A stretch of DNA of 64,000 bases from Comamonas sp. GTDB lineage: Bacteria > Pseudomonadota > Gammaproteobacteria > Burkholderiales > Burkholderiaceae_C. Both the position numbers and the translations under genes were made by a program. Below the pieces are notes generated by a model, which ran no database searches, was not told where the DNA came from, and was given only the letters and a program-made list of their open reading frames with translations. Each line of letters starts with the position of its first letter. Positions within the stretch are counted from its first letter, which is position 1. The stretch spans positions 1 to 64,000 of the forward strand of contig JAITLR010000015.1 of assembly GCA_031277805.1 (NCBI GenBank). The letters are read 5' to 3'. Below, piece after piece: positions 1 to 64,000 of the stretch.

Positions 1-103
1 TGATCTTGGTCAGGCGGGGCACTTCCATAGCGGAGGTGTAGCCGAACTTTTCTTTCAGTTCAGCCGCGATCTTTTCGCGATAGAGTTTTTGCAGTCGTGC
101 CAT
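1..103 (-). CDS. rplE: 50S ribosomal protein L5, N-terminal part
   Basis: The reverse strand from the ATG at 103 reads [20 protein letters not shown], the usual start of L5, which binds 5S rRNA in the large subunit. Only about 34 codons are present because the gene runs off the left edge. It is the third gene of the spc-type ribosomal operon here, 10 bases after the rplX stop, which fits co-transcription with rplN and rplX. Confidence 0.93.
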
Positions 104-113
104 GTGTTACTCC

Positions 114-434
114 TCAGGCGGCCTTGATTTCGGCGCCGCTGGACTTGAACACGCGAACACGTGTGCCGTCGGCGTTCACCTTGATGCCCACGCGATCGGC
201 CTTGCCAGTCGCTGCATTGAAGATAGCCACGTTGGATTGGTGGATAGGCATGGCCTTTTCCACGATGCCGCCGGTGGTGCCCTTCATGGGGTTAGGCTTG
301 GTGTGCTTCTTGACCAGGTTGATACCTTCCACGACAACGTGGGAGTCATCCTTGCGCAGAGAAACCACGCCACGCTTGCCCTTGTCACGGCCGGCCAGCA
401 CGATAACTTCGTCGCCCTTGCGAATCTTGTTCAT
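114..434 (-). CDS. rplX: 50S ribosomal protein L24
   Basis: A 106-residue protein of normal L24 length. Residues 1-35 hold the KOW motif ([17 protein letters not shown]), and the middle has the L24-type stretch [18 protein letters not shown]24 is an assembly-initiator protein that binds 23S rRNA. It lies between rplN and rplE in standard spc order, with a 12-base gap after rplN, so the three are almost certainly co-transcribed. Nothing unusual is seen. Confidence 0.97.
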
Positions 435-446
435 TGTGCTATTCCT

Positions 447-815
447 TTAGAGAACTTCAGGGGCCAGCGACACGATCTTCATGAACTTTTCAGTACGCAG
501 TTCACGAGTCACGGGGCCAAAAATGCGGGTGCCGATAGGCTCCAGCTTGGCGTTCAGCAGAACGGCGGCATTGCCGTCGAACTTCACGAGCGAACCGTCT
601 GCACGACGGATGCCCTTGGCGGTACGCACCACCACAGCACTGTAGACCTCGCCTTTTTTGACGCGACCACGAGGAGCTGCTTCCTTGATGCTCACCTTGA
701 TGATGTCGCCAACACTTGCATAGCGACGATGAGAACCGCCCAGCACCTTAATGCACTGAACAGACTTCGCGCCGGTGTTGTCGGCAACCTCTAACCGAGA
801 TTCTGTTTGGATCAT
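447..815 (-). CDS. rplN: 50S ribosomal protein L14
   Basis: A 122-residue protein starting [19 protein letters not shown], the canonical L14 N-terminus, and ending REKFMKI-like then SLAPEVL. L14 is a 50S interface protein that contacts L19 and initiation or silencing factors. The frame stays open upstream to 956, but those residues do not resemble any L14, so the ATG at 815 is the start. It is the first gene of the ribosomal cluster here. No rpsQ lies upstream; the next gene is glpD, on the same strand. Confidence 0.96.
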
Positions 816-1253
816 TTCAATATTCCCAACTTGCTCCAGCAACGCCCGACAGCCCCAGAGTCTTCTCAAGGGCTGATCAAGCAGCCAGTCAGTCTTGGGC
901 CCGTCGTCCACATCGCGAACCATTTCGCAATGCTTCCACTGGGCAGAACGCTTCACGCTTTTTACACGTGAAGCATGAGATTGTTGCAGGATTTCCGTTT
1001 AACGTCAAGCGCTTAGCCAGCAATAACCGCACCTACGCAGAGGCTGCCGCGCAACAGCTGTGCAAGCCCCGGCAGGCAATATCGAAAACATAGCAGCTAC
1101 CGCTTGCAATGCGTTGATTTCAAACAACAAGTCACTTCCATTGATTGACAATCAAGCGCTAGCCGCTCATGTTTTGATAGGGCGCACTCAGTCCACGCTG
1201 TTGCCGTCCCACCACGAGACCCCACAACAGCGCAGCAACCAAGGCGAATCAGA
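816..1253. other. Intergenic stretch glpD-rplN
   Basis: No convincing gene is seen. The region holds a promoter candidate for rplN (980-1008), an 8-bp perfect inverted repeat GCTTCACG/CGTGAAGC at 950-974 with a 9-base loop, and a weak half-copy of the TTTGATAG/AAGCGCTAG repeat at 1151-1180. No clear rho-independent terminator for glpD was found. Confidence 0.6.
980..1008 (-). promoter_or_regulatory. Candidate sigma-70 promoter of the rplN operon
   Basis: On the minus strand TTGACG (1008-1003) and AACAAT (985-980) are separated by 17 bases, close to the -35/-10 consensus. It lies about 165 bases upstream of rplN. The position fits a promoter driving the ribosomal genes independently of the glycerol operon. 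This is assigned by consensus only. Confidence 0.5.
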
Positions 1254-2849
1254 TCAGCGTTGCGCTGGCAGATACTGCCGAGCCAGCGTCAGGAACTCGT
1301 CCAGCCTGACATCGCAGCCCAGCTCCTGCTCCAGGATTTCTGCCACGCGAGGCGCAACCTCCGCCGCCTTGCGGGCATCGAGGAACAACAGGCGGCTGCG
1401 TCGCGCCAGCATGTCTTCCACGGTACGGGCATATTCAAAGCGCGCCGCGAAGCGAACCATGGCTTCGGACAGGCCATCGGTCAGCCAGGCATCAGCCCCT
1501 GGCAGCTCCGCCACGCTGGGCGCATCCGTGCCGTAGGAATGCAAGCCCTGGGTCTGGTTCATGCGGTGCTTGACAGCGGCCTCGGCAGGCGCGCCCACCA
1601 GCGGCAGATGCACGGTCACGCCCGCAGCCCGGGCGGGCAGGCTACCGATGTGGAAGCACTCGGCCAGCACATCCTCGGCCATGGCGCGATAGGTGGTCCA
1701 TTTGCCACCCGTTACCGTCACCAGACCCGTCTTGCTGGACATCACCGTGTGCTCGCGGCTGATCTTCTTGGTGTTCTCGCCATCGTCGTCCTGGGGCTTG
1801 ACCAGCGGGCGCAGGCCTACCCACATGCTGCGCACATCGGCCAGCGTGGGTTGACGGTTCAGGTACTTGCCGGCTTCGGTCAGGATGAAATCCAGCTCTT
1901 CCTTGAAGGGCAACGGCTCGCGCGCCAGATCATGACGCGGCGTATCGGTGGTGCCCAGAATGACCTTGCCTAGCCATGGCACGGCAAACAGCACGCGGCC
2001 ATCGGCGGTCTTGGGCACCAGCAAGGCATGATCGGTAGGCAGGAAGTCGCGATCGACGACCACGTGCACACCCTGGCTGGGTGCCACCATGGGCTTGACG
2101 GGCCTACCCTGGGCCTCCGCATCCTGCTGGCGGAACAGATCCACCCAGGGGCCTGTGGCATTGACCACGCACTTGGCGCGTACCGTGAAGCTTTGACCGG
2201 ATTCTTCGTCGCGGCAGATCACACCGGCCACGCGAGTGTTTTCGTACACCAGCTTTTCAGCGGGGCAGTAATTGACCAGCAGAGCCCCTTTGGCCGCCGC
2301 CGTGCGGGCCAGCGCCAGCGCCAGACGCGCATCGTCAAACTGGCCATCCCAGTACTTGACGCCGCCCTTGAGGCCACGCTGCTGCACGGTGGGCAGGTAT
2401 TTGACGGTCTTGCTGCAGGAAAGGAACTCCGTCGCGCCCAGGCCGGCCTTGCCGGCCAGGGCGTCATACATCTTGAGGCCAATACCGTAAAAAGGGGTGT
2501 CCAGCAGCTTGTAGGAGGGCATGACAAAGGCCAGCGGCTGGGCCAGGTGCGGCGCATTGTGCAGCAGCGTCGTGCGCTCGTGCAGCGCCTCGCGCACCAG
2601 CGAGATATTGCCCTGGGCCAGATAGCGCACACCGCCGTGCACCAGCTTGGTGGCGCGCGAGGACGTGCCCTTGGCGAAGTCCATGGACTCCAGCAGCACC
2701 ACCTTGAAGCCACGCGCCGCCGCGTCCACCGCAACACCCAGACCGGTGGCACCACCGCCAATGATGGCCAGATCATAGGTTTCTGGCAGAGCCAGGCGCA
2801 CCAGCAGGGCGGTGCGTTCAGTCGTCAAGGGGGTGGCAGTTTGGGACAT
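1254..2849 (-). CDS. glpD: Aerobic glycerol-3-phosphate dehydrogenase
   Basis: A 531-residue FAD-dependent enzyme that oxidises sn-glycerol-3-phosphate to dihydroxyacetone phosphate and passes electrons to the quinone pool at the inner membrane. The N-terminus has the FAD Rossmann motif DLAIIGGGATGLG (about residues 26-38), then the GlpD stretch LVHGGVRYLAQGN. Further motifs are PSQGVHVVVD and VTGGKWTTYR near the FAD site. Length matches E. coli GlpD. It is the last gene of the glycerol uptake operon and uses the product of GlpK. A 226-base gap with operator-like repeats precedes it, so it may also be transcribed separately. Confidence 0.96.
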   Translation of the reverse strand: MSQTATPLTTERTALLVRLALPETYDLAIIGGGATGLGVAVDAAARGFKVVLLESMDFAKGTSSRATKLVHGGVRYLAQGNISLVREALHERTTLLHNAPHLAQPLAFVMPSYKLLDTPFYGIGLKMYDALAGKAGLGATEFLSCSKTVKYLPTVQQRGLKGGVKYWDGQFDDARLALALARTAAAKGALLVNYCPAEKLVYENTRVAGVICRDEESGQSFTVRAKCVVNATGPWVDLFRQQDAEAQGRPVKPMVAPSQGVHVVVDRDFLPTDHALLVPKTADGRVLFAVPWLGKVILGTTDTPRHDLAREPLPFKEELDFILTEAGKYLNRQPTLADVRSMWVGLRPLVKPQDDDGENTKKISREHTVMSSKTGLVTVTGGKWTTYRAMAEDVLAECFHIGSLPARAAGVTVHLPLVGAPAEAAVKHRMNQTQGLHSYGTDAPSVAELPGADAWLTDGLSEAMVRFAARFEYARTVEDMLARRSRLLFLDARKAAEVAPRVAEILEQELGCDVRLDEFLTLARQYLPAQR

Positions 2850-2943
2850 TGATCTTCAACAAATAGGCTGAGGACAGCATGGACAGTGCCGCATCCAGCG
2901 AATGCAGCGGCATGCCTTCTTCCTGCTGAGAGCAGTAGATCAA

Positions 2944-3000
2944 TATTTTGACTCGTTTTTGTATTTTTTCATTCGACCTTTTTCGTTTTCAATCGAAAAC
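2944..3000. promoter_or_regulatory. Candidate GlpR operator upstream of glpD
   Basis: Repeated ACTCGTTTTT, CATTCGACC and TTTCGTTTT units occur here, ending in a perfect inverted repeat GTTTTC-AATC-GAAAAC at 2985-3000. DeoR-family GlpR proteins bind such TTCG-type repeats. Similar TTTATTC/TTATTCGTTT units lie upstream of glpS (9484-9504). The assignment is by motif and context; no binding evidence exists. Confidence 0.45.
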
Positions 3001-3030
3001 AAGAGGGTATTCATTGTTTTGTCACCAAGA

Positions 3031-3057
3031 GGCCGAGTGCGCAGCAGGCACCCGACC
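3031..3057 (-). other. Stem-loop in the glpV-glpD gap
   Basis: Read on the minus strand, GGTCGGGTGC and GCACTCGGCC can pair over about 10 bp with two G-T wobbles and a short loop, about 18 bases past the glpV stop. No T-run follows. It is more likely an mRNA-processing or stability element separating glpV from glpD than a full terminator. Confidence 0.4.
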
Positions 3058-3075
3058 TCCCGGCTTCAGGCTCGA

Positions 3076-4809
3076 TCAGCGCACCTTGCCGTCCTTCCAG
3101 GCCTGCAGCAGCTTGTCGTAGGCAATGGTTTCGCCCTTCGGCTTCTCGTTGGCCAGCTTCTTCCAGGGCGCATGCTGGTCGCTCAGCCACTTGGCGGGGT
3201 CGCCCTTGGGGTTGAGCTTGGGAGCGCAGTGGGTCATGCCGGCGCGCTGCAGGCGGGCCATCACGTTGTCCATCTCATCGGCCAGGTTGTCCATGGCTTT
3301 CTGCGGGGTCTTCTCGCCGGTCACGGCCTCGGCCACGTTCTTCCACCACAGCTGCGCGAGCTTGGGGTAGTCGGGCACGTTGGTGCCGGTGGGCGTCCAG
3401 GCCACGCGCGCGGGGCTGCGGTAGAACTCGATCAGGCCGCCGTAGTTGTTGGCGTTCTTGGTGAAGTAGTCGCTGCGGATGTCGCTGTCGCGGATGAAGG
3501 TCAGGCCCGTAATGGACTTCTTCAGCGACGTGGTCTTGGCCGTCACGAACTGGGCGTAGAGCCATGCGGCGGCCGTGCGGTTCGCGTCGTGGCCCTGGAA
3601 GAAGGTCCACGAGCCCACGTCCTGGTAGCCATTCTGCATGCCGTCCTTCCAGTACGGGCCGTGCGGGCCGGGGGCCATGCGCCACTTGGGCGAGCCGTCG
3701 GCGTTGACCACGGGCAAGCCCTTCTTGGTCATGTCGGCGGTGAAGGCGGTGTACCAGAAGATCTGCTGCGCGATCTGGCCCTGGGCGGGCACGGGGCCGG
3801 ATTCGCCGAAGGTCATGCCCATGGCTTCCTTGGGCGCGTACTTCTTCATCCAGTCGATGTACTTGGTGAGCGCATAGACCGCTGCAGGCGAGTTGGTCGC
3901 GCCGCCGCGCGCCACGCTGGCGCCCACGGGCGTGCACTTGTCGTCGGCCACGCGGATGCCCCACTCATCGACTGGCAGGCCGTTCGGAATGCCCTTGTCG
4001 GCCGAGCCGGCCATGGACAGCCACGCATCGGTGAAGCGCCACCCCAGCGACGGGTCCTTCTTGCCGTAGTCCATGTGGCCATAGATGGGCTTGCCATCGA
4101 TATTCTTCACATCGTTGGTGAAGAACTCGGCAATGTCCTCGTAGGCGCTCCAGTTCTGCGGCACGCCCAGGTCGTAGCCGTACTTGGCCTTGAACTTGTC
4201 CTGCAGGTCCTTGCGCGCGAACAGGTCGGCACGGAACCAGTAGAGGTTGGCGAACTGCTGGTCGGGCAGTTGGTAGAGCTTGCCGTCGGGCGCGGTGGTG
4301 AAGCTGGTGCCGATGAAGTCCTTGAGGTCGATGCCAGGGTTGGTCCACTCCTTGCCCGCGCCCGCCATGTAGTCGCTCAGGTTCATGACCTTGCCGTAGC
4401 GGTAGTGCGTGCCGATGAGGTCCGAATCGCTGATCCAGCCGTCGTAGATCGACTTGCCGGACTGCATGGAGGTCTGCAGCTTCTCGACCACATCACCCTC
4501 CTGGATCAGGTCGTGCTTGACCTTAATGCCGGTGATCTCGCTGAAGGCCTTGGCCAGAGTCTTGCTCTCGTACTCATGGGTGGTCAGGGTTTCGGAGACA
4601 ACGGAAATTTCCTTCACGCCCTTGGACTGCAACTTTTTGGCCGCATCGATGAACCATTTCATCTCGGCCATCTGCTGGTCCTTGGACAGTGTGGAAGGCT
4701 GGAATTCGCTGTCGATCCACTTCTTGGCCTCGGCCTCGCCAGCCCACACGGCCTGCCCTAAAGCCAGGGCCGCGGCGGCGAATGCGATCGCCTTGAACTG
4801 CATCTTCAT
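3076..4809 (-). CDS. glpV: Glycerol ABC transporter substrate-binding protein
   Basis: A 577-residue periplasmic solute-binding protein. The ATG at 4809 is chosen because GAGGAG lies 8 bases upstream and the frame starts MKMQFKAIAFAAAALALGQ, a signal peptide ending near AVWA-GEAEA. The frame is open further upstream without signal-peptide character. The mature part has the extracellular-solute-binding family 1 look, and the size (above 550 aa) is typical of GlpV of the GlpSTPQUV system known from rhizobia. It should capture glycerol for GlpP/GlpQ. It is followed by glpD and preceded by glpU. Confidence 0.85.
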   Translation of the reverse strand: MKMQFKAIAFAAAALALGQAVWAGEAEAKKWIDSEFQPSTLSKDQQMAEMKWFIDAAKKLQSKGVKEISVVSETLTTHEYESKTLAKAFSEITGIKVKHDLIQEGDVVEKLQTSMQSGKSIYDGWISDSDLIGTHYRYGKVMNLSDYMAGAGKEWTNPGIDLKDFIGTSFTTAPDGKLYQLPDQQFANLYWFRADLFARKDLQDKFKAKYGYDLGVPQNWSAYEDIAEFFTNDVKNIDGKPIYGHMDYGKKDPSLGWRFTDAWLSMAGSADKGIPNGLPVDEWGIRVADDKCTPVGASVARGGATNSPAAVYALTKYIDWMKKYAPKEAMGMTFGESGPVPAQGQIAQQIFWYTAFTADMTKKGLPVVNADGSPKWRMAPGPHGPYWKDGMQNGYQDVGSWTFFQGHDANRTAAAWLYAQFVTAKTTSLKKSITGLTFIRDSDIRSDYFTKNANNYGGLIEFYRSPARVAWTPTGTNVPDYPKLAQLWWKNVAEAVTGEKTPQKAMDNLADEMDNVMARLQRAGMTHCAPKLNPKGDPAKWLSDQHAPWKKLANEKPKGETIAYDKLLQAWKDGKVR

Positions 4810-4885
4810 TGCTGTCTCCTCATAGGGACTCCCCGTTGGCTGGAAAGCGCCCGCCTCGGGGGAGGAGCGGGAAGGCGCCATGAAA

Positions 4886-4910
4886 TCATCAAATTTGATA
4901 GCTTCTTGCG
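4886..4910. repeat. Half-copy of the TTTGATAGC palindromic repeat
   Basis: AAATTTGATAGCTTCTTGCGC matches one arm of the intergenic palindrome seen in full at 12358-12407 and 15439-15486. It sits in the 135-base gap between glpU and glpV. The second arm is missing. Confidence 0.55.
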
Positions 4911-4944
4911 CGTGCTGCGCGGTCGCCAGAGGCCTTTTTCATGC

Positions 4945-5253
4945 TCAACCTTTGCGCATCACCAGCGCGAGCGCCAGCATCGAGAGCACGAAGCTGATCC
5001 ATACCGAAGGCTCGGCCTCCAGCGAAAACCACTCCACCATCTTCTCGCCCAGGCCCACCCAGGCGAGGTTGATGTAGGCAGCCGTCAGCAGCCCGATGAA
5101 CAACCGGTCGCCGCGCGTGGTGGCGATCGGCAGCCAGCCCTTGCGCAGCGTGGTGGGGCTCTTGATTTCCCACACCGTCATGCCGATGAGCATCAGCACG
5201 ATGCAGGTGAAGAACACCGCCACGGGTGTCGTCCAGGCCATCCATTCCCACAT
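4945..5253 (-). CDS. glpU: Small membrane protein of the glycerol transporter (DUF2160)
   Basis: A 102-residue protein beginning MWEWMAWTTPVAVFFTCIVL, with membrane segments near residues 8-28, 52-70 and 80-98. It fits the DUF2160/GlpU family, which accompanies GlpSTPQV glycerol transporters; its exact job is unknown. The start at 5253 leaves one base after the glpQ stop, so the two are probably translationally coupled. An upstream in-frame ATG at 5301 would overlap glpQ and lies before the conserved start. Confidence 0.8.
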   Translation of the reverse strand: MWEWMAWTTPVAVFFTCIVLMLIGMTVWEIKSPTTLRKGWLPIATTRGDRLFIGLLTAAYINLAWVGLGEKMVEWFSLEAEPSVWISFVLSMLALALVMRKG

Positions 5254-5254
5254 A

Positions 5255-6067
5255 TCAGACTCTCCCCATCGCAAAGCCTTTTGCGATGTAGTGCCGCACA
5301 AACCAGATCACGATCGCGCCCGGCACGATGGTCAGCACGCCGGCCGCGGCCAGCGTCGCCCAGTCCATGCCCGAGGCGCTCACCGTGCGCGTCATCGTCG
5401 CCACGATGGGCTTGGCGTTCACGCTGGTCAGAGTGCGCGCCAGCAGCAGTTCGACCCAGCTGAACATGAAGCAGAAGAACGCCGCCACGCCCACGCCCGC
5501 CTTGATCAGCGGCAGGAAGATGGTGAGGAAGAAACGCGGGAAGCTGTAGCCGTCGATGTAGGCCGTCTCGTCGATCTCGCGCGGTATGCCGCTCATGAAG
5601 CCTTCCAGGATCCACACCGCCAACGGCACGTTGAACAGCAGGTGCGCCAGCGCCACGGCGATGTGCGTGTCCATCAGCCCCACGGTGGTGTAGAGCTGGA
5701 AGAACGGCAGCAGGAACACAGCCGGCGGCGTCATGCGGTTGGTCAGCAGCCAGAAGAACACATGCTTGTCGCCCAGAAACTGGTAGCGGCTGAACGCATA
5801 GGCCGCCGGCAGCGCCACGGTCAGCGAGATCGCCATATTTATGGCCACGTAGATCAGGCTGTTGATGTAGCCCGAGTACCAGCTCTCGTCGGTGAAGATG
5901 GTCTTGTAGTTGTCCCAGGTGAAGTGCTGGGGCCACAGCGAGAAGCTGGACAGGATCTCCTCGTTGGTCTTGAAGCTCATGTTGACCATCCAGTAGATGG
6001 GCAGCACGGCGAAGACCAGGTAGGCGATCAGGAACAACGTGCGCTTCTGGAAGCGGGGTTCATTCAT
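5255..6067 (-). CDS. glpQ: Glycerol ABC transporter permease (MalG type)
   Basis: A 270-residue inner-membrane permease with about six hydrophobic segments. The EAA loop that docks on the ATPase is visible as EIDETAYIDGYSFPRFF (near residues 186-202). The N-terminus FLIAYLVFAVLPIYWMVNMS is typical of MalG/UgpE-like permeases. It pairs with GlpP and is followed directly by glpU. Confidence 0.9.
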   Translation of the reverse strand: MNEPRFQKRTLFLIAYLVFAVLPIYWMVNMSFKTNEEILSSFSLWPQHFTWDNYKTIFTDESWYSGYINSLIYVAINMAISLTVALPAAYAFSRYQFLGDKHVFFWLLTNRMTPPAVFLLPFFQLYTTVGLMDTHIAVALAHLLFNVPLAVWILEGFMSGIPREIDETAYIDGYSFPRFFLTIFLPLIKAGVGVAAFFCFMFSWVELLLARTLTSVNAKPIVATMTRTVSASGMDWATLAAAGVLTIVPGAIVIWFVRHYIAKGFAMGRV

Positions 6068-6142
6068 GGCTGGCCTCCCGCCGGGCCGCCCCTAGGGAGG
6101 CCGGGCCCCCTCGGGGGGCAGCGAACGAAGTGAGCGTGGGGG
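6068..6142 (-). repeat. GC-rich 3' hairpin element (type B) after glpP
   Basis: Read on the minus strand the element starts at the glpP stop with CCCCCACGCTCACTTCG, then GCTGCCCCCCGAGGGGGC, with stems CCCCC/GGGGG and CTCACTTCGTTCGC. The same CCCCCACGCT start follows proC at 15330. It fills the whole glpP-glpQ gap, so it may tune expression inside the operon. Confidence 0.7.
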
Positions 6143-7033
<891 letters not shown>

Positions 7034-7090
7034 GCCAGTGCTCCAGGATGTGACCATCGCCTACCGCGCACAAAACTGGTACGGCGCAAT

Positions 7091-7195
7091 CGGCGGGGCG
7101 CCCAGCAAGGGCCGCCCCGCAGCGCGGGCTGCCCCAGCAAAGGGCGCCGCCCCCCTTCAAGGGGGAAGCCGCGCAGCGGCTCAGGGGGTGGTCAT
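7091..7195 (-). repeat. GC-rich 3' hairpin element (type A) after glpT
   Basis: On the minus strand this begins directly after the glpT stop as AATGACCACCCCCTGAGC. It then has hairpins CCGCTGCGCGG, CCCCCTTGAAGGGGG and GCAGCCCGCGCTGCGGGGC. It is nearly the same as the element after trpE (29436-29537), and a diverged copy follows the SEC-C gene (61247-61320). All lie 3' of a gene in sense orientation. Confidence 0.8.
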
Positions 7196-8281
7196 TCATG
7201 CCAGCAACTCCTCGTTCTGGTAGTAGCAGGTGTGCTCGCCCACCACCTGCAGCCATACGGTCTCGCCCACGGCGGGCAGGCGCTGTTCGCTCGCGCAGCG
7301 CGCCTTGAGCGTGTGTATGCCAATGGTGGCGGTCAGCATCTGGTAGGTGCCCACGTCCTGCACACGCGCCACGGTACAGGGTAGCGCGCCGCGCTGGCCT
7401 GCGTCAGCGAGCGCGAGGTATTCGGGCCGCACGCCCAGTTTCAACGGACCCTGTGGCAGCACGCCGCCGGGCAGGCTGCGCTGCACGGGCAGGGCGTGGC
7501 CCGCGACGGTGACCTGGCCGCCCTGCGCATCGCAGGGCAGGAAGTTCATGCCCGGCGAGCCGATGAAGTGGCCGACGAAAGCGTGCCGGGGCCGCTCGAA
7601 CAGCTCGCCCGGCGTGCCCACCTGCACGGCGCGGCCGCGCGTCATCACCACCACCTGGTCGGCGAAGGTCAGCGCCTCGACCTGGTCGTGCGTCACATAG
7701 ATCAGCGTGAGCTTCAGCTCGTGGTGGATCTGCTTGAGCTTGCGCCGCAACTGCCACTTGAGGTGCGGGTCGATCACGGTGAGCGGCTCGTCGAACAGCA
7801 CGGCCGCCACGTCCTCGCGCACCAGGCCACGACCCAGCGAGATCTTTTGCTTGGCGTCGGCCGACAGCCCAGCCGCGCGCTGGTTGAGCTGGCCGTTCAT
7901 CTCCAGCATCTCGGCGATCTGCCCCACGCGCTGGCGGATGCGCGCCTCGGGCACCTTGCGGTTCTTGAGCGGGAAGGCCAGATTCTCGGCCACGGTCATG
8001 GTGTCGTAGATGACAGGGAACTGGAACACCTGGGCGATATTGCGCTGCTGCGGCGTGGCGTGCGTCACGTCGCGCCCGTCGAACAGCACCTTGCCCTGCG
8101 ACGGCACCAGCAGGCCCGACATGATGTTGAGCATGGTGGACTTGCCGCAGCCCGAGGGGCCGAGCAGCGCGTAGGCGCCGCCGTCCTCGAAGGCCATGTC
8201 GAGCGGCAACAGCGCGTAGTCGCTGTCCTGCTGCGGATTCGGCTTGTACGAGTGCGCGAGTTGGAGTTCTATGCGGGCCAT
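7196..8281 (-). CDS. glpT: Glycerol ABC transporter ATPase with degenerate signature motif
   Basis: A 361-residue ABC ATPase starting MARIELQLAHSYKPN at 8281, with AGAGAGG upstream. Walker A is GPSGCGKST (41-49), the Q-loop follows VFQ (85-87), Walker B is VLFDEP (161-166) and the switch is VTHD with His198. The signature is LSADAKQ (139-145) rather than LSGGQ, so the composite site it completes is probably impaired. A C-terminal TOBE-like regulatory region follows residue 240. One base separates it from the glpS stop. Confidence 0.9.
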   Translation of the reverse strand: MARIELQLAHSYKPNPQQDSDYALLPLDMAFEDGGAYALLGPSGCGKSTMLNIMSGLLVPSQGKVLFDGRDVTHATPQQRNIAQVFQFPVIYDTMTVAENLAFPLKNRKVPEARIRQRVGQIAEMLEMNGQLNQRAAGLSADAKQKISLGRGLVREDVAAVLFDEPLTVIDPHLKWQLRRKLKQIHHELKLTLIYVTHDQVEALTFADQVVVMTRGRAVQVGTPGELFERPRHAFVGHFIGSPGMNFLPCDAQGGQVTVAGHALPVQRSLPGGVLPQGPLKLGVRPEYLALADAGQRGALPCTVARVQDVGTYQMLTATIGIHTLKARCASEQRLPAVGETVWLQVVGEHTCYYQNEELLA

Positions 8282-8282
8282 T

Positions 8283-9389
8283 TCATTGACCTCTCTGGGG
8301 TGCCACGGCCAATGCGCCATCCGCGCCGAACACATAGGCGTCGCGCGGGTTCACGTGCAGCGCCAGCGCAGTGCCCAGCTCCACGTAGTGCACGCCTGTG
8401 ATCTGCGCCACCAGTTCGCCCCAGGGCGTGGCGGCGTGGATGAAGGTGTCGGAGCCCGAAATCTCGGCCAGCTCCACCACGCCCTGTACGGCCGCATCGC
8501 CGGGCCGCGCCTGCAGGCGCAGGGCGCTGGCACGCAAGCCGAGTGTGAGCGCGCCTTCCAGCCCCGTGGGCAGGAGCATGTTCCATTCGCCGCCGCCCGG
8601 CATGCGCAGGCCCGTGACGATGGCCTCGGCGGGCACCAGGTTCATGGGAGGGTCGCTGAACGCGCGCGCCACGCGCAGCGAGTTGGGCGCGTGGAAGACT
8701 TCCGCCGTGGGGCCGTATTGCAGCAATTGGCCTTCGTGCAGCACGGCGGTGTAGCCGCCCAGCAGCAATGCCTCGGCGGGCTCGGTGGTGGCGTAGACCA
8801 CGGTGGAGTCGTCCGCGGCGAACAGCTGCGTGAGTTCCTCGCGCAGTTCCTCGCGCAGCTTGTAGTCCAGGTTGACCAGGGGTTCGTCGAGCAGCATCAG
8901 CGGCGCGCCCTTGGCCAGGGCACGCGCCAGCGCCACGCGCTGCTGCTGGCCGCCCGAAAGCTCGGCGGGCAGGCGGTCCAGGAACATCTCGATGTGCAGC
9001 CGCCCGGCCAGTTCGCGCACACGCCGGGCCACGTCCTTCTCGCCGCGCAGCTTGAGCGGCGAGGCAATGTTGTCCGCCACCGTGAGCGAGGGGTAGTTGA
9101 TGAACTGCTGGTACACCATGGCCACGTTGCGTTCGCGCACGGGCATGCCGGTCACGTCCTTGCCATCGACGCGCACCTGGCCGGTGCTGGGCGCATCCAG
9201 CCCCGCCATAATGCGCATCAGGCTGGTCTTGCCGGCCTGGGTGGCGCCCAGCAGCACGGTCACGGCGCCGCTGTGCAGCGCCATATCCATGCTGTGCAGC
9301 CACGTCTCGGCCCCCACCCGCTTGCCAATTCCTTCCAGCACCAGTTCCACTGCAGCCCTTTTCTGCGCGCCGTTCGCGGCACGCGGCAT
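8283..9389 (-). CDS. glpS: Glycerol ABC transporter ATPase lacking the switch histidine
   Basis: A 368-residue ABC ATPase, first gene of the uptake operon. Walker A is GATQAGKT (48-55), the signature LSGGQQQ (144-150) is intact and Walker B is LMLLDEP. The switch region reads YATTEP, so Thr202 replaces the usual His. It therefore complements GlpT: GlpT Walker/His with GlpS LSGGQ makes one consensus site, and the other site is degenerate. The start is uncertain: GTG at 9350 has AAGGG upstream and begins VELVLEGIGK, closer to homologues; ATG at 9389 and 9461 are alternatives. Confidence 0.87.
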   Translation of the reverse strand: MPRAANGAQKRAAVELVLEGIGKRVGAETWLHSMDMALHSGAVTVLLGATQAGKTSLMRIMAGLDAPSTGQVRVDGKDVTGMPVRERNVAMVYQQFINYPSLTVADNIASPLKLRGEKDVARRVRELAGRLHIEMFLDRLPAELSGGQQQRVALARALAKGAPLMLLDEPLVNLDYKLREELREELTQLFAADDSTVVYATTEPAEALLLGGYTAVLHEGQLLQYGPTAEVFHAPNSLRVARAFSDPPMNLVPAEAIVTGLRMPGGGEWNMLLPTGLEGALTLGLRASALRLQARPGDAAVQGVVELAEISGSDTFIHAATPWGELVAQITGVHYVELGTALALHVNPRDAYVFGADGALAVAPQRGQ

Positions 9390-9581
9390 TCTGGAAACCA
9401 CCCCTTCACGGCATGCATCAAAGGGCGAGATACAGCATTCTTTGTTCCTTTTTGATCGCAACTAATCAATACATTCCCTAGGCTTTATTCTTTTTTATTC
9501 GTTTGGTAGCTTTCACGTGATGACTTCGCGGCAAATACGCTATAACCGGGCGCAGCCATTTGCCTCTCCCCTGGAATCGCC
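9390..9581. promoter_or_regulatory. Divergent promoter region glpS / glpR
   Basis: This 192-base gap separates the uptake operon from glpR-GNAT-glpK. It is AT-rich around 9436-9510 and contains TTTATTC (9484-9490) followed by TTATTCGTTT (9495-9504), similar to the TTCGTTT units ahead of glpD. It is the natural place for the GlpR operator controlling both directions. Exact promoters were not assigned. Confidence 0.5.
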
Positions 9582-10346
9582 GTGAACACCAATCCCCGCC
9601 AATTGCAGCTCGTTGAAGAAGTCCGCGCTCGCCAATCCACCTCGGTCGAACAGTTGGCAGACAGCCTTGGTGTAACGCTGCAAACGATAAGGCGCGACAT
9701 TCAGAAGCTAGCCGACGCCGGCCTTCTGGTGCGTTTTCACGGCGGGGTGCGCGTGCCCAGCGCCACGGTGGAGAACCTGGCCCACACCCAGCGCCAGGTA
9801 CTGCATGCCGAAGGCAAGATGCGTATCGCCCGTGCCGTGGCCGAGGCTGTTCCCAATGGCTGTTCGCTGATTCTGAACATCGGCACCACGACCGAGGCCG
9901 TGGCTCAGGCACTGCTGCAGCACAAGGGGTTGCGCGTCATCACCAACAATCTCAACGTGGCCGCCATCCTCAGCAGCAACGCCGACTGCGAAGTCATCGT
10001 CGCTGGCGGCGTCGTGCGCACACGCGACCGCGGCATCGTGGGCGAAGCGGCCGTGGACTTCATGCGTCAGTTCAAAGTGGACATTGCCGTGATCGGCATC
10101 TCGGCCATAGAACCCGACGGCACGCTGCGCGACTTCGACCTGCGTGAGGTCAAGGTGGCGCAGACCATCATCGGCCAATCCCGTGAAGTCTGGCTGGCCG
10201 CCGACCACAGCAAGTTCAGCCGCCAGGCCATGGTGGAGTTGGCACGCCTGAACCAGATCGATCGCCTGTTTACCGACGTACCGCCTTCAGCACCCTTCGA
10301 CGCGCTGCTGCGCGACGCCGAAGTGCAATGCACGATTGCGCAATGA
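9582..10346 (+). CDS. glpR: Glycerol-3-phosphate regulon repressor, DeoR family
   Basis: A 254-residue DeoR-type regulator with a GTG start. Residues 5-57 are the winged helix-turn-helix (STSVEQLADSLGVTLQTIRR) and the rest is the sugar-phosphate-binding DeoRC domain with the IGTTTEAVAQAL motif. GlpR normally represses glp genes and is released by glycerol-3-phosphate. It lies divergent to glpS and its stop overlaps the next start (ATGA at 10343-10346), so repressor, acetyltransferase and kinase are made from one message. Confidence 0.92.
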   Translation: MNTNPRQLQLVEEVRARQSTSVEQLADSLGVTLQTIRRDIQKLADAGLLVRFHGGVRVPSATVENLAHTQRQVLHAEGKMRIARAVAEAVPNGCSLILNIGTTTEAVAQALLQHKGLRVITNNLNVAAILSSNADCEVIVAGGVVRTRDRGIVGEAAVDFMRQFKVDIAVIGISAIEPDGTLRDFDLREVKVAQTIIGQSREVWLAADHSKFSRQAMVELARLNQIDRLFTDVPPSAPFDALLRDAEVQCTIAQ

Positions 10347-10843
10347 CCAGCCATCTGCTGAACCACATCCGCCCTGCCCTGCCCAGTGATGCGGCAGGCA
10401 TCAGCGAACTGCTGCACGGTATAGGCTGGTTCAAGGCTTATGAGGACCGCAGCGCTGCACAGAACACCGAAGCCATTCAATCACTGTTGATCAGCGCTCA
10501 TGCAGAGCCCGAGCGCAGCCTGCTGCTGGTGGCCGAAGACGCCCAACAGCGCCTGAATGGCTATTGCGCCATCCACTGGCTGCCCGTAGCCGTGCTGCAG
10601 GGCTGGGAAGGCTATGTCAGCGAGCTGTTCATTGCCGAGCGTGCACGCGGCCTGGGTCTGGGCCAGCAACTGCTGGACGCTGCTACCGAGGCTGCTCGCG
10701 CGCGCGACTGCCTGCGCATCTGGCTGGTCAACAACCGTGAGCGTCCGTCCTATGCACGGGGCTTTTATTCACAGCAGGGCTGGTCCGAGCAAGCCGAGAT
10801 GGCCCGCTTTGTACTGCCCCTGCGAACCATAGACAACTCATGA
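10343..10843 (+). CDS. GNAT-family N-acetyltransferase
   Basis: A 166-residue GNAT protein. The acetyl-CoA motif A appears as [20 protein letters not shown] (near residues 94-113, Q/RxxGxG/A type) and motif B near [14 protein letters not shown]. The substrate cannot be read from the sequence. Both ends overlap their neighbours by ATGA (glpR and glpK), so it is translationally locked into the glycerol operon. Acetylation of a Glp protein or of a small molecule is possible but speculative. The start at 10343 is chosen for the overlap; ATG at 10328 is an alternative. Confidence 0.85.
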
Positions 10844-12348
10844 CCGCCTATCTGCTTGCCCTGGATCAGGGCACCTCCAGCTCCCGCTCCATCGTGTTTG
10901 ATGCCCAAGGCCGCCTTGTGGCCTCGGCACAGCTGGAGCTGCCGCAGATCTATCCGCGCCCCGGCTGGGTGGAACATGACCCGCAGGAAATCTGGCGCAC
11001 CCAGCTGACCACCGCCAAGGAAGCGCTGACCAAGGCCGGCTTGACCGCACGCGACATCCGCGCCGTGGGCATCACCAACCAGCGCGAAACCACCGTGGTC
11101 TGGAACCGCAAGACCGGCGCGCCCATCCACCACGCCATCGTCTGGCAGGATCGCCGCGCCGAGCCCATCTGCGCCGCGCTGCGCGAAGCCGGCATGGCCG
11201 ACACCATCCAGCAAAAGACCGGCCTGCTGATCGATGCCTACTTCTCGGGTTCCAAGCTGCAATGGCTGCTGGACCATGTGCCCGGTGCCCGCGCGGCTGC
11301 CGAAGCCGGCGATCTGGCCTTTGGCACGGTGGACTGCTGGCTGATCTGGCAGCTCACGGGTGGCGCATCAGGTACAGGTCGCCATGTCACCGATGTGAGC
11401 AATGCCAGCCGCACCATGCTGTTCAATGTGCACACCAACCAGTGGGACGACGAGTTGCTGGCCGCGCTGCGCATTCCCAAATCGCTGCTGCCCGAAGTGC
11501 TGCCTTCGGCCGCCGACTTCGGCAAGACCGCTGCGGATGTATTGGGCGGAGAGATTGCCATCGGTGGCGTGGCTGGCGACCAGCAATCCGCGCTCTTCGG
11601 TCAGGCCTGCTTCACAGCCGGCATGGCCAAGAATACCTATGGCACAGGCTGCTTCATGCTGATGCATACGGGCGGCAAGTTCCAGACCTCGGCCAACGGC
11701 CTGCTGACCACGTCGGCCGCACAGCCCACGGCCACGCCCCAGTTTGCGCTGGAGGGCAGCGTGTTCGTGGGTGGCGCCGTGGTGCAATGGCTGCGTGACG
11801 GCCTGCAGGCCATCGAGCACAGCGGTCAGGTGCAGCAACTGGCCGAAAGCGTACCCGACAGCGGCGGCGTGATGATGGTGCCTGCCTTCACCGGCCTGGG
11901 CGCCCCTTACTGGAAACCTGACGCACGTGGCACCATCACCGGCCTGACGCGCGGCACCACCATTGCCCACATCGCCCGCGCAGCGCTGGAATCCATCGCC
12001 TACCAAAGTGCGGCCCTGCTGTTGGCCATGAGCCGCGATGCCGTCGCCCGCGGCGGTACACCGGTGAGCGAGCTGCGCGTGGACGGCGGCGCCTGTGTGA
12101 ACAATCTGCTGATGCAATTCCAGGCCGATCTGCTGGGCATTCCCGTCGTGCGCCCTGCCTGCGTGGAAACCACGGCCCTGGGCGCAGCCTATCTGGCAGG
12201 CTTGTCCACCGGCGTATATCAGAGCACCGAAGAGCTGTCCGCGCTATGGAAGGCCGAGCGCCGCTTTGTGCCCACGCTGAGCAAGGAGCGCGCCGACGAA
12301 CTCATGCAGCGCTGGGAGCAGGCCGTGCGCCAGACCACGGCCGCCTGA
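10840..12348 (+). CDS. glpK: Glycerol kinase
   Basis: A 502-residue FGGY kinase that phosphorylates glycerol to sn-glycerol-3-phosphate with ATP in the cytoplasm. It starts [20 protein letters not shown], the phosphate-1 motif of GlpK. Other hallmarks are [29 protein letters not shown] and the C-terminal FGGY signature [20 protein letters not shown]. Length equals E. coli GlpK. The start overlaps the stop of the acetyltransferase gene. The product feeds GlpD, and a terminator follows at 12410. Confidence 0.97.
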
Positions 12349-12357
12349 AAACTCTTA

Positions 12358-12407
12358 CTTTGATAGCAGTCAGCGCTTTATGGATAAGCGCTAACGGCTC
12401 AAAGAAC
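12358..12407. repeat. Full palindromic TTTGATAGC/AGCGCTT repeat
   Basis: The inner arms AGCGCTT (12372-12378) and AAGCGCT flank a 7-base loop, and the outer arms CTTTGA and TCAAAG pair around them. It lies directly 3' of glpK. This is the clearest copy of the family, with 15439-15486. Confidence 0.75.
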
Positions 12408-12409
12408 AT

Positions 12410-12440
12410 AAAAAAGGGATGCATCAGCATCCCTTTTTTA
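12410..12440. terminator. Bidirectional rho-independent terminator glpK/aqpZ
   Basis: AAAAAGGGATGC-ATCA-GCATCCCTTTTTT forms a 12-bp perfect stem with an A-run on one side and a T-run on the other. It sits between the convergent glpK (+) and aqpZ (-) and can serve both. Confidence 0.92.
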
Positions 12441-12457
12441 TTCAATTCACAGAGGCA

Positions 12458-13156
12458 TCAGTCCTCGTCACCCAACAGCGCCTTGTGGATCAGCGCGCCG
12501 ATGATGGCCCCCACGATGGGAGCCAACCAGAACAGCCACAGCTGCTCCAGAGCAATCGAAGGACCGAACAGCGCGGGACCCGTGCTGCGCGCAGGGTTGA
12601 CCGATGTATTGGTCACAGGAATCGAGATCAGGTGGATCAGCGTCAGGCACAGGCCGATGCTCATGCCGGCGAAACCTACCGCCGCCTTCTTGGTGGTGGA
12701 GCCCAGGATCACCAACAGGAAGATCGCTGTCAGCACCACTTCGGTCACCAGTGCGGACGTCATATTGAACTTGCCAGGTGAATGCTCGCCATAGCCATTG
12801 GTGGCCAGATCGGTCACATTGGCACCGGCCTTGCCTGTGGCGATCAGATACAGCACAGCGGCAGCCGCGATCGCACCCAGCACCTGCGAAATGACGTAGC
12901 CAGGCAGCTCAGCCGCACGAAAACGCCCTGCCACCGCCAGCCCCACGGACACCGCCGGGTTGAAGTGACCGCCGGACACGGGACCGAAAGCATAGGCCCC
13001 TGTCAGCACGGTCAGGCCAAACGCCAGAGCCACGCCCAGCAGACCGATGCCAACCTCTGGAAAAGCCGCAGCCAGCACCGCGCTGCCGCAGCCGCCAAAG
13101 GTGAGCCAGAACGTGCCCAGAAACTCCGCCGACCACTTTTTGACATTGGATGCCAT
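12458..13156 (-). CDS. aqpZ: Aquaporin Z (water channel)
   Basis: A 232-residue MIP-family protein starting [16 protein letters not shown] at 13156, with GGGAGAG upstream. The two NPA boxes are HFNPAVS (64-70) and SVNPARS (185-191). The selectivity filter residues H175 and R190 are those of AqpZ, not of the glycerol facilitator GlpF, and the stretch [12 protein letters not shown] is nearly identical to E. coli AqpZ. Despite lying beside glpK it should therefore conduct water. It is convergent with glpK and shares its terminator. Confidence 0.93.
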
Positions 13157-13255
13157 GATTGCTCTCCCACGTTTCGATGAATGCTGCCCTGCAACACACA
13201 AGGCATGACACCGGACATCTTAAAAAGCGCATTGCGAAATGCACAAGGCACAAAT

Positions 13256-14434
13256 GTGAACAATCTGCGACATCATTTGCCGCTTTCTACATTGCTGCTC
13301 GGCATTTTTCTGACAGCCTGCAGCACCACGCCGCAGACCACAGCCACCATCTGCAGCAGTCCGGCAGCCACCCCATGGACGCTGCTGGGCGAGGTCCGCT
13401 GGCCCCACGACCTGCTGTTTGCAGGCACAAACGTCGGCGGTCTGTCTGCCATCGACTACGACCCGGGCAGCGGCCTCTATTACCTGGCCAGCGACGACCG
13501 CTCCGCACAGGATCCGGCCCGGCTGTACACAGCCCGCATCCGCTATGACGGAGCAGGTCTGCAGGAGGTCAATCTGCAAAGCGTCATCCCTTTGCGAGGC
13601 CCGAGCCAGCAGTTGTTCACCAGCAGCAAAGCGCCTGAGCCGGGAATCGCCACACCCGACGCTGAAGCACTGCGTGTGCTGCCTGGAGGGAAGTCATTGC
13701 TCTGGAGCTCCGAGGGCGACTTCGCACGCGGCTTTGGCCCGCAAATCATCGAGTCCGCTACGGATGGAAGCTGGCAGCAGCAATGGTCTCTGCCGCCCGG
13801 CCACGACCTCCCCCACCAGCCCAATCAAGGACCGCGCAATAACTTCACGCTGGAGGGCATGGCCGTCAGCGACGATGGCAAGACGCTGTGGGTCGCCATG
13901 GAAGCGCCACTCCGGCAAGACGGGCCCATGCCCTCGCCTGGCAGGGCAGGCGGCCCCGTACGTATCACGGCCTATGACATGGCCACGCAGCAGCCGGTGC
14001 GCCAGCTGGCTTATGTGCCTGACGCGCTGCCAGCCGGACTCTGGATACAGCGCCGTGCGCTCAACGGCATCAGCGAGATCCTGGCCGATGGGCCCGATCA
14101 TCTGCTGGTACTGGAGCGTTCCTTCGCACCGCCACTGCGCTTTGGCGCGCGCATTTACCGCATCAGCACGCGCCCGGAAGCTGGTAGCAATACGCTGAAT
14201 CAGCCGCAGCTCACATCCGGCAACCACCAGCCGCTATCAAAGACGCTAGTGCTGGATCTGACCGATGCCGGCCTGCGCTCTGTGGACAACATCGAGGGCA
14301 TGAGCTGGGGCCCGCCCTTGTCCGACGGCCGCCGCGTGCTGCTGCTGGTCAGCGACAACAACTTCAACCCTGCCGAGATCACCCAGTTTGTCGCGTTGCG
14401 CCAGGAAACCGGCAGCTGCGCCGCAGGTTTATAG
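13256..14434 (+). CDS. Esterase-like-activity-of-phytase family lipoprotein
   Basis: A 392-residue protein of the Phytase-like (PF13449) type, which folds as a propeller; the substrate is unknown. The GTG at 13256 is chosen because AAGG lies upstream and it gives a clean lipoprotein signal: MNNLRHH, hydrophobic core, lipobox LTAC with Cys22. Family motifs include SAIDYDPGSGLYYLASDD near the N-terminus, LEGMAVSDDGKTLWVAMEAP in the middle and DNIEGMSWGP near the end. It should be anchored to a periplasm-facing membrane. The start codon lies 99 bases from divergent aqpZ. Confidence 0.82.
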   Translation: MNNLRHHLPLSTLLLGIFLTACSTTPQTTATICSSPAATPWTLLGEVRWPHDLLFAGTNVGGLSAIDYDPGSGLYYLASDDRSAQDPARLYTARIRYDGAGLQEVNLQSVIPLRGPSQQLFTSSKAPEPGIATPDAEALRVLPGGKSLLWSSEGDFARGFGPQIIESATDGSWQQQWSLPPGHDLPHQPNQGPRNNFTLEGMAVSDDGKTLWVAMEAPLRQDGPMPSPGRAGGPVRITAYDMATQQPVRQLAYVPDALPAGLWIQRRALNGISEILADGPDHLLVLERSFAPPLRFGARIYRISTRPEAGSNTLNQPQLTSGNHQPLSKTLVLDLTDAGLRSVDNIEGMSWGPPLSDGRRVLLLVSDNNFNPAEITQFVALRQETGSCAAGL

Positions 14435-14486
14435 TGCCTGTCGGGGTCTGATGTGCAGACCCATCTTTGCAGACCGAATCACCACC

Positions 14487-15326
14487 ATGAGCCAGACGAA
14501 CACCTCGCAAACCGCTTTCCCTCCCATTGCCTTCATCGGCGGCGGCAATATGGCCAGCGCCATCATCGGCGGCCTGATCCGTCAGGGTGTTCCGGCCAGC
14601 AACATCACCGTGGTCGAGCCTTTCGAAGCCTCCCGCCAGGCCCTCAAGACCCAGTTCGGCATAGATGCTCTGCCCAAAGCCAGCGATGCCCTGCAAAACG
14701 CGCAACTCGTGGTCTGGGCCGTCAAGCCACAGAGTTTCAAGGAAGCCGCCGAACCCGTGGCAGCCTTCACCCGCAATGCACTGCACCTGAGCGTGGCAGC
14801 CGGCATCACCACCGAAAGCGTGGCTGGATGGACAGGCACCCAGCGCATCGTGCGTGCCATGCCCAATACACCGGCTCTGGTCGGCAAGGGCATGACCGGC
14901 CTGTTTGCACGTCCCGAGGTGGATGCCGCCGGCAAGGCCTTGGTTGAGGCCGTGATCGGCAGCACGGGCGAACTTACCTGGGTGGACAAGGAAGAACATC
15001 TGGACGCCGTGACCGCCCTCTCCGGCTCCGGTCCTGCCTATGTGTTTCTATTCCTCGAAGCCATGGCCCAGGCCGGGGTCGACATGGGCCTGACGGCCGA
15101 ACAAAGCTACAAGCTGGCCGTCGCCACGTTTGCAGGCGGCTCGGAGTTGGCGGCACGCTCCAGCGAAAGCGCCGAAGTCCTGCGCCAGCGCGTGACCAGC
15201 AAGGGCGGCACCACCTATGCGGCCATCACCCATATGCAGGAGAACAAGCTGCCCGAAATCTTCATCGCCGCCATGCGCAAGGCCGAGGCCCGAGCCAGAG
15301 AGCTGGCTGAGGAGTTCGGCAAATAA
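14487..15326 (+). CDS. proC: Pyrroline-5-carboxylate reductase
   Basis: A 279-residue enzyme that makes L-proline from pyrroline-5-carboxylate with NAD(P)H. The Rossmann motif FIGGGNMASAIIGGL lies at residues 13-27, RAMPNTPALVGKGMT is the family's central motif, and the P5CR signature AVTALSGSGPAYVFLFLEAM with KGGTT is near the C-terminus. Length is normal. It starts 52 bases after the phytase-like gene, and is followed by a GC-rich 3' element and a strong terminator. Confidence 0.96.
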   Translation: MSQTNTSQTAFPPIAFIGGGNMASAIIGGLIRQGVPASNITVVEPFEASRQALKTQFGIDALPKASDALQNAQLVVWAVKPQSFKEAAEPVAAFTRNALHLSVAAGITTESVAGWTGTQRIVRAMPNTPALVGKGMTGLFARPEVDAAGKALVEAVIGSTGELTWVDKEEHLDAVTALSGSGPAYVFLFLEAMAQAGVDMGLTAEQSYKLAVATFAGGSELAARSSESAEVLRQRVTSKGGTTYAAITHMQENKLPEIFIAAMRKAEARARELAEEFGK

Positions 15327-15329
15327 AAA

Positions 15330-15405
15330 AGCCCCCACGCTTGCCCACTGACATGTGGCAGCGGCCCCCAAGGGCGCGCTTATTGCCTTGGGGCGGCCCG
15401 GCGGC
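15330..15405 (+). repeat. GC-rich 3' hairpin element (type B) after proC
   Basis: Directly after the proC stop the plus strand reads AAGCCCCCACGCTTGCCCACTG, then GGCCCCCAAGGGCGC and CCTTGGGGCGGCCCGGCGG. The start matches the element after glpP (6068-6142). It sits in sense orientation at the 3' end of proC, ahead of a separate terminator. Confidence 0.65.
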
Positions 15406-15406
15406 A

Positions 15407-15434
15407 ATAAAAAACCGGCACATGCCGGTTTTTT
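15407..15434 (+). terminator. Rho-independent terminator of proC
   Basis: AAAAAACCGGCA-CA-TGCCGGTTTTTT gives a perfect stem of about 12 bp with a T-run. It lies between convergent proC and ubiA and can work both ways. Confidence 0.9.
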
Positions 15435-15438
15435 GAGT

Positions 15439-15486
15439 CTTTTAAGCCTCTAACGCTTGCACAGCAAGCGCGAGCAGCTATCAAAA
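15439..15486. repeat. Full palindromic TTTGATAGC/AGCGCTT repeat
   Basis: TTTTAAGCCTCTAACGCTTG and CAAGCGCGAGCAGCTATCAAAA form an inverted repeat with the inner stem CGCTTG/CAAGCG and a 5-base loop. It lies just 3' of ubiA on the minus strand. Confidence 0.72.
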
Positions 15487-15500
15487 CAGCTACAACAGGG

Positions 15501-16382
15501 CTACTTCAGCGCAAACCCCAGCGCCACGCCAGCGAAGATGGCTGCACCTATCCAGTGGCTCTTGCTGAAGGCCACAAAACAGCCTTCGCGCGTGCGGTTG
15601 CGGATCAAGGTGTAGTGCCAGACGATCTGCGCCGCCGCCACGGCCATGCCCAGCCAGAAAGGCCAGCCGAGTCCATAAGGCGCCAGCACCCAGGCAATCA
15701 AGCCCCAGCACAGCACGAAAAAGCCCATCACCCCCACCACATCGAAGCGGCCCAGGGTGATGGCCGAGGTCTTCATGCCGATCTTCAGATCGTCATCACG
15801 GTCCACCATCGCGTATTCGGTGTCATAGGCCAGCACCAGAAACATATTGGCCAGCCACAGGATCCAGGCCGTAGCGTTGACCTCGCCGGTAACGGCCGCG
15901 AACGCGATCACGATGCCGAAATTGAAGGCAATGCCCAGAAAGGCCTGAGGCATGGCAAAAAAGCGCTTGGTGAACGGATAGAGGATGGTGAACAGCACGG
16001 CGGGCACCGACCAGGCCACCGCCTCCCAGCGCGTGGACAGCACCAGGCCGAAGGCCACCAGCGTGAGCACCAGGCCGACCATGGCCGCTTCCTTCACACT
16101 GATCTGGCCGCTGGTGATGGGGCGCTGCGTGGTGCGTTTCACATGCCTGTCGAAGTCGCGGTCGGCAATATCGTTGATGGTGCAGCCCGCGCTGCGCATC
16201 AGCACCGTGCCCAGCACAAAGACGATCAGCAGATGCCAGCCCGGAAAGCCGCTGGACGCCACCCACAGCGCCACCAGCGTGGGCCAGACCAGCACCAGCC
16301 AGCCCGCGGGACGGTTGAAGCGGATCAGATCCAGATACAGCGACAGCTTGGAGCGCGGCGAAGCAGGAATGGAGGCGGACAT
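15501..16382 (-). CDS. ubiA: 4-hydroxybenzoate octaprenyltransferase
   Basis: A 293-residue integral membrane prenyltransferase of ubiquinone synthesis that joins the prenyl chain to 4-hydroxybenzoate. The two Mg-diphosphate motifs are [15 protein letters not shown] (near residue 75) and [16 protein letters not shown] (near residue 190), with 7-9 hydrophobic segments. Length is that of E. coli UbiA. The ATG at 16382 ([20 protein letters not shown]) is preferred; 16424 is possible. Its stop is followed by the repeat at 15439-15486. Confidence 0.95.
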
Positions 16383-16433
16383 GGGGGCAGGTTCCGGAAG
16401 ACAGGAGATCACGACCGGGCCCATGAGCCACGG

Positions 16434-17282
16434 TCAGCGCAACGGCAATTGTGCCTCGGCCTGCGGTGACCGAAGGGCGCCGCCCCCATGCTCGACACGG
16501 TCTGTCACCCATAGCACCAACGCTGTCCAGACCAGACCCAGACACAGGCCGGCCAGTACATCGCTGGCATAGTGCACCGACAACAGCACGCGGCTCAGCC
16601 CCGTGCTCAGGGCCAGCAGCACCGCCGTCGCAAACACCCAAGCCCGCCAGCGCGGCGGCATGCGACGAGCGGCCAGCCAGGCCAGCATGCCGAAGACCGC
16701 GGCCGCGCCCGCACTATGGCCGCTGGGAAAGCTGAAGCCGGCCTCATGCACCAGGCCGCCCAGCGGACGTGCACGCTGCATGGCCGCCTTGATGCAGCGC
16801 ACCCATAGCCCCGTGCCGGCTACAGCCACCACCCAGCCCAGCAGCTGCAGGCTCTGGCGGCGCCACAGCAGCCAAAGGCCCACGGCCAGGCTCAGCAGCC
16901 CCATGACGCGCAAGTCCCCGAGCGTGGTCCAGCACTGAACCAGAGGCTGAAGTACCGGCGGCAAGCCGGCGCTCACCGCGCGCTGCAGCTTCAGGTCCAG
17001 GGCCATCAGCCCCTGCGGCGGCTGGATGGACTGGGACTGCTGCACACCAACGACCAGCATGGCCAGAACGGCAGCGGCCAAACCTGCCGCCGCCAGCAGC
17101 CGACCTCCGCCCGGCCTGAAATCCGCGCTGCGATCCTGCCACAGCCATGCGGCCCGGCCCTGCGCACGCCAGTGCAACATGCAGGCTGCGGCCAGCAACA
17201 AGACTAGCAACACCCAGATGGCATGACCATCCATCCACTGCACCAGCAAGACCATGGGAGCCACCGCAGAAAGCACGCGCAT
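16434..17282 (-). CDS. PAP2-family membrane phosphatase
   Basis: A 282-residue membrane protein with the three PAP2 motifs in order: KAAMQRARP (K-x6-RP), PSGH in SFPSGHSAGAAA, and SRVLLSVHYASD (SR-x5-H-x3-D). About six hydrophobic segments are seen. Such enzymes act on phosphatidate, undecaprenyl diphosphate or glycerophospholipid phosphates; the substrate cannot be decided here. The start MRVLSAVAPMV at 17282 has AAGGA close upstream. The 51-base gap suggests co-transcription with ubiA. Confidence 0.86.
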   Translation of the reverse strand: MRVLSAVAPMVLLVQWMDGHAIWVLLVLLLAAACMLHWRAQGRAAWLWQDRSADFRPGGGRLLAAAGLAAAVLAMLVVGVQQSQSIQPPQGLMALDLKLQRAVSAGLPPVLQPLVQCWTTLGDLRVMGLLSLAVGLWLLWRRQSLQLLGWVVAVAGTGLWVRCIKAAMQRARPLGGLVHEAGFSFPSGHSAGAAAVFGMLAWLAARRMPPRWRAWVFATAVLLALSTGLSRVLLSVHYASDVLAGLCLGLVWTALVLWVTDRVEHGGGALRSPQAEAQLPLR

Positions 17283-17291
17283 TCCTTTCAG

Positions 17292-17346
17292 GATCAAAAA
17301 GCGAAAAAGCCCTGGCGGGCCTTTAGAGGCTAACCAGCCAGGGCTT
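17292..17346 (-). terminator. Terminator downstream of dps
   Basis: On the minus strand AAGCCCTGGC (17346-17337) pairs perfectly with GCCAGGGCTT (17316-17307) across a 20-base loop and is followed by TTTTTCGCTTTTT. It lies 49 bases past the dps stop. Confidence 0.8.
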
Positions 17347-17394
17347 AAGGGAAACTGAAAGTATGGCCGTACTGACCCGCTGCCGCTGTGCGCT

Positions 17395-17931
17395 TCACTC
17401 CTCAAGCAGGGAGCGCAGCATCCAGGCCGCCTGCTCGTGTACGGCCAGACGCTGGGTCAGCAGATCGGCCGTGGGTTCGTCGCCGGCCTTGTCGGCTTGG
17501 GGAAACAGCTGGCGCGCCGTGCGCGCCACCGCCTCATGGCCTTGCACCAGGATGCGCACCATCTCCAGAGCCCTGGGCGGCTGGGCCGGGGCATCGGGCA
17601 GGCTGGTGAGCTTGCCGAACTGGGCATAGGAACCCGGCGCGTGATGGCCTAAGGCACGGATGCGCTCGGCCACGGGATCAACGGCGTTCCACAGCTCGGT
17701 GTACTGCGCCATGAACATGGTGTGCAGCGTGTTGAACATGGGGCCGGTCACGTTCCAGTGGAAGTTATGTGTGGTCAGGTACAGCGTATAGGTATCGGCC
17801 AGCAGGGCAGACAGCCCCTTGGCGATGGCCGCGCGGTCCTCGTCGCTGATGCCGATGTGGATGCCGGTCGCTACCTGCGGTGCGGCGTCCGCCTTGTGTT
17901 TCTGCGCTTTGTCTTTGCCTTGCTTGGCCAT
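17395..17931 (-). CDS. dps: Dps-type DNA-binding ferritin
   Basis: A 178-residue Dps protein that oxidises and stores iron with H2O2 and coats DNA. The ferroxidase ligands are visible: [12 protein letters not shown], then [17 protein letters not shown] and AERIRALG (His, His, Asp, Glu spacing). The N-terminal tail [15 protein letters not shown] is lysine-rich, the usual DNA-binding tail. Start at 17931 with AAAGG upstream. It lies 63 bases behind oxyR on the same strand, so OxyR may control it by read-through and directly. Confidence 0.94.
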
Positions 17932-17994
17932 GCTTTTACCTTTCGGGTTTAAAGAATCCAGACTCCACGCGCGCCAGAGCCGCTGCGGTGGCAC

Positions 17995-18963
17995 TTATTC
18001 CGACAGACGCTTCACACCGGGCAGCGGGCAGGCATAGACAGCATTGCGCAGCGCGGCAATTGCCTCGTAGCGTGTGAAGCTGCGGCGCCAGGCCAGCACC
18101 ACACGGCGGGTGGGCGGGGCAATGCCGTCTTCCTCATGAATGGGCAGGTAACGGATATGGGGCTCGTCCGACTTGCGGCGGCGCTCCGTGGCGACCAGGG
18201 CATCCTCGGGCACGGACAGACGCGGCACCAGGGTCACACCCATGCCTGCAGCCACCATGTGCTTGATGGTTTCCAGCGAGGAGCCTTCAAACGTGCGGCG
18301 AATGCCTTCGGAATTGCTGGCATAGCGTGCGAACTCGGGACAGACCTCCAGCACATGATCGCGGAAGCAATGGCCCGCGCCCAACAGCAACATGGTCTCG
18401 TTCTTGAGGTCCGTGGTGGACAGGCTTTTTCTCTCCGCCAGCGGGTGAGCGCTGGGCACGGCGGCCATAAAGGGCTCGTCATACAGAGGGGCCAGCGCCA
18501 GACCTGTATCAGGGAAAGGCTCGGCCATGATGGCGCAGTCGATCTCGCCGGTACGCAGCATCTCCAGCAGCTTGACGGTGAAGTTCTCCTGCAGCATCAG
18601 CGGCATCTGCGGCGTCATCCTGATGGAGTTACGCACCAGTTCAGGCAGCAGATAGGGGCCGATGGTGTAGATCACGCCCAGAGTCAGCACGCCGGACAGA
18701 GGGTCCTTGCCGCGCTTGGCGATTTCCTTGATCTCGTTGGCCTGCTCCAGCACGCTCTGAGCCTGGCGCACGATCTCTTCGCCCAGCGAAGTGACCGAAA
18801 CTTCTCCAGCGCTGCGCTCGAACAGCTTTACGTCCAGCTCTTCTTCCAGCTTCTTGATAGCCACTGACAACGTGGGCTGGGAAACATAGCAGGCTTCGGC
18901 AGCGCGGCCAAAATGCTTTTCCCGCGCAACAGCCACGATGTACTTCAATTCGGTAAGGGTCAT
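17995..18963 (-). CDS. oxyR: Hydrogen peroxide-sensing regulator OxyR (LysR family)
   Basis: A 322-residue LysR regulator starting MTLTELKYIVAVAREKHFGR. The helix-turn-helix covers residues 18-37. The redox cysteines fall exactly at C199 and C208 (GAGHCFRDHVLEVC), the same numbers as in E. coli OxyR, so it should form the peroxide-induced disulfide. Neighbours are dps downstream (a typical target) and recG upstream, the usual order in Comamonadaceae. The frame is open to 19068 but the homology begins at 18963. Confidence 0.95.
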   Translation of the reverse strand: MTLTELKYIVAVAREKHFGRAAEACYVSQPTLSVAIKKLEEELDVKLFERSAGEVSVTSLGEEIVRQAQSVLEQANEIKEIAKRGKDPLSGVLTLGVIYTIGPYLLPELVRNSIRMTPQMPLMLQENFTVKLLEMLRTGEIDCAIMAEPFPDTGLALAPLYDEPFMAAVPSAHPLAERKSLSTTDLKNETMLLLGAGHCFRDHVLEVCPEFARYASNSEGIRRTFEGSSLETIKHMVAAGMGVTLVPRLSVPEDALVATERRRKSDEPHIRYLPIHEEDGIAPPTRRVVLAWRRSFTRYEAIAALRNAVYACPLPGVKRLSE

Positions 18964-19150
18964 AGCGACAAGGTGATGGCAAGCATCAAAAACAGCATGA
19001 ATCGTGCAAATTCGGGCATTCTTTGCACAAACCTCACGGCGAAAGCCGGGGCTATTACATGCATTCAACCATAAATTTCTTTAGTTACAGATTACAGAAA
19101 ATCAGCACATACTGTGACCGCTTGCGTTGAAAGCCATACTTTCTGACTCA

Positions 19151-21373
19151 TCAGGCTTTCAGATATTCGGCTTTGCCGCCCAGCCAGCGGCTGACATGGC
19201 GTGTGGCCAGAGTTGGATGCTGCTCCAGCATACGGGGTGCCAACTCGCGCGCCCAGTCCAGCAGCAGCACGTCCTGCTCCAGATCTGCAAAGCGCAACAT
19301 GGGTGCTCCCGACTGCCGGGCTCCAAGAAACTCGCCAGGGCCACGGATTTCCAGATCACGCCGCGCAATCTCGAAACCGTCATTGGTCTCGGCCATGGCA
19401 CGCAGGCGTTCCTTGCCGGTCTCGGAAAGACGGCCATTGTCGTTGACCGAATACAACAGCACACAGGCCGAAGCAGCCGCACCACGCCCTACCCGCCCAC
19501 GCAACTGGTGCAGTTGCGACAGGCCGAAGCGCTCGGAATGCTCAATCACCATCAGCGATGCATTGGGCACGTCCACGCCGACTTCAATCACCGTGGTCGA
19601 AACCAGCACGCCCATGATGCCAGCGGAGAACAGCTCCATCACGGCCTTTTTTTCGGCTGTGGGCATGCGCGAGTGCAGCAGGCCTACCATGACTCCAGGC
19701 AGCATCTCGCTTAGGTTTTCATGGGTGGCAGTGGCGTTGGACAGATCCAGCGCCTCACTCTCCTCGATCAGCGGGCAGACCCAGTAAACCTGACGGCCGC
19801 TGGCGACCTGGGCGCCAATGCGCGCTATGACCTCATCCTTGCGGCTGTCCGAGATCAGCTTGGTCACGATGGGCGTGCGCCCCGGAGGCAGCTCGTCGAT
19901 GGTGGAAACATCGAGGTCGGCGTAATAGCTCATGGCCAGCGTACGCGGGATGGGTGTAGCACTCATCATCAACAAGTGCGGCTCCATACCCGTGGCAGCC
20001 AGCTTTTGCCGCAAGGCCAAGCGCTGGGCCACCCCAAAGCGGTGCTGCTCGTCGATCACGGCCAGCGCCAGATTCTTGAACTGCACCTGCTCCTGAATCA
20101 CCGCATGGGTACCCACGACCAGCGCTGCCTCGCCGCTTTCCACCAGCGACAGCATCTCGGCGCGCTCCTTCTTTTTCTGCGCACCCGCCAGCCAGGCCAC
20201 TTTCTTGCCCAAGGGCGCCAGAATGGGCTCCAGCCAGCCGACCAGCTTGCCAAAGTGCTGCTCAGCCAGGATTTCGGTGGGCGCCATCAGCGCGCACTGC
20301 CAACCGGCCTCTATGCAAGCCACGGCCGCCAACGCCGCCACCACTGTCTTGCCCGACCCCACATCGCCTTGCAGCAATCTGTGCATGGGAATCTGGCGTG
20401 CCATATCGGCGCAGATCTCGCCCACCACACACTGCTGCGCCCCCGTCAGCCCGAAAGGTAGCTGATCGAGAAACTGCTGCGTCAGATCCGCGCTACCTGG
20501 CAGCGGCTTCAGCACAGGAGCTCTCAAGCGGGCCCGTTCACGCTTGGCCTCATATTGCGAGAGCTGCTGGGCCAGCAATTCCTCTGCCTTCAGCCGCTGC
20601 CATGCGGGATGAGAATGGTCTTCCAGAGTCGTCAGCGCCACATCAGGTGTGGGATGGTGCAAAAACGTGAGCGCATTACTCAGGTCATAAAAGGGTTGCA
20701 GCCCATTTTGACTATAGAACTGCGCCACTGGAGGCTGCTCACCCGGCGGCAGAGTTTCGGACAGATCTGCGCGCTGCAGCGCGGTGACAATCGCGCGGCG
20801 CAGATAGGCCTGGGGCAGGCTGGCCGTGGCTGGATAGACGGGCGTCAGTGCCGTAGGCAATTCGCCACCCGCCACGCGAAACGATGGGTGCATCATCTGC
20901 CGCCCCCAGAAGCCACCTTTAACCTCTCCCCGGATGCGCAAACGGGCTCCTACGGCCATGGTTTTCTGTTGCGAGGGATAGAAACTGAAAAAGGTCAGCA
21001 CGCAAGCAGCCGAACCGTCGTCCACAGTGACCTTGAGCATGCGCCTGGGGCGCAGTTGCACCTCGCATTGGGTGACCGTGGCTTCAATCTGCACGGTATC
21101 GCCTTCACGTGCATTTTTCAGCAGCGTGATGCGCGTTTCATCCTCATAGCGCAGCGGCAGATGCAGGGCGAGGTCGATATCACGGCGCAAACCCAGCTTG
21201 AGCATGGCTTGCTGGGCCGGGCTCGGGGCTTTTTTGGCAGTTTGGATGGCCTCAGCTTCGGCAGCAGGCTTGCGCGTCGCACGACCTTTCCTGGCGCCCG
21301 CCACCTGAGTCCCCCCTCCGGTACCGAGAGTCTCCACAGCAGACGAAAGAGAAGCAGTGAGCTTGCGAGGCAT
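19151..21373 (-). CDS. recG: ATP-dependent DNA helicase RecG
   Basis: A 740-residue helicase that reverses stalled forks and migrates Holliday junctions. After a low-complexity, Lys/Ala-rich extension (residues 1-50) comes the wedge OB-fold (about 95-190). Motor motifs follow: GDVGSGKTVVAALAA (Walker A), APTEILAEQH, DEQHRFGVAQR (DEAD-type box), MSATPIPRTLAMSYYADLD, and HQLRGRVGRG (motif VI). The length is slightly above E. coli RecG because of the N-terminal tail. It is divergent from the HD-GYP gene and upstream of oxyR. Confidence 0.96.
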   Translation of the reverse strand: MPRKLTASLSSAVETLGTGGGTQVAGARKGRATRKPAAEAEAIQTAKKAPSPAQQAMLKLGLRRDIDLALHLPLRYEDETRITLLKNAREGDTVQIEATVTQCEVQLRPRRMLKVTVDDGSAACVLTFFSFYPSQQKTMAVGARLRIRGEVKGGFWGRQMMHPSFRVAGGELPTALTPVYPATASLPQAYLRRAIVTALQRADLSETLPPGEQPPVAQFYSQNGLQPFYDLSNALTFLHHPTPDVALTTLEDHSHPAWQRLKAEELLAQQLSQYEAKRERARLRAPVLKPLPGSADLTQQFLDQLPFGLTGAQQCVVGEICADMARQIPMHRLLQGDVGSGKTVVAALAAVACIEAGWQCALMAPTEILAEQHFGKLVGWLEPILAPLGKKVAWLAGAQKKKERAEMLSLVESGEAALVVGTHAVIQEQVQFKNLALAVIDEQHRFGVAQRLALRQKLAATGMEPHLLMMSATPIPRTLAMSYYADLDVSTIDELPPGRTPIVTKLISDSRKDEVIARIGAQVASGRQVYWVCPLIEESEALDLSNATATHENLSEMLPGVMVGLLHSRMPTAEKKAVMELFSAGIMGVLVSTTVIEVGVDVPNASLMVIEHSERFGLSQLHQLRGRVGRGAAASACVLLYSVNDNGRLSETGKERLRAMAETNDGFEIARRDLEIRGPGEFLGARQSGAPMLRFADLEQDVLLLDWARELAPRMLEQHPTLATRHVSRWLGGKAEYLKA

Positions 21374-21498
21374 GCGAGAAAGCGAGTGAAGCGTGCGAGG
21401 CCTGTTGCGCCACGCACCGATGATGGACCAGTGTATGAATATACAGCTCTCATCCCCAAAAATGAACGTCTGACATACGGGAATTCAGCGCAACATCT

Positions 21499-22746
21499 AT
21501 GATTCGTTTTGTTACATCATGCTTTTTTCGCCCGACTGTGTTACAGCTCATCCGCGTTGAGCAGGCAACAGTGGGGATGTTTGTGCATGAGCTCTGCGGC
21601 CCATGGATCAAGCATCCCTTCTGGCGCCCTCGCTTTCCCATCAACTCCGAACTGGACCTGGAGCGTCTGCGCTCCACTGCCATTGAGTACCTGTGGATTG
21701 ACACAAGCAAAGGCGTGGATGCCGTCCCCCCCGAGCAGGAATCACAGCCCGCAAAAGCTGCACAAGCGCCTGCGCCTGCCGCCGCCTCACTCTCCCAGCC
21801 GACACCTTTGCCTCAGGAGTTGGCACGAGCCGCACAAATCTGCGCACGCGCAGGACGGGTACTGCAATCCATGTTCAGCGATGTGCGCCTGGGCCGCCCT
21901 ATCGAGCTGGACAACGCAAACCGCATGGTGCAGCAAATGCATGCCTCCATCCAGCGCAACCCTCATGCGCTGATCAGCCTTGCGCGTATCAAGTCCGCCG
22001 ACAACTACACCTATCTGCACAGCATGGCCGTCTGCACGTTGATGATGGCTTTGGCCCAGCGCATGCAGATGAATGAAAACGAAGTGCGCCAGGCAGGTCT
22101 TGCAGGTCTGCTGCACGATGTGGGCAAATGCCGAATCCCCCTTCGCATCCTGAACAAGCCCGGGGCACTGACGCAGGAAGAATGGCGCATCATGCAGGAT
22201 CACTCGCTGCTGGGCGCTCAATTGCTGCGCCCTCTCGATGTCCCCGAGCCAGTGCTCAATGCCTGCCTTCAGCACCATGAAAGAATGGATGGCACCGGCT
22301 ACCCTGGCAGGCTCAAAGGAGAGCAGATCCATCAGTTGTCCCGCATGACGGCCATCTGTGATATCTATGACGCCGTGACCTCGGACCGTCCCTATAAAAA
22401 AGGCTGGCCTCCTGCGCAGGCCCTGCATCGCATGGCCCAATGGTGCGGCGACCACCTCGACAAAGCCATCTTCGAGCAATTTGTTCAGACCGTGGGCATC
22501 TACCCCGTGGGCTCCCTGGTGCGTCTGAGCACGGAACAACTGGCCGTTGTGATTGATGTGACTTCACAGAACCTGCTCTGCCCCTTGGTCCGCGTTTTCT
22601 ATTGCATCCCATCAGGCCAGCATCTGGCACCTGCAGAAATGGATCTTCAGCAAAGCGAAGTACGCATCACCTCGCGCGAGGACCCGCAAGACTGGCCATT
22701 AGGCGGCATTAATGCACTATGGCAGCCCTGCGCCGAGCGGACTTGA
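21499..22746 (+). CDS. HD-GYP cyclic-di-GMP phosphodiesterase with DUF3391
   Basis: A 415-residue protein. Residues about 14-120 match the DUF3391 N-terminal domain (LIRVEQATVGMFVHELCGPW), followed by an Ala/Pro-rich linker and an HD-GYP domain (about 145-360). The metal and catalytic signatures are HDVGK, HHERMDGTGYPGRLKG and RPYKKGWPP. It should hydrolyse c-di-GMP in the cytoplasm. The start is uncertain: ATG at 21499 has no good ribosome site, and GTG at 21538 would give MLQLIRVEQ, close to homologues. It may be co-transcribed with queA, 72 bases downstream. Confidence 0.9.
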   Translation: MIRFVTSCFFRPTVLQLIRVEQATVGMFVHELCGPWIKHPFWRPRFPINSELDLERLRSTAIEYLWIDTSKGVDAVPPEQESQPAKAAQAPAPAAASLSQPTPLPQELARAAQICARAGRVLQSMFSDVRLGRPIELDNANRMVQQMHASIQRNPHALISLARIKSADNYTYLHSMAVCTLMMALAQRMQMNENEVRQAGLAGLLHDVGKCRIPLRILNKPGALTQEEWRIMQDHSLLGAQLLRPLDVPEPVLNACLQHHERMDGTGYPGRLKGEQIHQLSRMTAICDIYDAVTSDRPYKKGWPPAQALHRMAQWCGDHLDKAIFEQFVQTVGIYPVGSLVRLSTEQLAVVIDVTSQNLLCPLVRVFYCIPSGQHLAPAEMDLQQSEVRITSREDPQDWPLGGINALWQPCAERT

Positions 22747-22818
22747 AACCAATTTGAGACAATCGCCAACCTGTTTGATTGAACTTGGAACGGGCCCGGT
22801 CCGGCCCTCAAGCCCCGC

Positions 22819-23907
22819 ATGTCTTCCTGCTCTCGTGAATTCACCCTCAGCGATTTCGACTTTGAACTGCCCGAAGCGCTGATCGCCCAACATCCAACCG
22901 CCGTGCGCAGCGCCTCTCGCCTGCTTGACGGTCGTGATCTCCCTCCTACCGACCGCATTTTCCGCGAGCTGCCTGACCTGCTTCAGCCTGGCGACCTGCT
23001 GATCTTCAATGACACCAAGGTCATCAAGGCACGCGTCTTTGGCGAAAAAGCCAGCGGTGGCAAGATCGAAATACTGGTCGAGCGTGTGCTGCAAAACAAT
23101 GAAGTCGTCGCTCACATGCGTGTGAGCAAGAAACCGCTGCCGGGAGCCAGGATCCATCTTTGCGGCGGCCTCAAGAATGGTGGCTTTGAAGCGACGCTGC
23201 TGGGCCGCTGGCCTGATGAAAATGGCCCCCTGTTCCACCTCTCGTTTCAGGGCAACAACGGCCAGACTCCTTACGAATTGCTGGAACAGTTCGGCCATTT
23301 GCCCCTGCCTCCCTACATTGAGCGTCAGCAAGACAGCGGCAACGATCCTGACGAGAAGGAAGACAGCGAACGCTACCAGACCGTGTTCGCCGCGCACCCC
23401 GGCGCCGTAGCGGCCCCCACCGCCGCCTTGCACTTTGACGACACCGTGCTGGCCGCCCTGGAAACCAAAGGTGTGGAGCGTGCCAGCGTGACCTTGCATG
23501 TGGGCGCCGGAACCTTCCAGCCGGTCAAGACCGAGAATCTTGCCGAGCACAGGATGCACAGCGAGTGGTATGACATTCCGCTGCCCACATTGGCAGCCAT
23601 GGAGCGCTGCCGCCAACGCGGCGGTCGCGTCATCGCCGTGGGCACGACCACCGTGCGGACGCTGGAATCCTGGGCCAAATACGGCAACATCACCGGCGAC
23701 ACCAGCATCTTCATCACACCTGGTTTTGAATATCAGGTCGTGGACATGCTGGTCACCAACTTCCACCTGCCTAAAAGCACCTTGATGATGCTGGTCAGCG
23801 CCTTCGCTGGCTATGAACATGTCATGAGCCTTTACCGGCACGCGGTGGCGCAGCACTATCGTTTCTTCAGCTATGGGGATTCGATGTTGCTTGAGCGCAA
23901 GCGTTGA
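22819..23907 (+). CDS. queA: S-adenosylmethionine:tRNA ribosyltransferase-isomerase
   Basis: A 362-residue enzyme that adds the ribosyl part of SAM to preQ1-tRNA, making epoxyqueuosine. It starts [20 protein letters not shown]. Family marks are [27 protein letters not shown] (in [10 protein letters not shown]), [28 protein letters not shown] and [19 protein letters not shown]. Length is normal. Confidence 0.96.
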
Positions 23908-23980
23908 AACACCCCCGAAACAACTCATAAATCAGTAACAGAGGCCTTGCAATTATTGGCTTCAATGCTAGATTTCGCCG

Positions 23981-24862
23981 ATGCAAAACAACACGACTTC
24001 TGTGATCTCTGAGTCAGTCAATAAACCGGACGAAGAACTGGACCTGCTTGACCTGTTGGTCACCTTGGCCGAAAACTGGAAACTTCTGCTCTTTACCCCT
24101 ATTGCAGCAGGACTGGTGGCATTGGGAATCAGCTTTGCGCTGCCCAAGACCTACCAGAGCGAATCTTCGGTTCAAGTGGAACGCACAGGTTCCAGTTTTT
24201 CCGCCCCTGTCGCAGCCAGCTTGGCCATGTCTGCAGACGTGCTTCACACCATTGCCCCGGTTGCAGGTCTGGATGAAGGCCTGACATCCGAGGAAATTTA
24301 CAAAAAACTCAGCAAGCGCATCAAGGTCTCCGTCGGCAAGCAGGACAAACTACTCAATGTCGTGACGGAAGCCAGATCTCCCGAGGCGGCACAAAAGCTG
24401 AACCAGGCCCTGCTGGACACCTTGTTCCCCTTTAGCAAGCCACGCGGCATTGAAAAGAAGCAGCTGGAGCAGCAACTCGGAAGTGAGAAAAAACGCCTGC
24501 AGGAAGCGCTGAAACTGGAGCAGGACACCGGTGCCAACATCGCTTCGGGCAAAAGCGTGACCGAAGCCACAAGCCGCCTTTATGGCGAGCTCCTCTCAGC
24601 CAACAGCGCCCGTCAAAGCGCCGTTCTGGATATGGAGCGCCGTTTGGGAGGTTTGGACAATGATGATGTGGTTCAGGCTCCCACCTTGCCGGAAAGCTCC
24701 ATCAAACCCAAGAAATCAATGATTGCCATTGGTGCAACCGTTGCTACAGGCTTTCTGCTTTTGCTGTTTGTCTTTGCCCGCCAGGCCTTGCGGTCCGCAC
24801 AGGAGAATTCGCCAGAGCAGGCCAAGAAACTCTCCCGCATTCGCCAGGCTCTGCCTTGGTGA
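23981..24862 (+). CDS. Wzz/PCP-type chain-length determinant protein
   Basis: A 293-residue inner-membrane protein with a Wzz-domain N-terminus. TM1 lies near residues 35-55 (LLLFTPIAAGLVALGISFAL), followed by PKTYQSES typical of polysaccharide co-polymerases. A periplasmic helical region is rich in Lys/Glu/Gln (about 150-190), and TM2 is near residues 247-270 after PKKSMIAIG. Such proteins set O-antigen or exopolysaccharide length. No polymerase or glycosyltransferase genes lie nearby, so it is an orphan here. A terminator follows. Confidence 0.8.
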   Translation: MQNNTTSVISESVNKPDEELDLLDLLVTLAENWKLLLFTPIAAGLVALGISFALPKTYQSESSVQVERTGSSFSAPVAASLAMSADVLHTIAPVAGLDEGLTSEEIYKKLSKRIKVSVGKQDKLLNVVTEARSPEAAQKLNQALLDTLFPFSKPRGIEKKQLEQQLGSEKKRLQEALKLEQDTGANIASGKSVTEATSRLYGELLSANSARQSAVLDMERRLGGLDNDDVVQAPTLPESSIKPKKSMIAIGATVATGFLLLLFVFARQALRSAQENSPEQAKKLSRIRQALPW

Positions 24863-24883
24863 ACATATTGGTATGCATTCACG

Positions 24884-24910
24884 AAAAGCCCGCATCTGCG
24901 GGCTTTTTTA
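24884..24910. terminator. Terminator after the Wzz-like gene
   Basis: AAAAGCCCGC-ATCT-GCGGGCTTTTTT has a 10-bp perfect stem and a T-run 22 bases past the stop. It can also act on transcripts from ung on the other strand. Confidence 0.92.
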
Positions 24911-25033
24911 TTGACTGCAGAATTCTTTTGCAGGCCTACTAAAAATCCCTCTTGAATGTTCGTGCTAGTCAAAAGCAGCAATTCCACACGGCGTCTCAAT
25001 ATGCATCAATTCAGAAGCTGCTTTTGAACTCAG

Positions 25034-25768
25034 TCAATATCCATGCCTGAGCCTGAATTCACGAGCCTTCCCAAAGTGACCGTTACCGATAAACGGGACA
25101 GGTGGACGCAATGCGGACAGCGGAGACGGGTGATTGCTCATCAGAACAAGATGACCGCGATCCTGTGGGATGAAAGCCCGCTTGGATTGCGCATGCGAGC
25201 CCCATAGCATGAACACCGTTGGGCGCCCTTGTTCGGCCACATGGCGAATGATGGCGTCAGTCAATGCTTCCCAGCCACGCTTGGCATGACTGGCCGCCTG
25301 CCCTTCCTCTACGGTCAAGCAGGTGTTGAGCAGCAGCACCCCATGCTGCGCCCAGCTCACCAGACTGCCGCCAGGCTGGGGGAATGATGGGAAAGGCGTC
25401 CCCAGATCGCGCTGCATTTCCTTGAAGATGTTCTGCAGCGAGGGCGGCAGCCTCACACCTGGAGCGACCGAGAACGACAAGCCTTCGGCTTGACCGCGCC
25501 CGTGATAAGGGTCCTGTCCCAGGATGACGACACGCACTTCTTCGGGTGGCGTCAACTCCAGCGCACGCAGAGGCTTGGGAGGAAACACGACCGCACCGTC
25601 TGCCAGACGCTGCTGCAAAAAACCCAGCAATTGCTGCCCCGTCTTTTCAGCGAAAAAACCATCCACTACAGACTGCCAGCCTTCCGCCACCGGCCATTGG
25701 GTCGGGTCTGCACTGCAAAGCTGGGTGGAACAAAGGTCTTGACTGGAATTCTGGCTGGATGGATTCAT
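25034..25768 (-). CDS. ung: Uracil-DNA glycosylase, family 1
   Basis: A 244-residue repair enzyme that removes uracil from DNA. The water-activating motif GQDPYHGRGQAEGLSFSV (near 85-102) and the minor-groove loop HPSPLSALR near the C-terminus are both intact, as is the GVLLLNTCLTVEEGQ stretch. The first 25 residues are polar and not conserved. It is monocistronic, convergent with the Wzz-like gene. Confidence 0.96.
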   Translation of the reverse strand: MNPSSQNSSQDLCSTQLCSADPTQWPVAEGWQSVVDGFFAEKTGQQLLGFLQQRLADGAVVFPPKPLRALELTPPEEVRVVILGQDPYHGRGQAEGLSFSVAPGVRLPPSLQNIFKEMQRDLGTPFPSFPQPGGSLVSWAQHGVLLLNTCLTVEEGQAASHAKRGWEALTDAIIRHVAEQGRPTVFMLWGSHAQSKRAFIPQDRGHLVLMSNHPSPLSALRPPVPFIGNGHFGKAREFRLRHGY

Positions 25769-25926
25769 GCGCTGATTTTCACCGCATCCAAGGAAGATTC
25801 ATTCGGAAGAATCAAGGGTTAACCCTTTATTTCGCGCTGCAAAATACCTGATTTCAGTGAGTGACTCAAGGTGACAAATTGCAAAGAATTGCATCCAGTG
25901 CCGATCACTTGGCGAAGGAGGTTCTT

Positions 25927-26328
25927 ATGCATACCACTCAACACTTTCAGCAAGCACCTGCGCTTCCCAGCTTTTTTACAGTCACCAGCTCTGCTTTCAG
26001 CCTGGGTCCCCGGGGATTTCGATTTGCGGGTTGGGAATTACGCCTGCGCTCGCGCCGCCTCATCAGTCCAGAAGGCAAGGAAGTGAGTCTGACCAAGACG
26101 GAATGCACGCTGCTGCAGGTGTTGCTGCATCGTCCACGCCAGATCATGAGCCGTGAGCAAATCATGGACATGGCCCAGACCGAAACCAGTGTCTTTGACC
26201 GCGCGGTCGACGTTCAGATGCTGCGCCTGCGTCGCAAGGTCGAAACCTCCGGCAACGCCCCCGCCTTGCTCAAGACCAAGCGCGGTGCCGGCTATTTTCT
26301 GGATGCCGATGTGCAGGTTCTAAACTGA
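25927..26328 (+). CDS. Orphan OmpR/PhoB-type winged-helix DNA-binding protein
   Basis: A 133-residue protein made of a single C-terminal winged helix of the OmpR/PhoB type. It shows SLTKTECTLLQVLLHRPRQIMSREQIMD, DRAVDVQMLRLRRKV and KTKRGAGYFLDAD. The receiver domain usually found in front is absent, and no histidine kinase lies nearby. The ATG at 25927 is chosen because a near-perfect AAGGAGGT lies upstream; an in-frame ATG at 25861 would only add polar residues. Target genes are unknown. It is convergent with trpC. Confidence 0.82.
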   Translation: MHTTQHFQQAPALPSFFTVTSSAFSLGPRGFRFAGWELRLRSRRLISPEGKEVSLTKTECTLLQVLLHRPRQIMSREQIMDMAQTETSVFDRAVDVQMLRLRRKVETSGNAPALLKTKRGAGYFLDADVQVLN

Positions 26329-26349
26329 ACCTGCCTGCACACCTGCCTA

Positions 26350-27150
26350 TCAGCAGAACAACTTGGCCAAGGCCTCGCCCGGGTCGGATGCCCGCATGAA
26401 CGCTTCGCCGACCAGAAAAGCGTTGATACCGGCGTCGCGCATGGTCTTCACATCGGCCGCGGTCAGAATGCCGGACTCGGTCACCAGCAAACGATCGGCA
26501 GGCACGTTCTTCTGCAGTTCCAGCGTGGTTTCGATGTGAACCTCGAAATTTCGCAGATTGCGGTTGTTGATGCCGACCAGCTCGGTCTTGAGTTTGAGCG
26601 CGCGCTCCAGTTCCTCACCGTCATGCACCTCGACCAGCACGGCCATATCCAGGCTGCGTGCGATCTGCTCCATTTCGGCCATTTGCGCGTCATCCAGACA
26701 GGCCGCGATCAACAGGATGGCATCGGCGCCCATGGCGCGCGATTCGTAGATCTGGTAGGGATCGACCATGAAATCCTTGCGCAGCACGGGCAGCGTGGTG
26801 CTGGCACGAGCCTGCTTCAGATAGTCGGGCTGGCCCTGAAAGAACTGGCGGTCCGTCAGCACCGACAGGCAGGCAGCGCTGATCTTGCCATCGCCCACCA
26901 TATAGCTCTGGGCAATCTCTGCGGGGTCAAAGTTGGCACGGATCACACCCTTGCTTGGGCTGGCCTTTTTGACCTCTGCAATCACCGCGGCCTGGCCCTG
27001 CGCAATCTTGGCGCGCAGCGCTCCGACAAAATCGCGCGTGGAAATACGGCTTTCCGCATCGCGGCGCATTTCCTCCAGCGACATTTTTTTCTTTGCGGCG
27101 GCAACTTCCTGCACTTTAACGTCGCAGATTTTTTTCAAGATGTCAGACAT
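26350..27150 (-). CDS. trpC: Indole-3-glycerol phosphate synthase
   Basis: A 266-residue TIM-barrel enzyme of tryptophan synthesis that closes the indole ring from CdRP. Hallmarks are [15 protein letters not shown] (near 57-71), [26 protein letters not shown] (near 120-145), [24 protein letters not shown] and SESGI-like TESGIL. It is the last gene of the operon, only 2 bases after the small membrane protein gene. trpB, trpA and trpF are not in this window. Confidence 0.96.
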
Positions 27151-27152
27151 TC

Positions 27153-27299
27153 TTATTCCTTGGATTCAGGGGCCGGCGCTCGCACCACTTTCATGATGAT
27201 GCGATGCATGGCTATGCCGACCCCAATGAACAACAGCGAGACACCCAGAACAATCCAGGTGCCCGCATCATTCCAGATAGGGGCATCCAGCAGGCTCAT
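27153..27299 (-). CDS. 48-residue single-pass membrane protein in the trp operon
   Basis: The minus strand from 27299 encodes 48 residues: [13 protein letters not shown], a membrane segment [18 protein letters not shown] (about 14-31), then a basic HRIIMKVVR and a polar tail ending PESKE. The start overlaps the trpD stop (ATGA) and the stop lies 2 bases before the trpC start. The spacing leaves little doubt that it is translated with its neighbours. I do not recognise a family. The predicted topology is N-out/C-in by the positive-inside rule. The role is unknown; it could be an assembly or regulatory microprotein, or simply a fixed passenger. Confidence 0.72.
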
Positions 27300-28330
27300 G
27301 CCTGGGCGCCGAGCTTTTGCGTATAGCCCACCAGCTCCTTGAGCTTGGCCAGAGCCACGCCACTGTCAATGGCCTTTTGCGCGCGCTCCAGACCGTCTTC
27401 GATGGAGCCAGCCACATTGGCCGCGTAAAGCGCCGCGCCAGAATTCAGGCAGACGATATCGCGAGCCGGGCCTTGCTCGCCCTGCAGCACGCCCATGAGC
27501 ATGGCTTTGGACTCTTCGGGATTTTCGACCTTGAGCGAGCGCGTGCCCGCCATGCGCAGGCCAAAGTCCTCGGGGTGGATTTCGTACTCGCGCACGACCC
27601 CATCCTTGAGCTCACCCACCAGCGTGCCCGCTCCCAGGCTGATTTCATCCAGACCATCACGGCCATAAACGACCATGGCATGCTCTGCGCCCAGGCGCTG
27701 CAGCGCACGCACCTGGATACCCACCAGGTCTTCGTGGAACACGCCCATCAGAATGTTGGGCGCACCGGCCGGATTGGTCAGCGGCCCCAGGATATTGAAG
27801 ATCGTGCGCACGCCCAGTTCCTTGCGCACAGGCGCCACGTTCTTCATGGCCGGGTGGTGGTTGGGCGCAAACATGAAGCCTATGCCCACGTCGCGAATGC
27901 AATCGGCAATCTGCGCGGCATTGAGGTTGATGTTGACACCCAGCGCCTCCATCGCATCGGCACTGCCCGATTTGCTGCTGACACTGCGCCCGCCATGTTT
28001 GCTGACCTTGCCGCCCGCAGCAGAAATCACAAAGGTGGAGCAGGTGGAGATATTGAAGGTGTTGGCACCGTCGCCGCCCGTGCCCACGATATCGACCAGA
28101 TTCGCCCGGTCATGCACATTCACTTTGTTGGAGAACTCGCGCATCACCTCGGCCGCAGCCGAGATTTCGCCAATCGTTTCCTTCTTCACACGCAGGCCGG
28201 TGAGGATGGAAGCCGTCATCACCGGCGAGAGCTCGCCACGCATGATCATGCGCATCAGGTGCAGCATCTCGTCGTGAAAGATTTCGCGGTGTTCGATGGT
28301 GCGTTGCAGTGCTTCCTGGGGAGTAATCAT
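27296..28330 (-). CDS. trpD: Anthranilate phosphoribosyltransferase
   Basis: A 344-residue enzyme that transfers phosphoribosyl from PRPP to anthranilate. The PRPP loop is [20 protein letters not shown] (near 79-98), with [21 protein letters not shown] and [27 protein letters not shown] as the anthranilate-site motifs. Length is normal. It lies 92 bases behind trpG, across a palindromic repeat, and overlaps the small membrane protein gene by ATGA. Confidence 0.96.
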
Positions 28331-28346
28331 TACCTTATCTCTCTAT

Positions 28347-28436
28347 GCTTTTAGGAGCTTCTTGCGCTGTCCATATCTCAAATTTCTATGGATTCCACTC
28401 TGAAATCCAGAAATATCCAGCGCTAGAAGCTATCAG
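28347..28436. repeat. Palindromic repeat spanning the trpG stop codon
   Basis: AGCTTCTTGCGCTGTCCATAT (28356-28376) and ATATCCAGCGCTAGAAGCTATCAG (to 28436) are inverted arms of the TTTGATAGC family, with a longer middle than other copies. The TAG stop of trpG (28425-28423) and its last residues TDSF are made of repeat sequence. Confidence 0.65.
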
Positions 28437-29040
28437 TTAATGAGTGAATCTTGCTGAAGAACTTCTGTTCAAGGAAGTTCTTCAGCATGGCATGACCATG
28501 CTCGGTCAGGATACTCTCGGGGTGAAACTGCACGCCTTCGATGGCCAGCGTCTTGTGGCGCACACCCTGGATTTCACCATCTTCGCTGGTCGCCGTGATT
28601 TCAAGGCAGTCGGGCAGCGTGTTCCTGTCAATCACCAGCGAGTGATAGCGGTTGACCGTGAACTCCTTGGGCAGATCAGCGAACACGCCTTGCTGGTCGG
28701 TGCTGATCACGCTGGTCTTGCCATGCATTTGCTGGCCCGCGCGGATGATGTCACCGCCAAAGGCCGCGCCAATGCTCTGGTGGCCCAGGCACACGCCCAG
28801 AATCGGCATCTTTCCGGCAAAGTGCTTGATCGCCGCCACCGAAATACCCGCCTCGTTCGGCGAGCAGGGGCCGGGCGAAATCACCAGGCGCTCAATGCCT
28901 TCACGCACCATCAGCGCCTCGACCTCGGCCACCGTGGTTTCGTCATTGCGCACCACGGTCACCTCGGCACCCAGTTCGCCAAAGTACTGGACGATGTTGT
29001 AGGTAAAGCTGTCGTAGTTATCGACCATCAGCAATTTCAT
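28423..29040 (-). CDS. trpG: Anthranilate synthase glutamine amidotransferase subunit
   Basis: A 205-residue class I glutamine amidotransferase that supplies ammonia to TrpE. It starts [20 protein letters not shown], has [13 protein letters not shown], the nucleophile motif [15 protein letters not shown] and the catalytic GVQFHPES. The frame is open upstream to 29103 but homology begins at 29040. The C-terminal residues come from the palindromic repeat. It may also serve PabB, as in many bacteria with one amidotransferase, but that cannot be read here. Confidence 0.95.
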
Positions 29041-29044
29041 GGCC

Positions 29045-29374
29045 TTACTCCCCTGATTTCTTGGGTTCACGCAGACGCGCAAACTCCTGGTGTTCGTAGG
29101 CAATGCAAGCTTCCATCAGCTCGCGATACACGGCCTCCATGACGTCGGGCTGGCCGCCCTCTGTCGCCGTGCGCTCACGCACGCGGCTGACGATGGCTTC
29201 GATGCGCGCTTCATCGCGCACCTGACTCGCATCACCCTTGATGCGTGCCGCCTGCTGCATATAGCCGATACGGGTGACCAGCAGCGGCACCAGTACATCG
29301 TCCAGCGCATTCACATTGCGGCGCACATCTTCCATGGTGGTGCAGTGCTGCACCAGATCGATAGAACGGGTCAC
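29045..29374 (-). CDS. AroQ-type chorismate mutase-like protein
   Basis: A 109-residue all-helical protein of the chorismate mutase type II fold. It has [31 protein letters not shown], then [17 protein letters not shown], and ends [20 protein letters not shown]. Active-site Arg and Lys positions appear kept. The [13 protein letters not shown] part also resembles isochorismate-pyruvate lyase PchB, so activity is not certain. It lies between trpE and trpG, an unusual place for an enzyme that would divert chorismate from tryptophan. GTG at 29374 is chosen for the GGAG 8 bases upstream; ATG at 29392 is an alternative. Confidence 0.82.
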
Positions 29375-29435
29375 TTCGTTTCTCCACAGCATTGGAAACC
29401 GCGCATAGCGCCGGATACTGGCAAAGCACTATGCG

Positions 29436-29537
29436 AGGGACGGCCAGCAAGGGCTGCCCCGCAGCGTGGGCTGCCCCAGCAAAGGCCGTCGTCCCCCTTC
29501 AAGGGGGAAGGCGCGCAGCGCCTCAGGGGGTGGTCAT
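29436..29537 (-). repeat. GC-rich 3' hairpin element (type A) after trpE
   Basis: Read on the minus strand it begins 3 bases past the trpE stop with AATGACCACCCCCTGAGG, followed by CGCTGCGCGCC, CCCCCTTGAAGGGGG, and GGGCAGCCCACGCTGCGGGGC. It is nearly the same sequence as the element behind glpT. It fills most of the 166-base trpE-aroQ gap. Confidence 0.8.
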
Positions 29538-29540
29538 TTT

Positions 29541-31037
29541 TCATTCCAGACCTTCCTCGACGAGTTCTGCGGCGCGCAGCAAGGCACGGGCCTTGTGCTC
29601 GGTTTCTCTCCATTCCAGCTCGGGCACGGAATCGGCCACCACGCCCGCAGCGGCCTGCACATAGAGCATGTTGTCCTTGATGACGCCGGTGCGAATCGCA
29701 ATCGCCAGATCCATGTCGCCGGCAAAGCTCAGATAACCGCAGGCACCGCCATAAATACCGCGCTTGGTGGGTTCGAGCTGGTCGATGATCTCCATGGCAT
29801 GCACCTTGGGCGCACCCGTCAATGTGCCGGCAGGGAAAGTGGCCTTGAACACGTCCATGTTCTCCATGCCGTCCTGCAAGATGCCTTCCACATTGCTCAC
29901 GATATGCATGACGTGGCTGTAGCGCTCCACGGCAAAGGCCTCGGTCACCTTGACCGTTCCGGTCTTGGCAATGCGGCCGATGTCGTTGCGCGCCAGGTCG
30001 ATCAGCATCACATGCTCGGCGCGCTCCTTGGGATCGGCGATTAGCTCCTGCTCGGTAGCCTTGTCGGCCTCTGGCGTATTGCCACGCGGGCGGGTGCCGG
30101 CCAGCGGGCGAATCGTCACCTTTTCGCCATCGGGTGTGGTTTCCTGGCGCACCAGAATCTCGGGGCTGGCGCCCACCACATGGAAGTCACCGAAATGGTA
30201 GAAGTACATGTACGGGCTGGGGTTGAGCGATCGCAGCGCGCGGTACAGGCTCAGCGGCGATGCGGTGAAACGCTTGTGAATGCGCTGGCCCACCTGCACC
30301 TGCATGAAGTCGCCTGCGGCGATCAGATCCTTGGCCTTTTGCACTGCGCCCAGATAGTCCTGCTTGTCGAAGCTGCGCTCTGCGGGGTAACTCTCTCCAG
30401 CGCGAATCTGCGGTGCGCTGACCGAGTAGCGCAGTTGGTCCTTCAACTGGCGCAGACGCTTCTTGGCGCGGGTATAGGCCTCGGCCTCGCCAGGGTTGGC
30501 ATAGACGATGAGGTAGAGCTTGCCCGAGAGGTTGTCGATGACCGCCACTTCCTCGCACTGCAGCAACATGATGTCTGGCGTGCCCAGGCTGTCTGGCGGA
30601 CAGCTGTTTTCCAGCTTTTTCTCGATATAGCGCACGGCGTCATAACCGAAGTAGCCAGCCAGGCCACCGCAAAAACGCGGCATGCCCGGTGTGATTGCCA
30701 CCTTGAAGCGCTTTTGATAGGCGGCGATGAAATCCAGCGGGTTGCCGCTGGCGGTTTCGACCACCTGGCCATCGGTCACGACCTCGGTCTTTGCCTGGTC
30801 ACCAAAGCCCGACGCACGCACAAAGCTGCGAGCCGGCAGGCCGATGAAGCTGTAGCGGCCAAAGCGCTCTCCGCCCACGACGGACTCCAGCAAGAAGCTG
30901 TATTTGCCGTCGCCATTGGCGTGGGCGAGTTTGAGATAGAGGGAAAGCGGGGTTTCGAGGTCGGCAAACGCCTCGCTCAACAGGGGAATGCGGTTATAGC
31001 CTTGGGCCGCAAGAGATTTGAATTCCAGTTCCGTGAT
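29541..31037 (-). CDS. trpE: Anthranilate synthase component I
   Basis: A 498-residue chorismate-utilising enzyme that makes anthranilate with TrpG. It has the N-terminal Trp-binding region (LLSEAFADLETPLSLYLKLA, with LLESV) that mediates feedback inhibition. The C-terminal catalytic domain has QVQVGQRIHKRFTASPLSLYRALR, GASPEILVR, IRPLAGTRPRG, and DLARNDIGRIA, plus FPAGTLTGAPKVHAMEIID. GTG at 31037 is preferred since GGAG lies 8 bases upstream and VITELEFKSLA begins the homology; ATG at 31061 and 31073 are alternatives. Confidence 0.95.
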   Translation of the reverse strand: MTELEFKSLAAQGYNRIPLLSEAFADLETPLSLYLKLAHANGDGKYSFLLESVVGGERFGRYSFIGLPARSFVRASGFGDQAKTEVVTDGQVVETASGNPLDFIAAYQKRFKVAITPGMPRFCGGLAGYFGYDAVRYIEKKLENSCPPDSLGTPDIMLLQCEEVAVIDNLSGKLYLIVYANPGEAEAYTRAKKRLRQLKDQLRYSVSAPQIRAGESYPAERSFDKQDYLGAVQKAKDLIAAGDFMQVQVGQRIHKRFTASPLSLYRALRSLNPSPYMYFYHFGDFHVVGASPEILVRQETTPDGEKVTIRPLAGTRPRGNTPEADKATEQELIADPKERAEHVMLIDLARNDIGRIAKTGTVKVTEAFAVERYSHVMHIVSNVEGILQDGMENMDVFKATFPAGTLTGAPKVHAMEIIDQLEPTKRGIYGGACGYLSFAGDMDLAIAIRTGVIKDNMLYVQAAAGVVADSVPELEWRETEHKARALLRAAELVEEGLE

Positions 31038-31466
31038 CACGGTAGAAGCTCCGGGAGTCATGGCGCATGGCACACCTGCTGGGGTTACGTTTCAAAAGCA
31101 GGTGAAGCAAAAGTGCTTGGGGGATGCGCCGGTTCATTCCAATTGGCCAGATAGGCCGCGGGTGCACGCCGGGCTCGTGCCGGATGCGTTAGCAGTTCAG
31201 TTGAGCAGGCTTACGCCAGGGCCAGGCTCCCCGGTCTCCACAACCTGCATTGAACGTGCGATGAATGAACATGATGCCGAACAGTGTAGCGCATGAACTG
31301 CGGAATTTTTCCGCAACACAGATCCTCGGGAAAAGACCCGTACCAGAGCCCGTGCTGGGGACAGTCCTTATTGCGACGAAAGCTGACTGATACAAATATG
31401 CACGACCGTTCGTACGCCAAGGCCACCTGCAGTGCGGCCTGAAACCATCAACACGAGGAGACATTC
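31038..31466. other. Divergent control region trpE / chalcone-isomerase-like gene
   Basis: This 429-base region contains no other convincing gene. It holds the candidate leader peptide at 31189-31272. It also holds an 8-bp perfect inverted repeat CACCTGCT/AGCAGGTG (31073-31104, 16-base loop) and a small AAGCA-CTTT-TGCTT hairpin next to it. The plus-strand promoter of the chalcone-isomerase-like gene must also lie here, before GAGGAG at 31456. Confidence 0.55.
31189..31272 (-). CDS. Candidate trp leader peptide
   Basis: A 27-residue open frame on the minus strand, MFIHRTFNAGCGDRG-AWPW-RKPAQLNC, contains two Trp codons with one codon between them (residues 17 and 19). It ends about 150 bases before trpE. 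Closely spaced Trp codons ahead of trpE are the hallmark of attenuation. Against it, no strong ribosome site is seen and no classic terminator with a T-run was found between it and trpE; inverted repeats are present. It may be coincidental. Confidence 0.35.
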   Translation of the reverse strand: MFIHRTFNAGCGDRGAWPWRKPAQLNC

Positions 31467-32072
31467 ATGCCCAGCTTACGTTGGCCACAGGCTTTGCTGC
31501 TGGCCGCTGCGCTTGCCAGCTTTGCCACCCATGCTCAAGAACGCCCGGCCGAACCCGTCAAGTTGCATGGTGTGAGCTATGCACCCAACTTGCAGTTGCA
31601 GGGGCAGCCCCTGCAGCTCAATGGCGCAGGCACACGCTACAAGGCCGTGTTCAAGGTCTACACCGCCGGCCTGTATCTGGAAAAGCCTGCACGCAGCCTG
31701 CAGGAAATTGCCACCCTGCCCGGCCCCAAGCGCATCAGCGTGACCATGCTGCGTGACATCGACTCGGCCGAGCTGGGCAAACTGTTCTCGCGTGGTATGG
31801 AAGACAACATGGAGCGCTCGGCTTTCTCCAAGTTGATACCGGGAGTGATGCGCATGAGCGACATCTTCACTCAGCACAAAAAACTGCTGACGGGCGAGAC
31901 CTTCATCGTGGATTGGATGCCTGGCCAAGGCACGCTGGTCACCGTCAAAGGACAAGTCCAGGGCGACGCATTCAAGGAACCAGAGTTCTTCAACGCACTG
32001 CTGGGTATCTGGCTGGGGCCCCATCCAGCCGACCAGCAACTGAAAAAGGCATTGCTGGGCGAAGCTGGCTGA
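31467..32072 (+). CDS. Secreted chalcone-isomerase-like protein
   Basis: A 201-residue protein of the chalcone isomerase-like (Chalcone_3) family. Bacterial members are not known to act on flavonoids; some may bind fatty acids. A signal peptide covers residues 1-23 (LLLAAALASFATHA-QE), so it is periplasmic. The core has LNGAGTRYKAVFKVYTAGLYL and KRISVTMLRDIDSAELGKLF. GAGGAGA lies 7 bases before the ATG. It is divergent from trpE and convergent with the SpeD-SpeE gene. Confidence 0.85.
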   Translation: MPSLRWPQALLLAAALASFATHAQERPAEPVKLHGVSYAPNLQLQGQPLQLNGAGTRYKAVFKVYTAGLYLEKPARSLQEIATLPGPKRISVTMLRDIDSAELGKLFSRGMEDNMERSAFSKLIPGVMRMSDIFTQHKKLLTGETFIVDWMPGQGTLVTVKGQVQGDAFKEPEFFNALLGIWLGPHPADQQLKKALLGEAG

Positions 32073-32083
32073 ATGGCTTGAGC

Positions 32084-33358
32084 CTACTGCGGCGCCACCA
32101 GGTCGCGGTAATAACCAGGCAGCGCAAACAGGCCGCCATGAGTCTGTTCGTTGTAGTACTGCAGGCCCCGAACCTTGCGCTGCTTGATGCGCTGCGCGAC
32201 CTCTTGTGCAGTCAGCTTTACAGGGTCCAGGCTGTCAGAGGCCACCGCCAGTCCCCAGTACGCACCGTAAAGCGGGATGTAGAGGCCGTAACAGCGCACC
32301 ACGGCAAACTGCTCGCGCAGACTGCGCGCCAACTCCGCCACCTGGTCGCCGTGGAATACCGGGCTGCCCAGGTGCAGCACCAGAGCACCGCCCGGCGCCA
32401 GCACGCGCTTCATGCGCGCCAGCGATTCAGAGGCGTAGAGAGCGCTGGCAGGTGTGTCTGGATCTGTCAGGTCCATGAAGGCCAGGTCAAAACGCTCGTC
32501 CGTGCCATCCACCAGCGCCATGCCATCACCAATGCTGACATGCACACGCTCATCGTCCAGCGCACCGTGGTGCACGGCCTGCAGGTGTTCGCGAGAAAAC
32601 CTGACCACGGCCTCGTCCAGTTCGGCCAATACCACGCGCTCGATGCTTGGGTGCTTGAGCAGTTCTTCGGCCGCGCCACCGTCTCCACCACCCAGAATCA
32701 AGGCCTTGCGCGGCGCCGGGTGCGCCATGGCAGCCGGATGCACCAGGGCCTCGTGATAGAAAAATTCCTCTTTCTCAGAAGTCATGAAGCGGCCATCAAT
32801 TCGCAGCACCTTGCCGAACTGCGGTGTCTCCAGCAACTCCAGCTGCTGAAACGGCGTCTGCACCTTCTCACAGGCCGTGGCGCGATAGCCAAAGCGACTG
32901 TGCGGCGTAAGCTGTTCCTGCACCCAGTGGGCTTCGGACTCCGGCAAGCAATCCACAGCCGCGTCATCCGAAGCCGTGGCCATGCTGATGTCGCCACGCA
33001 TCAGTTGCTGACGCAGCACCCGTTTGGGAGCAAACGCGTCGATCACGCCCTCCATCAACTGCCGCGCCTTGCCCGAGTTGTCATCGGAAAAATTGCAGAC
33101 ATAAACGTCGATGGTGACACTGCCTGTCTCCGGCCAGGTGTGAATGGCCAGATGAGATTCGGCCAGCAAAACCGTACCTGTCACGCCGCCGGGCTGGCCT
33201 TCATAAGGCGGAAACTTCACCCATCTGTCATCCACCAGGGTCAATCCTGAAACCGCAGTCTGGTCGCGGCACAGCTGGGCGATGGCGTCGGCATCGAGCA
33301 TGTAGCGCTCGTGGCCTGTGCATTGGTAAAGATCGGCAGTCAGGTGCAGTCCGTGCAT
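32084..33358 (-). CDS. Fused S-adenosylmethionine decarboxylase-spermidine synthase (SpeD-SpeE)
   Basis: A 424-residue fusion. Residues 1-125 are a pyruvoyl AdoMetDC-type domain: Glu67-Ser68 in [14 protein letters not shown] is the self-cleavage site, with H73 and C88 (IDVYVCNF) at the same spacing as S63/H68/C83 of the T. maritima enzyme. Residues about 135-424 are spermidine synthase: [24 protein letters not shown] (220-228) and MDLTDP with D296 and D299. Both active sites look complete, so one chain could decarboxylate and transfer aminopropyl. Some SpeD homologues act instead on ornithine or arginine, so the decarboxylase substrate is not certain. Confidence 0.88.
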
Positions 33359-33495
33359 GTGGCGTGAGTCTCCCTTCGTTCTCTGCTAGATGCCCGCAAC
33401 CGCGAACCTCAGCATGGTTCAGACAAAGCTAAAGACTCTAGCAAACAAGCTTATCCGCACTCATTTCTGCCAGAAATGCACACAACGCCACAGCA

Positions 33496-34176
33496 TCACG
33501 CAACAAGCTGCGCCATCGAATCCAGGTGAGCAATGGCCTCCACGGCAGTTATGGGCTGACCATGGTTATAGCCATAACTGACCAACACCACGGGGCAGCC
33601 TGCCGCGTGGGCGGCCTGGGCATCATTGCTGGAATCACCCACCATCAGCGTGCGTGCAGGCGTGCTGCCCAAGGCCTTGCAAGTCTCGACCAGCGGCATG
33701 GGATCAGGCTTTTTGCGCGGGAAGGAGTCGCCGCCGAACACACAGTCAAAAAAGCCGTCCAGACCCTTGGCCGCCAGCAGCGGCAGGGCAAAGGAAAGCG
33801 GTTTGTTCGTCAGGCAGGCCATGCGCAGGCCCATGGCCTTGAGCTGCTCCAGCCCTTCAAGCACACCGGGATAGACATCGGCAAACTGACCGTTGATCGC
33901 CAGATAGTGGTGCTCGTAACGCTGCCAGGCCTGCGGGTATATCTCGTCGATGTTCTGAGCCCCTGCATGGGTCAGCACCGACCGAATCAGATGCTCACTG
34001 CCCTTGCCCACCATATTCTCGATGGCCTGCGAAGCCACCGCTGGCAGTTGCAGATCGGCGAGCATGCGGTTGAGCGCCTCGGCAAAGTCGCCCAGAGTGT
34101 TCACCATGGTGCCGTCCAGATCGATCATCACAGCGTCTATGCCCAGCTGGTGCAGCGAAATAAAGTCTCGGTTCAC
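33496..34176 (-). CDS. gph: Phosphoglycolate phosphatase, HAD family
   Basis: A HAD-type phosphatase of about 226 residues. Motif I is DAVMIDLDGTMVNTLGDF, motif II CLTNKP, motif III KKPDP (from FGGDSFPRKKPDP) and motif IV VGDSSNDAQAAHAAG. The cap region PGVLEGLEQLKAMGLRM is Gph-like. It removes phosphate from 2-phosphoglycolate made during repair or RuBP oxygenation. The start is unsure: GTG at 34176 (VNRDFISLHQLGI) fits homologue length, while ATG at 34221 and 34257 extend it without a visible ribosome site. Confidence 0.88.
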   Translation of the reverse strand: MNRDFISLHQLGIDAVMIDLDGTMVNTLGDFAEALNRMLADLQLPAVASQAIENMVGKGSEHLIRSVLTHAGAQNIDEIYPQAWQRYEHHYLAINGQFADVYPGVLEGLEQLKAMGLRMACLTNKPLSFALPLLAAKGLDGFFDCVFGGDSFPRKKPDPMPLVETCKALGSTPARTLMVGDSSNDAQAAHAAGCPVVLVSYGYNHGQPITAVEAIAHLDSMAQLVA

Positions 34177-34257
34177 AAAAATGAGGTTTGCAATTTTTCT
34201 TGAGCGTATCGTACGCTTCATTGAATAGCGACTGGCAGATCGGCCTCCTCGCTTCAA

Positions 34258-34775
34258 GCCGGGCCCGCAGAGGCCTAGGCTATGGGTGACTTGTCAAGAA
34301 TCGATTGGCACTCGCCCTCTTCGCAACCATCATCGACCAAAGGCGGCTGGTCTGCACTTCGGTTGCACAGCGACAATTCCGCCTCGCCCCACTGATGTTC
34401 GCAAACAGCCCCCCCCAATACCCCGCCTTCACTCCACTGGCAACGCCAATAATGACTGCGATCGGCCTATATCCCTTGGTGATTTTTTCTTAATTACACA
34501 GCCCCAGTGAAAATATAAAAAAATTTCTGAATTTACATATATATTAACTCTCATCAATTAAATAAGTATCTAAAAATCATCGATATAATTTATATGAATT
34601 AATGATAAATACCAATTTCTTCATCAAGTTCAAGAAAATAGATAAAATATAGTCCAATTGGGTTAATTGTAAGCACCAAGTTGACATATTCTCAATGAGG
34701 GCACAGTCACAGCACTTGGTTTAGATGTTTGCTAGCATGGCTCGCACCCGGTCAAACAAACAGGAAGCAAACCAA
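34258..34775. other. AT-rich region upstream of the monooxygenase gene
   Basis: No gene is supported. From about 34480 to 34700 the sequence is strongly AT-rich (runs such as ATATAAAAAAATTT and TATATATTAA), in sharp contrast to the surrounding GC-rich DNA. It contains many possible -10 boxes. It probably holds the promoter of the monooxygenase-esterase pair and marks an acquired segment boundary. A frame at 34305-34493 could be a transporter remnant, but I could not support that. Confidence 0.6.
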
Positions 34776-36239
34776 ATGAAATATGACGTCATCATTATCG
34801 GAGCTGGAATGTCCGGCACCTTGGCAGGTATTAAACTCCAAGCTCAAGGTAAAAAATTTCTGATTATCGAGAAATCCCAAAAAATGGGAGGAACTTGGCG
34901 CGACAATACTTACCCTGGTTTAACGTGCGATGTGCAATCACATGCCTATACCTACTCCTTCGAGCCCAATCCTGAATGGACGCGCGCATTCCCTTCCGGC
35001 CCTGAAATTCATTCATATTTCGAGAATGTCTTCAAGAAATACAAGCTCGCGGAAAATACTCTTTTCAATACGGAAATCGTGAATGCCAAGTGGCAGGAGG
35101 ATCATTGGCAGCTCACCGACCAGCATGGCCAGCAGCACACCGGCTCCGTGGTGATTGCTGCCACCGGTGTTCTCCACCACCCGCATCGCCCGGATATCCC
35201 TGGCTTGGCAGATTTCAAGGGCAGCCTCCAACACACCGCCGTATGGGATCACTCCGTACCACTGGACGGCAAGAAGATTGCCATCATCGGCAACGGATCA
35301 ACCGGTGTGCAACTGGTCTCCGCACTGAGTGCTCGTGCGCATGTGCGTCATTTCCAACGCACACCCCAGTGGATCTTTCCTGTGGAGAACATGGTTTTCA
35401 CCGAAGAGCAGCGCGAAGAGTTCCGCAGGAACCGCGATCTGCTCATTTATCTCCACGATGAACCCACTTACGTTGCAGCAGTGGAGCGCTTTACCAACGC
35501 CGTGCTGGATCCCGACTCTCCGGAAATCATGGAAATCCAGAAAGTCTGCCAGGACAATCTGGACAACAGCGTTGCAGACCCGATCCTGCGCAGCAAACTC
35601 ACGCCCAGCTATCGCGCGGGCTGCAAACGTCTGATCTACTCCCCCGATTACTACCGGGCCATCCAGCATCCGAACTCTCGGCTCATCACCGAAGGCATTG
35701 AACGAGTGGAGGCCACAGGCATACGCACCAGCGACGGCCAGCTCCATGAGCTGGACATCATTGCATTGGCCACAGGTTACAAAGCTGACCGCTTTGTACG
35801 CCCGATGCAGGTCATTGGTGTGCATGGCAAGACACTGGACCAGGCCTGGGAAAACGGCCCGACCGCCTACAAGGCAATTTCGATGCCCGACTTCCCCAAC
35901 TTCTACTTCATGAACGGGCCGTCGTCTCCGGTTGGCAATTTCTCGCTCATCGATACGGCAGAAATGCAGTGGGGCTATATCAACCAACTCATTGAACGAC
36001 TGGAAACCGCCAATATTGCAGGACTCTCTGCCCGACATCAGGCACTCGACACCTACGACCAGGAACGCAGGGAGGCCGCCCGAAACTCGGTGTTTGGCTC
36101 CGGCTGCACCAGCTGGTACCTGGACAAGAATGGCATCCCCAATACATGGCCCTGGTCGCAGTCGCGCTTCCGGGAAGAGATGCTCGCACCCGTTTGGCAA
36201 GACTATGCCGAGCACCACCTGCAGACTGTCGCAGCTTGA
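34776..36239 (+). CDS. Type I Baeyer-Villiger (flavin) monooxygenase
   Basis: A 487-residue FAD/NADPH enzyme. It starts MKYDVIIIGAGMSGTLAGIK, with the FAD fold GAGMSG (10-14) and AGGAAG upstream. The Baeyer-Villiger fingerprint FKGSLQHTAVWD (147-158) matches F-x-G-x3-H-x3-W-D exactly, and the NADPH fold IIGNGSTGVQ follows (170-179). Such enzymes insert oxygen next to a carbonyl, turning ketones into esters or lactones. The esterase gene starts 28 bases later, the expected next step. The N-terminal codons are AT-richer than the neighbours, suggesting transfer. Ketone specificity cannot be read; a steroid is possible from context. Confidence 0.9.
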   Translation: MKYDVIIIGAGMSGTLAGIKLQAQGKKFLIIEKSQKMGGTWRDNTYPGLTCDVQSHAYTYSFEPNPEWTRAFPSGPEIHSYFENVFKKYKLAENTLFNTEIVNAKWQEDHWQLTDQHGQQHTGSVVIAATGVLHHPHRPDIPGLADFKGSLQHTAVWDHSVPLDGKKIAIIGNGSTGVQLVSALSARAHVRHFQRTPQWIFPVENMVFTEEQREEFRRNRDLLIYLHDEPTYVAAVERFTNAVLDPDSPEIMEIQKVCQDNLDNSVADPILRSKLTPSYRAGCKRLIYSPDYYRAIQHPNSRLITEGIERVEATGIRTSDGQLHELDIIALATGYKADRFVRPMQVIGVHGKTLDQAWENGPTAYKAISMPDFPNFYFMNGPSSPVGNFSLIDTAEMQWGYINQLIERLETANIAGLSARHQALDTYDQERREAARNSVFGSGCTSWYLDKNGIPNTWPWSQSRFREEMLAPVWQDYAEHHLQTVAA

Positions 36240-36266
36240 GCAAATTCACTAGGCAAGGACACGGTC

Positions 36267-37205
36267 ATGCAGATACACCCTGAACTCGCTGCTGCGCTGG
36301 CGCAACTTAGCGGCCTGCCGCCTATCGACTACCAAACCATGCCGATTACCAGCATCCGCCAGGTGCTGGACCATCTGCCCATGCCTCCATCCGGGCTGGA
36401 AATGCACGAGGTACGCGACCTCACCATTGGCGGCCCTGAGTCGCCTTTGGCGGCACGCTTGTACCGCCCCACAGCGGACGATAACGCACCAATGGTCGTC
36501 TTCTTCCATGGAGGAGGCTGGTGCATTGGCACCATGGACACACACGATGGCCTTTGCCGCCACATTGCATTGCTGACAGGTATGAATGTGTGTTCGGTCG
36601 ACTATCGGCTCGCACCAGAGTATGCCTTCCCGGACCCGCTGAATGACGCCTATGCGGCCACCCGATGGATCGCAGCACATGCACATGAGTTGCACAGTGA
36701 CCCATCCCGCATCCTGGTCGCGGGCGACAGTGCAGGCGGCAATCTGGCCATCGCAACCTGCTTGAAAGCGCGTCACGATCAATGGGACGGAATTTGTGGG
36801 CAGCTGCTGCTGTACCCTGTGTGCGATGCAAGAGCCGACAGCGCCTCCTACGCGCTATATGGCGACATGCCCTTGCTGTCCAGCGCCAACATGCAGCAGA
36901 TGTGGGCCCACTACCACCCCGCCCAACCCATCAGTCCCCTGGCATCCATTCTGGAAAATGAAAGCCTTGCAGGCCTGCCCCCCGCCGTCGTGGTGACCGC
37001 AGAACTGGACATCCTGCGTGACGAGGGCAATGAACTGGCGCGGCGACTGGCCCTGGATGGGGTTGAAGTGATGCACCAACAAGCCCAAGGCATGGTTCAC
37101 GGCTTTGCCAGCTTCAGCACAGCACTGCCGCACGTCGCCAGCATCCTGCGCGATGCCTGCACAAGGCTGCAGTCGCTGGTTGGGACACAGGCAAGCACTG
37201 CGTAG
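36267..37205 (+). CDS. Alpha/beta hydrolase, HSL family esterase
   Basis: A 312-residue cytoplasmic esterase of the hormone-sensitive-lipase family. The oxyanion motif HGGGW is at 81-85, the nucleophile Ser155 in GDSAGGN, Asp248 in ELDILRDEG and His278 in GMVHGF complete the triad. AAGGAC lies upstream. It follows the monooxygenase by 28 bases, so it probably hydrolyses the ester or lactone that enzyme makes. A terminator lies at 37268. Confidence 0.9.
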   Translation: MQIHPELAAALAQLSGLPPIDYQTMPITSIRQVLDHLPMPPSGLEMHEVRDLTIGGPESPLAARLYRPTADDNAPMVVFFHGGGWCIGTMDTHDGLCRHIALLTGMNVCSVDYRLAPEYAFPDPLNDAYAATRWIAAHAHELHSDPSRILVAGDSAGGNLAIATCLKARHDQWDGICGQLLLYPVCDARADSASYALYGDMPLLSSANMQQMWAHYHPAQPISPLASILENESLAGLPPAVVVTAELDILRDEGNELARRLALDGVEVMHQQAQGMVHGFASFSTALPHVASILRDACTRLQSLVGTQASTA

Positions 37206-37267
37206 CACCGGGCTCAATCAACTGCTTGGCACGTGGCCCTTGCCCCATCAGCCACTTTGCGAGACCG

Positions 37268-37299
37268 GGCCATCACCTGACAAGACGATGGCCTTTTTC
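37268..37299 (+). terminator. Terminator after the esterase gene
   Basis: GGCCATC (37268-37274) and GATGGCC (37287-37293) form a 7-bp stem followed by TTTTTCT, 63 bases past the esterase stop. It ends the monooxygenase-esterase unit before the convergent LuxR gene. Confidence 0.75.
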
Positions 37300-37429
37300 T
37301 CAGAGCAGATGCGCGGATCGGAACCCGGCGCTCAAGTAGGTATTACCTCAGCAGCAACCAGCCGGCTCTGAAATGCCGGCACTCTTGGTGCACAGCCTGG
37401 ACGATTGCAGTGCTCTGTCGCCCGGCCAC

Positions 37430-38704
37430 TCATTTATTCCCTAGCCACGCAACACTGTTGAGGAAAATGCGCACCAGTTCAGTTTGCCTGCGCACACCAG
37501 TCTTGGAAAAAATTGAACGCAAGTGCGCTCGCGCCGTATTGGGACGAATATTCAAGGCTTCCGCTGTTTCCTCCAGTGACAGGCCATTGGCCAATTGAAT
37601 CGCCAGTGCAGTCTCTGCCGGCGTGAGCTGAAACAGTTGCTGCGCAAGTTTGATCGATGGATCCGCCTTGCCGCTTGTATCGCGCACAAATACGGCAACA
37701 CTGGGGCGCTGCTTCCCTTCGGTCCACTCATCGGGAGAGATGCTCTGTACCACCACGCCCCAATTGAGTTGGCCGGACTGGCGCCCCACTGAAACACCTT
37801 CCGTGATCGACAACTGCGAAACCCGGGTCTGCATCAGTGCATCACGAATCAGGCGCTGCAGCTTGCGATTGTCATTGGCATAGTTCGCTTCCAGCCTTCC
37901 ACCGCTCACCTTCAAGCCATCTTGCATCTCCAGAATACCGGTGGCCGCAGGGTTGCTTTCGATGACCATGCCATTTTGGTCAAGGATCACCACGCCTACC
38001 ATCAGTTGGGCCATGGCCCGGCTGTACAGCGATATCACCTGGCGATCCTGATGCACCGAAAGATGCAGATTCAGTGCGCGCTTCACATGCGGCACCAACA
38101 TGTTCATGAACGCTCTGTCCTGTGCATCAAAGTCAGATGAGGTCTCAGGACGAGTCACGCGCAAGGCGTATGTGCAACCATCCTTCGTCGCGACATCCGC
38201 TGCAATCACGTGAAAGCACTGCATGTCCTTGCAGAAGTCGTTGTAGTACATGGACGCTCGCCACTCCGCCTCGGAGAGCACATCAGTCACCGTGACGACC
38301 TGGTCGGTTGGCATTCCCCGAAATGGACACACTGCGGCAATTTCGGAAGGATAGACTGCTGCGTCACGGTACTCACCGGCAGAAGAAACAATCAAGCCCA
38401 GATCAGCTTGCCCGGGCAAGCGCACGATCAGTGCAGCATAGTTGGCCCTCAGTTGATCGCGGATAGCTTCCAGACATGGCTGCCACCAGCTCTTGGGGTC
38501 CAATGCCGCGTCATACAGCAAGCTCGTAATGCGGCTGAACTGCTCCGCGCTGATAGGCCTGCAATCCTGCTCCGCCGAGGCTGCCTTTTTATCTGTCGCG
38601 GGAACAATGGCCGAGCGCATAAACAACGGCACATCCTTCAGGACGCAAGCCATATTACGGGTGTCATAGTCCGCAAAACCCATCTTAGCGAAAGCGCTTT
38701 CCAT
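37430..38704 (-). CDS. LuxR-type transcriptional regulator
   Basis: A 424-residue regulator. The C-terminus has a LuxR/GerE helix-turn-helix: LTPAETALAIQLANGLSLEETAEALNI, then RPNTARAHLRSIFSKTGVRRQTELVR (about 360-415). The middle (about 230-340) has a PAS-like segment VVILDQNGMVIESNPAATGIL, and the first part has no recognised receiver. The domain plan is similar to TeiR, the LuxR-type regulator of testosterone catabolism in C. testosteroni, but I cannot claim orthology. It lies convergent to the monooxygenase-esterase pair. Start MESAFAKMGF at 38704 has AAGG upstream. Confidence 0.85.
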   Translation of the reverse strand: MESAFAKMGFADYDTRNMACVLKDVPLFMRSAIVPATDKKAASAEQDCRPISAEQFSRITSLLYDAALDPKSWWQPCLEAIRDQLRANYAALIVRLPGQADLGLIVSSAGEYRDAAVYPSEIAAVCPFRGMPTDQVVTVTDVLSEAEWRASMYYNDFCKDMQCFHVIAADVATKDGCTYALRVTRPETSSDFDAQDRAFMNMLVPHVKRALNLHLSVHQDRQVISLYSRAMAQLMVGVVILDQNGMVIESNPAATGILEMQDGLKVSGGRLEANYANDNRKLQRLIRDALMQTRVSQLSITEGVSVGRQSGQLNWGVVVQSISPDEWTEGKQRPSVAVFVRDTSGKADPSIKLAQQLFQLTPAETALAIQLANGLSLEETAEALNIRPNTARAHLRSIFSKTGVRRQTELVRIFLNSVAWLGNK

Positions 38705-39089
38705 CGTGGTCAACCTTCTGAGCAAGTGGATGGAGGGCTCACTGAATCTCGAACAGGCCGGCGGCCCTCAAACCTCCACCAATGCATACGCACACCCCGT
38801 CGACGCTCCTTCTGCGACGCATGCCTCACACATTGAGACCGGATACATCGAGCGGATCGCCGATGGCGATTGCACCACCATTGACCTTGAAACAGCCATC
38901 GGGAATACCCAGATGTGCACAACAATGAAGCACTTGATCGGCTCAGGCCGACTTCCAGTCGGCCGAGCAACTCTCCAACGGCATGTTTCCGAAGACCGCG
39001 GCTCGCTGTTAAAGAACAGGGGGGATCTGGTGAACTCGATTTTGATAAAGATCGTTGGCAGAGGTGCTCACCACACCTTGGTCAAGCCG
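38705..39089. other. Gap between LuxR gene and SDR gene
   Basis: Besides the thiolase remnant this 385-base gap contains an inverted repeat GGCCGACT-TCC-AGTCGGCC (38946-38964), extended by GCTC/GAGC on the outside. No intact gene is supported in either direction. Confidence 0.55.
38768..38942 (-). pseudogene. Decayed C-terminal fragment of a thiolase
   Basis: On the minus strand one frame (38942-38829) reads AHLGIPDGCFKVNGGAIAIGDPLDVSG, matching the thiolase region VNxxGGAIAxGHPxG with the catalytic His replaced by Asp, then stops at 38826. A second frame continues with MCEACVAEGASTGCAYALVEV and a stop at 38768, resembling the C-terminal CxGGGxGxA..E-V of thiolases. So the last 50 or so codons survive with at least one frameshift. 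The rest of the gene is not recognisable upstream. It points to deletion of a beta-oxidation gene from this cluster. Confidence 0.65.
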
Positions 39090-39860
39090 TTAAGAGCGCT
39101 GCGAGGAGATGTTGCCACCATCGACCACCAGCTCCGCTGCCGTGATGTAGCTGGCCTCGTCCGACAGCAGAAATCGCACGACATTGCCGATTTCCTCCGG
39201 CATGCCCAGACGACCCAGCAAGATCCTGCGCTCGAAGGTGCCAGGCGGAAGCGCCTGGACCGCCGGCATCATCATGGGTGTGAGGATCTGTCCGGGGGAC
39301 ACTGCATTGATGCGTACCTTGTCCATTGCCAGGCGATCAGCCAGCGAACGAATCAGCGACAGCATCCCTCCTTTGGCCGCGCTATAGATCGGGTTGATGC
39401 TGTTACCCAAGGTCGCGTTGATCGAGGCTATCCCAACCACCGCCGAACCCGGATGAGCACGGAAATCCGGTAGCAGAGCCTGTGTCAACAACGCCAGCGG
39501 GCGCAGATGCACATTCATGCCAGCATCCCAGTTTTCCGGCGTGATGCCGTCCAGCGAGCCCATGTCCACCGTACCTGCTGCATGTACCAGGCCCCCAATG
39601 CTTGGCAGAGCGACACGAGCCTGATCGAGTGCCGGGGCTAACGCCGCTACGTCGCGCAAATCAACACCCACCCCTGCCGTCGCAACGCCAAACTCACGAT
39701 GGATGGCATCGGCAGCAGCCCGGGCCTTGGCGCCGTCGATATCAAACAAAGCTACCGGGCGGCCCACCACGGCAAGCGAACGAGCGCTGGCCAGCCCTAT
39801 GCCAGAAGCTCCACCGGTAATGACGACTCCCGTCTGCGGAGAATTCAATTGCGGATGCAT
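39090..39860 (-). CDS. Short-chain dehydrogenase/reductase
   Basis: A 256-residue classical SDR. The cofactor motif TGGASGIG is at 15-22, NAG is replaced by HAAG (93-96), and Ser146, Tyr159 and Lys163 (YSAAK) form the catalytic set. The acidic residue after beta-2 (FDID) suggests NAD(H). It acts on an alcohol or ketone that the sequence does not reveal. It is divergent from the 3beta/17beta-HSD-like gene, with 218 bases between the starts, and its 3' side faces the thiolase remnant. Confidence 0.85.
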   Translation of the reverse strand: MHPQLNSPQTGVVITGGASGIGLASARSLAVVGRPVALFDIDGAKARAAADAIHREFGVATAGVGVDLRDVAALAPALDQARVALPSIGGLVHAAGTVDMGSLDGITPENWDAGMNVHLRPLALLTQALLPDFRAHPGSAVVGIASINATLGNSINPIYSAAKGGMLSLIRSLADRLAMDKVRINAVSPGQILTPMMMPAVQALPPGTFERRILLGRLGMPEEIGNVVRFLLSDEASYITAAELVVDGGNISSQRS

Positions 39861-40078
39861 ACAACTACCTCACGATGAAAAGGAATTGCAGTCAAACGGC
39901 TGCAGCATGCGAGCGCCTTCCGCCCCGGACTTCAGACTCATCGGTGCTCGGCCTCAGCGAATGGCCCAGAGCATAGAAAGCTTTGCCTTTGCATCCATCC
40001 TTCAATCAGACTATGAACACATCAGGCAACTTGGCTAGAGTTCGCAGCGCATTGCATACCAACCAAGGAGATATCGAA
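39861..40078. promoter_or_regulatory. Divergent promoter region between the two SDR genes
   Basis: This 218-base gap separates the starts of two oppositely oriented dehydrogenase genes and must hold both promoters, perhaps with the site for the LuxR-type regulator. AAGGAGATAT is the ribosome site of the right-hand gene. No clear operator palindrome was identified. Confidence 0.5.
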
Positions 40079-40843
40079 ATGGACTCTCGTTTTGCCAAGC
40101 ATGTCGCGCTGGTCACCGGTGGCGCCAGCGGCGTGGGTTTGGAAGTCGTCAAGCTGCTGCACGCGCAAGGTGCCAGGGTGGCAATCAGCGACATCAATAT
40201 GGATGCCGGCAAGACGCTTGCGGCCGAGTTGGGCGAGCGCGCGCACTTCATCCATCACGATGTGAGCAGCGAAGAGTCCTGGCAAACGGCCATCTCCGAG
40301 GTCCTGAAGACCTTTGGAGGCCTCCATGTGCTTGTGAACAACGCGGGCATACTGCTGCCCGGTGATATCGAAACCGGCAAGGTTGCCGACTTGCGCAAGC
40401 TGCTTCAGGTAAATACCGAGTCGGTGTTCATTGGCTGCCAGCAAGGCATTCTTGCCATGAAGGAGCACGGAGGCTCCATCATCAACATCGCATCGCTAGC
40501 GTCGTGGATGCCTATGGATAACTATCCGGCCTACAGCGCCAGCAAGGCTGCCGTGGCCGCCTTGACCCGCGCAAGCGCCCTGCATTGCCGCAAACGAGGC
40601 TACGCCATCCGTGTCAATTCGGTGCATCCAGATGGCATCTATACGCCCATGTTGCAGGCCTCGCTCCCGGAGGGAGTGACCAAGGAAATGATCCTTCACC
40701 ACCCCAAACTCAATCCCGCAGGCCGCGCATACATGCCCGAGCGCATCGCACAGTTGGTCGTGTTTCTTGCTTCGGACGAATCCAGTGTCATCAGCGGAGG
40801 CGAGTTGCATGGAGACAATTCGGTGCTGGGCATGGGTCTGTAA
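40079..40843 (+). CDS. 3beta/17beta-hydroxysteroid dehydrogenase-like SDR
   Basis: A 254-residue classical SDR, the same length as the C. testosteroni 3beta/17beta-hydroxysteroid dehydrogenase. Long stretches agree with that enzyme from memory: ALVTGGASGVGLEVVKLL, VNNAGILLPGD, NTESVFIGCQQGI, VNSVHPDGIYTPM, and the C-terminal GMGL. TGGASGVG is the NAD site; Ser139, Tyr152 and Lys156 are catalytic. DIN after beta-2 suggests NAD. It would oxidise 3beta- or 17beta-hydroxyls, for example testosterone to androstenedione. The ATG at 40079 has AAGGAG upstream; upstream in-frame ATGs are not conserved. Confidence 0.85.
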   Translation: MDSRFAKHVALVTGGASGVGLEVVKLLHAQGARVAISDINMDAGKTLAAELGERAHFIHHDVSSEESWQTAISEVLKTFGGLHVLVNNAGILLPGDIETGKVADLRKLLQVNTESVFIGCQQGILAMKEHGGSIINIASLASWMPMDNYPAYSASKAAVAALTRASALHCRKRGYAIRVNSVHPDGIYTPMLQASLPEGVTKEMILHHPKLNPAGRAYMPERIAQLVVFLASDESSVISGGELHGDNSVLGMGL

Positions 40844-40971
40844 CAGACCCCGCTGTATGACTACGTGACGCATGTGCCAAGCACATGCGTACCGAACACA
40901 GCAGCCAGAACATCGCACAAGATCCGCCAGGCTGGAACGTCTGGCCTGGTGCGCCCCCATTCCCAAAGAGT

Positions 40972-40990
40972 GGGCGGCACAACGCCGCCC
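40972..40990 (-). terminator. Weak hairpin after rpe
   Basis: GGGCGGC-ACAAC-GCCGCCC (40972-40990) forms a 7-bp GC stem 8 bases past the rpe stop. There is no T-run, so it may be a weak terminator or a message-stability hairpin. Confidence 0.4.
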
Positions 40991-40997
40991 AGAAGCA

Positions 40998-41678
40998 TCA
41001 GCTCAAGTTCTTGCGCATGGTGTCGATCACGGCCTTGTAGTCGGGCTTGCCAAAGATGGCGCTGCCAGCCACAAAGGTATCGGCACCAGCATCGGCCACG
41101 GCACGGATATTGGCCTCCTTGATACCGCCATCCACTTCCAGGCGGATGTCCTTGCCGGAGGCCTCGATACGCTTGCGGACGGCTTCCACCTTGCGCAACG
41201 TGCTATCAATAAAGCTTTGACCGCCAAAACCGGGATTCACGCTCATCAGTAGGATCAGGTCGATGTCCTCGATCACCCAGTCCAGCACATCAAGCGGCAT
41301 GGCGGGATTGAACGTCAGACCGGCCTTGCAGCCATGACTCTTGATGTTCTGGATGCTGCGATGCACATGCTGCGATGCATCAGGGTGGAAGCTGATGTAA
41401 TCGGCGCCAGCCTTGGCAAAGGCGGTGGCCAGATCGTCCACGGGTTGCACCATCAGGTGCACATCGATGGGCACGGGCTTGCCATCGGGCGTGACCGAGT
41501 GAGGCTTCAACGCCTGGCAGATCATGGGACCAAAAGTCAGGTTGGGTACGTAATGGTTGTCCATCACGTCAAAGTGGATCCAGTCAGCGCCAGCAGCAAT
41601 GACGTTACGCACTTCTTCGCCCAAACGGGCGAAGTCGGCTGACAGGATGGAGGGGGCAATACGGTAGGTGGGGCTCAT
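40998..41678 (-). CDS. rpe: Ribulose-phosphate 3-epimerase
   Basis: A 226-residue TIM-barrel enzyme interconverting ribulose-5-phosphate and xylulose-5-phosphate. It starts [20 protein letters not shown] and has the metal ligands in [17 protein letters not shown] and VHLMV, plus [13 protein letters not shown] and LEVDGGI near the C-terminus. Length is normal. It is divergent from apaG with 31 bases between start codons, so the promoters must overlap the 5' ends. Confidence 0.96.
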
Positions 41679-41709
41679 GGTTCACAATTGTCGCAGTTAC
41701 CATTGCGCC

Positions 41710-42117
41710 ATGCCAATGAACGAGTTTCTGGTCCAAGTCCAGCCAGCCTACCTGCCCGAGCAATCCGCTCCTGCCGCAGGCGTCTATGTGTTTTCCTACA
41801 CCATCACCGTCACCAACACGGGTGAAGTGCCTGCGCAGTTGATTGCGCGGCACTGGATCATTACCAACGAACTGGGCCATATCGAAGAGGTCAAAGGCCT
41901 GGGCGTAGTGGGCCGCCAACCGCTGCTGCAACCCGGCGAATCCTTTGAATACACCAGCGGCTGCCAGCTGCGTACGCCCACGGGCACCATGCAGGGCAGC
42001 TATCTTTGCGTGAATCACGAAGGCGAAACCTTTGAGTGCGAAATTCCGCTGTTCGTGCTGCAGATGAATGAATCGGGCGACACCATGCCCACGACAGAAA
42101 AACGCGTCCTGCACTGA
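41710..42117 (+). CDS. apaG: ApaG-domain protein (CorD)
   Basis: A 135-residue beta-sandwich protein. It has PMNEFLVQVQPAYLPEQS, VFSYTITVTNTGEVPAQLIARHWIITN, VVGRQPLLQPGESFEYTSG and TPTGTMQGSY, the standard ApaG blocks. The family is linked to Mg/Co resistance and ApaH, but its biochemical role is unclear. MPMNEF at 41710 is preferred; 41668 would overlap rpe. It sits next to rpe, as in many betaproteobacteria. Confidence 0.93.
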   Translation: MPMNEFLVQVQPAYLPEQSAPAAGVYVFSYTITVTNTGEVPAQLIARHWIITNELGHIEEVKGLGVVGRQPLLQPGESFEYTSGCQLRTPTGTMQGSYLCVNHEGETFECEIPLFVLQMNESGDTMPTTEKRVLH

Positions 42118-42127
42118 GCTCGCCCGC

Positions 42128-44095
42128 ATGAAAAAATTCCCTCCGGATCTTCCGCGCCTGATACAGGCGCTGGACCCTCATGCCGATCTCGCCCAGCGCC
42201 ATCTGTGGCTGATCCATCTGGTCGAGTGGATCAGAGCCCCCAAGCCCTCTCTTGAACTGGCCGTGGACCGCATGGAGCAGGTCGTGGCCGCCTTCGAAGC
42301 CGATGCCGACGCACGGCAGCGCCTGAGCCTGTGGTGGCAAAAGCTGCTGGAGACAGTGGACATCACGGCCCTGCTGGCCGATTTCGGCTTTGCTCCGCGC
42401 ACGGCCATGGCCAGCGAAGTGGCTGAGCGCCTGCGCTACAAGCTGCTGCCCAGCACCCCGGAAACCGTGGACGCGTCCGAGCTGTTCATGCTGGTCTTTC
42501 CTGATCGCTTTGACGCCCGCTGGCTGCATGCGCTGGACAGCAGGCTCATGGCCCGCATTTCGGCACTGGTGGCACCGCCTCCTGACGAAGGCGCCAGCTT
42601 CTGGGAGCGCAATCTGCTGGACGCCATCACCTATTGCGCGGGCCAGATTCTGTCCACCGGCTTTGCTCCCGAGCTGCGCCTGCGCATGAGTGAGCAGGCA
42701 CGCGAAGAAAAGCCTTTCCACGCCCTGATTCACGACGTGGAAAATCTGCGCGTGGAAGTCATGCTGCCACTGCGCACCACCGACCGACGCGATGCCGCCG
42801 CTGCGCAGTTGCGCGAGCGGCTTGAAGCCTGCCGCTCGGCCATCTCATCGGTGTATTCCTATGTCGAAGCCGAAGGCATCTCCGTCGGCCTGATCTTCCG
42901 TCTGCGCCAGGTACGTGCACGCATCTTGCGCATCCGTCGCCTGCTGGACTGCCTGCTGTCCACGGACCGGGCCTACGAAACCTCCGAGCTGCTCTCCAAC
43001 CTCGTCGCCGTGGGCCTGGAACGCCGCAGCGTGCGCGCCCTGCTCTCCACCAACACATCGTTGCTGGCCGCCAAGGTGGCCGAGCGCAGCGCTGAGACTG
43101 GCGAGCACTACATCACCCGTGACAAGGGTGAATACCGACGCATGATGGCCAAGGCCGCAGGCGGCGGTTTTGTAATGGCCTTCACCACGCTGGCCAAGTT
43201 TGCGCTGTATGCGCTGAGCCTGTCCGTATTCTGGTCAGGCCTGGCGGCGGGCCTGAACTATGCGCTGAGCTTTGTGCTCATCCAGATGCTGCATTTCACG
43301 GTGGCCACCAAGCAGCCTGCGATGACGGCACCGGCCATGGCCGCCAAACTCAAGGAGGACATCCAGTCCGACGCGTCCATCCAGGAATTTGTTGACGAAG
43401 TGGCCCACCTGGTGCGGTCCCAGGTTGCAGCCATCCTGGGCAACGTGCTGATTGTCTTTCCTGCGGCAATGGCGCTGACCATGGGCTATGCAGAGCTGGT
43501 CAAACACCCTGCCCTCAGTCCGTCACATGCCACCCAGGTACTGGAGTCACTGAGCCTGCTGGGCCCGTCGGTCCTGTTTGCGGCCTTTACCGGTGTACTG
43601 CTGTTTGCCAGCAGCCTGATTGCCGGCGGTGCGGAAAACTGGTTTGTGCTGCGCAATATCGATTCCGTCATCCGTTACAACCCACGCATCACCCGCGTTT
43701 TGGGTTCGGTCCGTGCGGATCGCTGGGCCAGGTTTCTGCGCAAGAACATTTCGGGCCTGGCATCCAATATCTCGCTGGGCTTCATGCTGGGTCTGGTACC
43801 CGCATTTGCGGCCTTCTTCGGCCTGGGCCTTGAAGTGCGCCACGTTACCCTCTCCACCGGCCAGATCGGCGTCGCCATCCCGTCGCTGGGCTGGGACGTC
43901 CTGCACTCCAATCTGCTGTGGTGGGCTGTCGCCATGCTGCCCTTCAACGCCGCACTCAACGTAGGCGTGAGCTTTTACCTGGCCTTCCGCCTGGCTCTGC
44001 GCGCCCACAACGTCAGCGGTGTGGATCGCTCGCGCATCTACAAGGCCATACGTCAGCGCTTCTGGCGCAGACCATTAAGCTTTTTCTGGCCCTGA
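42128..44095 (+). CDS. Gcr-type membrane protein (annotated site-specific recombinase)
   Basis: A 655-residue protein of the SpecificRecomb/Gcr family. The first 340 residues are soluble and helical. Residues about 340-600 have around six hydrophobic segments (such as GGGFVMAFTTLAKFALYALS and SVLFAAFTGVLLFASSLIAGG). No recombinase catalytic motif (Ser or Tyr type) is visible, so the family name is probably misleading and it looks like an inner-membrane protein of unknown role. It starts 10 bases after apaG, so it is likely co-transcribed with it. A 12-bp perfect hairpin follows. Confidence 0.85.
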   Translation: MKKFPPDLPRLIQALDPHADLAQRHLWLIHLVEWIRAPKPSLELAVDRMEQVVAAFEADADARQRLSLWWQKLLETVDITALLADFGFAPRTAMASEVAERLRYKLLPSTPETVDASELFMLVFPDRFDARWLHALDSRLMARISALVAPPPDEGASFWERNLLDAITYCAGQILSTGFAPELRLRMSEQAREEKPFHALIHDVENLRVEVMLPLRTTDRRDAAAAQLRERLEACRSAISSVYSYVEAEGISVGLIFRLRQVRARILRIRRLLDCLLSTDRAYETSELLSNLVAVGLERRSVRALLSTNTSLLAAKVAERSAETGEHYITRDKGEYRRMMAKAAGGGFVMAFTTLAKFALYALSLSVFWSGLAAGLNYALSFVLIQMLHFTVATKQPAMTAPAMAAKLKEDIQSDASIQEFVDEVAHLVRSQVAAILGNVLIVFPAAMALTMGYAELVKHPALSPSHATQVLESLSLLGPSVLFAAFTGVLLFASSLIAGGAENWFVLRNIDSVIRYNPRITRVLGSVRADRWARFLRKNISGLASNISLGFMLGLVPAFAAFFGLGLEVRHVTLSTGQIGVAIPSLGWDVLHSNLLWWAVAMLPFNAALNVGVSFYLAFRLALRAHNVSGVDRSRIYKAIRQRFWRRPLSFFWP

Positions 44096-44103
44096 CGCCA
44101 ACA

Positions 44104-44146
44104 CCCCAGAAGTATTGCTTCAAAGTCGATGGCGATACTTCTGGGG
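44104..44146. other. 12-bp perfect stem-loop between Gcr-type gene and thiL
   Basis: CCCCAGAAGTAT (44104-44115) and ATACTTCTGGGG (44135-44146) are perfect inverted arms with a 19-base loop. There is no T-run, so a classic terminator is unlikely; it could be a protein-binding site or an RNA-processing hairpin. The 162-base gap otherwise holds only the upstream region of thiL. Confidence 0.55.
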
Positions 44147-44257
44147 GAAAGCCTTTTCCCATCATCTGTCGCCGGCATTGCTGCAATGCCGCAGCAGTTT
44201 TAACCACCGCCGCCCGCCAGCGGCCAAGCAGTCCGCCCTGTCGCGGCAAGTGAAGTC

Positions 44258-45235
44258 ATGGGTGAATTTGATCTGATCCGCCGCTACTTCCAGCGGCCCG
44301 TCCAACGTGTAGCACTGGGTGTGGGCGACGATTGCGCGCTGCTGGCGCCTGCTTCCGGCATGCAACTCGCCATCTCCAGCGACATGCTGGTCGAGGGCCG
44401 TCATTTCTTCCCCGATGTGAATCCACGCCTGCTGGGCCATAAGGCACTGGCTGTGAATCTCAGCGATCTGGCAGCCAGTGGCGCCAGGCCCCTGGCATTC
44501 ACCCTGGCCCTGTCGCTGCCGCGTGCCGACGAAGCCTGGATCAGCGAGTTTGCCCAGGGCATGTTTGCCCTGGCCGATGCCCATGATTGCGAGCTGATCG
44601 GCGGCGACACCACGGGTGGCCCGCTCAATATCTGCATCACCGTGTTTGGCGAAGTGCCCACAGGCCAGGCCCTGCTGCGCAGCGGCGCACGCGCAGGCGA
44701 CGAGCTCTGGGTCAGCGGCCAACTGGGCGATGCCCGCCTGGCCCTGGAAGCCTTGCTGGGCCATGTGCAACTGCCTGCCGACCTGTTCCAACAAGCCCGT
44801 CAGCGGCTGGAGGCACCCACCCCGCGTGTGGCCCTGGGCTTGGCGTTGCGCGGTATCGCCAGCAGCGCACTCGATGTGAGCGACGGGCTGCTGGGCGATC
44901 TCGGCCATATCCTGGATTTATCCAAAGTCGGCGCCACGGTGAATAGTCGATTAACTACGCCTTTGATAGCTGCCAGCGCTTACCCATCAAGCGATACATG
45001 GCAATTTGGCCTTGAATTCCAGCAACTGTGCACGCTGGCTGGCGGCGACGATTACGAACTGTGCTTTACCGCCCCGGCCGCGCGCCATGCCGATGTCCTG
45101 GCTGCGGGCATCGCCAGCAACACACCTGTGCACTGCATAGGCCACATCGATGCCCAGCCCGGCCTGCGCGTACTCGGCGCCGATGGGCAACCGATGCCAA
45201 ACGACTGGAAGTCCTTCGACCACTTCGGCAGTTGA
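44258..45235 (+). CDS. thiL: Thiamine-monophosphate kinase
   Basis: A 325-residue enzyme making thiamine diphosphate from the monophosphate with ATP. It starts MGEFDLIRRYFQRP and has GVGDDCALLAP (22-32), AVNLSDLAASGARPLAFTLAL, GGDTTGGPLNICITVFGE, ALDVSDGLLGDLGHI and AGGDDYELCFTAP. Residues about 235-247 (LIAASAYPSSD) are encoded by a palindromic repeat copy at 44960-44996, kept in frame in a variable surface region. It begins the thiL-DUF4139-pgpA-pncC set. Confidence 0.95.
   Translation: MGEFDLIRRYFQRPVQRVALGVGDDCALLAPASGMQLAISSDMLVEGRHFFPDVNPRLLGHKALAVNLSDLAASGARPLAFTLALSLPRADEAWISEFAQGMFALADAHDCELIGGDTTGGPLNICITVFGEVPTGQALLRSGARAGDELWVSGQLGDARLALEALLGHVQLPADLFQQARQRLEAPTPRVALGLALRGIASSALDVSDGLLGDLGHILDLSKVGATVNSRLTTPLIAASAYPSSDTWQFGLEFQQLCTLAGGDDYELCFTAPAARHADVLAAGIASNTPVHCIGHIDAQPGLRVLGADGQPMPNDWKSFDHFGS
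44960..44996. repeat. TTTGATAGC repeat inserted in frame within thiL
   Basis: CTTTGATAGCTGCCAGCGCTT followed by CATCAAGCGATA matches the left arm and inner stem (CGCTT/AAGCG) of the palindromic family. The reading frame of thiL continues through it, adding a short loop. Confidence 0.65.
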
Positions 45236-45306
45236 GTCCCGGCAGGCACCGACAGATGCCTGGGTTAAGCTCAAACCCTATCTATCGGAAACAAGAGCTG
45301 CCCACC

Positions 45307-46938
45307 ATGCGTCCACGCCGCCTTCTGCCTGTACACGCCTCTTGCCTGCTGCTGAGCAGCCTGACTGCCGCCCTGCCAGCTCTGGCCGCTGCGGAGGGCG
45401 CCAGCCTCAGCGTATCGGGCAGTCGTGCACCGATTACCGAAGTCACGCTCTACCCCGGCATCGCAGCCGTTCAGCGCGAAGCTCGCATTGACGCCCAGAC
45501 GCGTCAACTCAGCTTTGAGTGTCTGCCCGCCAGTGTGGATGCACAGAGCCTGCAGGTCACCGGTGACGATGGCGTGCGCGTGGGCGAGATCAAGACACTG
45601 GTGCAAGCCCGTCACATGGCGGCCAAAGACTGTACCAGCCCGCTGGATCAGCAAATCCGCACACTGGAAGATCAACTGGCAGCCATCGAGGCTGAAGAAA
45701 GCGCCGCCAAACTGGTGGGCAACTTCCTGCAAGGAGTGAGCAAACCCGGCGACGAGGTCAAGGTAAACGCCGCGCAGATCGCCAGCACCAGCCAGGCCCT
45801 GCGCCAAAGCAGCCGCGACAACAGCGTGCGTGCCCACCAGATTCAAAGGCAAAAACAGGACCTGCTGGCCCAGTTGCAACCGCTGCGACAGGAGCGCGAC
45901 CGCACCGGTTCGGAACAGGCACAGGTGATGAAGGTCACGGTGCAACTGGCTAGCGCGCGCGCTGCCAATGTGCGCCTGAACTATCAAGTGCGCGGCCCCG
46001 GCTGGCAGCCCAGCTATCGGGCCCAGCTCAACACCGCCAAAGGCCAGGTCCAGCTGGAGCGCCAGGCCCTGGTCGTTCAAGCCAGTGGGGAAGACTGGAG
46101 CAATGTGCGCCTGCGCCTGTCCACCGGACAGCCCACGCGCAGCACCCAGGGAGCCATGCCTCACCCATGGGTGGTCGATATCGCCCAGCCTGTACCGCCC
46201 ATGGCCCCCGCGCCTGCCCCCGTCGCCCGTGCAAGCAGATCTATGGCCAAGATGTCCGCCGAAGCCGCCATGGCCCCGGCCATGCCCGACCTCGATGTCT
46301 CGAGCATCAACACGGCCTATACCACGCAGTTTGTCGTGCCATACAAAATTACCGTCCCATCCAGTTCCGAGCGGATCACGCTGACGCTGGGTCAGGAAAA
46401 TCTGGCCACCACCTTGCTGACGCGCACCGCGCCTGCGGCGGAGGAAGCCGCCTATCTGATTGCCACACTGCAGGCACCGCAAGGCATCTGGCCCGCGGGC
46501 CCCGTCACCCTGTTCCGCGACGATGCACTGGTAGGCAGCGGGCGGCTGGACTTTGGCAACGCCCAGGCACTGGCGCAGGGCCTGTCTTTCGGGCGCGATG
46601 ACCAGGTCGTCGTGCGCCGTCTACCAGCCCAAAGCAATACCGGCAGCGGTGGCTGGGCCAGCAGCAAGACCGAACGCACCGTGGTGCGCAGCTACTCCGT
46701 GGAGAACCGCCACGACCAGGCCATTGCGCTGCAAGTGCTGGATGCAGCACCCACCTCTCGCAACGAGCAGATCAAGGTCCAGTCGCAATACAGTCCCCAG
46801 CCCAGCACCACCCGCTGGAACGCACAAAACGGCATGATTGCCTGGGAACAAAACCTGGATGCACGCGCCACCGCTCAGTTTCAGGCCACGCACCAGATCC
46901 GTTTCCCCGAAAACCTGCCCATAGAGGGGCTGCAATAG
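45307..46938 (+). CDS. DUF4140/DUF4139 (mucoidy-inhibitor-like) secreted protein
   Basis: A 543-residue protein starting MRPRRLLPVHASCLLLSSLT, with a signal peptide ending near ALAAAEG. After an N-terminal DUF4140-like domain (ITEVTLYPGIAAVQREARI) comes a coiled coil (IRTLEDQLAAIEAEE, about residues 110-195). The DUF4139 part follows with VRLNYQVRGPGWQPSYRAQL, VVQASGEDWSNVRLRLSTGQP, and near the end ATAQFQATHQIRFPENLP. It resembles MuiA-type proteins of unknown function, likely periplasmic. It interrupts the usual thiL-pgpA neighbourhood. Confidence 0.83.
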   Translation: MRPRRLLPVHASCLLLSSLTAALPALAAAEGASLSVSGSRAPITEVTLYPGIAAVQREARIDAQTRQLSFECLPASVDAQSLQVTGDDGVRVGEIKTLVQARHMAAKDCTSPLDQQIRTLEDQLAAIEAEESAAKLVGNFLQGVSKPGDEVKVNAAQIASTSQALRQSSRDNSVRAHQIQRQKQDLLAQLQPLRQERDRTGSEQAQVMKVTVQLASARAANVRLNYQVRGPGWQPSYRAQLNTAKGQVQLERQALVVQASGEDWSNVRLRLSTGQPTRSTQGAMPHPWVVDIAQPVPPMAPAPAPVARASRSMAKMSAEAAMAPAMPDLDVSSINTAYTTQFVVPYKITVPSSSERITLTLGQENLATTLLTRTAPAAEEAAYLIATLQAPQGIWPAGPVTLFRDDALVGSGRLDFGNAQALAQGLSFGRDDQVVVRRLPAQSNTGSGGWASSKTERTVVRSYSVENRHDQAIALQVLDAAPTSRNEQIKVQSQYSPQPSTTRWNAQNGMIAWEQNLDARATAQFQATHQIRFPENLPIEGLQ

Positions 46939-46960
46939 GCCTCGCGCGTATCATTGCAAC

Positions 46961-47554
46961 ATGACGGACCAAGCATCAAATACCGCTGCAACGCAAGCAG
47001 ATCAAGCGCCAGAAGCTATCAATAGCAAAGCAAAAGAACAGGCGAGTGCGGCCGCTATTGCTCATCCCGGCGTCAGATTCATGCTGCAGCATCCGGCACA
47101 CATGATTGCACTGGGCTTTGGCTCCGGCCTGCCCCGTATCGCCCCAGGCACCGTAGGCACACTATGGGCCTGGCTGGCCTTTCTGGTGCTGCAGCTCTGG
47201 TTGAACAAGGCCCAGCTCGGCTGGCTGATCGCGGCCAGCATTCCCGTAGGCTGGTGGGCCTGTACCGTCACCGCTCAGCACATGCGCGTGGCCGACCCAG
47301 GCCACATTGTCTGGGACGAAATCGTGGCCATGTGGATCATTCTGTGGCTGTGCATGCCCATGGGTTTCTGGGGCCAGTTGCTGTGCTTTGCGCTGTTTCG
47401 CTTTTTTGATGCCGTCAAACCCCAACCCGTCAAATGGGCAGATCGATTGTTCAAAGGCTTCGGCCCGCGCGGCGGCTGGGGAATCATGTGGGACGACCTG
47501 GTAGCAGCCTTTTGCACGCTGCTGGTCCTCGCACTTTGGAAACATTTTTTCTAA
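46961..47554 (+). CDS. pgpA: Phosphatidylglycerophosphatase A
   Basis: A 197-residue membrane enzyme that dephosphorylates phosphatidylglycerophosphate. After a variable Ala/Gln-rich start (1-35) it has ALGFGSGLPRIAPGTVGTLW, then DPGHIVWDEIVAMWI and RFFDAVKPQPVKWADR, and ends near GIMWDDLVAAFC. Those Asp/Glu residues form the metal site. Four hydrophobic segments are seen. Residues 14-21 (QAPEAINS) derive from a repeat half-copy, so the N-terminus is probably expendable. It starts 22 bases after the DUF4139 gene. Confidence 0.93.
   Translation: MTDQASNTAATQADQAPEAINSKAKEQASAAAIAHPGVRFMLQHPAHMIALGFGSGLPRIAPGTVGTLWAWLAFLVLQLWLNKAQLGWLIAASIPVGWWACTVTAQHMRVADPGHIVWDEIVAMWIILWLCMPMGFWGQLLCFALFRFFDAVKPQPVKWADRLFKGFGPRGGWGIMWDDLVAAFCTLLVLALWKHFF
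47000..47023. repeat. TTTGATAGC repeat half-copy inside pgpA
   Basis: ATCAAGCGCCAGAAGCTATCAAT is the right arm of the palindromic family (reverse of TTGATAGCTTCTGGCGCTTG). It lies in frame within the variable N-terminus of pgpA. Confidence 0.6.
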
Positions 47555-47588
47555 GAGCTGCTAACAGCCTGTGAACCTGGAGGAGACG

Positions 47589-48089
47589 ATGGACAACGAA
47601 CAAACCAGCATCGAAGAACTGGTGCAGCAGCTGGCCGCCAAGCTCACTGAAAAAGGCTGGATGCTGGCCACCGCTGAAAGCTGCACGGGCGGCATGATCG
47701 CGGCGGCCTGCACCGATCTGGCAGGCTCCAGCCAATGGTTTGATCGCGGCTTTGTGACCTATTCCAACGAAGCCAAGACCGAGATGCTGGGTGTGTCCGC
47801 CGAGCTGATCGCCAAACACGGCGCCGTCAGCGAAGAAGTGGTGCGCGCCATGGCCGAAGGTGCTATTCGCCATTCGCGCGCCCAGGTCAGCATTGCGGTG
47901 ACGGGGATTGCCGGGCCTGGGGGCGGGTCTGCGGAAAAACCTGTGGGAACAGTTTGGGTAGGGTGGAGTGTTGAGTCCCGGACATTTGTGACGTGTCTGC
48001 ATCTCGAGCACGGGCGGGCAGCCATACGGCAAGCGACCGTCATTCAGGCACTCAAATCATTGCTTACGGCCATCTCTTCACCGAGTTGA
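47589..48089 (+). CDS. pncC: CinA C-terminal family nicotinamide-nucleotide amidase
   Basis: A 166-residue single-domain CinA-C/PncC protein that deamidates NMN to NaMN. It has TEKGWMLATAESCTGGMIAAA (near 20-40), SSQWFDRGFVTYSNEAKTEMLGV, and VAVTGIAGPGGGSAEKPVGTVW-like SIAVTGIAGPGGGSAEKPVG. The N-terminal MoaB-like part of full CinA is absent, as in PncC. The ATG at 47589 has GGAGGAGACG upstream; the GTG at 47571 is in frame but less likely. Its stop touches the convergent tadG stop with no gap. Confidence 0.93.
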   Translation: MDNEQTSIEELVQQLAAKLTEKGWMLATAESCTGGMIAAACTDLAGSSQWFDRGFVTYSNEAKTEMLGVSAELIAKHGAVSEEVVRAMAEGAIRHSRAQVSIAVTGIAGPGGGSAEKPVGTVWVGWSVESRTFVTCLHLEHGRAAIRQATVIQALKSLLTAISSPS

Positions 48090-49997
48090 TCAGAAAACCA
48101 GTTCTGGGTGAGCGCCGCAAGTCATGCGGGCACCGACCTCGGTCTGAGCCAAGTCAATGCCCAACGCCTTGAGCAGCACATTCACCAAAGGATCTAGCAA
48201 AGGAGACAGTAGACCGCTGATGATGCCCTGTACCAGAGAAAGAAGGCCGGCAAGCACATCTTTGATGACGTTGAGCAAAGCCTGAATGCCTCCTGGTTTT
48301 GCTCGGGGATCGGGAGTCAAAGTCTGCAGCACATTCAGGCTTTTTACGGTGTCTGTAAGACTGCCCACAATGTTCTGCGCGGTCAAGGCCTTCCACAAAG
48401 GATCACTGGGAAGTGGCGGGGGATCGTTAAAGGTGAAGCCGGGATCTGTATTGGCACCCACTGGCGTGTTCACCTGAACGCCGAGCCCCCCAAAATATTG
48501 GGCTGTACGCTTGCCAACACCATCGCAACCAATGCAATCCAGGCGCAGAATCGGCAGCGGAGACATCTGCACTGGTGAACGTGTTCCAAATGCTTGAGTC
48601 TTCGCTTCAGCCAGGGAGTTTCCCAACCGTCCCAGTCGAATGTCGGCAACAGCAGTTCTTGCGTTGGTCACCAGCTTCTTGCTGCCCGCATTGCAATCGT
48701 AGTCAGTGACATATGCTTGCCCACCACCTACATCCAGACTCAGATCAATTCGGGTTGGAGAAGGCAGTATGGTCATATCCGCATAGCCATCCACATTTCC
48801 CAGCAGCACATTGAGCAGTGCAATCACGGGAGACAGCGGCTTCAGCAATGCGTCGACGGTCTGGAACAATCCTCCCAGCACTGGCGCCTCAACCGAGACC
48901 AATGCGCGCACTTGAGCTGTGCGGACATAAATGCGGTTGGCACCTAACGGGTCAAGCTTGGCCAGTTGAGGATCACCAATGGAAGAGAGCTGCGGCAGCT
49001 CTATGACCTTGAGAAAAACATTCAGGTTTACCAAGCCAGGGATAGGCACGGCGACTGCCGAGGACAATGCGCTGTTGCCATTCCCGACCTGAATCGCGCC
49101 TTGCACCAGATCAAAGAGTCCCAGCCCCAGGTCCAAGGCTGAAGAGTCCAGGCCTGTCTGCAAATTCAAAAGTTGCGATAGTTTCAGTGTCAAAGCTGGC
49201 ACGCCAAGAGCGGCTGACACAAGTTGATTCAGCGCCTGCAACGCAGCACCAGCGGTGTTGCCACTTTGCTGCACGGCATCGACCATGGCCTGCAGCAACA
49301 CGCCGACGGAGACATCGGCATTGAGCAGCTTTGCATAGTCTCCAACGTTCAGGCCGACGCGAGGCGCCAGAGCATCGAGAAACTTCAGTAGATTGATCTG
49401 CGAACCCAGAATGCCATTCCAGCCTGCGGCATCAAGCTTGATATTCGAGCCCAGCAAGCCGCCAAGAACCGCATTGAGAATTTCCGACTGACTGGTGTCC
49501 ACTTTAAGCAAGGTGGTTTTTATCGACAGCGCCGCCGCAGGCTGGGGCCGCCATGCCACGGCCTTTGCGTCAACCGTTCTCGCCGCGCCACCAGAAGCTT
49601 GCCAAATAAAAAAGAATGGCACAGCACGTGACATCTGAACCCTGCTGGCATTGAACGGATCCTGACCTACAACAAACATGTCACTGGCGGAAGCACCTGC
49701 CCGGGCCTTGTTCCAGTTGCCACACTCCACTGTCACCTCGCTGGCTGCCGCACCGTTCTGCACCGCATTTCTCTGTGCATTTGGCCCGCAGTCCTGACGT
49801 GACGCCACCGATGCCCCCGCCAACGCCGCCAAATCCGCAATCTTCTGCAATTCCCGCTTTTGCCAAAACACATTGCCTATATCGATGGTGGCCAGGCATA
49901 TCACAGCCACCATCAGCCACAGGGCCCCCAGCGTCGCCACGGAGCCGGACTGACGACGGGTGCGGGGGCGGTTCAGGCCTTTTGCAAAAGACTGCAT
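48090..49997 (-). CDS. tadG: TadG-like Flp pilus assembly protein
   Basis: A 635-residue protein with a TadE/TadG-like N-terminus: QSGSVATLGALWLMVAVICLATIDIGNVF (about 16-45), the pseudopilin-type membrane helix of the TadG N-terminal domain. The rest is a long Leu/Gly/Asn-rich region with many amphipathic repeats and a few Cys, presumably periplasmic. It lacks an obvious von Willebrand domain, so it is TadG-like rather than standard. It is the last gene of the Tad operon, 33 bases after the DUF3613 gene, and ends flush against pncC. Confidence 0.8.
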   Translation of the reverse strand: MQSFAKGLNRPRTRRQSGSVATLGALWLMVAVICLATIDIGNVFWQKRELQKIADLAALAGASVASRQDCGPNAQRNAVQNGAAASEVTVECGNWNKARAGASASDMFVVGQDPFNASRVQMSRAVPFFFIWQASGGAARTVDAKAVAWRPQPAAALSIKTTLLKVDTSQSEILNAVLGGLLGSNIKLDAAGWNGILGSQINLLKFLDALAPRVGLNVGDYAKLLNADVSVGVLLQAMVDAVQQSGNTAGAALQALNQLVSAALGVPALTLKLSQLLNLQTGLDSSALDLGLGLFDLVQGAIQVGNGNSALSSAVAVPIPGLVNLNVFLKVIELPQLSSIGDPQLAKLDPLGANRIYVRTAQVRALVSVEAPVLGGLFQTVDALLKPLSPVIALLNVLLGNVDGYADMTILPSPTRIDLSLDVGGGQAYVTDYDCNAGSKKLVTNARTAVADIRLGRLGNSLAEAKTQAFGTRSPVQMSPLPILRLDCIGCDGVGKRTAQYFGGLGVQVNTPVGANTDPGFTFNDPPPLPSDPLWKALTAQNIVGSLTDTVKSLNVLQTLTPDPRAKPGGIQALLNVIKDVLAGLLSLVQGIISGLLSPLLDPLVNVLLKALGIDLAQTEVGARMTCGAHPELVF

Positions 49998-50030
49998 GCA
50001 GATACACCTTCAGGCTTGCGGTGCAGCTAT

Positions 50031-50453
50031 TCAATGGCTGCCGCCAGATTTATTGCCCACTTGCGTTTCCGAGCTTTCGGGAATCTTGTGGGTAAAGCTC
50101 TCGAGGTAGCGCTGATAAGTGCGCAGAGCAACATCGCTGGTCATGAGATAGCTATTGCGTGATGCGTATTGACCGCTGGCCTGCAGCGCCAGCAAATAGG
50201 TGGTGGCATCGCCGACACGGTTGGTCGCAGGCGGTGTGAGCGTGGCCTGGGCAGGCGCAGACGTCTGAGTCACCGCCGCTTGCGCCGATGCTGGCACGCC
50301 CCCTTGAGGTACGGAAACATTGGTGACTTTGCCTGCAGCGGGAGTCGTTGATGGCGTGTTGCTCTGCGCGACTGCGACCGAGAACAGCCCCATCATCACT
50401 GCGGCCCCAATCAGAGCGCGCGTCTGCATACGAGAAGATGTTGCGGTTTTCAT
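50031..50453 (-). CDS. DUF3613 secreted protein of the Tad cluster
   Basis: A 140-residue protein with a signal peptide (ALIGAAVMMGLFSVAVA-QS, ending near residue 30), a Thr/Pro/Ala-rich linker, and a C-terminal domain GDATTYLLALQASGQYAS followed by LRTYQRYLESFTHKIPE. This matches DUF3613, which is found with Tad loci of Burkholderiales. The function is unknown; it may be a periplasmic pilus accessory. It lies between tadD and tadG. Confidence 0.78.
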   Translation of the reverse strand: MKTATSSRMQTRALIGAAVMMGLFSVAVAQSNTPSTTPAAGKVTNVSVPQGGVPASAQAAVTQTSAPAQATLTPPATNRVGDATTYLLALQASGQYASRNSYLMTSDVALRTYQRYLESFTHKIPESSETQVGNKSGGSH

Positions 50454-50484
50454 GAGAGTTGCCTTTATGGTTTACGCAGCCGGG

Positions 50485-52161
50485 TCATGGCCACACACGC
50501 TCTGAAGGGGCTGCCTTGGTGGCAGAGGTTGGTTTGCTGCTTGCCGCTTCATCCGGTGTTTCGAAGAACAATCCGTTTGCCGATGCACCGCGTGGCAGCA
50601 TGGCCTGCACCATCTGTTTGTTGCCAGTGCTGCCGACCTGGCGGACTGTGACCGGGCTGGCTGCAGCCATGACCACAGAGCCTTCCTGCAGTGAACGTGC
50701 AGGCCCAGTGGGTTGACGCGGCGCTGGGAGTTGGGACCCGGGTTCTGCACGCTGTGCAGGCACTGCTCGCACGGGCGCAGAGGGTGCAGAGTGCTCTTGT
50801 GTGATGGCAATCGCCTGCCCTATCGGTGCGGCAACCTTTGGCTCTACTGTTTCCGCAGCCAATGGAACAACTGCTGCTGCAGGCTCGGGTTTCGCTACAG
50901 GTACAGGAGCCTGCGCCTGCTGTCGCGGGGCCGCAGGCGTGCTCAAGCTCATTTCCTGGTGGCGTGCGGAGGTGGTTGGCAAGGATCGCGCCACGGCCGC
51001 TACAGGCGCGGCAGACACCTCAACTGCAACAGGCACAGGTGCGGGAATCGCATAGGCATAGGTTTGCGGCAGACTGGACGCAGTCTGCCCGGGATGTCGC
51101 GGGCGGGCTGCATCAAAGCTGTTGCCCGACACCATCCACTGGCCACCACCAGAGGCTCTATTCACACTTTGCGGCATCACGACCTGCACCGCCGGCAGCG
51201 CTGCAATTGCGGTCACAGGCATGGCGGCTGGTAGGTGCGGCCGGGCCTCTGCAAGAACCGGAGCCTGAGCGACCTCAGACTCCGGAGCGGACTTTTTTAC
51301 GGAGAGCGCCTCCTGCTCTGGCTCAGCGATCGCTGCGGGAGCTACTGTTTTAGCTACAGCAGCCCGGGGCTGCTCTGCCTCGGAACGCGAGACGTTGATG
51401 ACCCTGCCTGTGGCCTGCGGTGCAGGTTCTGCCGCTGCCTGCTTGGCCCCTTGCAACCATTGGCTGGCCTGCTCTTTGACGGCTTGCCGGGTCTCTGCAT
51501 CAAGCTTGCGCTGGCGCATGAACTCCTCTGCCTGCTCACTCTGACCACTGACCATCATCAGCAAGCTCAGGTTGACATTGGCCTGGGCATCCTCCGGGTT
51601 GAGCTGTGCCGCCTGCATCAAAGGCAAGCGTGCCGCGTTCAGGTTGCGCGCGCGCAGATAGGCATAACCCAGGTCCGTCAACAGGCGCGGATCCACCGGG
51701 TTGGCCATGCGCGCAAGCTCCATCTGCTGGGCAGCTTTGGGAAAGTCACCTTGCTCTGCGGCCACGCGTCCCAGCCCATAGCGTGCAGCACCGTCCTTGG
51801 CGCCGCCCAACAGGCTTTGATAGATGGGGGCTGCGTCGTCGAACTGGCCAACCTGGCGCAACGCATCGGCACGCATCAGACGGGAATCGCTGGAGGCCCC
51901 CCATTGCTTGTCCAGCGCATCCAGGTGAGCGATGGAGGCGTACCACAGTGACTTGGACTGCATCTGGCGCACCAGTGCCAGATAGGTGTCCTGAGTGTTG
52001 ACGACCGGGTCTTTTTCCAGCGGCATCTCGGCTGCCGCCTTGGCGGCGGGAGACAACGCTGGCTGATTCTGCCCCATCAGTGCACCGAGGTTTGCGCAGC
52101 CAGAGAGCATGGACACAGTCAAAGCCGCCAATGGCAGCATCAGATACGGGGTACTTTTCAT
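50485..52161 (-). CDS. tadD: TadD-type TPR lipoprotein with long disordered tail
   Basis: A 558-residue protein starting MKSTPYLMLPLAALTVSMLSGC; lipobox LSGC gives a lipid-anchored Cys22. Residues about 90-220 have tetratricopeptide repeats (ALRQVGQFDDAAPIYQSLLGGA, PKAAQQMELARMANP, NLNAARLPLMQAAQLNPEDA). From about 240 to the end the sequence is rich in Ala, Pro, Val and Gln with no clear fold, which roughly doubles the usual TadD length. TadD helps secretin assembly at the outer membrane. The start overlaps the tadC stop by ATGA. Confidence 0.85.
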   Translation of the reverse strand: MKSTPYLMLPLAALTVSMLSGCANLGALMGQNQPALSPAAKAAAEMPLEKDPVVNTQDTYLALVRQMQSKSLWYASIAHLDALDKQWGASSDSRLMRADALRQVGQFDDAAPIYQSLLGGAKDGAARYGLGRVAAEQGDFPKAAQQMELARMANPVDPRLLTDLGYAYLRARNLNAARLPLMQAAQLNPEDAQANVNLSLLMMVSGQSEQAEEFMRQRKLDAETRQAVKEQASQWLQGAKQAAAEPAPQATGRVINVSRSEAEQPRAAVAKTVAPAAIAEPEQEALSVKKSAPESEVAQAPVLAEARPHLPAAMPVTAIAALPAVQVVMPQSVNRASGGGQWMVSGNSFDAARPRHPGQTASSLPQTYAYAIPAPVPVAVEVSAAPVAAVARSLPTTSARHQEMSLSTPAAPRQQAQAPVPVAKPEPAAAVVPLAAETVEPKVAAPIGQAIAITQEHSAPSAPVRAVPAQRAEPGSQLPAPRQPTGPARSLQEGSVVMAAASPVTVRQVGSTGNKQMVQAMLPRGASANGLFFETPDEAASSKPTSATKAAPSERVWP

Positions 52162-53117
52162 TTTGTCATTGCTCCCAACGCCCGGATCACGGCCAGAAAG
52201 CCGGGGCCCGCCGTAATAATGATCAGGGCCGGAAGCAGAGTCACCACCATGACGCCTGTCATCTTCACCGAGATCTTCCCTATCAACTCCTTCATCTTGG
52301 CCTTGCGCTGCTCGCGCAGACGCTCGCCAAACACGCGCAGTGGCTCCTGCACCGCACCGCCATATTTGTCGATCTGGCTCATCAAGGAAGTCAGTGCCGC
52401 CAGGTTCTCGTTCTGATAGACCTCGCTCATACGGCCAAACGAGCGTTCACGTGTACCGCCCCGGCTGTACTGCTGATTGGCCAGTTGAATCTCTCGCGAC
52501 AACACGGGCATGACGTTGCCGAAGTCGGAGCCGATCACCTGCAACGTCTGGTCCAGGCTCATGCCCGTGCCCTGCAACAGCCCCAGCAGATCAATCAGCA
52601 GAGGCAGCTCTCGAGCCACACTGGCACGCCGACGCGCGGCCACGCTGCGCAGCCCCCATTTCGGCAGCAAAAAGCCAATCGTGAATGCAGCAAACAGCCA
52701 GACCAGAAACTGCTTGCTGCCCGCAAAGACAAACGCAGCCAGCACCGGCAATACCAGCGCGCAGACGCAGCGGGCAAGCAGATACTGCAGCTGCGCACGG
52801 GCAGAGCCCCAGCCGCATTTGCCCAGCAAAGCGCGGTCTTCATCGGCCACCAGTGCCTTGCCAAACGAGGTATTGAGCCAGTGCACAGGTATGTCTTCTT
52901 GCGTGCCGAAACTGCGCAGCAAGTCTGCAGATTTGGCGGGCACAGGTCGGGTGACATTGCCAGCTAGGCCTGCCTCATTGCGGTTCAATGCTGCCTGTAC
53001 TACCTGGCTGTTGCGCTCTCTGCGCTGGTGCGCATAGGCAATGAGTCCGGCAGCCATCAACGCCGCCAGCGCCAGCAGTGCGATGCAAATGAGCAGAAGA
53101 AGGCGTGAGGTCTCCAT
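52158..53117 (-). CDS. tadC: Tad type II secretion F-family platform protein TadC
   Basis: A 319-residue inner-membrane protein with METSRLLLLICIALLALAAL as TM1 and two further membrane regions near 145-185 and 290-315. The T2SF domain is visible as ARELPLLIDLLGLLQGTGMSLDQTLQVI and RSFGRMSEVYQNENLAALTSLMSQIDKYG. It pairs with TadB as platform above the TadA ATPase. The ATG at 53117 overlaps the tadB stop (TAATG), and its stop overlaps tadD. Confidence 0.9.
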   Translation of the reverse strand: METSRLLLLICIALLALAALMAAGLIAYAHQRRERNSQVVQAALNRNEAGLAGNVTRPVPAKSADLLRSFGTQEDIPVHWLNTSFGKALVADEDRALLGKCGWGSARAQLQYLLARCVCALVLPVLAAFVFAGSKQFLVWLFAAFTIGFLLPKWGLRSVAARRRASVARELPLLIDLLGLLQGTGMSLDQTLQVIGSDFGNVMPVLSREIQLANQQYSRGGTRERSFGRMSEVYQNENLAALTSLMSQIDKYGGAVQEPLRVFGERLREQRKAKMKELIGKISVKMTGVMVVTLLPALIIITAGPGFLAVIRALGAMTK

Positions 53118-54085
53118 TACTCTGCCCCTTCGTCCAGCTTGGCCATACGGTACAGCAACACGACGCCGACCATCTGCAACGCAGCCGCCGCCCAGATGAT
53201 GTTGCGCCCGCTGGGGTCTTCCCACATGCGCAAAAAGTAAGCTGCATTGAACGAGATGATGAGACCGCCCACGGCGATGGGAAGCAGGCTCAGCACCCAG
53301 GCCGACATGCGAGTCTCTGCCGTCATGGCAGACAGATCCTGTTCGGCCTGCTCCCGGTCGCGCATGAAGTGGGCAACACGCTCCATCAGCACATCGACTC
53401 GGCCGCCATAGCGCACGCTGATGCGCAAGATGGCTGCAAGCAGATGCAGCTCGTCAAGCCGCGTCTGCTTGCCCACATGGGCCACGGCATTTTCCAGATC
53501 CATGCCAGCTCGGGCCAGGCTGGCGGCTTTTTCCATCACGGGCTGCAGCGGTGCCTTGCTGCTGGCAGCGGCCAGCTGAAACGCGGCCTGCACGGCATTG
53601 CCCAGAGTCACCAGACGCACCATGTTGTCCAGAAAGCCTGGCAGTTGGCGTGAGAGCTGACGGCGGTACTTCTGTGCACGCGTCATCAGCAAAAAGAAAA
53701 ACGCGATTGCCAGCACCACGGCTGCAGCACTGGCCGCCAGCCAACCAGCCATGACCCCAACCAGCCCAAACACCAGCACAATCAGGCCCAGCCCGCCGTA
53801 GAACAGCCTGGCGCTGACCGTCCCCACCAATATTGCGGGCACAGGCCAGCCAGCCCTTGTCTCTTGTGACAGCAGTGCGTCCGCAACCGAGCTATCGAAG
53901 GCTGATGCAACGCTCTCACGTACATTGAAGCCTGCTGATGCGGCTGCACTTCTTTCCAGACTTTGCTGCAAGTGCTCGGCCATCTTGCGCGTCTGCTGCT
54001 GCTTGCCTACAAACACCCACAGAACCATGGCACCAGCCGCCAGCAACAGGGCCAGGCTCAGCATCAGAAAGGCGTTGCTAGCCAT
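53117..54085 (-). CDS. tadB: Tad type II secretion F-family platform protein TadB
   Basis: A 322-residue inner-membrane protein. TM1 is FLMLSLALLLAAGAMVLWVF (about 6-25), with membrane segments near 100-150 and 260-310. The T2SF core is RQLSRQLPGFLDNMVRLVTLGNAVQAAFQLAA and RISVRYGGRVDVLMERVAHFMRDREQAEQDL. The start at 54085 overlaps the end of tadA by 8 bases. It is coupled to tadC by TAATG. Confidence 0.9.
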   Translation of the reverse strand: MASNAFLMLSLALLLAAGAMVLWVFVGKQQQTRKMAEHLQQSLERSAAASAGFNVRESVASAFDSSVADALLSQETRAGWPVPAILVGTVSARLFYGGLGLIVLVFGLVGVMAGWLAASAAAVVLAIAFFFLLMTRAQKYRRQLSRQLPGFLDNMVRLVTLGNAVQAAFQLAAASSKAPLQPVMEKAASLARAGMDLENAVAHVGKQTRLDELHLLAAILRISVRYGGRVDVLMERVAHFMRDREQAEQDLSAMTAETRMSAWVLSLLPIAVGGLIISFNAAYFLRMWEDPSGRNIIWAAAALQMVGVVLLYRMAKLDEGAE

Positions 54086-55400
54086 GGCGTACTCCCGCAG
54101 CGTTGCTTGCGTGCTGCAGCACGGAACGATAGCGGGCCAGCTTGGGGGTGTGCGGCACCATGCCCATGGTGGTCCAGCGCTCCAGATCATCACCATCGGG
54201 CTGTGGCAGCAGTTCGTGGCGATACAACTCCTGCATGGCAATCACGCTGTCGATGATGCCGGTGACTTCGGTGATCGAGGTGATGCGCCGCTTGCCATTG
54301 GGCAGACGGCTGATCTGCACAATGAAGTCCAGCGCATTGGCGATCTGGCGGCGCAAGCTGACTTCGCTGCCTTGAAAGCCGGCAAAGCCCGCCAGCATTT
54401 CCATGCGATGCAGGCATTCGCGCGGCGAGCTGGCGTGGATGGTCGCCATGGAGCCGTCATGGCCGGTATTCATGGCTTGCAACATCTCCAGCACCTCGGC
54501 ACCGCGCACCTCACCCACCACAATGCGGTCCGGGCGCATGCGCAGGCTGTTACGCAACAGATCTCGAATCGACACCACACCAGCGCCCTCGAAGCCACCA
54601 GGGCGGCTTTCCATGCGCACCACATGCGGGTGCGGTAGAGTCAGCTCGGCCGTGTCTTCAATGGTCACCACACGCTCATTGGCCGGAATAAAACCTGCAA
54701 TCGCATTGAGCATGGAGGTCTTGCCGCAGCTGGTACCACCGCTGATGAGGATGTTGCAGCGCTCGCGCACGGCCAGCTCCAGGAGACGGGCCATCCCTTC
54801 ATCCATGGTGCCGAACTCCACCAGATCCTGTACACGCAGCGGGTCATTGCGGAACTTGCGGATGGACACTGCGGGTCCATCGAGCGACAGGGGCTCGATC
54901 ACCACATTGATGCGCCCACCGTCAGGCAGACGTGCATCCACCATGGGCGTGGATTCATCCAGACGACGCCCTAGCGGAGAGATGATGCGACGAACGATAC
55001 GCAGCACATGGGCGTTATCGGTGAAGTGCAGTGTTTCCTGCTGCAGAACACCCTTGCGTGAGACAAATACGCGCTGGTAACCATTGATCAGAATATCTTC
55101 GACTTCTGGGTCTGCCATCAGATCATCGAGCGGACCCAGCCCTGACAGCTCCTTGTTCAGTGCCTGGGCAATCCACTGCACTTCTTCATCATTGACGGGG
55201 AAGCGCTGCTGGCGCACGAATTGATCCAGCTCCTGCTGCACAAACTGACGCACACGGCCTGCAGACCACTTGGCAAAGACTGCCCCCAGTTCTTCCACCC
55301 TGGTGAGCAAATGCTCATGCGCCACGTTCTTGATCAGCAGTAGTTGCTTGGAATCAGAAAAATCGTTGCTCTTTTCAGCAAACACGATATCCATGCTCAT
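54078..55400 (-). CDS. tadA: Tad pilus assembly ATPase TadA (CpaF)
   Basis: A 440-residue hexameric secretion ATPase that powers Flp pilus extension and retraction. The N-terminal part has LGPLDDLMADPEVEDILINGYQRVFV. The motor has Walker A GGTSCGKTSMLNAI (about 234-247), the Asp box TIEDTAELTLPHPHVVRME, Walker B RPDRIVVGEVRGAEVLEML and the His box TGHDGSMATIHASS. The ATG at 55400 has GAGGAGAGG upstream and overlaps the tadZ stop (ATGA); a second ATG two codons later is possible. Confidence 0.94.
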   Translation of the reverse strand: MSMDIVFAEKSNDFSDSKQLLLIKNVAHEHLLTRVEELGAVFAKWSAGRVRQFVQQELDQFVRQQRFPVNDEEVQWIAQALNKELSGLGPLDDLMADPEVEDILINGYQRVFVSRKGVLQQETLHFTDNAHVLRIVRRIISPLGRRLDESTPMVDARLPDGGRINVVIEPLSLDGPAVSIRKFRNDPLRVQDLVEFGTMDEGMARLLELAVRERCNILISGGTSCGKTSMLNAIAGFIPANERVVTIEDTAELTLPHPHVVRMESRPGGFEGAGVVSIRDLLRNSLRMRPDRIVVGEVRGAEVLEMLQAMNTGHDGSMATIHASSPRECLHRMEMLAGFAGFQGSEVSLRRQIANALDFIVQISRLPNGKRRITSITEVTGIIDSVIAMQELYRHELLPQPDGDDLERWTTMGMVPHTPKLARYRSVLQHASNAAGVRHG

Positions 55401-56749
55401 TCGCCTCTCCTCAGGCGCTTGGCCCACTGACTCAGAATCCCCGGTGATGGCACGGCAGGTGCTGGCATCGCCACCGGCTCACCCAACAAGGCGCGCGCCA
55501 TGCTGCGCACGGATGTGACATAGGGGTCACCACGCAAGATTTGCGACAGCAACTGCCCCGAGCTGGCCGCAGACAGCAAGGCGGTACCGCGGTCTGGCAC
55601 CACATGCAAAAGTTCCAGATTCAACCGCTGAGCTACCTCCTTGGCCGGCAAGCCGGCCTGAGCATTGAAGCGATTGAGTACCAGCTTGAGCATGCTGCGC
55701 TCTATCCCCTTGGACTCCAGCTCCCTAAGCATCTGCGCGGTGGAAACAATACCGCCCAGGGACTGATCGCAGACCACCCAGGCCTGGCCGCACTCGCGAA
55801 TCACAGGCACCAGAAATTCAGCCTGAGCCATCCCTCCCAGATCAATGACCTGCGCCTTGAGCAAGCTCTTGAAAGTGCGTATCACATTGGCTGCTGCCGT
55901 AGGGCTGACCTCTCGCAGCAAACCCAGATCCGCAGGCCATGCCAGCGCGGCCGTGCCCGTTGAATGCTTTTCCACCGCAGAGTCCAGCAAAGTGGCATCG
56001 AGCCTGCGCAGGTTCTGCACCGCATCCACAAAGCTGTAGCTGCCGGTGACGTTCAGATAAAGCAGCCCGTCGCGAGCTGGCAGCCCGAGATCCAGCAATG
56101 CAGCATGAGCAGACTTTTCATGAAGTTGCTGGCTTGGGCCGGGCTTGCGGGCCACATGATGACGGCGCCCTGCACCACGTACATCGTGGCCCTGCATTTC
56201 CTGCAGCATGACGGCCAGATGCACAGCCAGTGTCGTCACCCCCATGCCCACGCGACCACCCAGCAAGGGAACGGCCAAACTGGTACCGTCCATCGTCACC
56301 GCCGTCGATACTGGCGCAGCAGCGGAGACGACAGGCGCCTGCAATTGGCGCTTGAAGGCTGTTCGAGCTTCGACCTCACTGCCATCCCAGTTGACGAACT
56401 CAGTCACCCCGCAGTGCAAAGCAGCCAGCATGGAAGCAGCATCTGCCGCCGACCCAGCCCCCATCAACACCACTCCGGGCCAGCCATTACGCAGATCTGC
56501 CGCAAGCAGGGCCGCAGCCTCCGTCATGGGTGCCGAAAAATCCACCATCACCACACCCAGGCCGGACTCGGAGAGGTAAGCCCCAAGCTGCTCCAGATCC
56601 AGCGCGGCAGGCACGACTTCAGCATCATCCCCCAAAGCCCCCGCCAACCAGAATGCATGCACCGATGATTGAGTCGCCAGCACCACCCGCACAGGTCCTC
56701 CAGAACTATCTGTCTGCGCCGCTTTCAAGTGTGAAGAGTCCATGCGCAT
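55397..56749 (-). CDS. tadZ: TadZ/CpaE-like pilus localisation protein with atypical P-loop
   Basis: A protein of about 450 residues. Residues about 20-130 form a receiver-like domain lacking an obvious phospho-Asp, and 160-400 form a MinD/ParA-like domain. The P-loop GGRVGMGVTTLAVHL replaces the usual KGGVG lysine with Arg. A basic insert (about 190-218, with RRHHVARKPGP) interrupts the strand before LLDLGLPARDGLL. TadZ places the pilus machine at a cell pole. Its start is uncertain among ATGs at 56755, 56749 and 56743; GAGG fits 56749. Confidence 0.83.
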   Translation of the reverse strand: MRMDSSHLKAAQTDSSGGPVRVVLATQSSVHAFWLAGALGDDAEVVPAALDLEQLGAYLSESGLGVVMVDFSAPMTEAAALLAADLRNGWPGVVLMGAGSAADAASMLAALHCGVTEFVNWDGSEVEARTAFKRQLQAPVVSAAAPVSTAVTMDGTSLAVPLLGGRVGMGVTTLAVHLAVMLQEMQGHDVRGAGRRHHVARKPGPSQQLHEKSAHAALLDLGLPARDGLLYLNVTGSYSFVDAVQNLRRLDATLLDSAVEKHSTGTAALAWPADLGLLREVSPTAAANVIRTFKSLLKAQVIDLGGMAQAEFLVPVIRECGQAWVVCDQSLGGIVSTAQMLRELESKGIERSMLKLVLNRFNAQAGLPAKEVAQRLNLELLHVVPDRGTALLSAASSGQLLSQILRGDPYVTSVRSMARALLGEPVAMPAPAVPSPGILSQWAKRLRRGE

Positions 56750-56770
56750 GGCCATACCTCACTGCCTTTC

Positions 56771-58132
56771 TCAGCGCGAAAATCCCGGTGCCACGCCGCG
56801 TGACAAACCGCCCGCCAACCATTGGCTCCAGACAGCGCCATCGCGCTGCTCCGTGCGGCCAGGCAGCAACGGCTCCACATTCACATCGCGTGCCAGCGGC
56901 TTGACCAAACGCGGAGTGACGACGATGGCAATCTCTTTTTCTTTCTGGCTATATTCCTGGCGCTTGAACAGCACACCCAGAACAGGAAGGTCACCCAGAA
57001 GCGGCACCTTATCGGTGTTGGAAGAGGTGGTTCGGCTCACCAGACCGCCAATTACAAAGCTTTCGCCATCACCCAGCTCCACCGTTGTATCCGCACGACG
57101 GGTGGAGATGGCGGGGACGGCAACGGCGTTGAGCGTCACCGTGTTGGCGTAATCCAGTTCGCTCGCTTCCGGCGCAACCTTCAACACGATCCGATCGTTG
57201 GACAACACAGTCGGAGAAACGGTCAAGCCAATGCCATAAGGCTTGTACTGAATGGCAACCATGCCCGTACCCGCAGGAACTGGAACGGGCACTTCCCCAC
57301 CAGACAGAAAGTTGGCACTCTGCCCAGACAACGCCACCAACGTTGGCGCAGCCAGCACACGGGCGAGACCGTTGCCCTCCAGCACACCCAAGTTGAGTCC
57401 CACTCCTGCTTTATCAAATTGCATCAACAAATTGAAGGCAGAGGTGAGCGGCGAAGCAATTGAGGTATCGCTGGAGCTGCTGCCGTTTTTGTAAGCCCCC
57501 TTGCTCAAGATACCAAAGCTGAAACCATGGCTGTTGGCACTGGTGCTGAAAATATTGATACCGACGTTCTTCAGCAAGGTCTTGTTGAACTCCACCACCT
57601 TTACATCGACCTGCACCACATTGCTTTTAAGCTGAACGCTGGACAGGTCCACGGTCTTGATCTTGTCACCAGTCTGCGCATTGGCCAGTTCGTTGGAGAA
57701 CTGCTGCTCGATCAGGCTGCTGGACCTGGCCGTACGCAACTCCACACGTTGCTGCACATTGAGCCAATAAGTTCTGGCCTGTGTCTCGCCGCGCGGCCAG
57801 ACCATAAAGCTGGTGGAGCCAGGCTTGAGCGGGCTGAGCAAGATCTTGGCCGCATGCCCTTTACCTACGCGCTTGATATGCACACCCGCCACCGTATCGT
57901 CAGCGATGGCAATTCGCTCCACGCCCGAAGGCAGATCCAACTCATGCTGAGCCCCCATGACCAGCTTGATCTCCGTCGCTCCTGCGGGATGAGCTGCTGC
58001 ATTTTCTGCAGCAGGTATCGCTGTTTGTGTTTGGGCTACAGCCCCAAAAAGCATCAAAGAAATGCTGCAGGCCAGCGGCAGCTTCACCAGAGAGGTCGTA
58101 CGGCCAGAGATAAAGAACGTCTTGTTTTTCAT
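56771..58132 (-). CDS. rcpA: Flp pilus outer-membrane secretin RcpA
   Basis: A 453-residue secretin. A signal sequence covers residues about 1-35 (LPLACSISLMLFGAVAQ), then a BON/N0-type domain VMGAQHELDLPSGVERIAIADD. The secretin core has VVQVDVKVVEFNKTLLKNVGIN, FLSGGEVPVPVP, YKPYGIGLTVSPTVLSNDRIVLKVAPEAS and VIGGLVSRTT, ending KEKEIAIVVTPRLVKP. It forms the outer-membrane channel for the pilus. The start at 58132 lies one base after the rcpC stop. Confidence 0.92.
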   Translation of the reverse strand: MKNKTFFISGRTTSLVKLPLACSISLMLFGAVAQTQTAIPAAENAAAHPAGATEIKLVMGAQHELDLPSGVERIAIADDTVAGVHIKRVGKGHAAKILLSPLKPGSTSFMVWPRGETQARTYWLNVQQRVELRTARSSSLIEQQFSNELANAQTGDKIKTVDLSSVQLKSNVVQVDVKVVEFNKTLLKNVGINIFSTSANSHGFSFGILSKGAYKNGSSSSDTSIASPLTSAFNLLMQFDKAGVGLNLGVLEGNGLARVLAAPTLVALSGQSANFLSGGEVPVPVPAGTGMVAIQYKPYGIGLTVSPTVLSNDRIVLKVAPEASELDYANTVTLNAVAVPAISTRRADTTVELGDGESFVIGGLVSRTTSSNTDKVPLLGDLPVLGVLFKRQEYSQKEKEIAIVVTPRLVKPLARDVNVEPLLPGRTEQRDGAVWSQWLAGGLSRGVAPGFSR

Positions 58133-58133
58133 A

Positions 58134-59132
58134 TCAGTACCGCACGGTTTGGGTATTGGCACCACGCACAAATTCCACGGCCAAAGAGGAGTCCGAAGAT
58201 GCAGTGCGAACCCGGGGAACTGCAGGCTTGGCAGGGCCGACATTCACGGGAGCCCCAGGCCTGGCGCCCAGGTTGCTGCGGTTCAGGCCAGCAACACCCG
58301 CCAGCGTGCTCATTGCCACACCCGCCTGCGCTACATCGGCCCCCTCAAGCGGGATATTTGCTGCAGTCCCCTTGGGCAGCGATACCGCAAGCACACCAGG
58401 CAGCGGAGAAAATTTCTCCATATCCGGCTCGCTGGTATCCGCAGGATTACGCAATGCCAACAGCAAGCTGCCGTTGGATCCCCCCAGTGCAAGCCGGCTG
58501 ACCTCTTCCACCGGAACCGAGAGCACGGCCGTGCGTGCGCTTTCAGGACTGCCGCCCTGCGGCTTTCCATCCGCCTTCTCCTGGCCGCTAGTCAGAGAAT
58601 CCACCGATGCCGCACCGTAGGCCAGAACACGCTTGCGCGAAAGTAGCAAGCGCGCCTGGCTCTGGTCAATTTCATTGCCATCGCGGCGCAGCACAAAGAA
58701 CACATCGACAAAATCGCCAGGGCGAATGCGATTGCCTGCCCCCACGCTTTCATCCACCTTGACTGCCACTGCACGCTCACCCTCCGGCACCTTCAGTGCC
58801 AGACCCGTGACCAGCTGACCTTTGAGAATAGGAGCGCCCTTGGGTATATCGACGGCGGGCACAGAACCCGCAGCGGCAGGTACATCGTCATAAGCTCCAT
58901 CGGGGCGAGAGGACAGACCCGCCAGTTGCAGGTCTTCTGCCTTGATCGGTTGACCGGCAAGCAGTGGCTGTGCGGCTACCACGACATTGATGGTCGAGGC
59001 CGCCTTTCCATCGCCTGCGGCAACCTTCACTTGAGGAGCTGGCGGTGCTTTGGCCAGCATCCAGCCATAAACACCCAAAGCAAGTGCTATGGCCAGCAAA
59101 ACCCCGACTGCAATTTTGGCGATATTGACCAT
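58134..59132 (-). CDS. rcpC: Flp pilus assembly protein RcpC (CpaB)
   Basis: A 332-residue protein with an N-terminal membrane anchor IAKIAVGVLLAIALALGVYGW (4-24), an SAF domain (VVVAAQPLLAGQPIKAEDLQLAGL, about 50-120), and the RcpC part RAVAVKVDESVGAGNRIRPGDFVDVFFV. It has a Ser/Ala/Pro-rich tail ending TQTVRY. CpaB proteins support secretin assembly in the periplasm. GGGAGGG lies upstream of the ATG. It is followed closely by rcpA. Confidence 0.9.
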   Translation of the reverse strand: MVNIAKIAVGVLLAIALALGVYGWMLAKAPPAPQVKVAAGDGKAASTINVVVAAQPLLAGQPIKAEDLQLAGLSSRPDGAYDDVPAAAGSVPAVDIPKGAPILKGQLVTGLALKVPEGERAVAVKVDESVGAGNRIRPGDFVDVFFVLRRDGNEIDQSQARLLLSRKRVLAYGAASVDSLTSGQEKADGKPQGGSPESARTAVLSVPVEEVSRLALGGSNGSLLLALRNPADTSEPDMEKFSPLPGVLAVSLPKGTAANIPLEGADVAQAGVAMSTLAGVAGLNRSNLGARPGAPVNVGPAKPAVPRVRTASSDSSLAVEFVRGANTQTVRY

Positions 59133-59188
59133 CTCACCCTCCCTTTTGATACCAAGCTTTTTTGAAGCCCGGATTTATTGCTCTTTAC

Positions 59189-59686
59189 TCAGTCAATCAA
59201 ATTGATCTGTGCCACAGCCTGCCCTTGCAGAGTCTTTGGAGTGGGCAAGCCCATCAGAGGCCCCAATAGCTTCGGAACCAGTGGCGCTTTGTCATAGTCA
59301 TAAGTCACCAGAACTTTGATGCAGGTAACACCGTTCAAAGACGAGCACAACGTCTTATCCGCAGTGACCTGGGTCGTGGTAATTCCGCTGGCACATGTAC
59401 CTGAGGCACTTCCACCCCCCCCCCCATTTTTTTTGAGCCAGACAAGTACCTTATTGGACATATCGCAGGCTGCGGCAATACGCAGAGATTGGCGTGTGGC
59501 CTCGTCTTTCCCGCTTTGATAGCGTACTGCGGCACGCGCACCCTCAGAAGCCGCCAAGGTAATGGTTTGCTGCGCCGCAAAAATCAAACCATAGGTAACC
59601 ACTGCATAAAAAATCAAAAAGAAAATTGGAAAGATGATGGCAAATTCAATGGCTGCTGCGCCTTTTTGTTTTCTTTGAATTTTCAT
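59189..59686 (-). CDS. tadE: TadE-like pseudopilin with homopolymer tract
   Basis: A 165-residue minor pseudopilin. The N-terminus KQKGAAAIEFAIIFPIFFLIFYAVV is the prepilin cleavage and membrane region, cut by TadV near G9-A10. The rest is a periplasmic domain with four Cys (near 75, 97, 113, 121). Codons 85-92 read K-K-N then five Gly, encoded by A8 and G11 runs. Slippage there would truncate the protein soon after. AAAGGAGGG lies upstream. It sits between rcpC and tadV. Confidence 0.86.
   Translation of the reverse strand: MKIQRKQKGAAAIEFAIIFPIFFLIFYAVVTYGLIFAAQQTITLAASEGARAAVRYQSGKDEATRQSLRIAAACDMSNKVLVWLKKNGGGGGSASGTCASGITTTQVTADKTLCSSLNGVTCIKVLVTYDYDKAPLVPKLLGPLMGLPTPKTLQGQAVAQINLID
59415..59434 (-). 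repeat. Homopolymer G11 and A8 tracts in tadE
   Basis: On the coding strand eight A, one T and eleven G follow one another (plus strand C11 at 59415-59425 and T8 at 59427-59434). Such runs slip during replication and are known contingency loci in other bacteria. The run is in frame in this copy. Confidence 0.75.
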
Positions 59687-59697
59687 ACACCCTCCTT

Positions 59698-60180
59698 TCA
59701 GCGATTTCTGTAGAGCCCCAATACAATAACTGTTGCCAAGCTCATGTAAGTCACATAAGGAATGAATTTCCTATTGCTTTCTTCTTTTCCATCTCTCATG
59801 TTTGAGGTCGCCACAAAAAAATACTTCAATGTACTTCGAGAAAATAATCCATGAATCACAGAAAATAGGCAACTCAAGGCCCATATTGGAAGAATCAGCT
59901 TCCAACCCACCCACATTCCTAGTGCGGCTCCAAATTTAACGTCCCCTGCGCCCATCATCTTAAAAATAAAGAAAATTAAAAGTACAATAAATGTAAAAAT
60001 ACCGCCAAGAACGCCATCGATAATTTTAATGCTCACTGGATGCAATTCTGGATAGATAAACAGCGATATCAGGGCCATTATTCCACCCAAAATCACAAAC
60101 CAGTTAAAGCATTTTCTATAGAGTAAGTCACATACCCCTGCACCAACTATCCAAAGCAAGAAAATCAGCCCCATTTTCAT
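59698..60180 (-). CDS. tadV: Flp prepilin peptidase TadV (CpaA)
   Basis: A 160-residue A24-family aspartic peptidase, a short form without the methylase part. The two catalytic aspartates are in GVCDLLYRKCFNWFV (near 17) and MMGAGDVKFGAALG (near 79). About four to five membrane segments fill the rest. It removes the leader of Flp and the TadE/TadG-type pseudopilins. The gene is visibly AT-richer than the rest of the operon. It begins 6 bases after the flp stop. Confidence 0.9.
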   Translation of the reverse strand: MKMGLIFLLWIVGAGVCDLLYRKCFNWFVILGGIMALISLFIYPELHPVSIKIIDGVLGGIFTFIVLLIFFIFKMMGAGDVKFGAALGMWVGWKLILPIWALSCLFSVIHGLFSRSTLKYFFVATSNMRDGKEESNRKFIPYVTYMSLATVIVLGLYRNR

Positions 60181-60186
60181 TGGAAT

Positions 60187-60363
60187 TTATGGTGTCGGAG
60201 CCTTTAGTGCATCCCATATCTTTGTGAATACTGTTTTCAATTCAGTTCCAATACCGGTCAAGGCGGTTAGCAATCCCACCGCAATCAGCCCCGCAATCAG
60301 CCCATATTCAATAGCCGTTGCACCTTCTTCATCGCGCCAGAATTTAATGATTTGGTCTTTCAT
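60187..60363 (-). CDS. flp: Flp-type major pilin
   Basis: A 58-residue Flp pilin starting MKDQIIKFWRDEEGATAIEY at 60363, with GAAGGAG upstream. The leader ends at Gly13, and cleavage before A-T-A-I-E-Y gives the mature pilin with Glu and Tyr at positions 4 and 5 after A. The hydrophobic segment GLIAGLIAVGLLTALTGIGTEL follows. It is the first gene of the Tad operon and should be the most highly expressed. The frame is open to 60381, but the strong ribosome site marks 60363. Confidence 0.93.
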   Translation of the reverse strand: MKDQIIKFWRDEEGATAIEYGLIAGLIAVGLLTALTGIGTELKTVFTKIWDALKAPTP

Positions 60364-60446
60364 GATCAGCTCCTTCAGCATTCGGGTTTAGGAATCGCTA
60401 TGGCTTTTTGGGACCACTGCGGAATTGATCTTACGTATTCGATACA

Positions 60447-60464
60447 ATTTGAAATATTTGAAAT
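60447..60464. repeat. Tandem 9-bp direct repeat in the flp promoter region
   Basis: ATTTGAAAT occurs twice without a gap. It lies about 85-100 bases upstream of the flp start, where an activator or repressor site is expected. The binding protein is unknown. Confidence 0.6.
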
Positions 60465-60712
60465 AACTATCAACAATACGTGCGAATAGCTTTCAGCTAG
60501 CCACATCATCCAATCGGCATCTATAGAATAAATATATGTCTTTTAAAAACAATCACTTAGAAATTTGATTGATATCGCAATTATTTCTAAAACACCAATT
60601 CACTGAGTTACCCACCATTTGGTTGACAAAATAATCATTCTTTTCTTACAAATTGATAGATTTAGTCCTACGGCAATGGATCGGGGAAACCCTTGATTTG
60701 AAATTGCAGATG

Positions 60713-60743
60713 CAAAAAAGGCCTGCACCGAGCAAGCCTTTTT
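60713..60743 (-). terminator. Terminator after the XRE gene
   Basis: On the minus strand AAAAAGGCTTGC and GCAGGCCTTTTTT form an imperfect stem around CTCGGT and end in a T-run, 40 bases past the XRE stop. It isolates this gene from the Tad promoter. Confidence 0.75.
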
Positions 60744-60783
60744 GAAACATAAGGAACAGTGATTGGCTGCCTGAATCAATCCG

Positions 60784-61098
60784 TCATTGCAGCGCCTTGA
60801 CGAGCTTGAGTGCAATATCTCTGAGAGGAAGATCCAGATTTCTATAACTCTCCAGCAGACGCTGTTCATCGCTGGGCAAAGCTGAGGCGTCGCTCTGTAG
60901 CCCTGCCATCAGTTCCAGCGCGGTCGTTTCCAAGGCAACCGCCAAACGAGACAAGGTGTCGTTTTTCAGGGTACGTATCGCACCCGATTCAATTTGCGAG
61001 ATAGCAGATGCCGTGATCTCCGCCATCTGCGCCAGCCGCCCCTGGCTCAGCCCCAATTCCCGCCGCCGTGCGCGGATGCGCTCGCCCAAATCTGTCAT
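60784..61098 (-). CDS. XRE-family helix-turn-helix regulator
   Basis: A 104-residue protein. Residues 6-61 are a Cro/C1-type helix-turn-helix (IRARRRELGLSQGRLAQMAEITASAISQIESG). The rest is a short helical tail ending LVKALQ. Its target is unknown; it lies upstream of the Tad operon on the same strand but behind a terminator, so a role in pilus control is only a guess. Confidence 0.87.
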   Translation of the reverse strand: MTDLGERIRARRRELGLSQGRLAQMAEITASAISQIESGAIRTLKNDTLSRLAVALETTALELMAGLQSDASALPSDEQRLLESYRNLDLPLRDIALKLVKALQ

Positions 61099-61246
61099 CT
61101 AACCCACTAACTCAAACTATTGCCGCGCGACATACGGCTTTCAACAGCCGCTGAAGATCTGCTCGCAAGAAAAAGCCGCCCAATTGCAAGGGCGGCCAAT
61201 GAAAACTTTCTAGAGCGCAGCCTTGTCAGCGTCACAAAATTCAGGG

Positions 61247-61320
61247 GCAGCCAGCAAAGGCCGCCCTGCAGCAATGCTGCCGCCCCCTCGGGGGAAGCGG
61301 CGCAGCTGCTCAGGGGGGGG
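61247..61320 (-). repeat. GC-rich 3' hairpin element (type A, diverged) after the SEC-C gene
   Basis: On the minus strand TAGCTCCCCCCCCTGAGCAG starts 5 bases past the SEC-C stop, followed by CTGCGCCGCTTCCCCCGAGGGGGCGGCAG in two parts and GGGCGGCCTTTGCTGGC. It matches the glpT and trpE elements with substitutions, again 3' of a gene and in sense. Confidence 0.7.
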
Positions 61321-61327
61321 AGCTAAA

Positions 61328-62176
61328 TCAAGCTCCGTGGCACTTCTTGAACTTCTTGCCGCTGCCGCAGTGGCAAGGATCGTTGCGGCCTGGTTGCTCA
61401 CCCTTGACGATGGTTTCCTGGCGGGGGCCCATGCTCTTCCACAGGCGGTGCAGGTCATAGACGGCCCAGATGGCTTCGCCGAAGGCGTCCACGCGCTCCT
61501 GGCTTGTCGATGCGGGGCCTGCTTCGTCATACAGGTTCAGAGCGGGGGTATCTGTATCGTCTTCGGTCAGATTGACGATGAACTCCATGGCCGCATCCAG
61601 CCACTGAGCTGCTTCCTTGTCGCGGGGAGCGGCCCATTCCTCGGCCCAGTTTTCCACCACGAACATGAAGCCTAGCGCCCAGACTTGCGAGAACGAAGGC
61701 ACTTCTTCGTCAGTCAGCTCGGCCTGCTCCGCTTCGGGCAGCATGGCAATGGCGCCACGGGTGTCCAGAGCTTCAGGCTGGAAGGCCATGTCATCAGCCA
61801 GGGACTTGACTTCCGTGTCCAGTTGTTCGCGCACTTCGTTCATGCGCAGCTCGAACAGTTCCATGAAGCGGGCCTGCTGGGCTTCGTCCTTGAAGGCTTC
61901 CAGCTTGGGCAGAGGTTGACCCTCAGCCACTTGCAGCGCTTCGCCGTCGCCCAGCAGCATGGGCATGTATTCAGCGGCTTCTATGGGGCGACGTGTGCAG
62001 ACCAGAGCGGTCAGAAAACCGTCGCAGAACTCCCACTGGGGGATTTCGTCGCCACGGGTACGCAGCTCGTCCAGCAGCGCATCCAGCTCTTCCAGCTGTT
62101 CGTTGCTCAGTGCGCCCTGGGGCATGTCGGAGAGGGCCGCATCTTCGGTCGCGGGAATGCTTGTTGGGTCTTGCAT
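61328..62176 (-). CDS. UPF0149 family protein with C-terminal SEC-C zinc motif
   Basis: A 282-residue protein. The N-terminal three-quarters match the YgfB/YecA (UPF0149) type: [33 protein letters not shown] and [21 protein letters not shown]. The end has the zinc motif [20 protein letters not shown], the same as in SecA. Function is unclear; such proteins may be linked to the Sec system or act as adaptors. It is divergent from the FMN-binding gene across 162 bases. Confidence 0.87.
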
Positions 62177-62338
62177 GGGGAAAGGCTTCTATGATGGCCC
62201 GGACTGTTTTTCATCACTATCGAAGTGCAGGGCCGATGATGGAACGCGGGAGACTGTTACATCCAGTCAGGATGCTCCCGTACTGGGCGGAATTTTAGCG
62301 GGCCACCATCAACATACCCTGCCAGGGGAGTATCCGCA

Positions 62339-64000
62339 GTGCGTCGTTTTCTGACCAGCTTGCCTTTGCGCTATAGCGCACTGGCCGTTTCCGCCTTGGT
62401 GCTATGCATCTCGCTCTATACCCTGATGACGTCCGGCAAGGGCCTATGGTGGCTGATTGCCGCAGCTTTGCTGGTGTTGCTGGGCCTATGGGATATGGCG
62501 CAAAAGCAGCACGCCATCTTGCGCAACTACCCCATCATGGGACATTTCCGTTTCATCTTCGAATTCATCCGTCCCGAGATTCGCCAGTACTTCATCGAAG
62601 GTGATACCGAAGCACAGCCTTTCTCGCGCGCCCAACGCTCGCTGGTCTATCAACGTGCAAAAGGCCAGGTGGACAACCGTCCCTTTGGCACGCAACTGGA
62701 CGTAGGTCAGCAGGGCTACGAATGGGTCAACCACTCCATGCAGCCCACGCGGCTGACTTCGCACGACTTTCGCGTCTGGATAGGCGGCACACCCGATGAG
62801 GCCCAGCAAGGCGCTGATCCCTGCAGCCGCCCTTATCACGCCAGCGTTTTCAATATCTCGGCCATGAGCTTCGGCGCGCTGTCGGGCAATGCGATTCAGG
62901 CGCTGAACCAGGGCGCCAAGATGGGAGGCTTCATTCACGATACGGGTGAAGGCTCCATCAGCCAATACCACCGCATGCATGGCGGCGATCTGATCTGGGA
63001 AGTGGCTTCGGGCTACTTTGGCTGCCGCAATGCGGATGGCACGTTCAGCGACGAGAAATTCATCGCCAACGCCACCGATCCACAGGTCAAGATGATCGAG
63101 ATCAAGCTCAGCCAGGGCGCCAAACCCGGCCATGGCGGCATGTTGCCAGGCGCCAAGGTCACTCCTGAAATTGCGGCTGCGCGCGGCATTCCGGTCGGCG
63201 TGGACTGCATTTCCCCCTCCAGTCACAGCGCGTTTTCCACGCCGATCGAGCTGATGCAGTTCATCGCCAAGCTGCGCCGCCTCTCGGGCGGCAAACCCAC
63301 GGGCTTCAAGTTCTGCGTGGGTCATCCCTGGGAATGGTTTGCCATGGTCAAGGCCATGCTGGAGACCGGCATCACGCCTGACTTCATCGTTGTCGACGGC
63401 GCCGAGGGCGGCACGGGCGCGGCGCCCGTGGAATTTGTCGACCATGTGGGCGTTCCGCTGCAGGAAGGCCTGCTGCTGGTGCACAACACCCTGTTGGGCG
63501 TGAATCTGCGCCAGCGCATCAAGATCGGCGCAGCGGGCAAGGTCATCACGGCCTTCGACATCGCCCGCATGATGGCCCTGGGCGCCGACTGGTGCAATTC
63601 GGGCCGCGGCTTCATGATGGCCCTGGGCTGCATCCAGGCCCAGACCTGCCATACCGGCACCTGCCCCACGGGCGTGACCACGCAGGACACCGTACGTCAG
63701 CAGGCACTGGTGGTACCTGACAAGGCCACACGCGTGGCCAATTTCCACAAAAACACCCTGCACGCGCTACAGGAGCTGGTGCAGGCCGCTGGCCTCAGGC
63801 ATCCCAACGACATCACGGCTCACCACATCGTGCGCCGGCTGGACGACAACCAGGTCAGCCTGCTGTCCAATCTGGTTCTGCGCGTGGAACCCGGCAGCCT
63901 GCTGCAGTCTCTGGACAAGCAGCACAAGGTGTTTCAGAACTACTGGCCACTGGCCACCGCCCAGAGTTTCCAACCGCTGCACGAGCCCATCCTCAAGCCA
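62339..64000 (+). CDS. FMN-binding glutamate-synthase family protein, truncated at the window edge
   Basis: An open frame of 554 codons that runs off the right end, starting with GTG at 62339 behind GGGGAG: MRRFLTSLPLRYSALAVSAL. Residues about 15-55 hold two membrane helices, then a GltS-like domain with NISAMSFGALSGNAIQALNQGA, HDTGEGSISQYH, DGAEGGTGAAPVEF and AADWCNSGRG-like GADWCNSGRGFMMALGC. The Cys cluster C-IQAQT-C-HTGT-C is the 3Fe-4S ligand set of glutamate synthase. No amidotransferase domain is present, so it is not GltB. The substrate is unknown. Confidence 0.87.
   Translation, partial: MRRFLTSLPLRYSALAVSALVLCISLYTLMTSGKGLWWLIAAALLVLLGLWDMAQKQHAILRNYPIMGHFRFIFEFIRPEIRQYFIEGDTEAQPFSRAQRSLVYQRAKGQVDNRPFGTQLDVGQQGYEWVNHSMQPTRLTSHDFRVWIGGTPDEAQQGADPCSRPYHASVFNISAMSFGALSGNAIQALNQGAKMGGFIHDTGEGSISQYHRMHGGDLIWEVASGYFGCRNADGTFSDEKFIANATDPQVKMIEIKLSQGAKPGHGGMLPGAKVTPEIAAARGIPVGVDCISPSSHSAFSTPIELMQFIAKLRRLSGGKPTGFKFCVGHPWEWFAMVKAMLETGITPDFIVVDGAEGGTGAAPVEFVDHVGVPLQEGLLLVHNTLLGVNLRQRIKIGAAGKVITAFDIARMMALGADWCNSGRGFMMALGCIQAQTCHTGTCPTGVTTQDTVRQQALVVPDKATRVANFHKNTLHALQELVQAAGLRHPNDITAHHIVRRLDDNQVSLLSNLVLRVEPGSLLQSLDKQHKVFQNYWPLATAQSFQPLHEPILKP

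Follow-up and report, generated by a model that had tools for sequence, protein, structure and literature searches.

Does a Baeyer-Villiger monooxygenase (BVMO) gene of Comamonas sp., lying beside genes for an esterase, a LuxR-type regulator and two dehydrogenases, serve to remove the side chain of progesterone, or does it act on another ketone? It took until 2025 for the oxygenation step of progesterone degradation to be assigned, in work on an alphaproteobacterium that called the testosterone-acetate hydrolase unknown (PMC12239570). We analysed the locus within a 64,000-nt stretch of DNA, hereafter the window. The reading that we favour, with a probability of roughly 60%, is that the five genes form a steroid-induced module that would strip progesterone-type steroids (C21, 20-keto) of their C17 acetyl side chain and feed the testosterone pathway of the genome.

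Results

Gene content of the locus

A sequence-only reading of this DNA had proposed four genes, for the BVMO, the esterase, the regulator and a 3beta/17beta-HSD-like dehydrogenase (HSD), and all four are open reading frames in that order (Table 1). A fifth gene, for the short-chain dehydrogenase SDR2, is divergent from the HSD gene and had been overlooked. The 487-aa start of the BVMO was preferred to an alternative in-frame ATG at 34725, which gives 504 aa, because the nearest relatives start at the point that corresponds to the later of the two. The putative promoter/operator stretch ahead of the BVMO has a GC content of 42.9% versus 60.0% for the window and is kept in part in the sister genome G027; the SDR2/HSD intergenic stretch has 51.8%. 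Both flanks are housekeeping: to the left lie a HAD-family (gph-like) gene and a fusion of AdoMet decarboxylase with spermidine synthase, to the right ribulose-phosphate epimerase (rpe). When the five module proteins were searched against NCBIfam, every best match lay below the cut-off of its model; for the esterase, the top model was LipP1 at 311 bits, below its cut-off of 350.

Table 1 Features of the BVMO locus, in positions of the window.
Feature	Positions	Strand	Basis
Putative BVMO promoter/operator stretch, AT-rich, intergenic	34258..34775	+	Role predicted
Type I Baeyer-Villiger monooxygenase (BVMO), 487 aa	34776..36239	+	Motifs, Pfam, family, tree; substrate predicted
HSL-family esterase, 312 aa	36267..37205	+	PF07859, motifs, BVMO adjacency; substrate predicted
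LuxR-type regulator, TesR/TeiR family, 431 aa	37430..38725	-	GerE domain, identity, tree
Short-chain dehydrogenase SDR2, 256 aa	39090..39860	-	PF13561/PF00106
Presumed shared promoter region, SDR2/HSD divergent intergenic	39861..40078	.	Layout; role predicted
3beta/17beta-HSD-like dehydrogenase (HSD), 254 aa	40079..40843	+	1hxh match, identity, motifs

Family assignment of the BVMO

Type I BVMOs, which use NAD(P)H and FAD to insert oxygen into ketones, are recognised by two GxGxxG motifs around FxGxxxHxxxW[PD], together with [AG]GxWxxxx[FY]P[GM]xxxD. The window BVMO carries this full set (two GxGxxG, GGTWRDNTYPGLTCD and FKGSLQHTAVWD), and FKGSLQHTAVWD, the FxGxxxHxxxWD fingerprint noticed from the sequence alone, is the sole match to FxGxxxHxxxW[PD] in the six frames of the window. 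Steroid monooxygenase has the type I motifs as well. The alignment that had been proposed as a check was run, and the window BVMO reached 33.3% identity to the aligned fragments of steroid monooxygenase, as against 34.1% for cyclohexanone monooxygenase, likewise compared as a fragment. Cyclohexanone monooxygenase was its top solved match, ahead by one bit, and for the C. testosteroni BVMO the top solved match was steroid monooxygenase at 226 bits, followed by cyclohexanone monooxygenase at 217. We take the steroid monooxygenase entries (PDB 4aos, 4ap1, 4ap3) to be the Rhodococcus rhodochrous enzyme. A substrate call from these likenesses was dropped because both the identities and the PDB scores of the window protein were a near tie. 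Steroid monooxygenase converts progesterone into testosterone acetate in vitro (PMC12239570).

The phylogenetic tree, which leaves out four rows (L043, L056, L091 and the host's own C26 paralogue), placed the window BVMO in one subfamily with the pNL2 BVMO of N. aromaticivorans, to which it is 49.1% identical over 477 aa, and separated this subfamily, with 100/100 support, from the fragments of steroid monooxygenase and cyclohexanone monooxygenase. The pNL2 BVMO is taken to be Saro_3708, which is 71% identical to the Caenibius enzyme that makes testosterone acetate (PMC12239570). Judged by sequence through this homologue, the window BVMO falls in the subfamily of the tested Caenibius enzyme, with support of no more than 82/65 for the deep branch that would make its own clade sister to the pdc-like clade. 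C. testosteroni KF-1, which is able to grow on progesterone, has an orthologous BVMO with 70% identity to that of the window.

The BVMO of Caenibius tardaugens, shown in 2025 to convert progesterone into testosterone acetate and with a homologue named in C. testosteroni TA441, is encoded in the pdc (progesterone degradation) cluster, EGO55_13845-13860 (PMC12239570). The two loci have in common a LuxR-type regulator and a type I BVMO from one subfamily of about 490 aa, and we list as a further likeness between the hosts that C. tardaugens uses the 9,10-seco route of steroid degradation. In contrast, a luciferase-like monooxygenase and a TetR regulator occur only in the pdc cluster, for which four genes and no esterase are listed (PMC12239570), and only the window has an esterase behind the BVMO, plus SDR2 and HSD. 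A classification of the window locus as a pdc cluster was dropped, since neither a luciferase-like nor a TetR gene is among the five module genes. The earlier remark that this was not known as a described Comamonas cluster needs narrowing, as the idea is described in part: the activity of a subfamily BVMO and the TA441 homologue have been reported (PMC12239570).

The BVMO-esterase pair

The gap between the BVMO and esterase genes is 27 nt, so the esterase begins at the 28th base, in line with the spacing first read from the sequence. The esterase matches PF07859 at 233 bits, contains HGGG, GDSAGG, DILRD and HGF, and belongs to the HSL family, whose esterases are marked by PF07859, HGGG, GDSAGG and the Asp and His of the triad. 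The BVMO lies next to the esterase in 9/9 other Comamonas loci examined, and seven other Comamonas loci have the pair without HSD and LuxR. The constant unit is the BVMO-esterase pair, and the neighbouring HSD is not constant. Near the pNL2 BVMO, no relative of the esterase was found within about 6 kb. Because the esterase adjoins the BVMO and the acetate hydrolase is the step left unassigned in the published work (PMC12239570), we predict it as a candidate testosterone-acetate hydrolase.

Such a pair might instead degrade a ketone that is not a steroid, be it a cyclic, an alkyl or an isoprenoid methyl ketone, and would then be separate from the HSD and the regulator. This explanation suits the arrangement in C. 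testosteroni ATCC 11996, where the pair is not within a tes cluster and adjoins an acyl-CoA ligase cluster and a keto-acid cleavage enzyme. BVMO-esterase pairs of that kind are known: in C. testosteroni KF-1, SAPMO and 4-sulfophenylacetate esterase, encoded side by side like the window pair, act in sequence on a methyl ketone, 4-sulfoacetophenone. The KF-1 pair, which we liken to that of the window by description alone, has a xenobiotic aromatic substrate and insertion elements around it.

Regulator and dehydrogenases

The protein earlier named as a LuxR-type regulator has a GerE domain at its C-terminus and is 71% identical to the protein that C. testosteroni ATCC 11996 encodes at its tesR position. 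It is assigned by sequence to the TesR/TeiR family; within this family, which includes the TesR/TeiR that controls testosterone degradation in C. testosteroni, the window copy groups with that of G027 in a clade of its own, and the host genome has a second TesR-family copy at the tesR position. The window copy is a predicted steroid-responsive regulator of the module.

The likeness of the HSD to the C. testosteroni 3beta/17beta-HSD, an enzyme type that oxidises 3beta- and 17beta-hydroxysteroids, held over the full length, with 1hxh as the best PDB match (402 bits); NNAG and YxxxK (here YSASK) occur in both, whereas the gene neighbourhood differs. The HSD is 73.0% identical to the ATCC 11996 gene, and the canonical HSDs of ATCC 11996 and G027 are 92.1% alike, versus 71-73% between the window HSD and each of them. 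The window HSD is a diverged copy, away from the canonical locus. In the host genome the canonical HSD site is empty, and G027 shows the opposite, having kept the canonical HSD and lost the window-type copy. The copies therefore look interchangeable, and this reciprocal loss suggests that the diverged one may do the same job. The HSD was dropped as a fixed partner of the BVMO, since it lies about 32-37 kb away on the same contig in ten other Comamonas genomes and, in Comamonas sp. NoAH, which has the BVMO, was not found at the cut-off used.

SDR2 had no specific relative in the PDB. Relatives with 60-73% identity occur near the BVMO in 5/73 non-Comamonas loci, and tes genes are present in four of these five.

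Steroid genes in the host genome and across Comamonas

Contig C30 of the host genome carries KstD, TesA2/HsaA, TesA1, TesD, TesE, TesF and TesG. Among 53 Comamonas genomes, tesA2 was present in 18, and the BVMO, the HSD and a TesR-family LuxR were found in 17/18, 16/18 and 18/18 of these, respectively, and each in 0/35 of the tesA2-negative genomes. A count of 18 independent cases was dropped because TrpE identity shows the tes-positive genomes to be closely related: 17 are close (93% or more) and NoAH is at 85%, G008 giving no match in this comparison. G049, with a TrpE identity of 94%, is yet without any of the four genes profiled. The co-occurrence rests on only two or three independent events.

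BVMO neighbourhoods outside Comamonas

At 0.35 of the self score, steroid-cluster genes of the wider panel were found in 16/73 non-Comamonas BVMO neighbourhoods and core tes/kstD/DUF/MMPL genes in 12/73. Neighbourhoods of rpe served as control; for these, 40 of the 73 loci were hand-picked after the neighbour list was known, and one without an rpe match left 39. In this set of 39, with control stretches shorter in total (703 kb vs 814 kb), the wider panel at the same cut-off gave 14/39 for the BVMO and 0/39 for the control, the core genes gave 10/39 and 0, and the wider panel at 0.25-0.30 gave 16/39 and 4/39.

The remaining 57/73 neighbourhoods, without any steroid gene at the chosen cut-off, would again suit a non-steroid ketone. 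Weighed against them are the distribution of the BVMO over tesA2-positive and tesA2-negative Comamonas genomes, the TesR-family regulator and the steroid neighbours that the controls lack at 0.35, and we regard a non-steroid substrate as improbable. Cyclohexanone in particular, earlier named as the main alternative, has lost ground against the well-supported steroid context.

Relatives of LuxR, esterase, HSD and SDR2 also recur near BVMOs elsewhere, as against 0/39 controls, and in G027 the BVMO, esterase, LuxR and SDR2 remain together at 94-97% identity. Both observations argue against a chance assembly, in which HSD and TesR-family copies landed by an unrelated BVMO-esterase operon; the seven loci with the pair alone and the loss of the HSD from this site in G027 speak for it, and we consider it very unlikely.

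The steroid context itself suits any steroid ketone. A D-ring 17-ketone might be lactonised, or an intermediate of bile-acid or ring degradation oxidised, with the esterase opening the product; fungal BVMOs produce testololactone (PMC12239570), and in some bacteria the BVMO adjoins ring-degradation genes. We judge this unlikely, though the likeliest of the alternatives, as the tested relative acts on a C20 ketone, an HSL esterase and a 17beta-HSD better suit acetate release and oxidation of a 17-hydroxyl, and a lactone would draw androstenedione away from the genome-encoded tes route.

Discussion

The steroid reading of the locus is borne out by its context, namely the tes cluster, the co-occurrence with tesA2, the TesR/TeiR-family regulator and the steroid neighbours, and is weakened by the inconstancy of the HSD. 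In the favoured reading of side-chain removal, the BVMO would place an oxygen atom between C17 and C20 to give the 17beta-acetate (progesterone to testosterone acetate), and the esterase, probably co-transcribed with it, would split testosterone acetate into acetate and testosterone. The HSD would then oxidise the 17beta-hydroxyl, yielding androstenedione for degradation by KstD and the tes enzymes. The LuxR regulator would turn the module on in the presence of steroid, and SDR2, at a guess, may interconvert hydroxyl and ketone groups of steroids, such as those at C20 or C17.

More tentatively, at somewhat less than even odds, the locus may be a self-contained, steroid-switched cassette leading from progesterone to androstenedione, which would combine the BVMO, the missing testosterone-acetate esterase, a second 17beta-HSD and its own TesR-family regulator, with the spare HSD equivalent enough for one sister species to lose the one copy and the other species the other.

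As a hormone pollutant, progesterone is widespread. The tes-associated Comamonas pair provides testable candidates for its oxygenation and for acetate hydrolysis in a classical steroid-degrading genus, and the module also offers a candidate regulator. That two sister genomes show opposite HSD losses is a hint from nature that the diverged HSD may do the same job.

Gene content of the module

Pfam supported the assignment of all five genes in the module (Table). Open reading frames and Pfam matches confirmed the BVMO, esterase, LuxR-type and HSD genes where the sequence-only reading had placed them, and added a fifth, the short-chain dehydrogenase SDR2, which it had left out. The BVMO fingerprint that it had reported, FKGSLQHTAVWD, was the sole match to the pattern FxGxxxHxxxW[PD] in six frames of the 64 kb, and the proposed likeness of the HSD to 3beta/17beta-HSD was borne out by its top solved relative, 1hxh (402 bits). 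The window also encodes, at 32084-33358 on the minus strand, a 424-aa protein fusing S-adenosylmethionine decarboxylase and spermidine synthase domains.

Table. Genes of the module in the window.
Gene	Position	Strand	Length (aa)	Remark
BVMO (Baeyer-Villiger monooxygenase)	34776-36239	+	487	
Esterase	36267-37205	+	312	27-nt gap after BVMO
LuxR-type gene	37430-38725	-	431	
SDR2 (short-chain dehydrogenase)	39090-39860	-	256	
HSD	40079-40843	+	254	

Relationships of the BVMO

Steroid and cyclohexanone monooxygenases had been named as the relatives to compare; in an 83-row tree the BVMO subfamily was set apart from fragments of both, with a split at 100/100. The nine Comamonas BVMOs formed a single clade (100/100), and the pNL2 protein SARO_RS19410 fell outside it, in another clade of the same tree, the order of clades being weak (82/65). 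PMC12239570 places a TetR gene after Saro_3708; one is likewise present behind SARO_RS19410, and on this ground we took the two to be the same. The window and C. testosteroni ATCC 11996 BVMOs showed 49.1% and 48.9% identity to this protein, near the 47% published for the C. testosteroni TA441 homologue CTTA_RS14345 against EGO55_13845, the Caenibius tardaugens enzyme that makes testosterone acetate from progesterone (PMC12239570). Since ATCC 11996 (G051) has one BVMO of the window subfamily at E 1e-100, CTTA_RS14345 is probably its orthologue.

BVMO neighbourhoods outside Comamonas

Genome contigs were scanned with the BVMO and the best 80 of 98 loci were taken, 73 of them non-Comamonas; neighbours were counted at ≥0.35 of self score against a panel of steroid proteins from the host genome. 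Among these best 80 of 98, a panel gene lay beside the BVMO in 16/73 non-Comamonas loci (12/73 for the core tes, kstD, DUF and MMPL genes alone), and 57/73 neighbourhoods held none at 0.35 of self score. TesEFG, DUF1329 and SDR2 (68-73%) occurred near the BVMO in two Pseudoduganella and one further proteobacterium, TesA1, TesA2 and SDR2 in Collimonas, TesEFG in Ralstonia soli, and KstD (50-51%) in three Pseudomonas. Control neighbourhoods of rpe in 39 of the same genomes contained steroid-panel genes in 0/39; as the 39 paired loci were picked with neighbour lists already known, 16/73 is the fairer steroid-gene figure. Relatives of the esterase (60 bits or more), LuxR, SDR2 (250 bits or more) and HSD (150 bits or more) were found in 6/39, 7/39, 5/39 and 4/39 BVMO neighbourhoods, respectively, versus 0/39 rpe neighbourhoods each.

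A single stretch of the Aestuariicella hydrocarbonica locus L046 (10034-18234) brings together BVMO, HSD-like, LuxR, esterase and SDR2 relatives, and relatives of ring-degradation genes lie elsewhere in that locus, at 48-2000. Stutzerimonas stutzeri K1 (L022 10001, 13660) and Pseudomonas sp. A-1 (L024 10001, 15406) each have two copies of the BVMO, separated by a few kb. In a metagenome bin labelled Klebsiella pneumoniae (L044), perhaps mislabelled, the BVMO groups with uncultured gammaproteobacteria.

Distribution and arrangement within Comamonas

TesA2 was present in 18/53 Comamonas genomes, and a TesR-family LuxR in exactly those 18. The BVMO occurred in 17/18 TesA2-positive and 0/35 other genomes, the exception being G035 (87% complete, ~670 contigs), and the HSD in 16/18 and 0/35, the misses being G035 and G019, which agreement of coordinates identifies as strain NoAH. 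By TrpE identity, 17 tes-positive genomes are close kin (93% or more) and NoAH stands at 85%; G049 (94%) has none of TesA2, TesR-family LuxR, BVMO and HSD. Given this kinship, the co-occurrence across the genus amounts to two or three independent events, which agree in direction.

The esterase follows the BVMO in 7/7 other Comamonas loci among the best 80 of 98 (C. testosteroni ATCC 11996, JL40, NFYY023 and SWCO2; C. suwonensis; Comamonas sp. RQ_Bin_4 and NoAH) at 54-62% identity, and likewise in the module-bearing sister genome G027 and in genome G036. Those seven loci and G036 have an SDR gene immediately ahead of the BVMO gene and in the same orientation (251 aa in ATCC 11996 and G036); the window and G027 have none in that position, and their SDR2 lies downstream. 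Neither a close HSD nor a LuxR match was found at the seven loci. On common contigs the HSD and BVMO lie ~32-37 kb apart in 10 genomes and 8 kb apart in G036; between them in ATCC 11996, no gene gave a strong steroid-panel match except a DUF1329 gene beside the HSD. At L084 3190-9991 in ATCC 11996, the SDR-BVMO-esterase unit adjoins further SDRs and, on the side away from the HSD, two acyl-CoA ligases and a relative of 3-keto-5-aminohexanoate cleavage enzyme, surroundings that speak against a pure steroid cluster there.

Ring-degradation cluster and regulator of the host genome

The host genome (4.16 Mb, 86% complete) carries the window on contig C17 and, on contig C30, a ring-degradation cluster of KstD, TesA2/HsaA, TesA1, TesD, TesE, TesF and TesG, with DUF1302, DUF1329 and MMPL proteins as neighbours. 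TesF and TesG passed their NCBIfam cut-offs; KstD (519.5 bits to NF009478), TesA2/HsaA (379 bits to NF045629), TesA1, TesD and TesE scored below theirs and are thus named from best hit and gene order.

The window LuxR shares 71% identity with the tesR-position gene of ATCC 11996 and 65% with the C30 copy. This position is defined by adjoining ring-degradation genes common to both genomes (85-96% identity), and the label tesR was taken from the TesR/TeiR literature, not from comparison with a TesR sequence. In a 25-protein LuxR tree, the window and G027 copies formed a separate clade, whose branching relative to other copies was weak. C-terminal TesR-family pieces, perhaps gene remnants, match the end of the window LuxR at 82-83% (host C26:205099-205557; G027 C1:2124889-2125203). 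Another TesR-like LuxR gene (41%) adjoins a short-chain dehydrogenase at host C9:25935-27056.

Two HSD copies

The HSD genes of ATCC 11996, G027 and G036 are mutually 87.7-92.1% identical, and the window HSD shows 70.5-73.0% identity to them. The G027 module closely resembles that of the window (BVMO, esterase and LuxR 94%, SDR2 97%; flanks alike), but where the window has its HSD, G027 has the flanking sequence from upstream plus 80 bp that correspond to the 3' part of the HSD gene (L142); its canonical HSD lies at a different site, adjoining a PHB-regulator gene. The matching canonical site of the host genome (C26, L237 ~10829-10955) is colinear on both sides and free of N, and the HSD gene is absent. 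From these opposite absences, each sister retains one HSD copy, not the same one. Such reciprocity fits interchangeable enzymes without proving activity, and the module copy may have been gained by transfer.

Proposed route

PMC12239570 lists the hydrolase for testosterone acetate as unknown and mentions a C. testosteroni homologue by name. PMC3746432 reports that progesterone supports growth of C. testosteroni KF-1, and PMC6678751 and PMC6895838 describe the roles of TesR/TeiR and a putative esterase gene within the hsd60-hsd70 operon of Caenibius (formerly N. tardaugens). Among the papers listed by searches of an open-licence library, which covers few subscription papers, none connected this BVMO-esterase pair of Comamonas with steroid degradation in its title or the opening of its abstract. 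The module likely serves progesterone-type side-chain removal. The BVMO would convert the ketone to the 17-acetate, an activity shown for a relative alone; as family and context suggest, the esterase would then free the acetate, the HSD would oxidise the 17-hydroxyl, and the product would pass to KstD and the tes enzymes.
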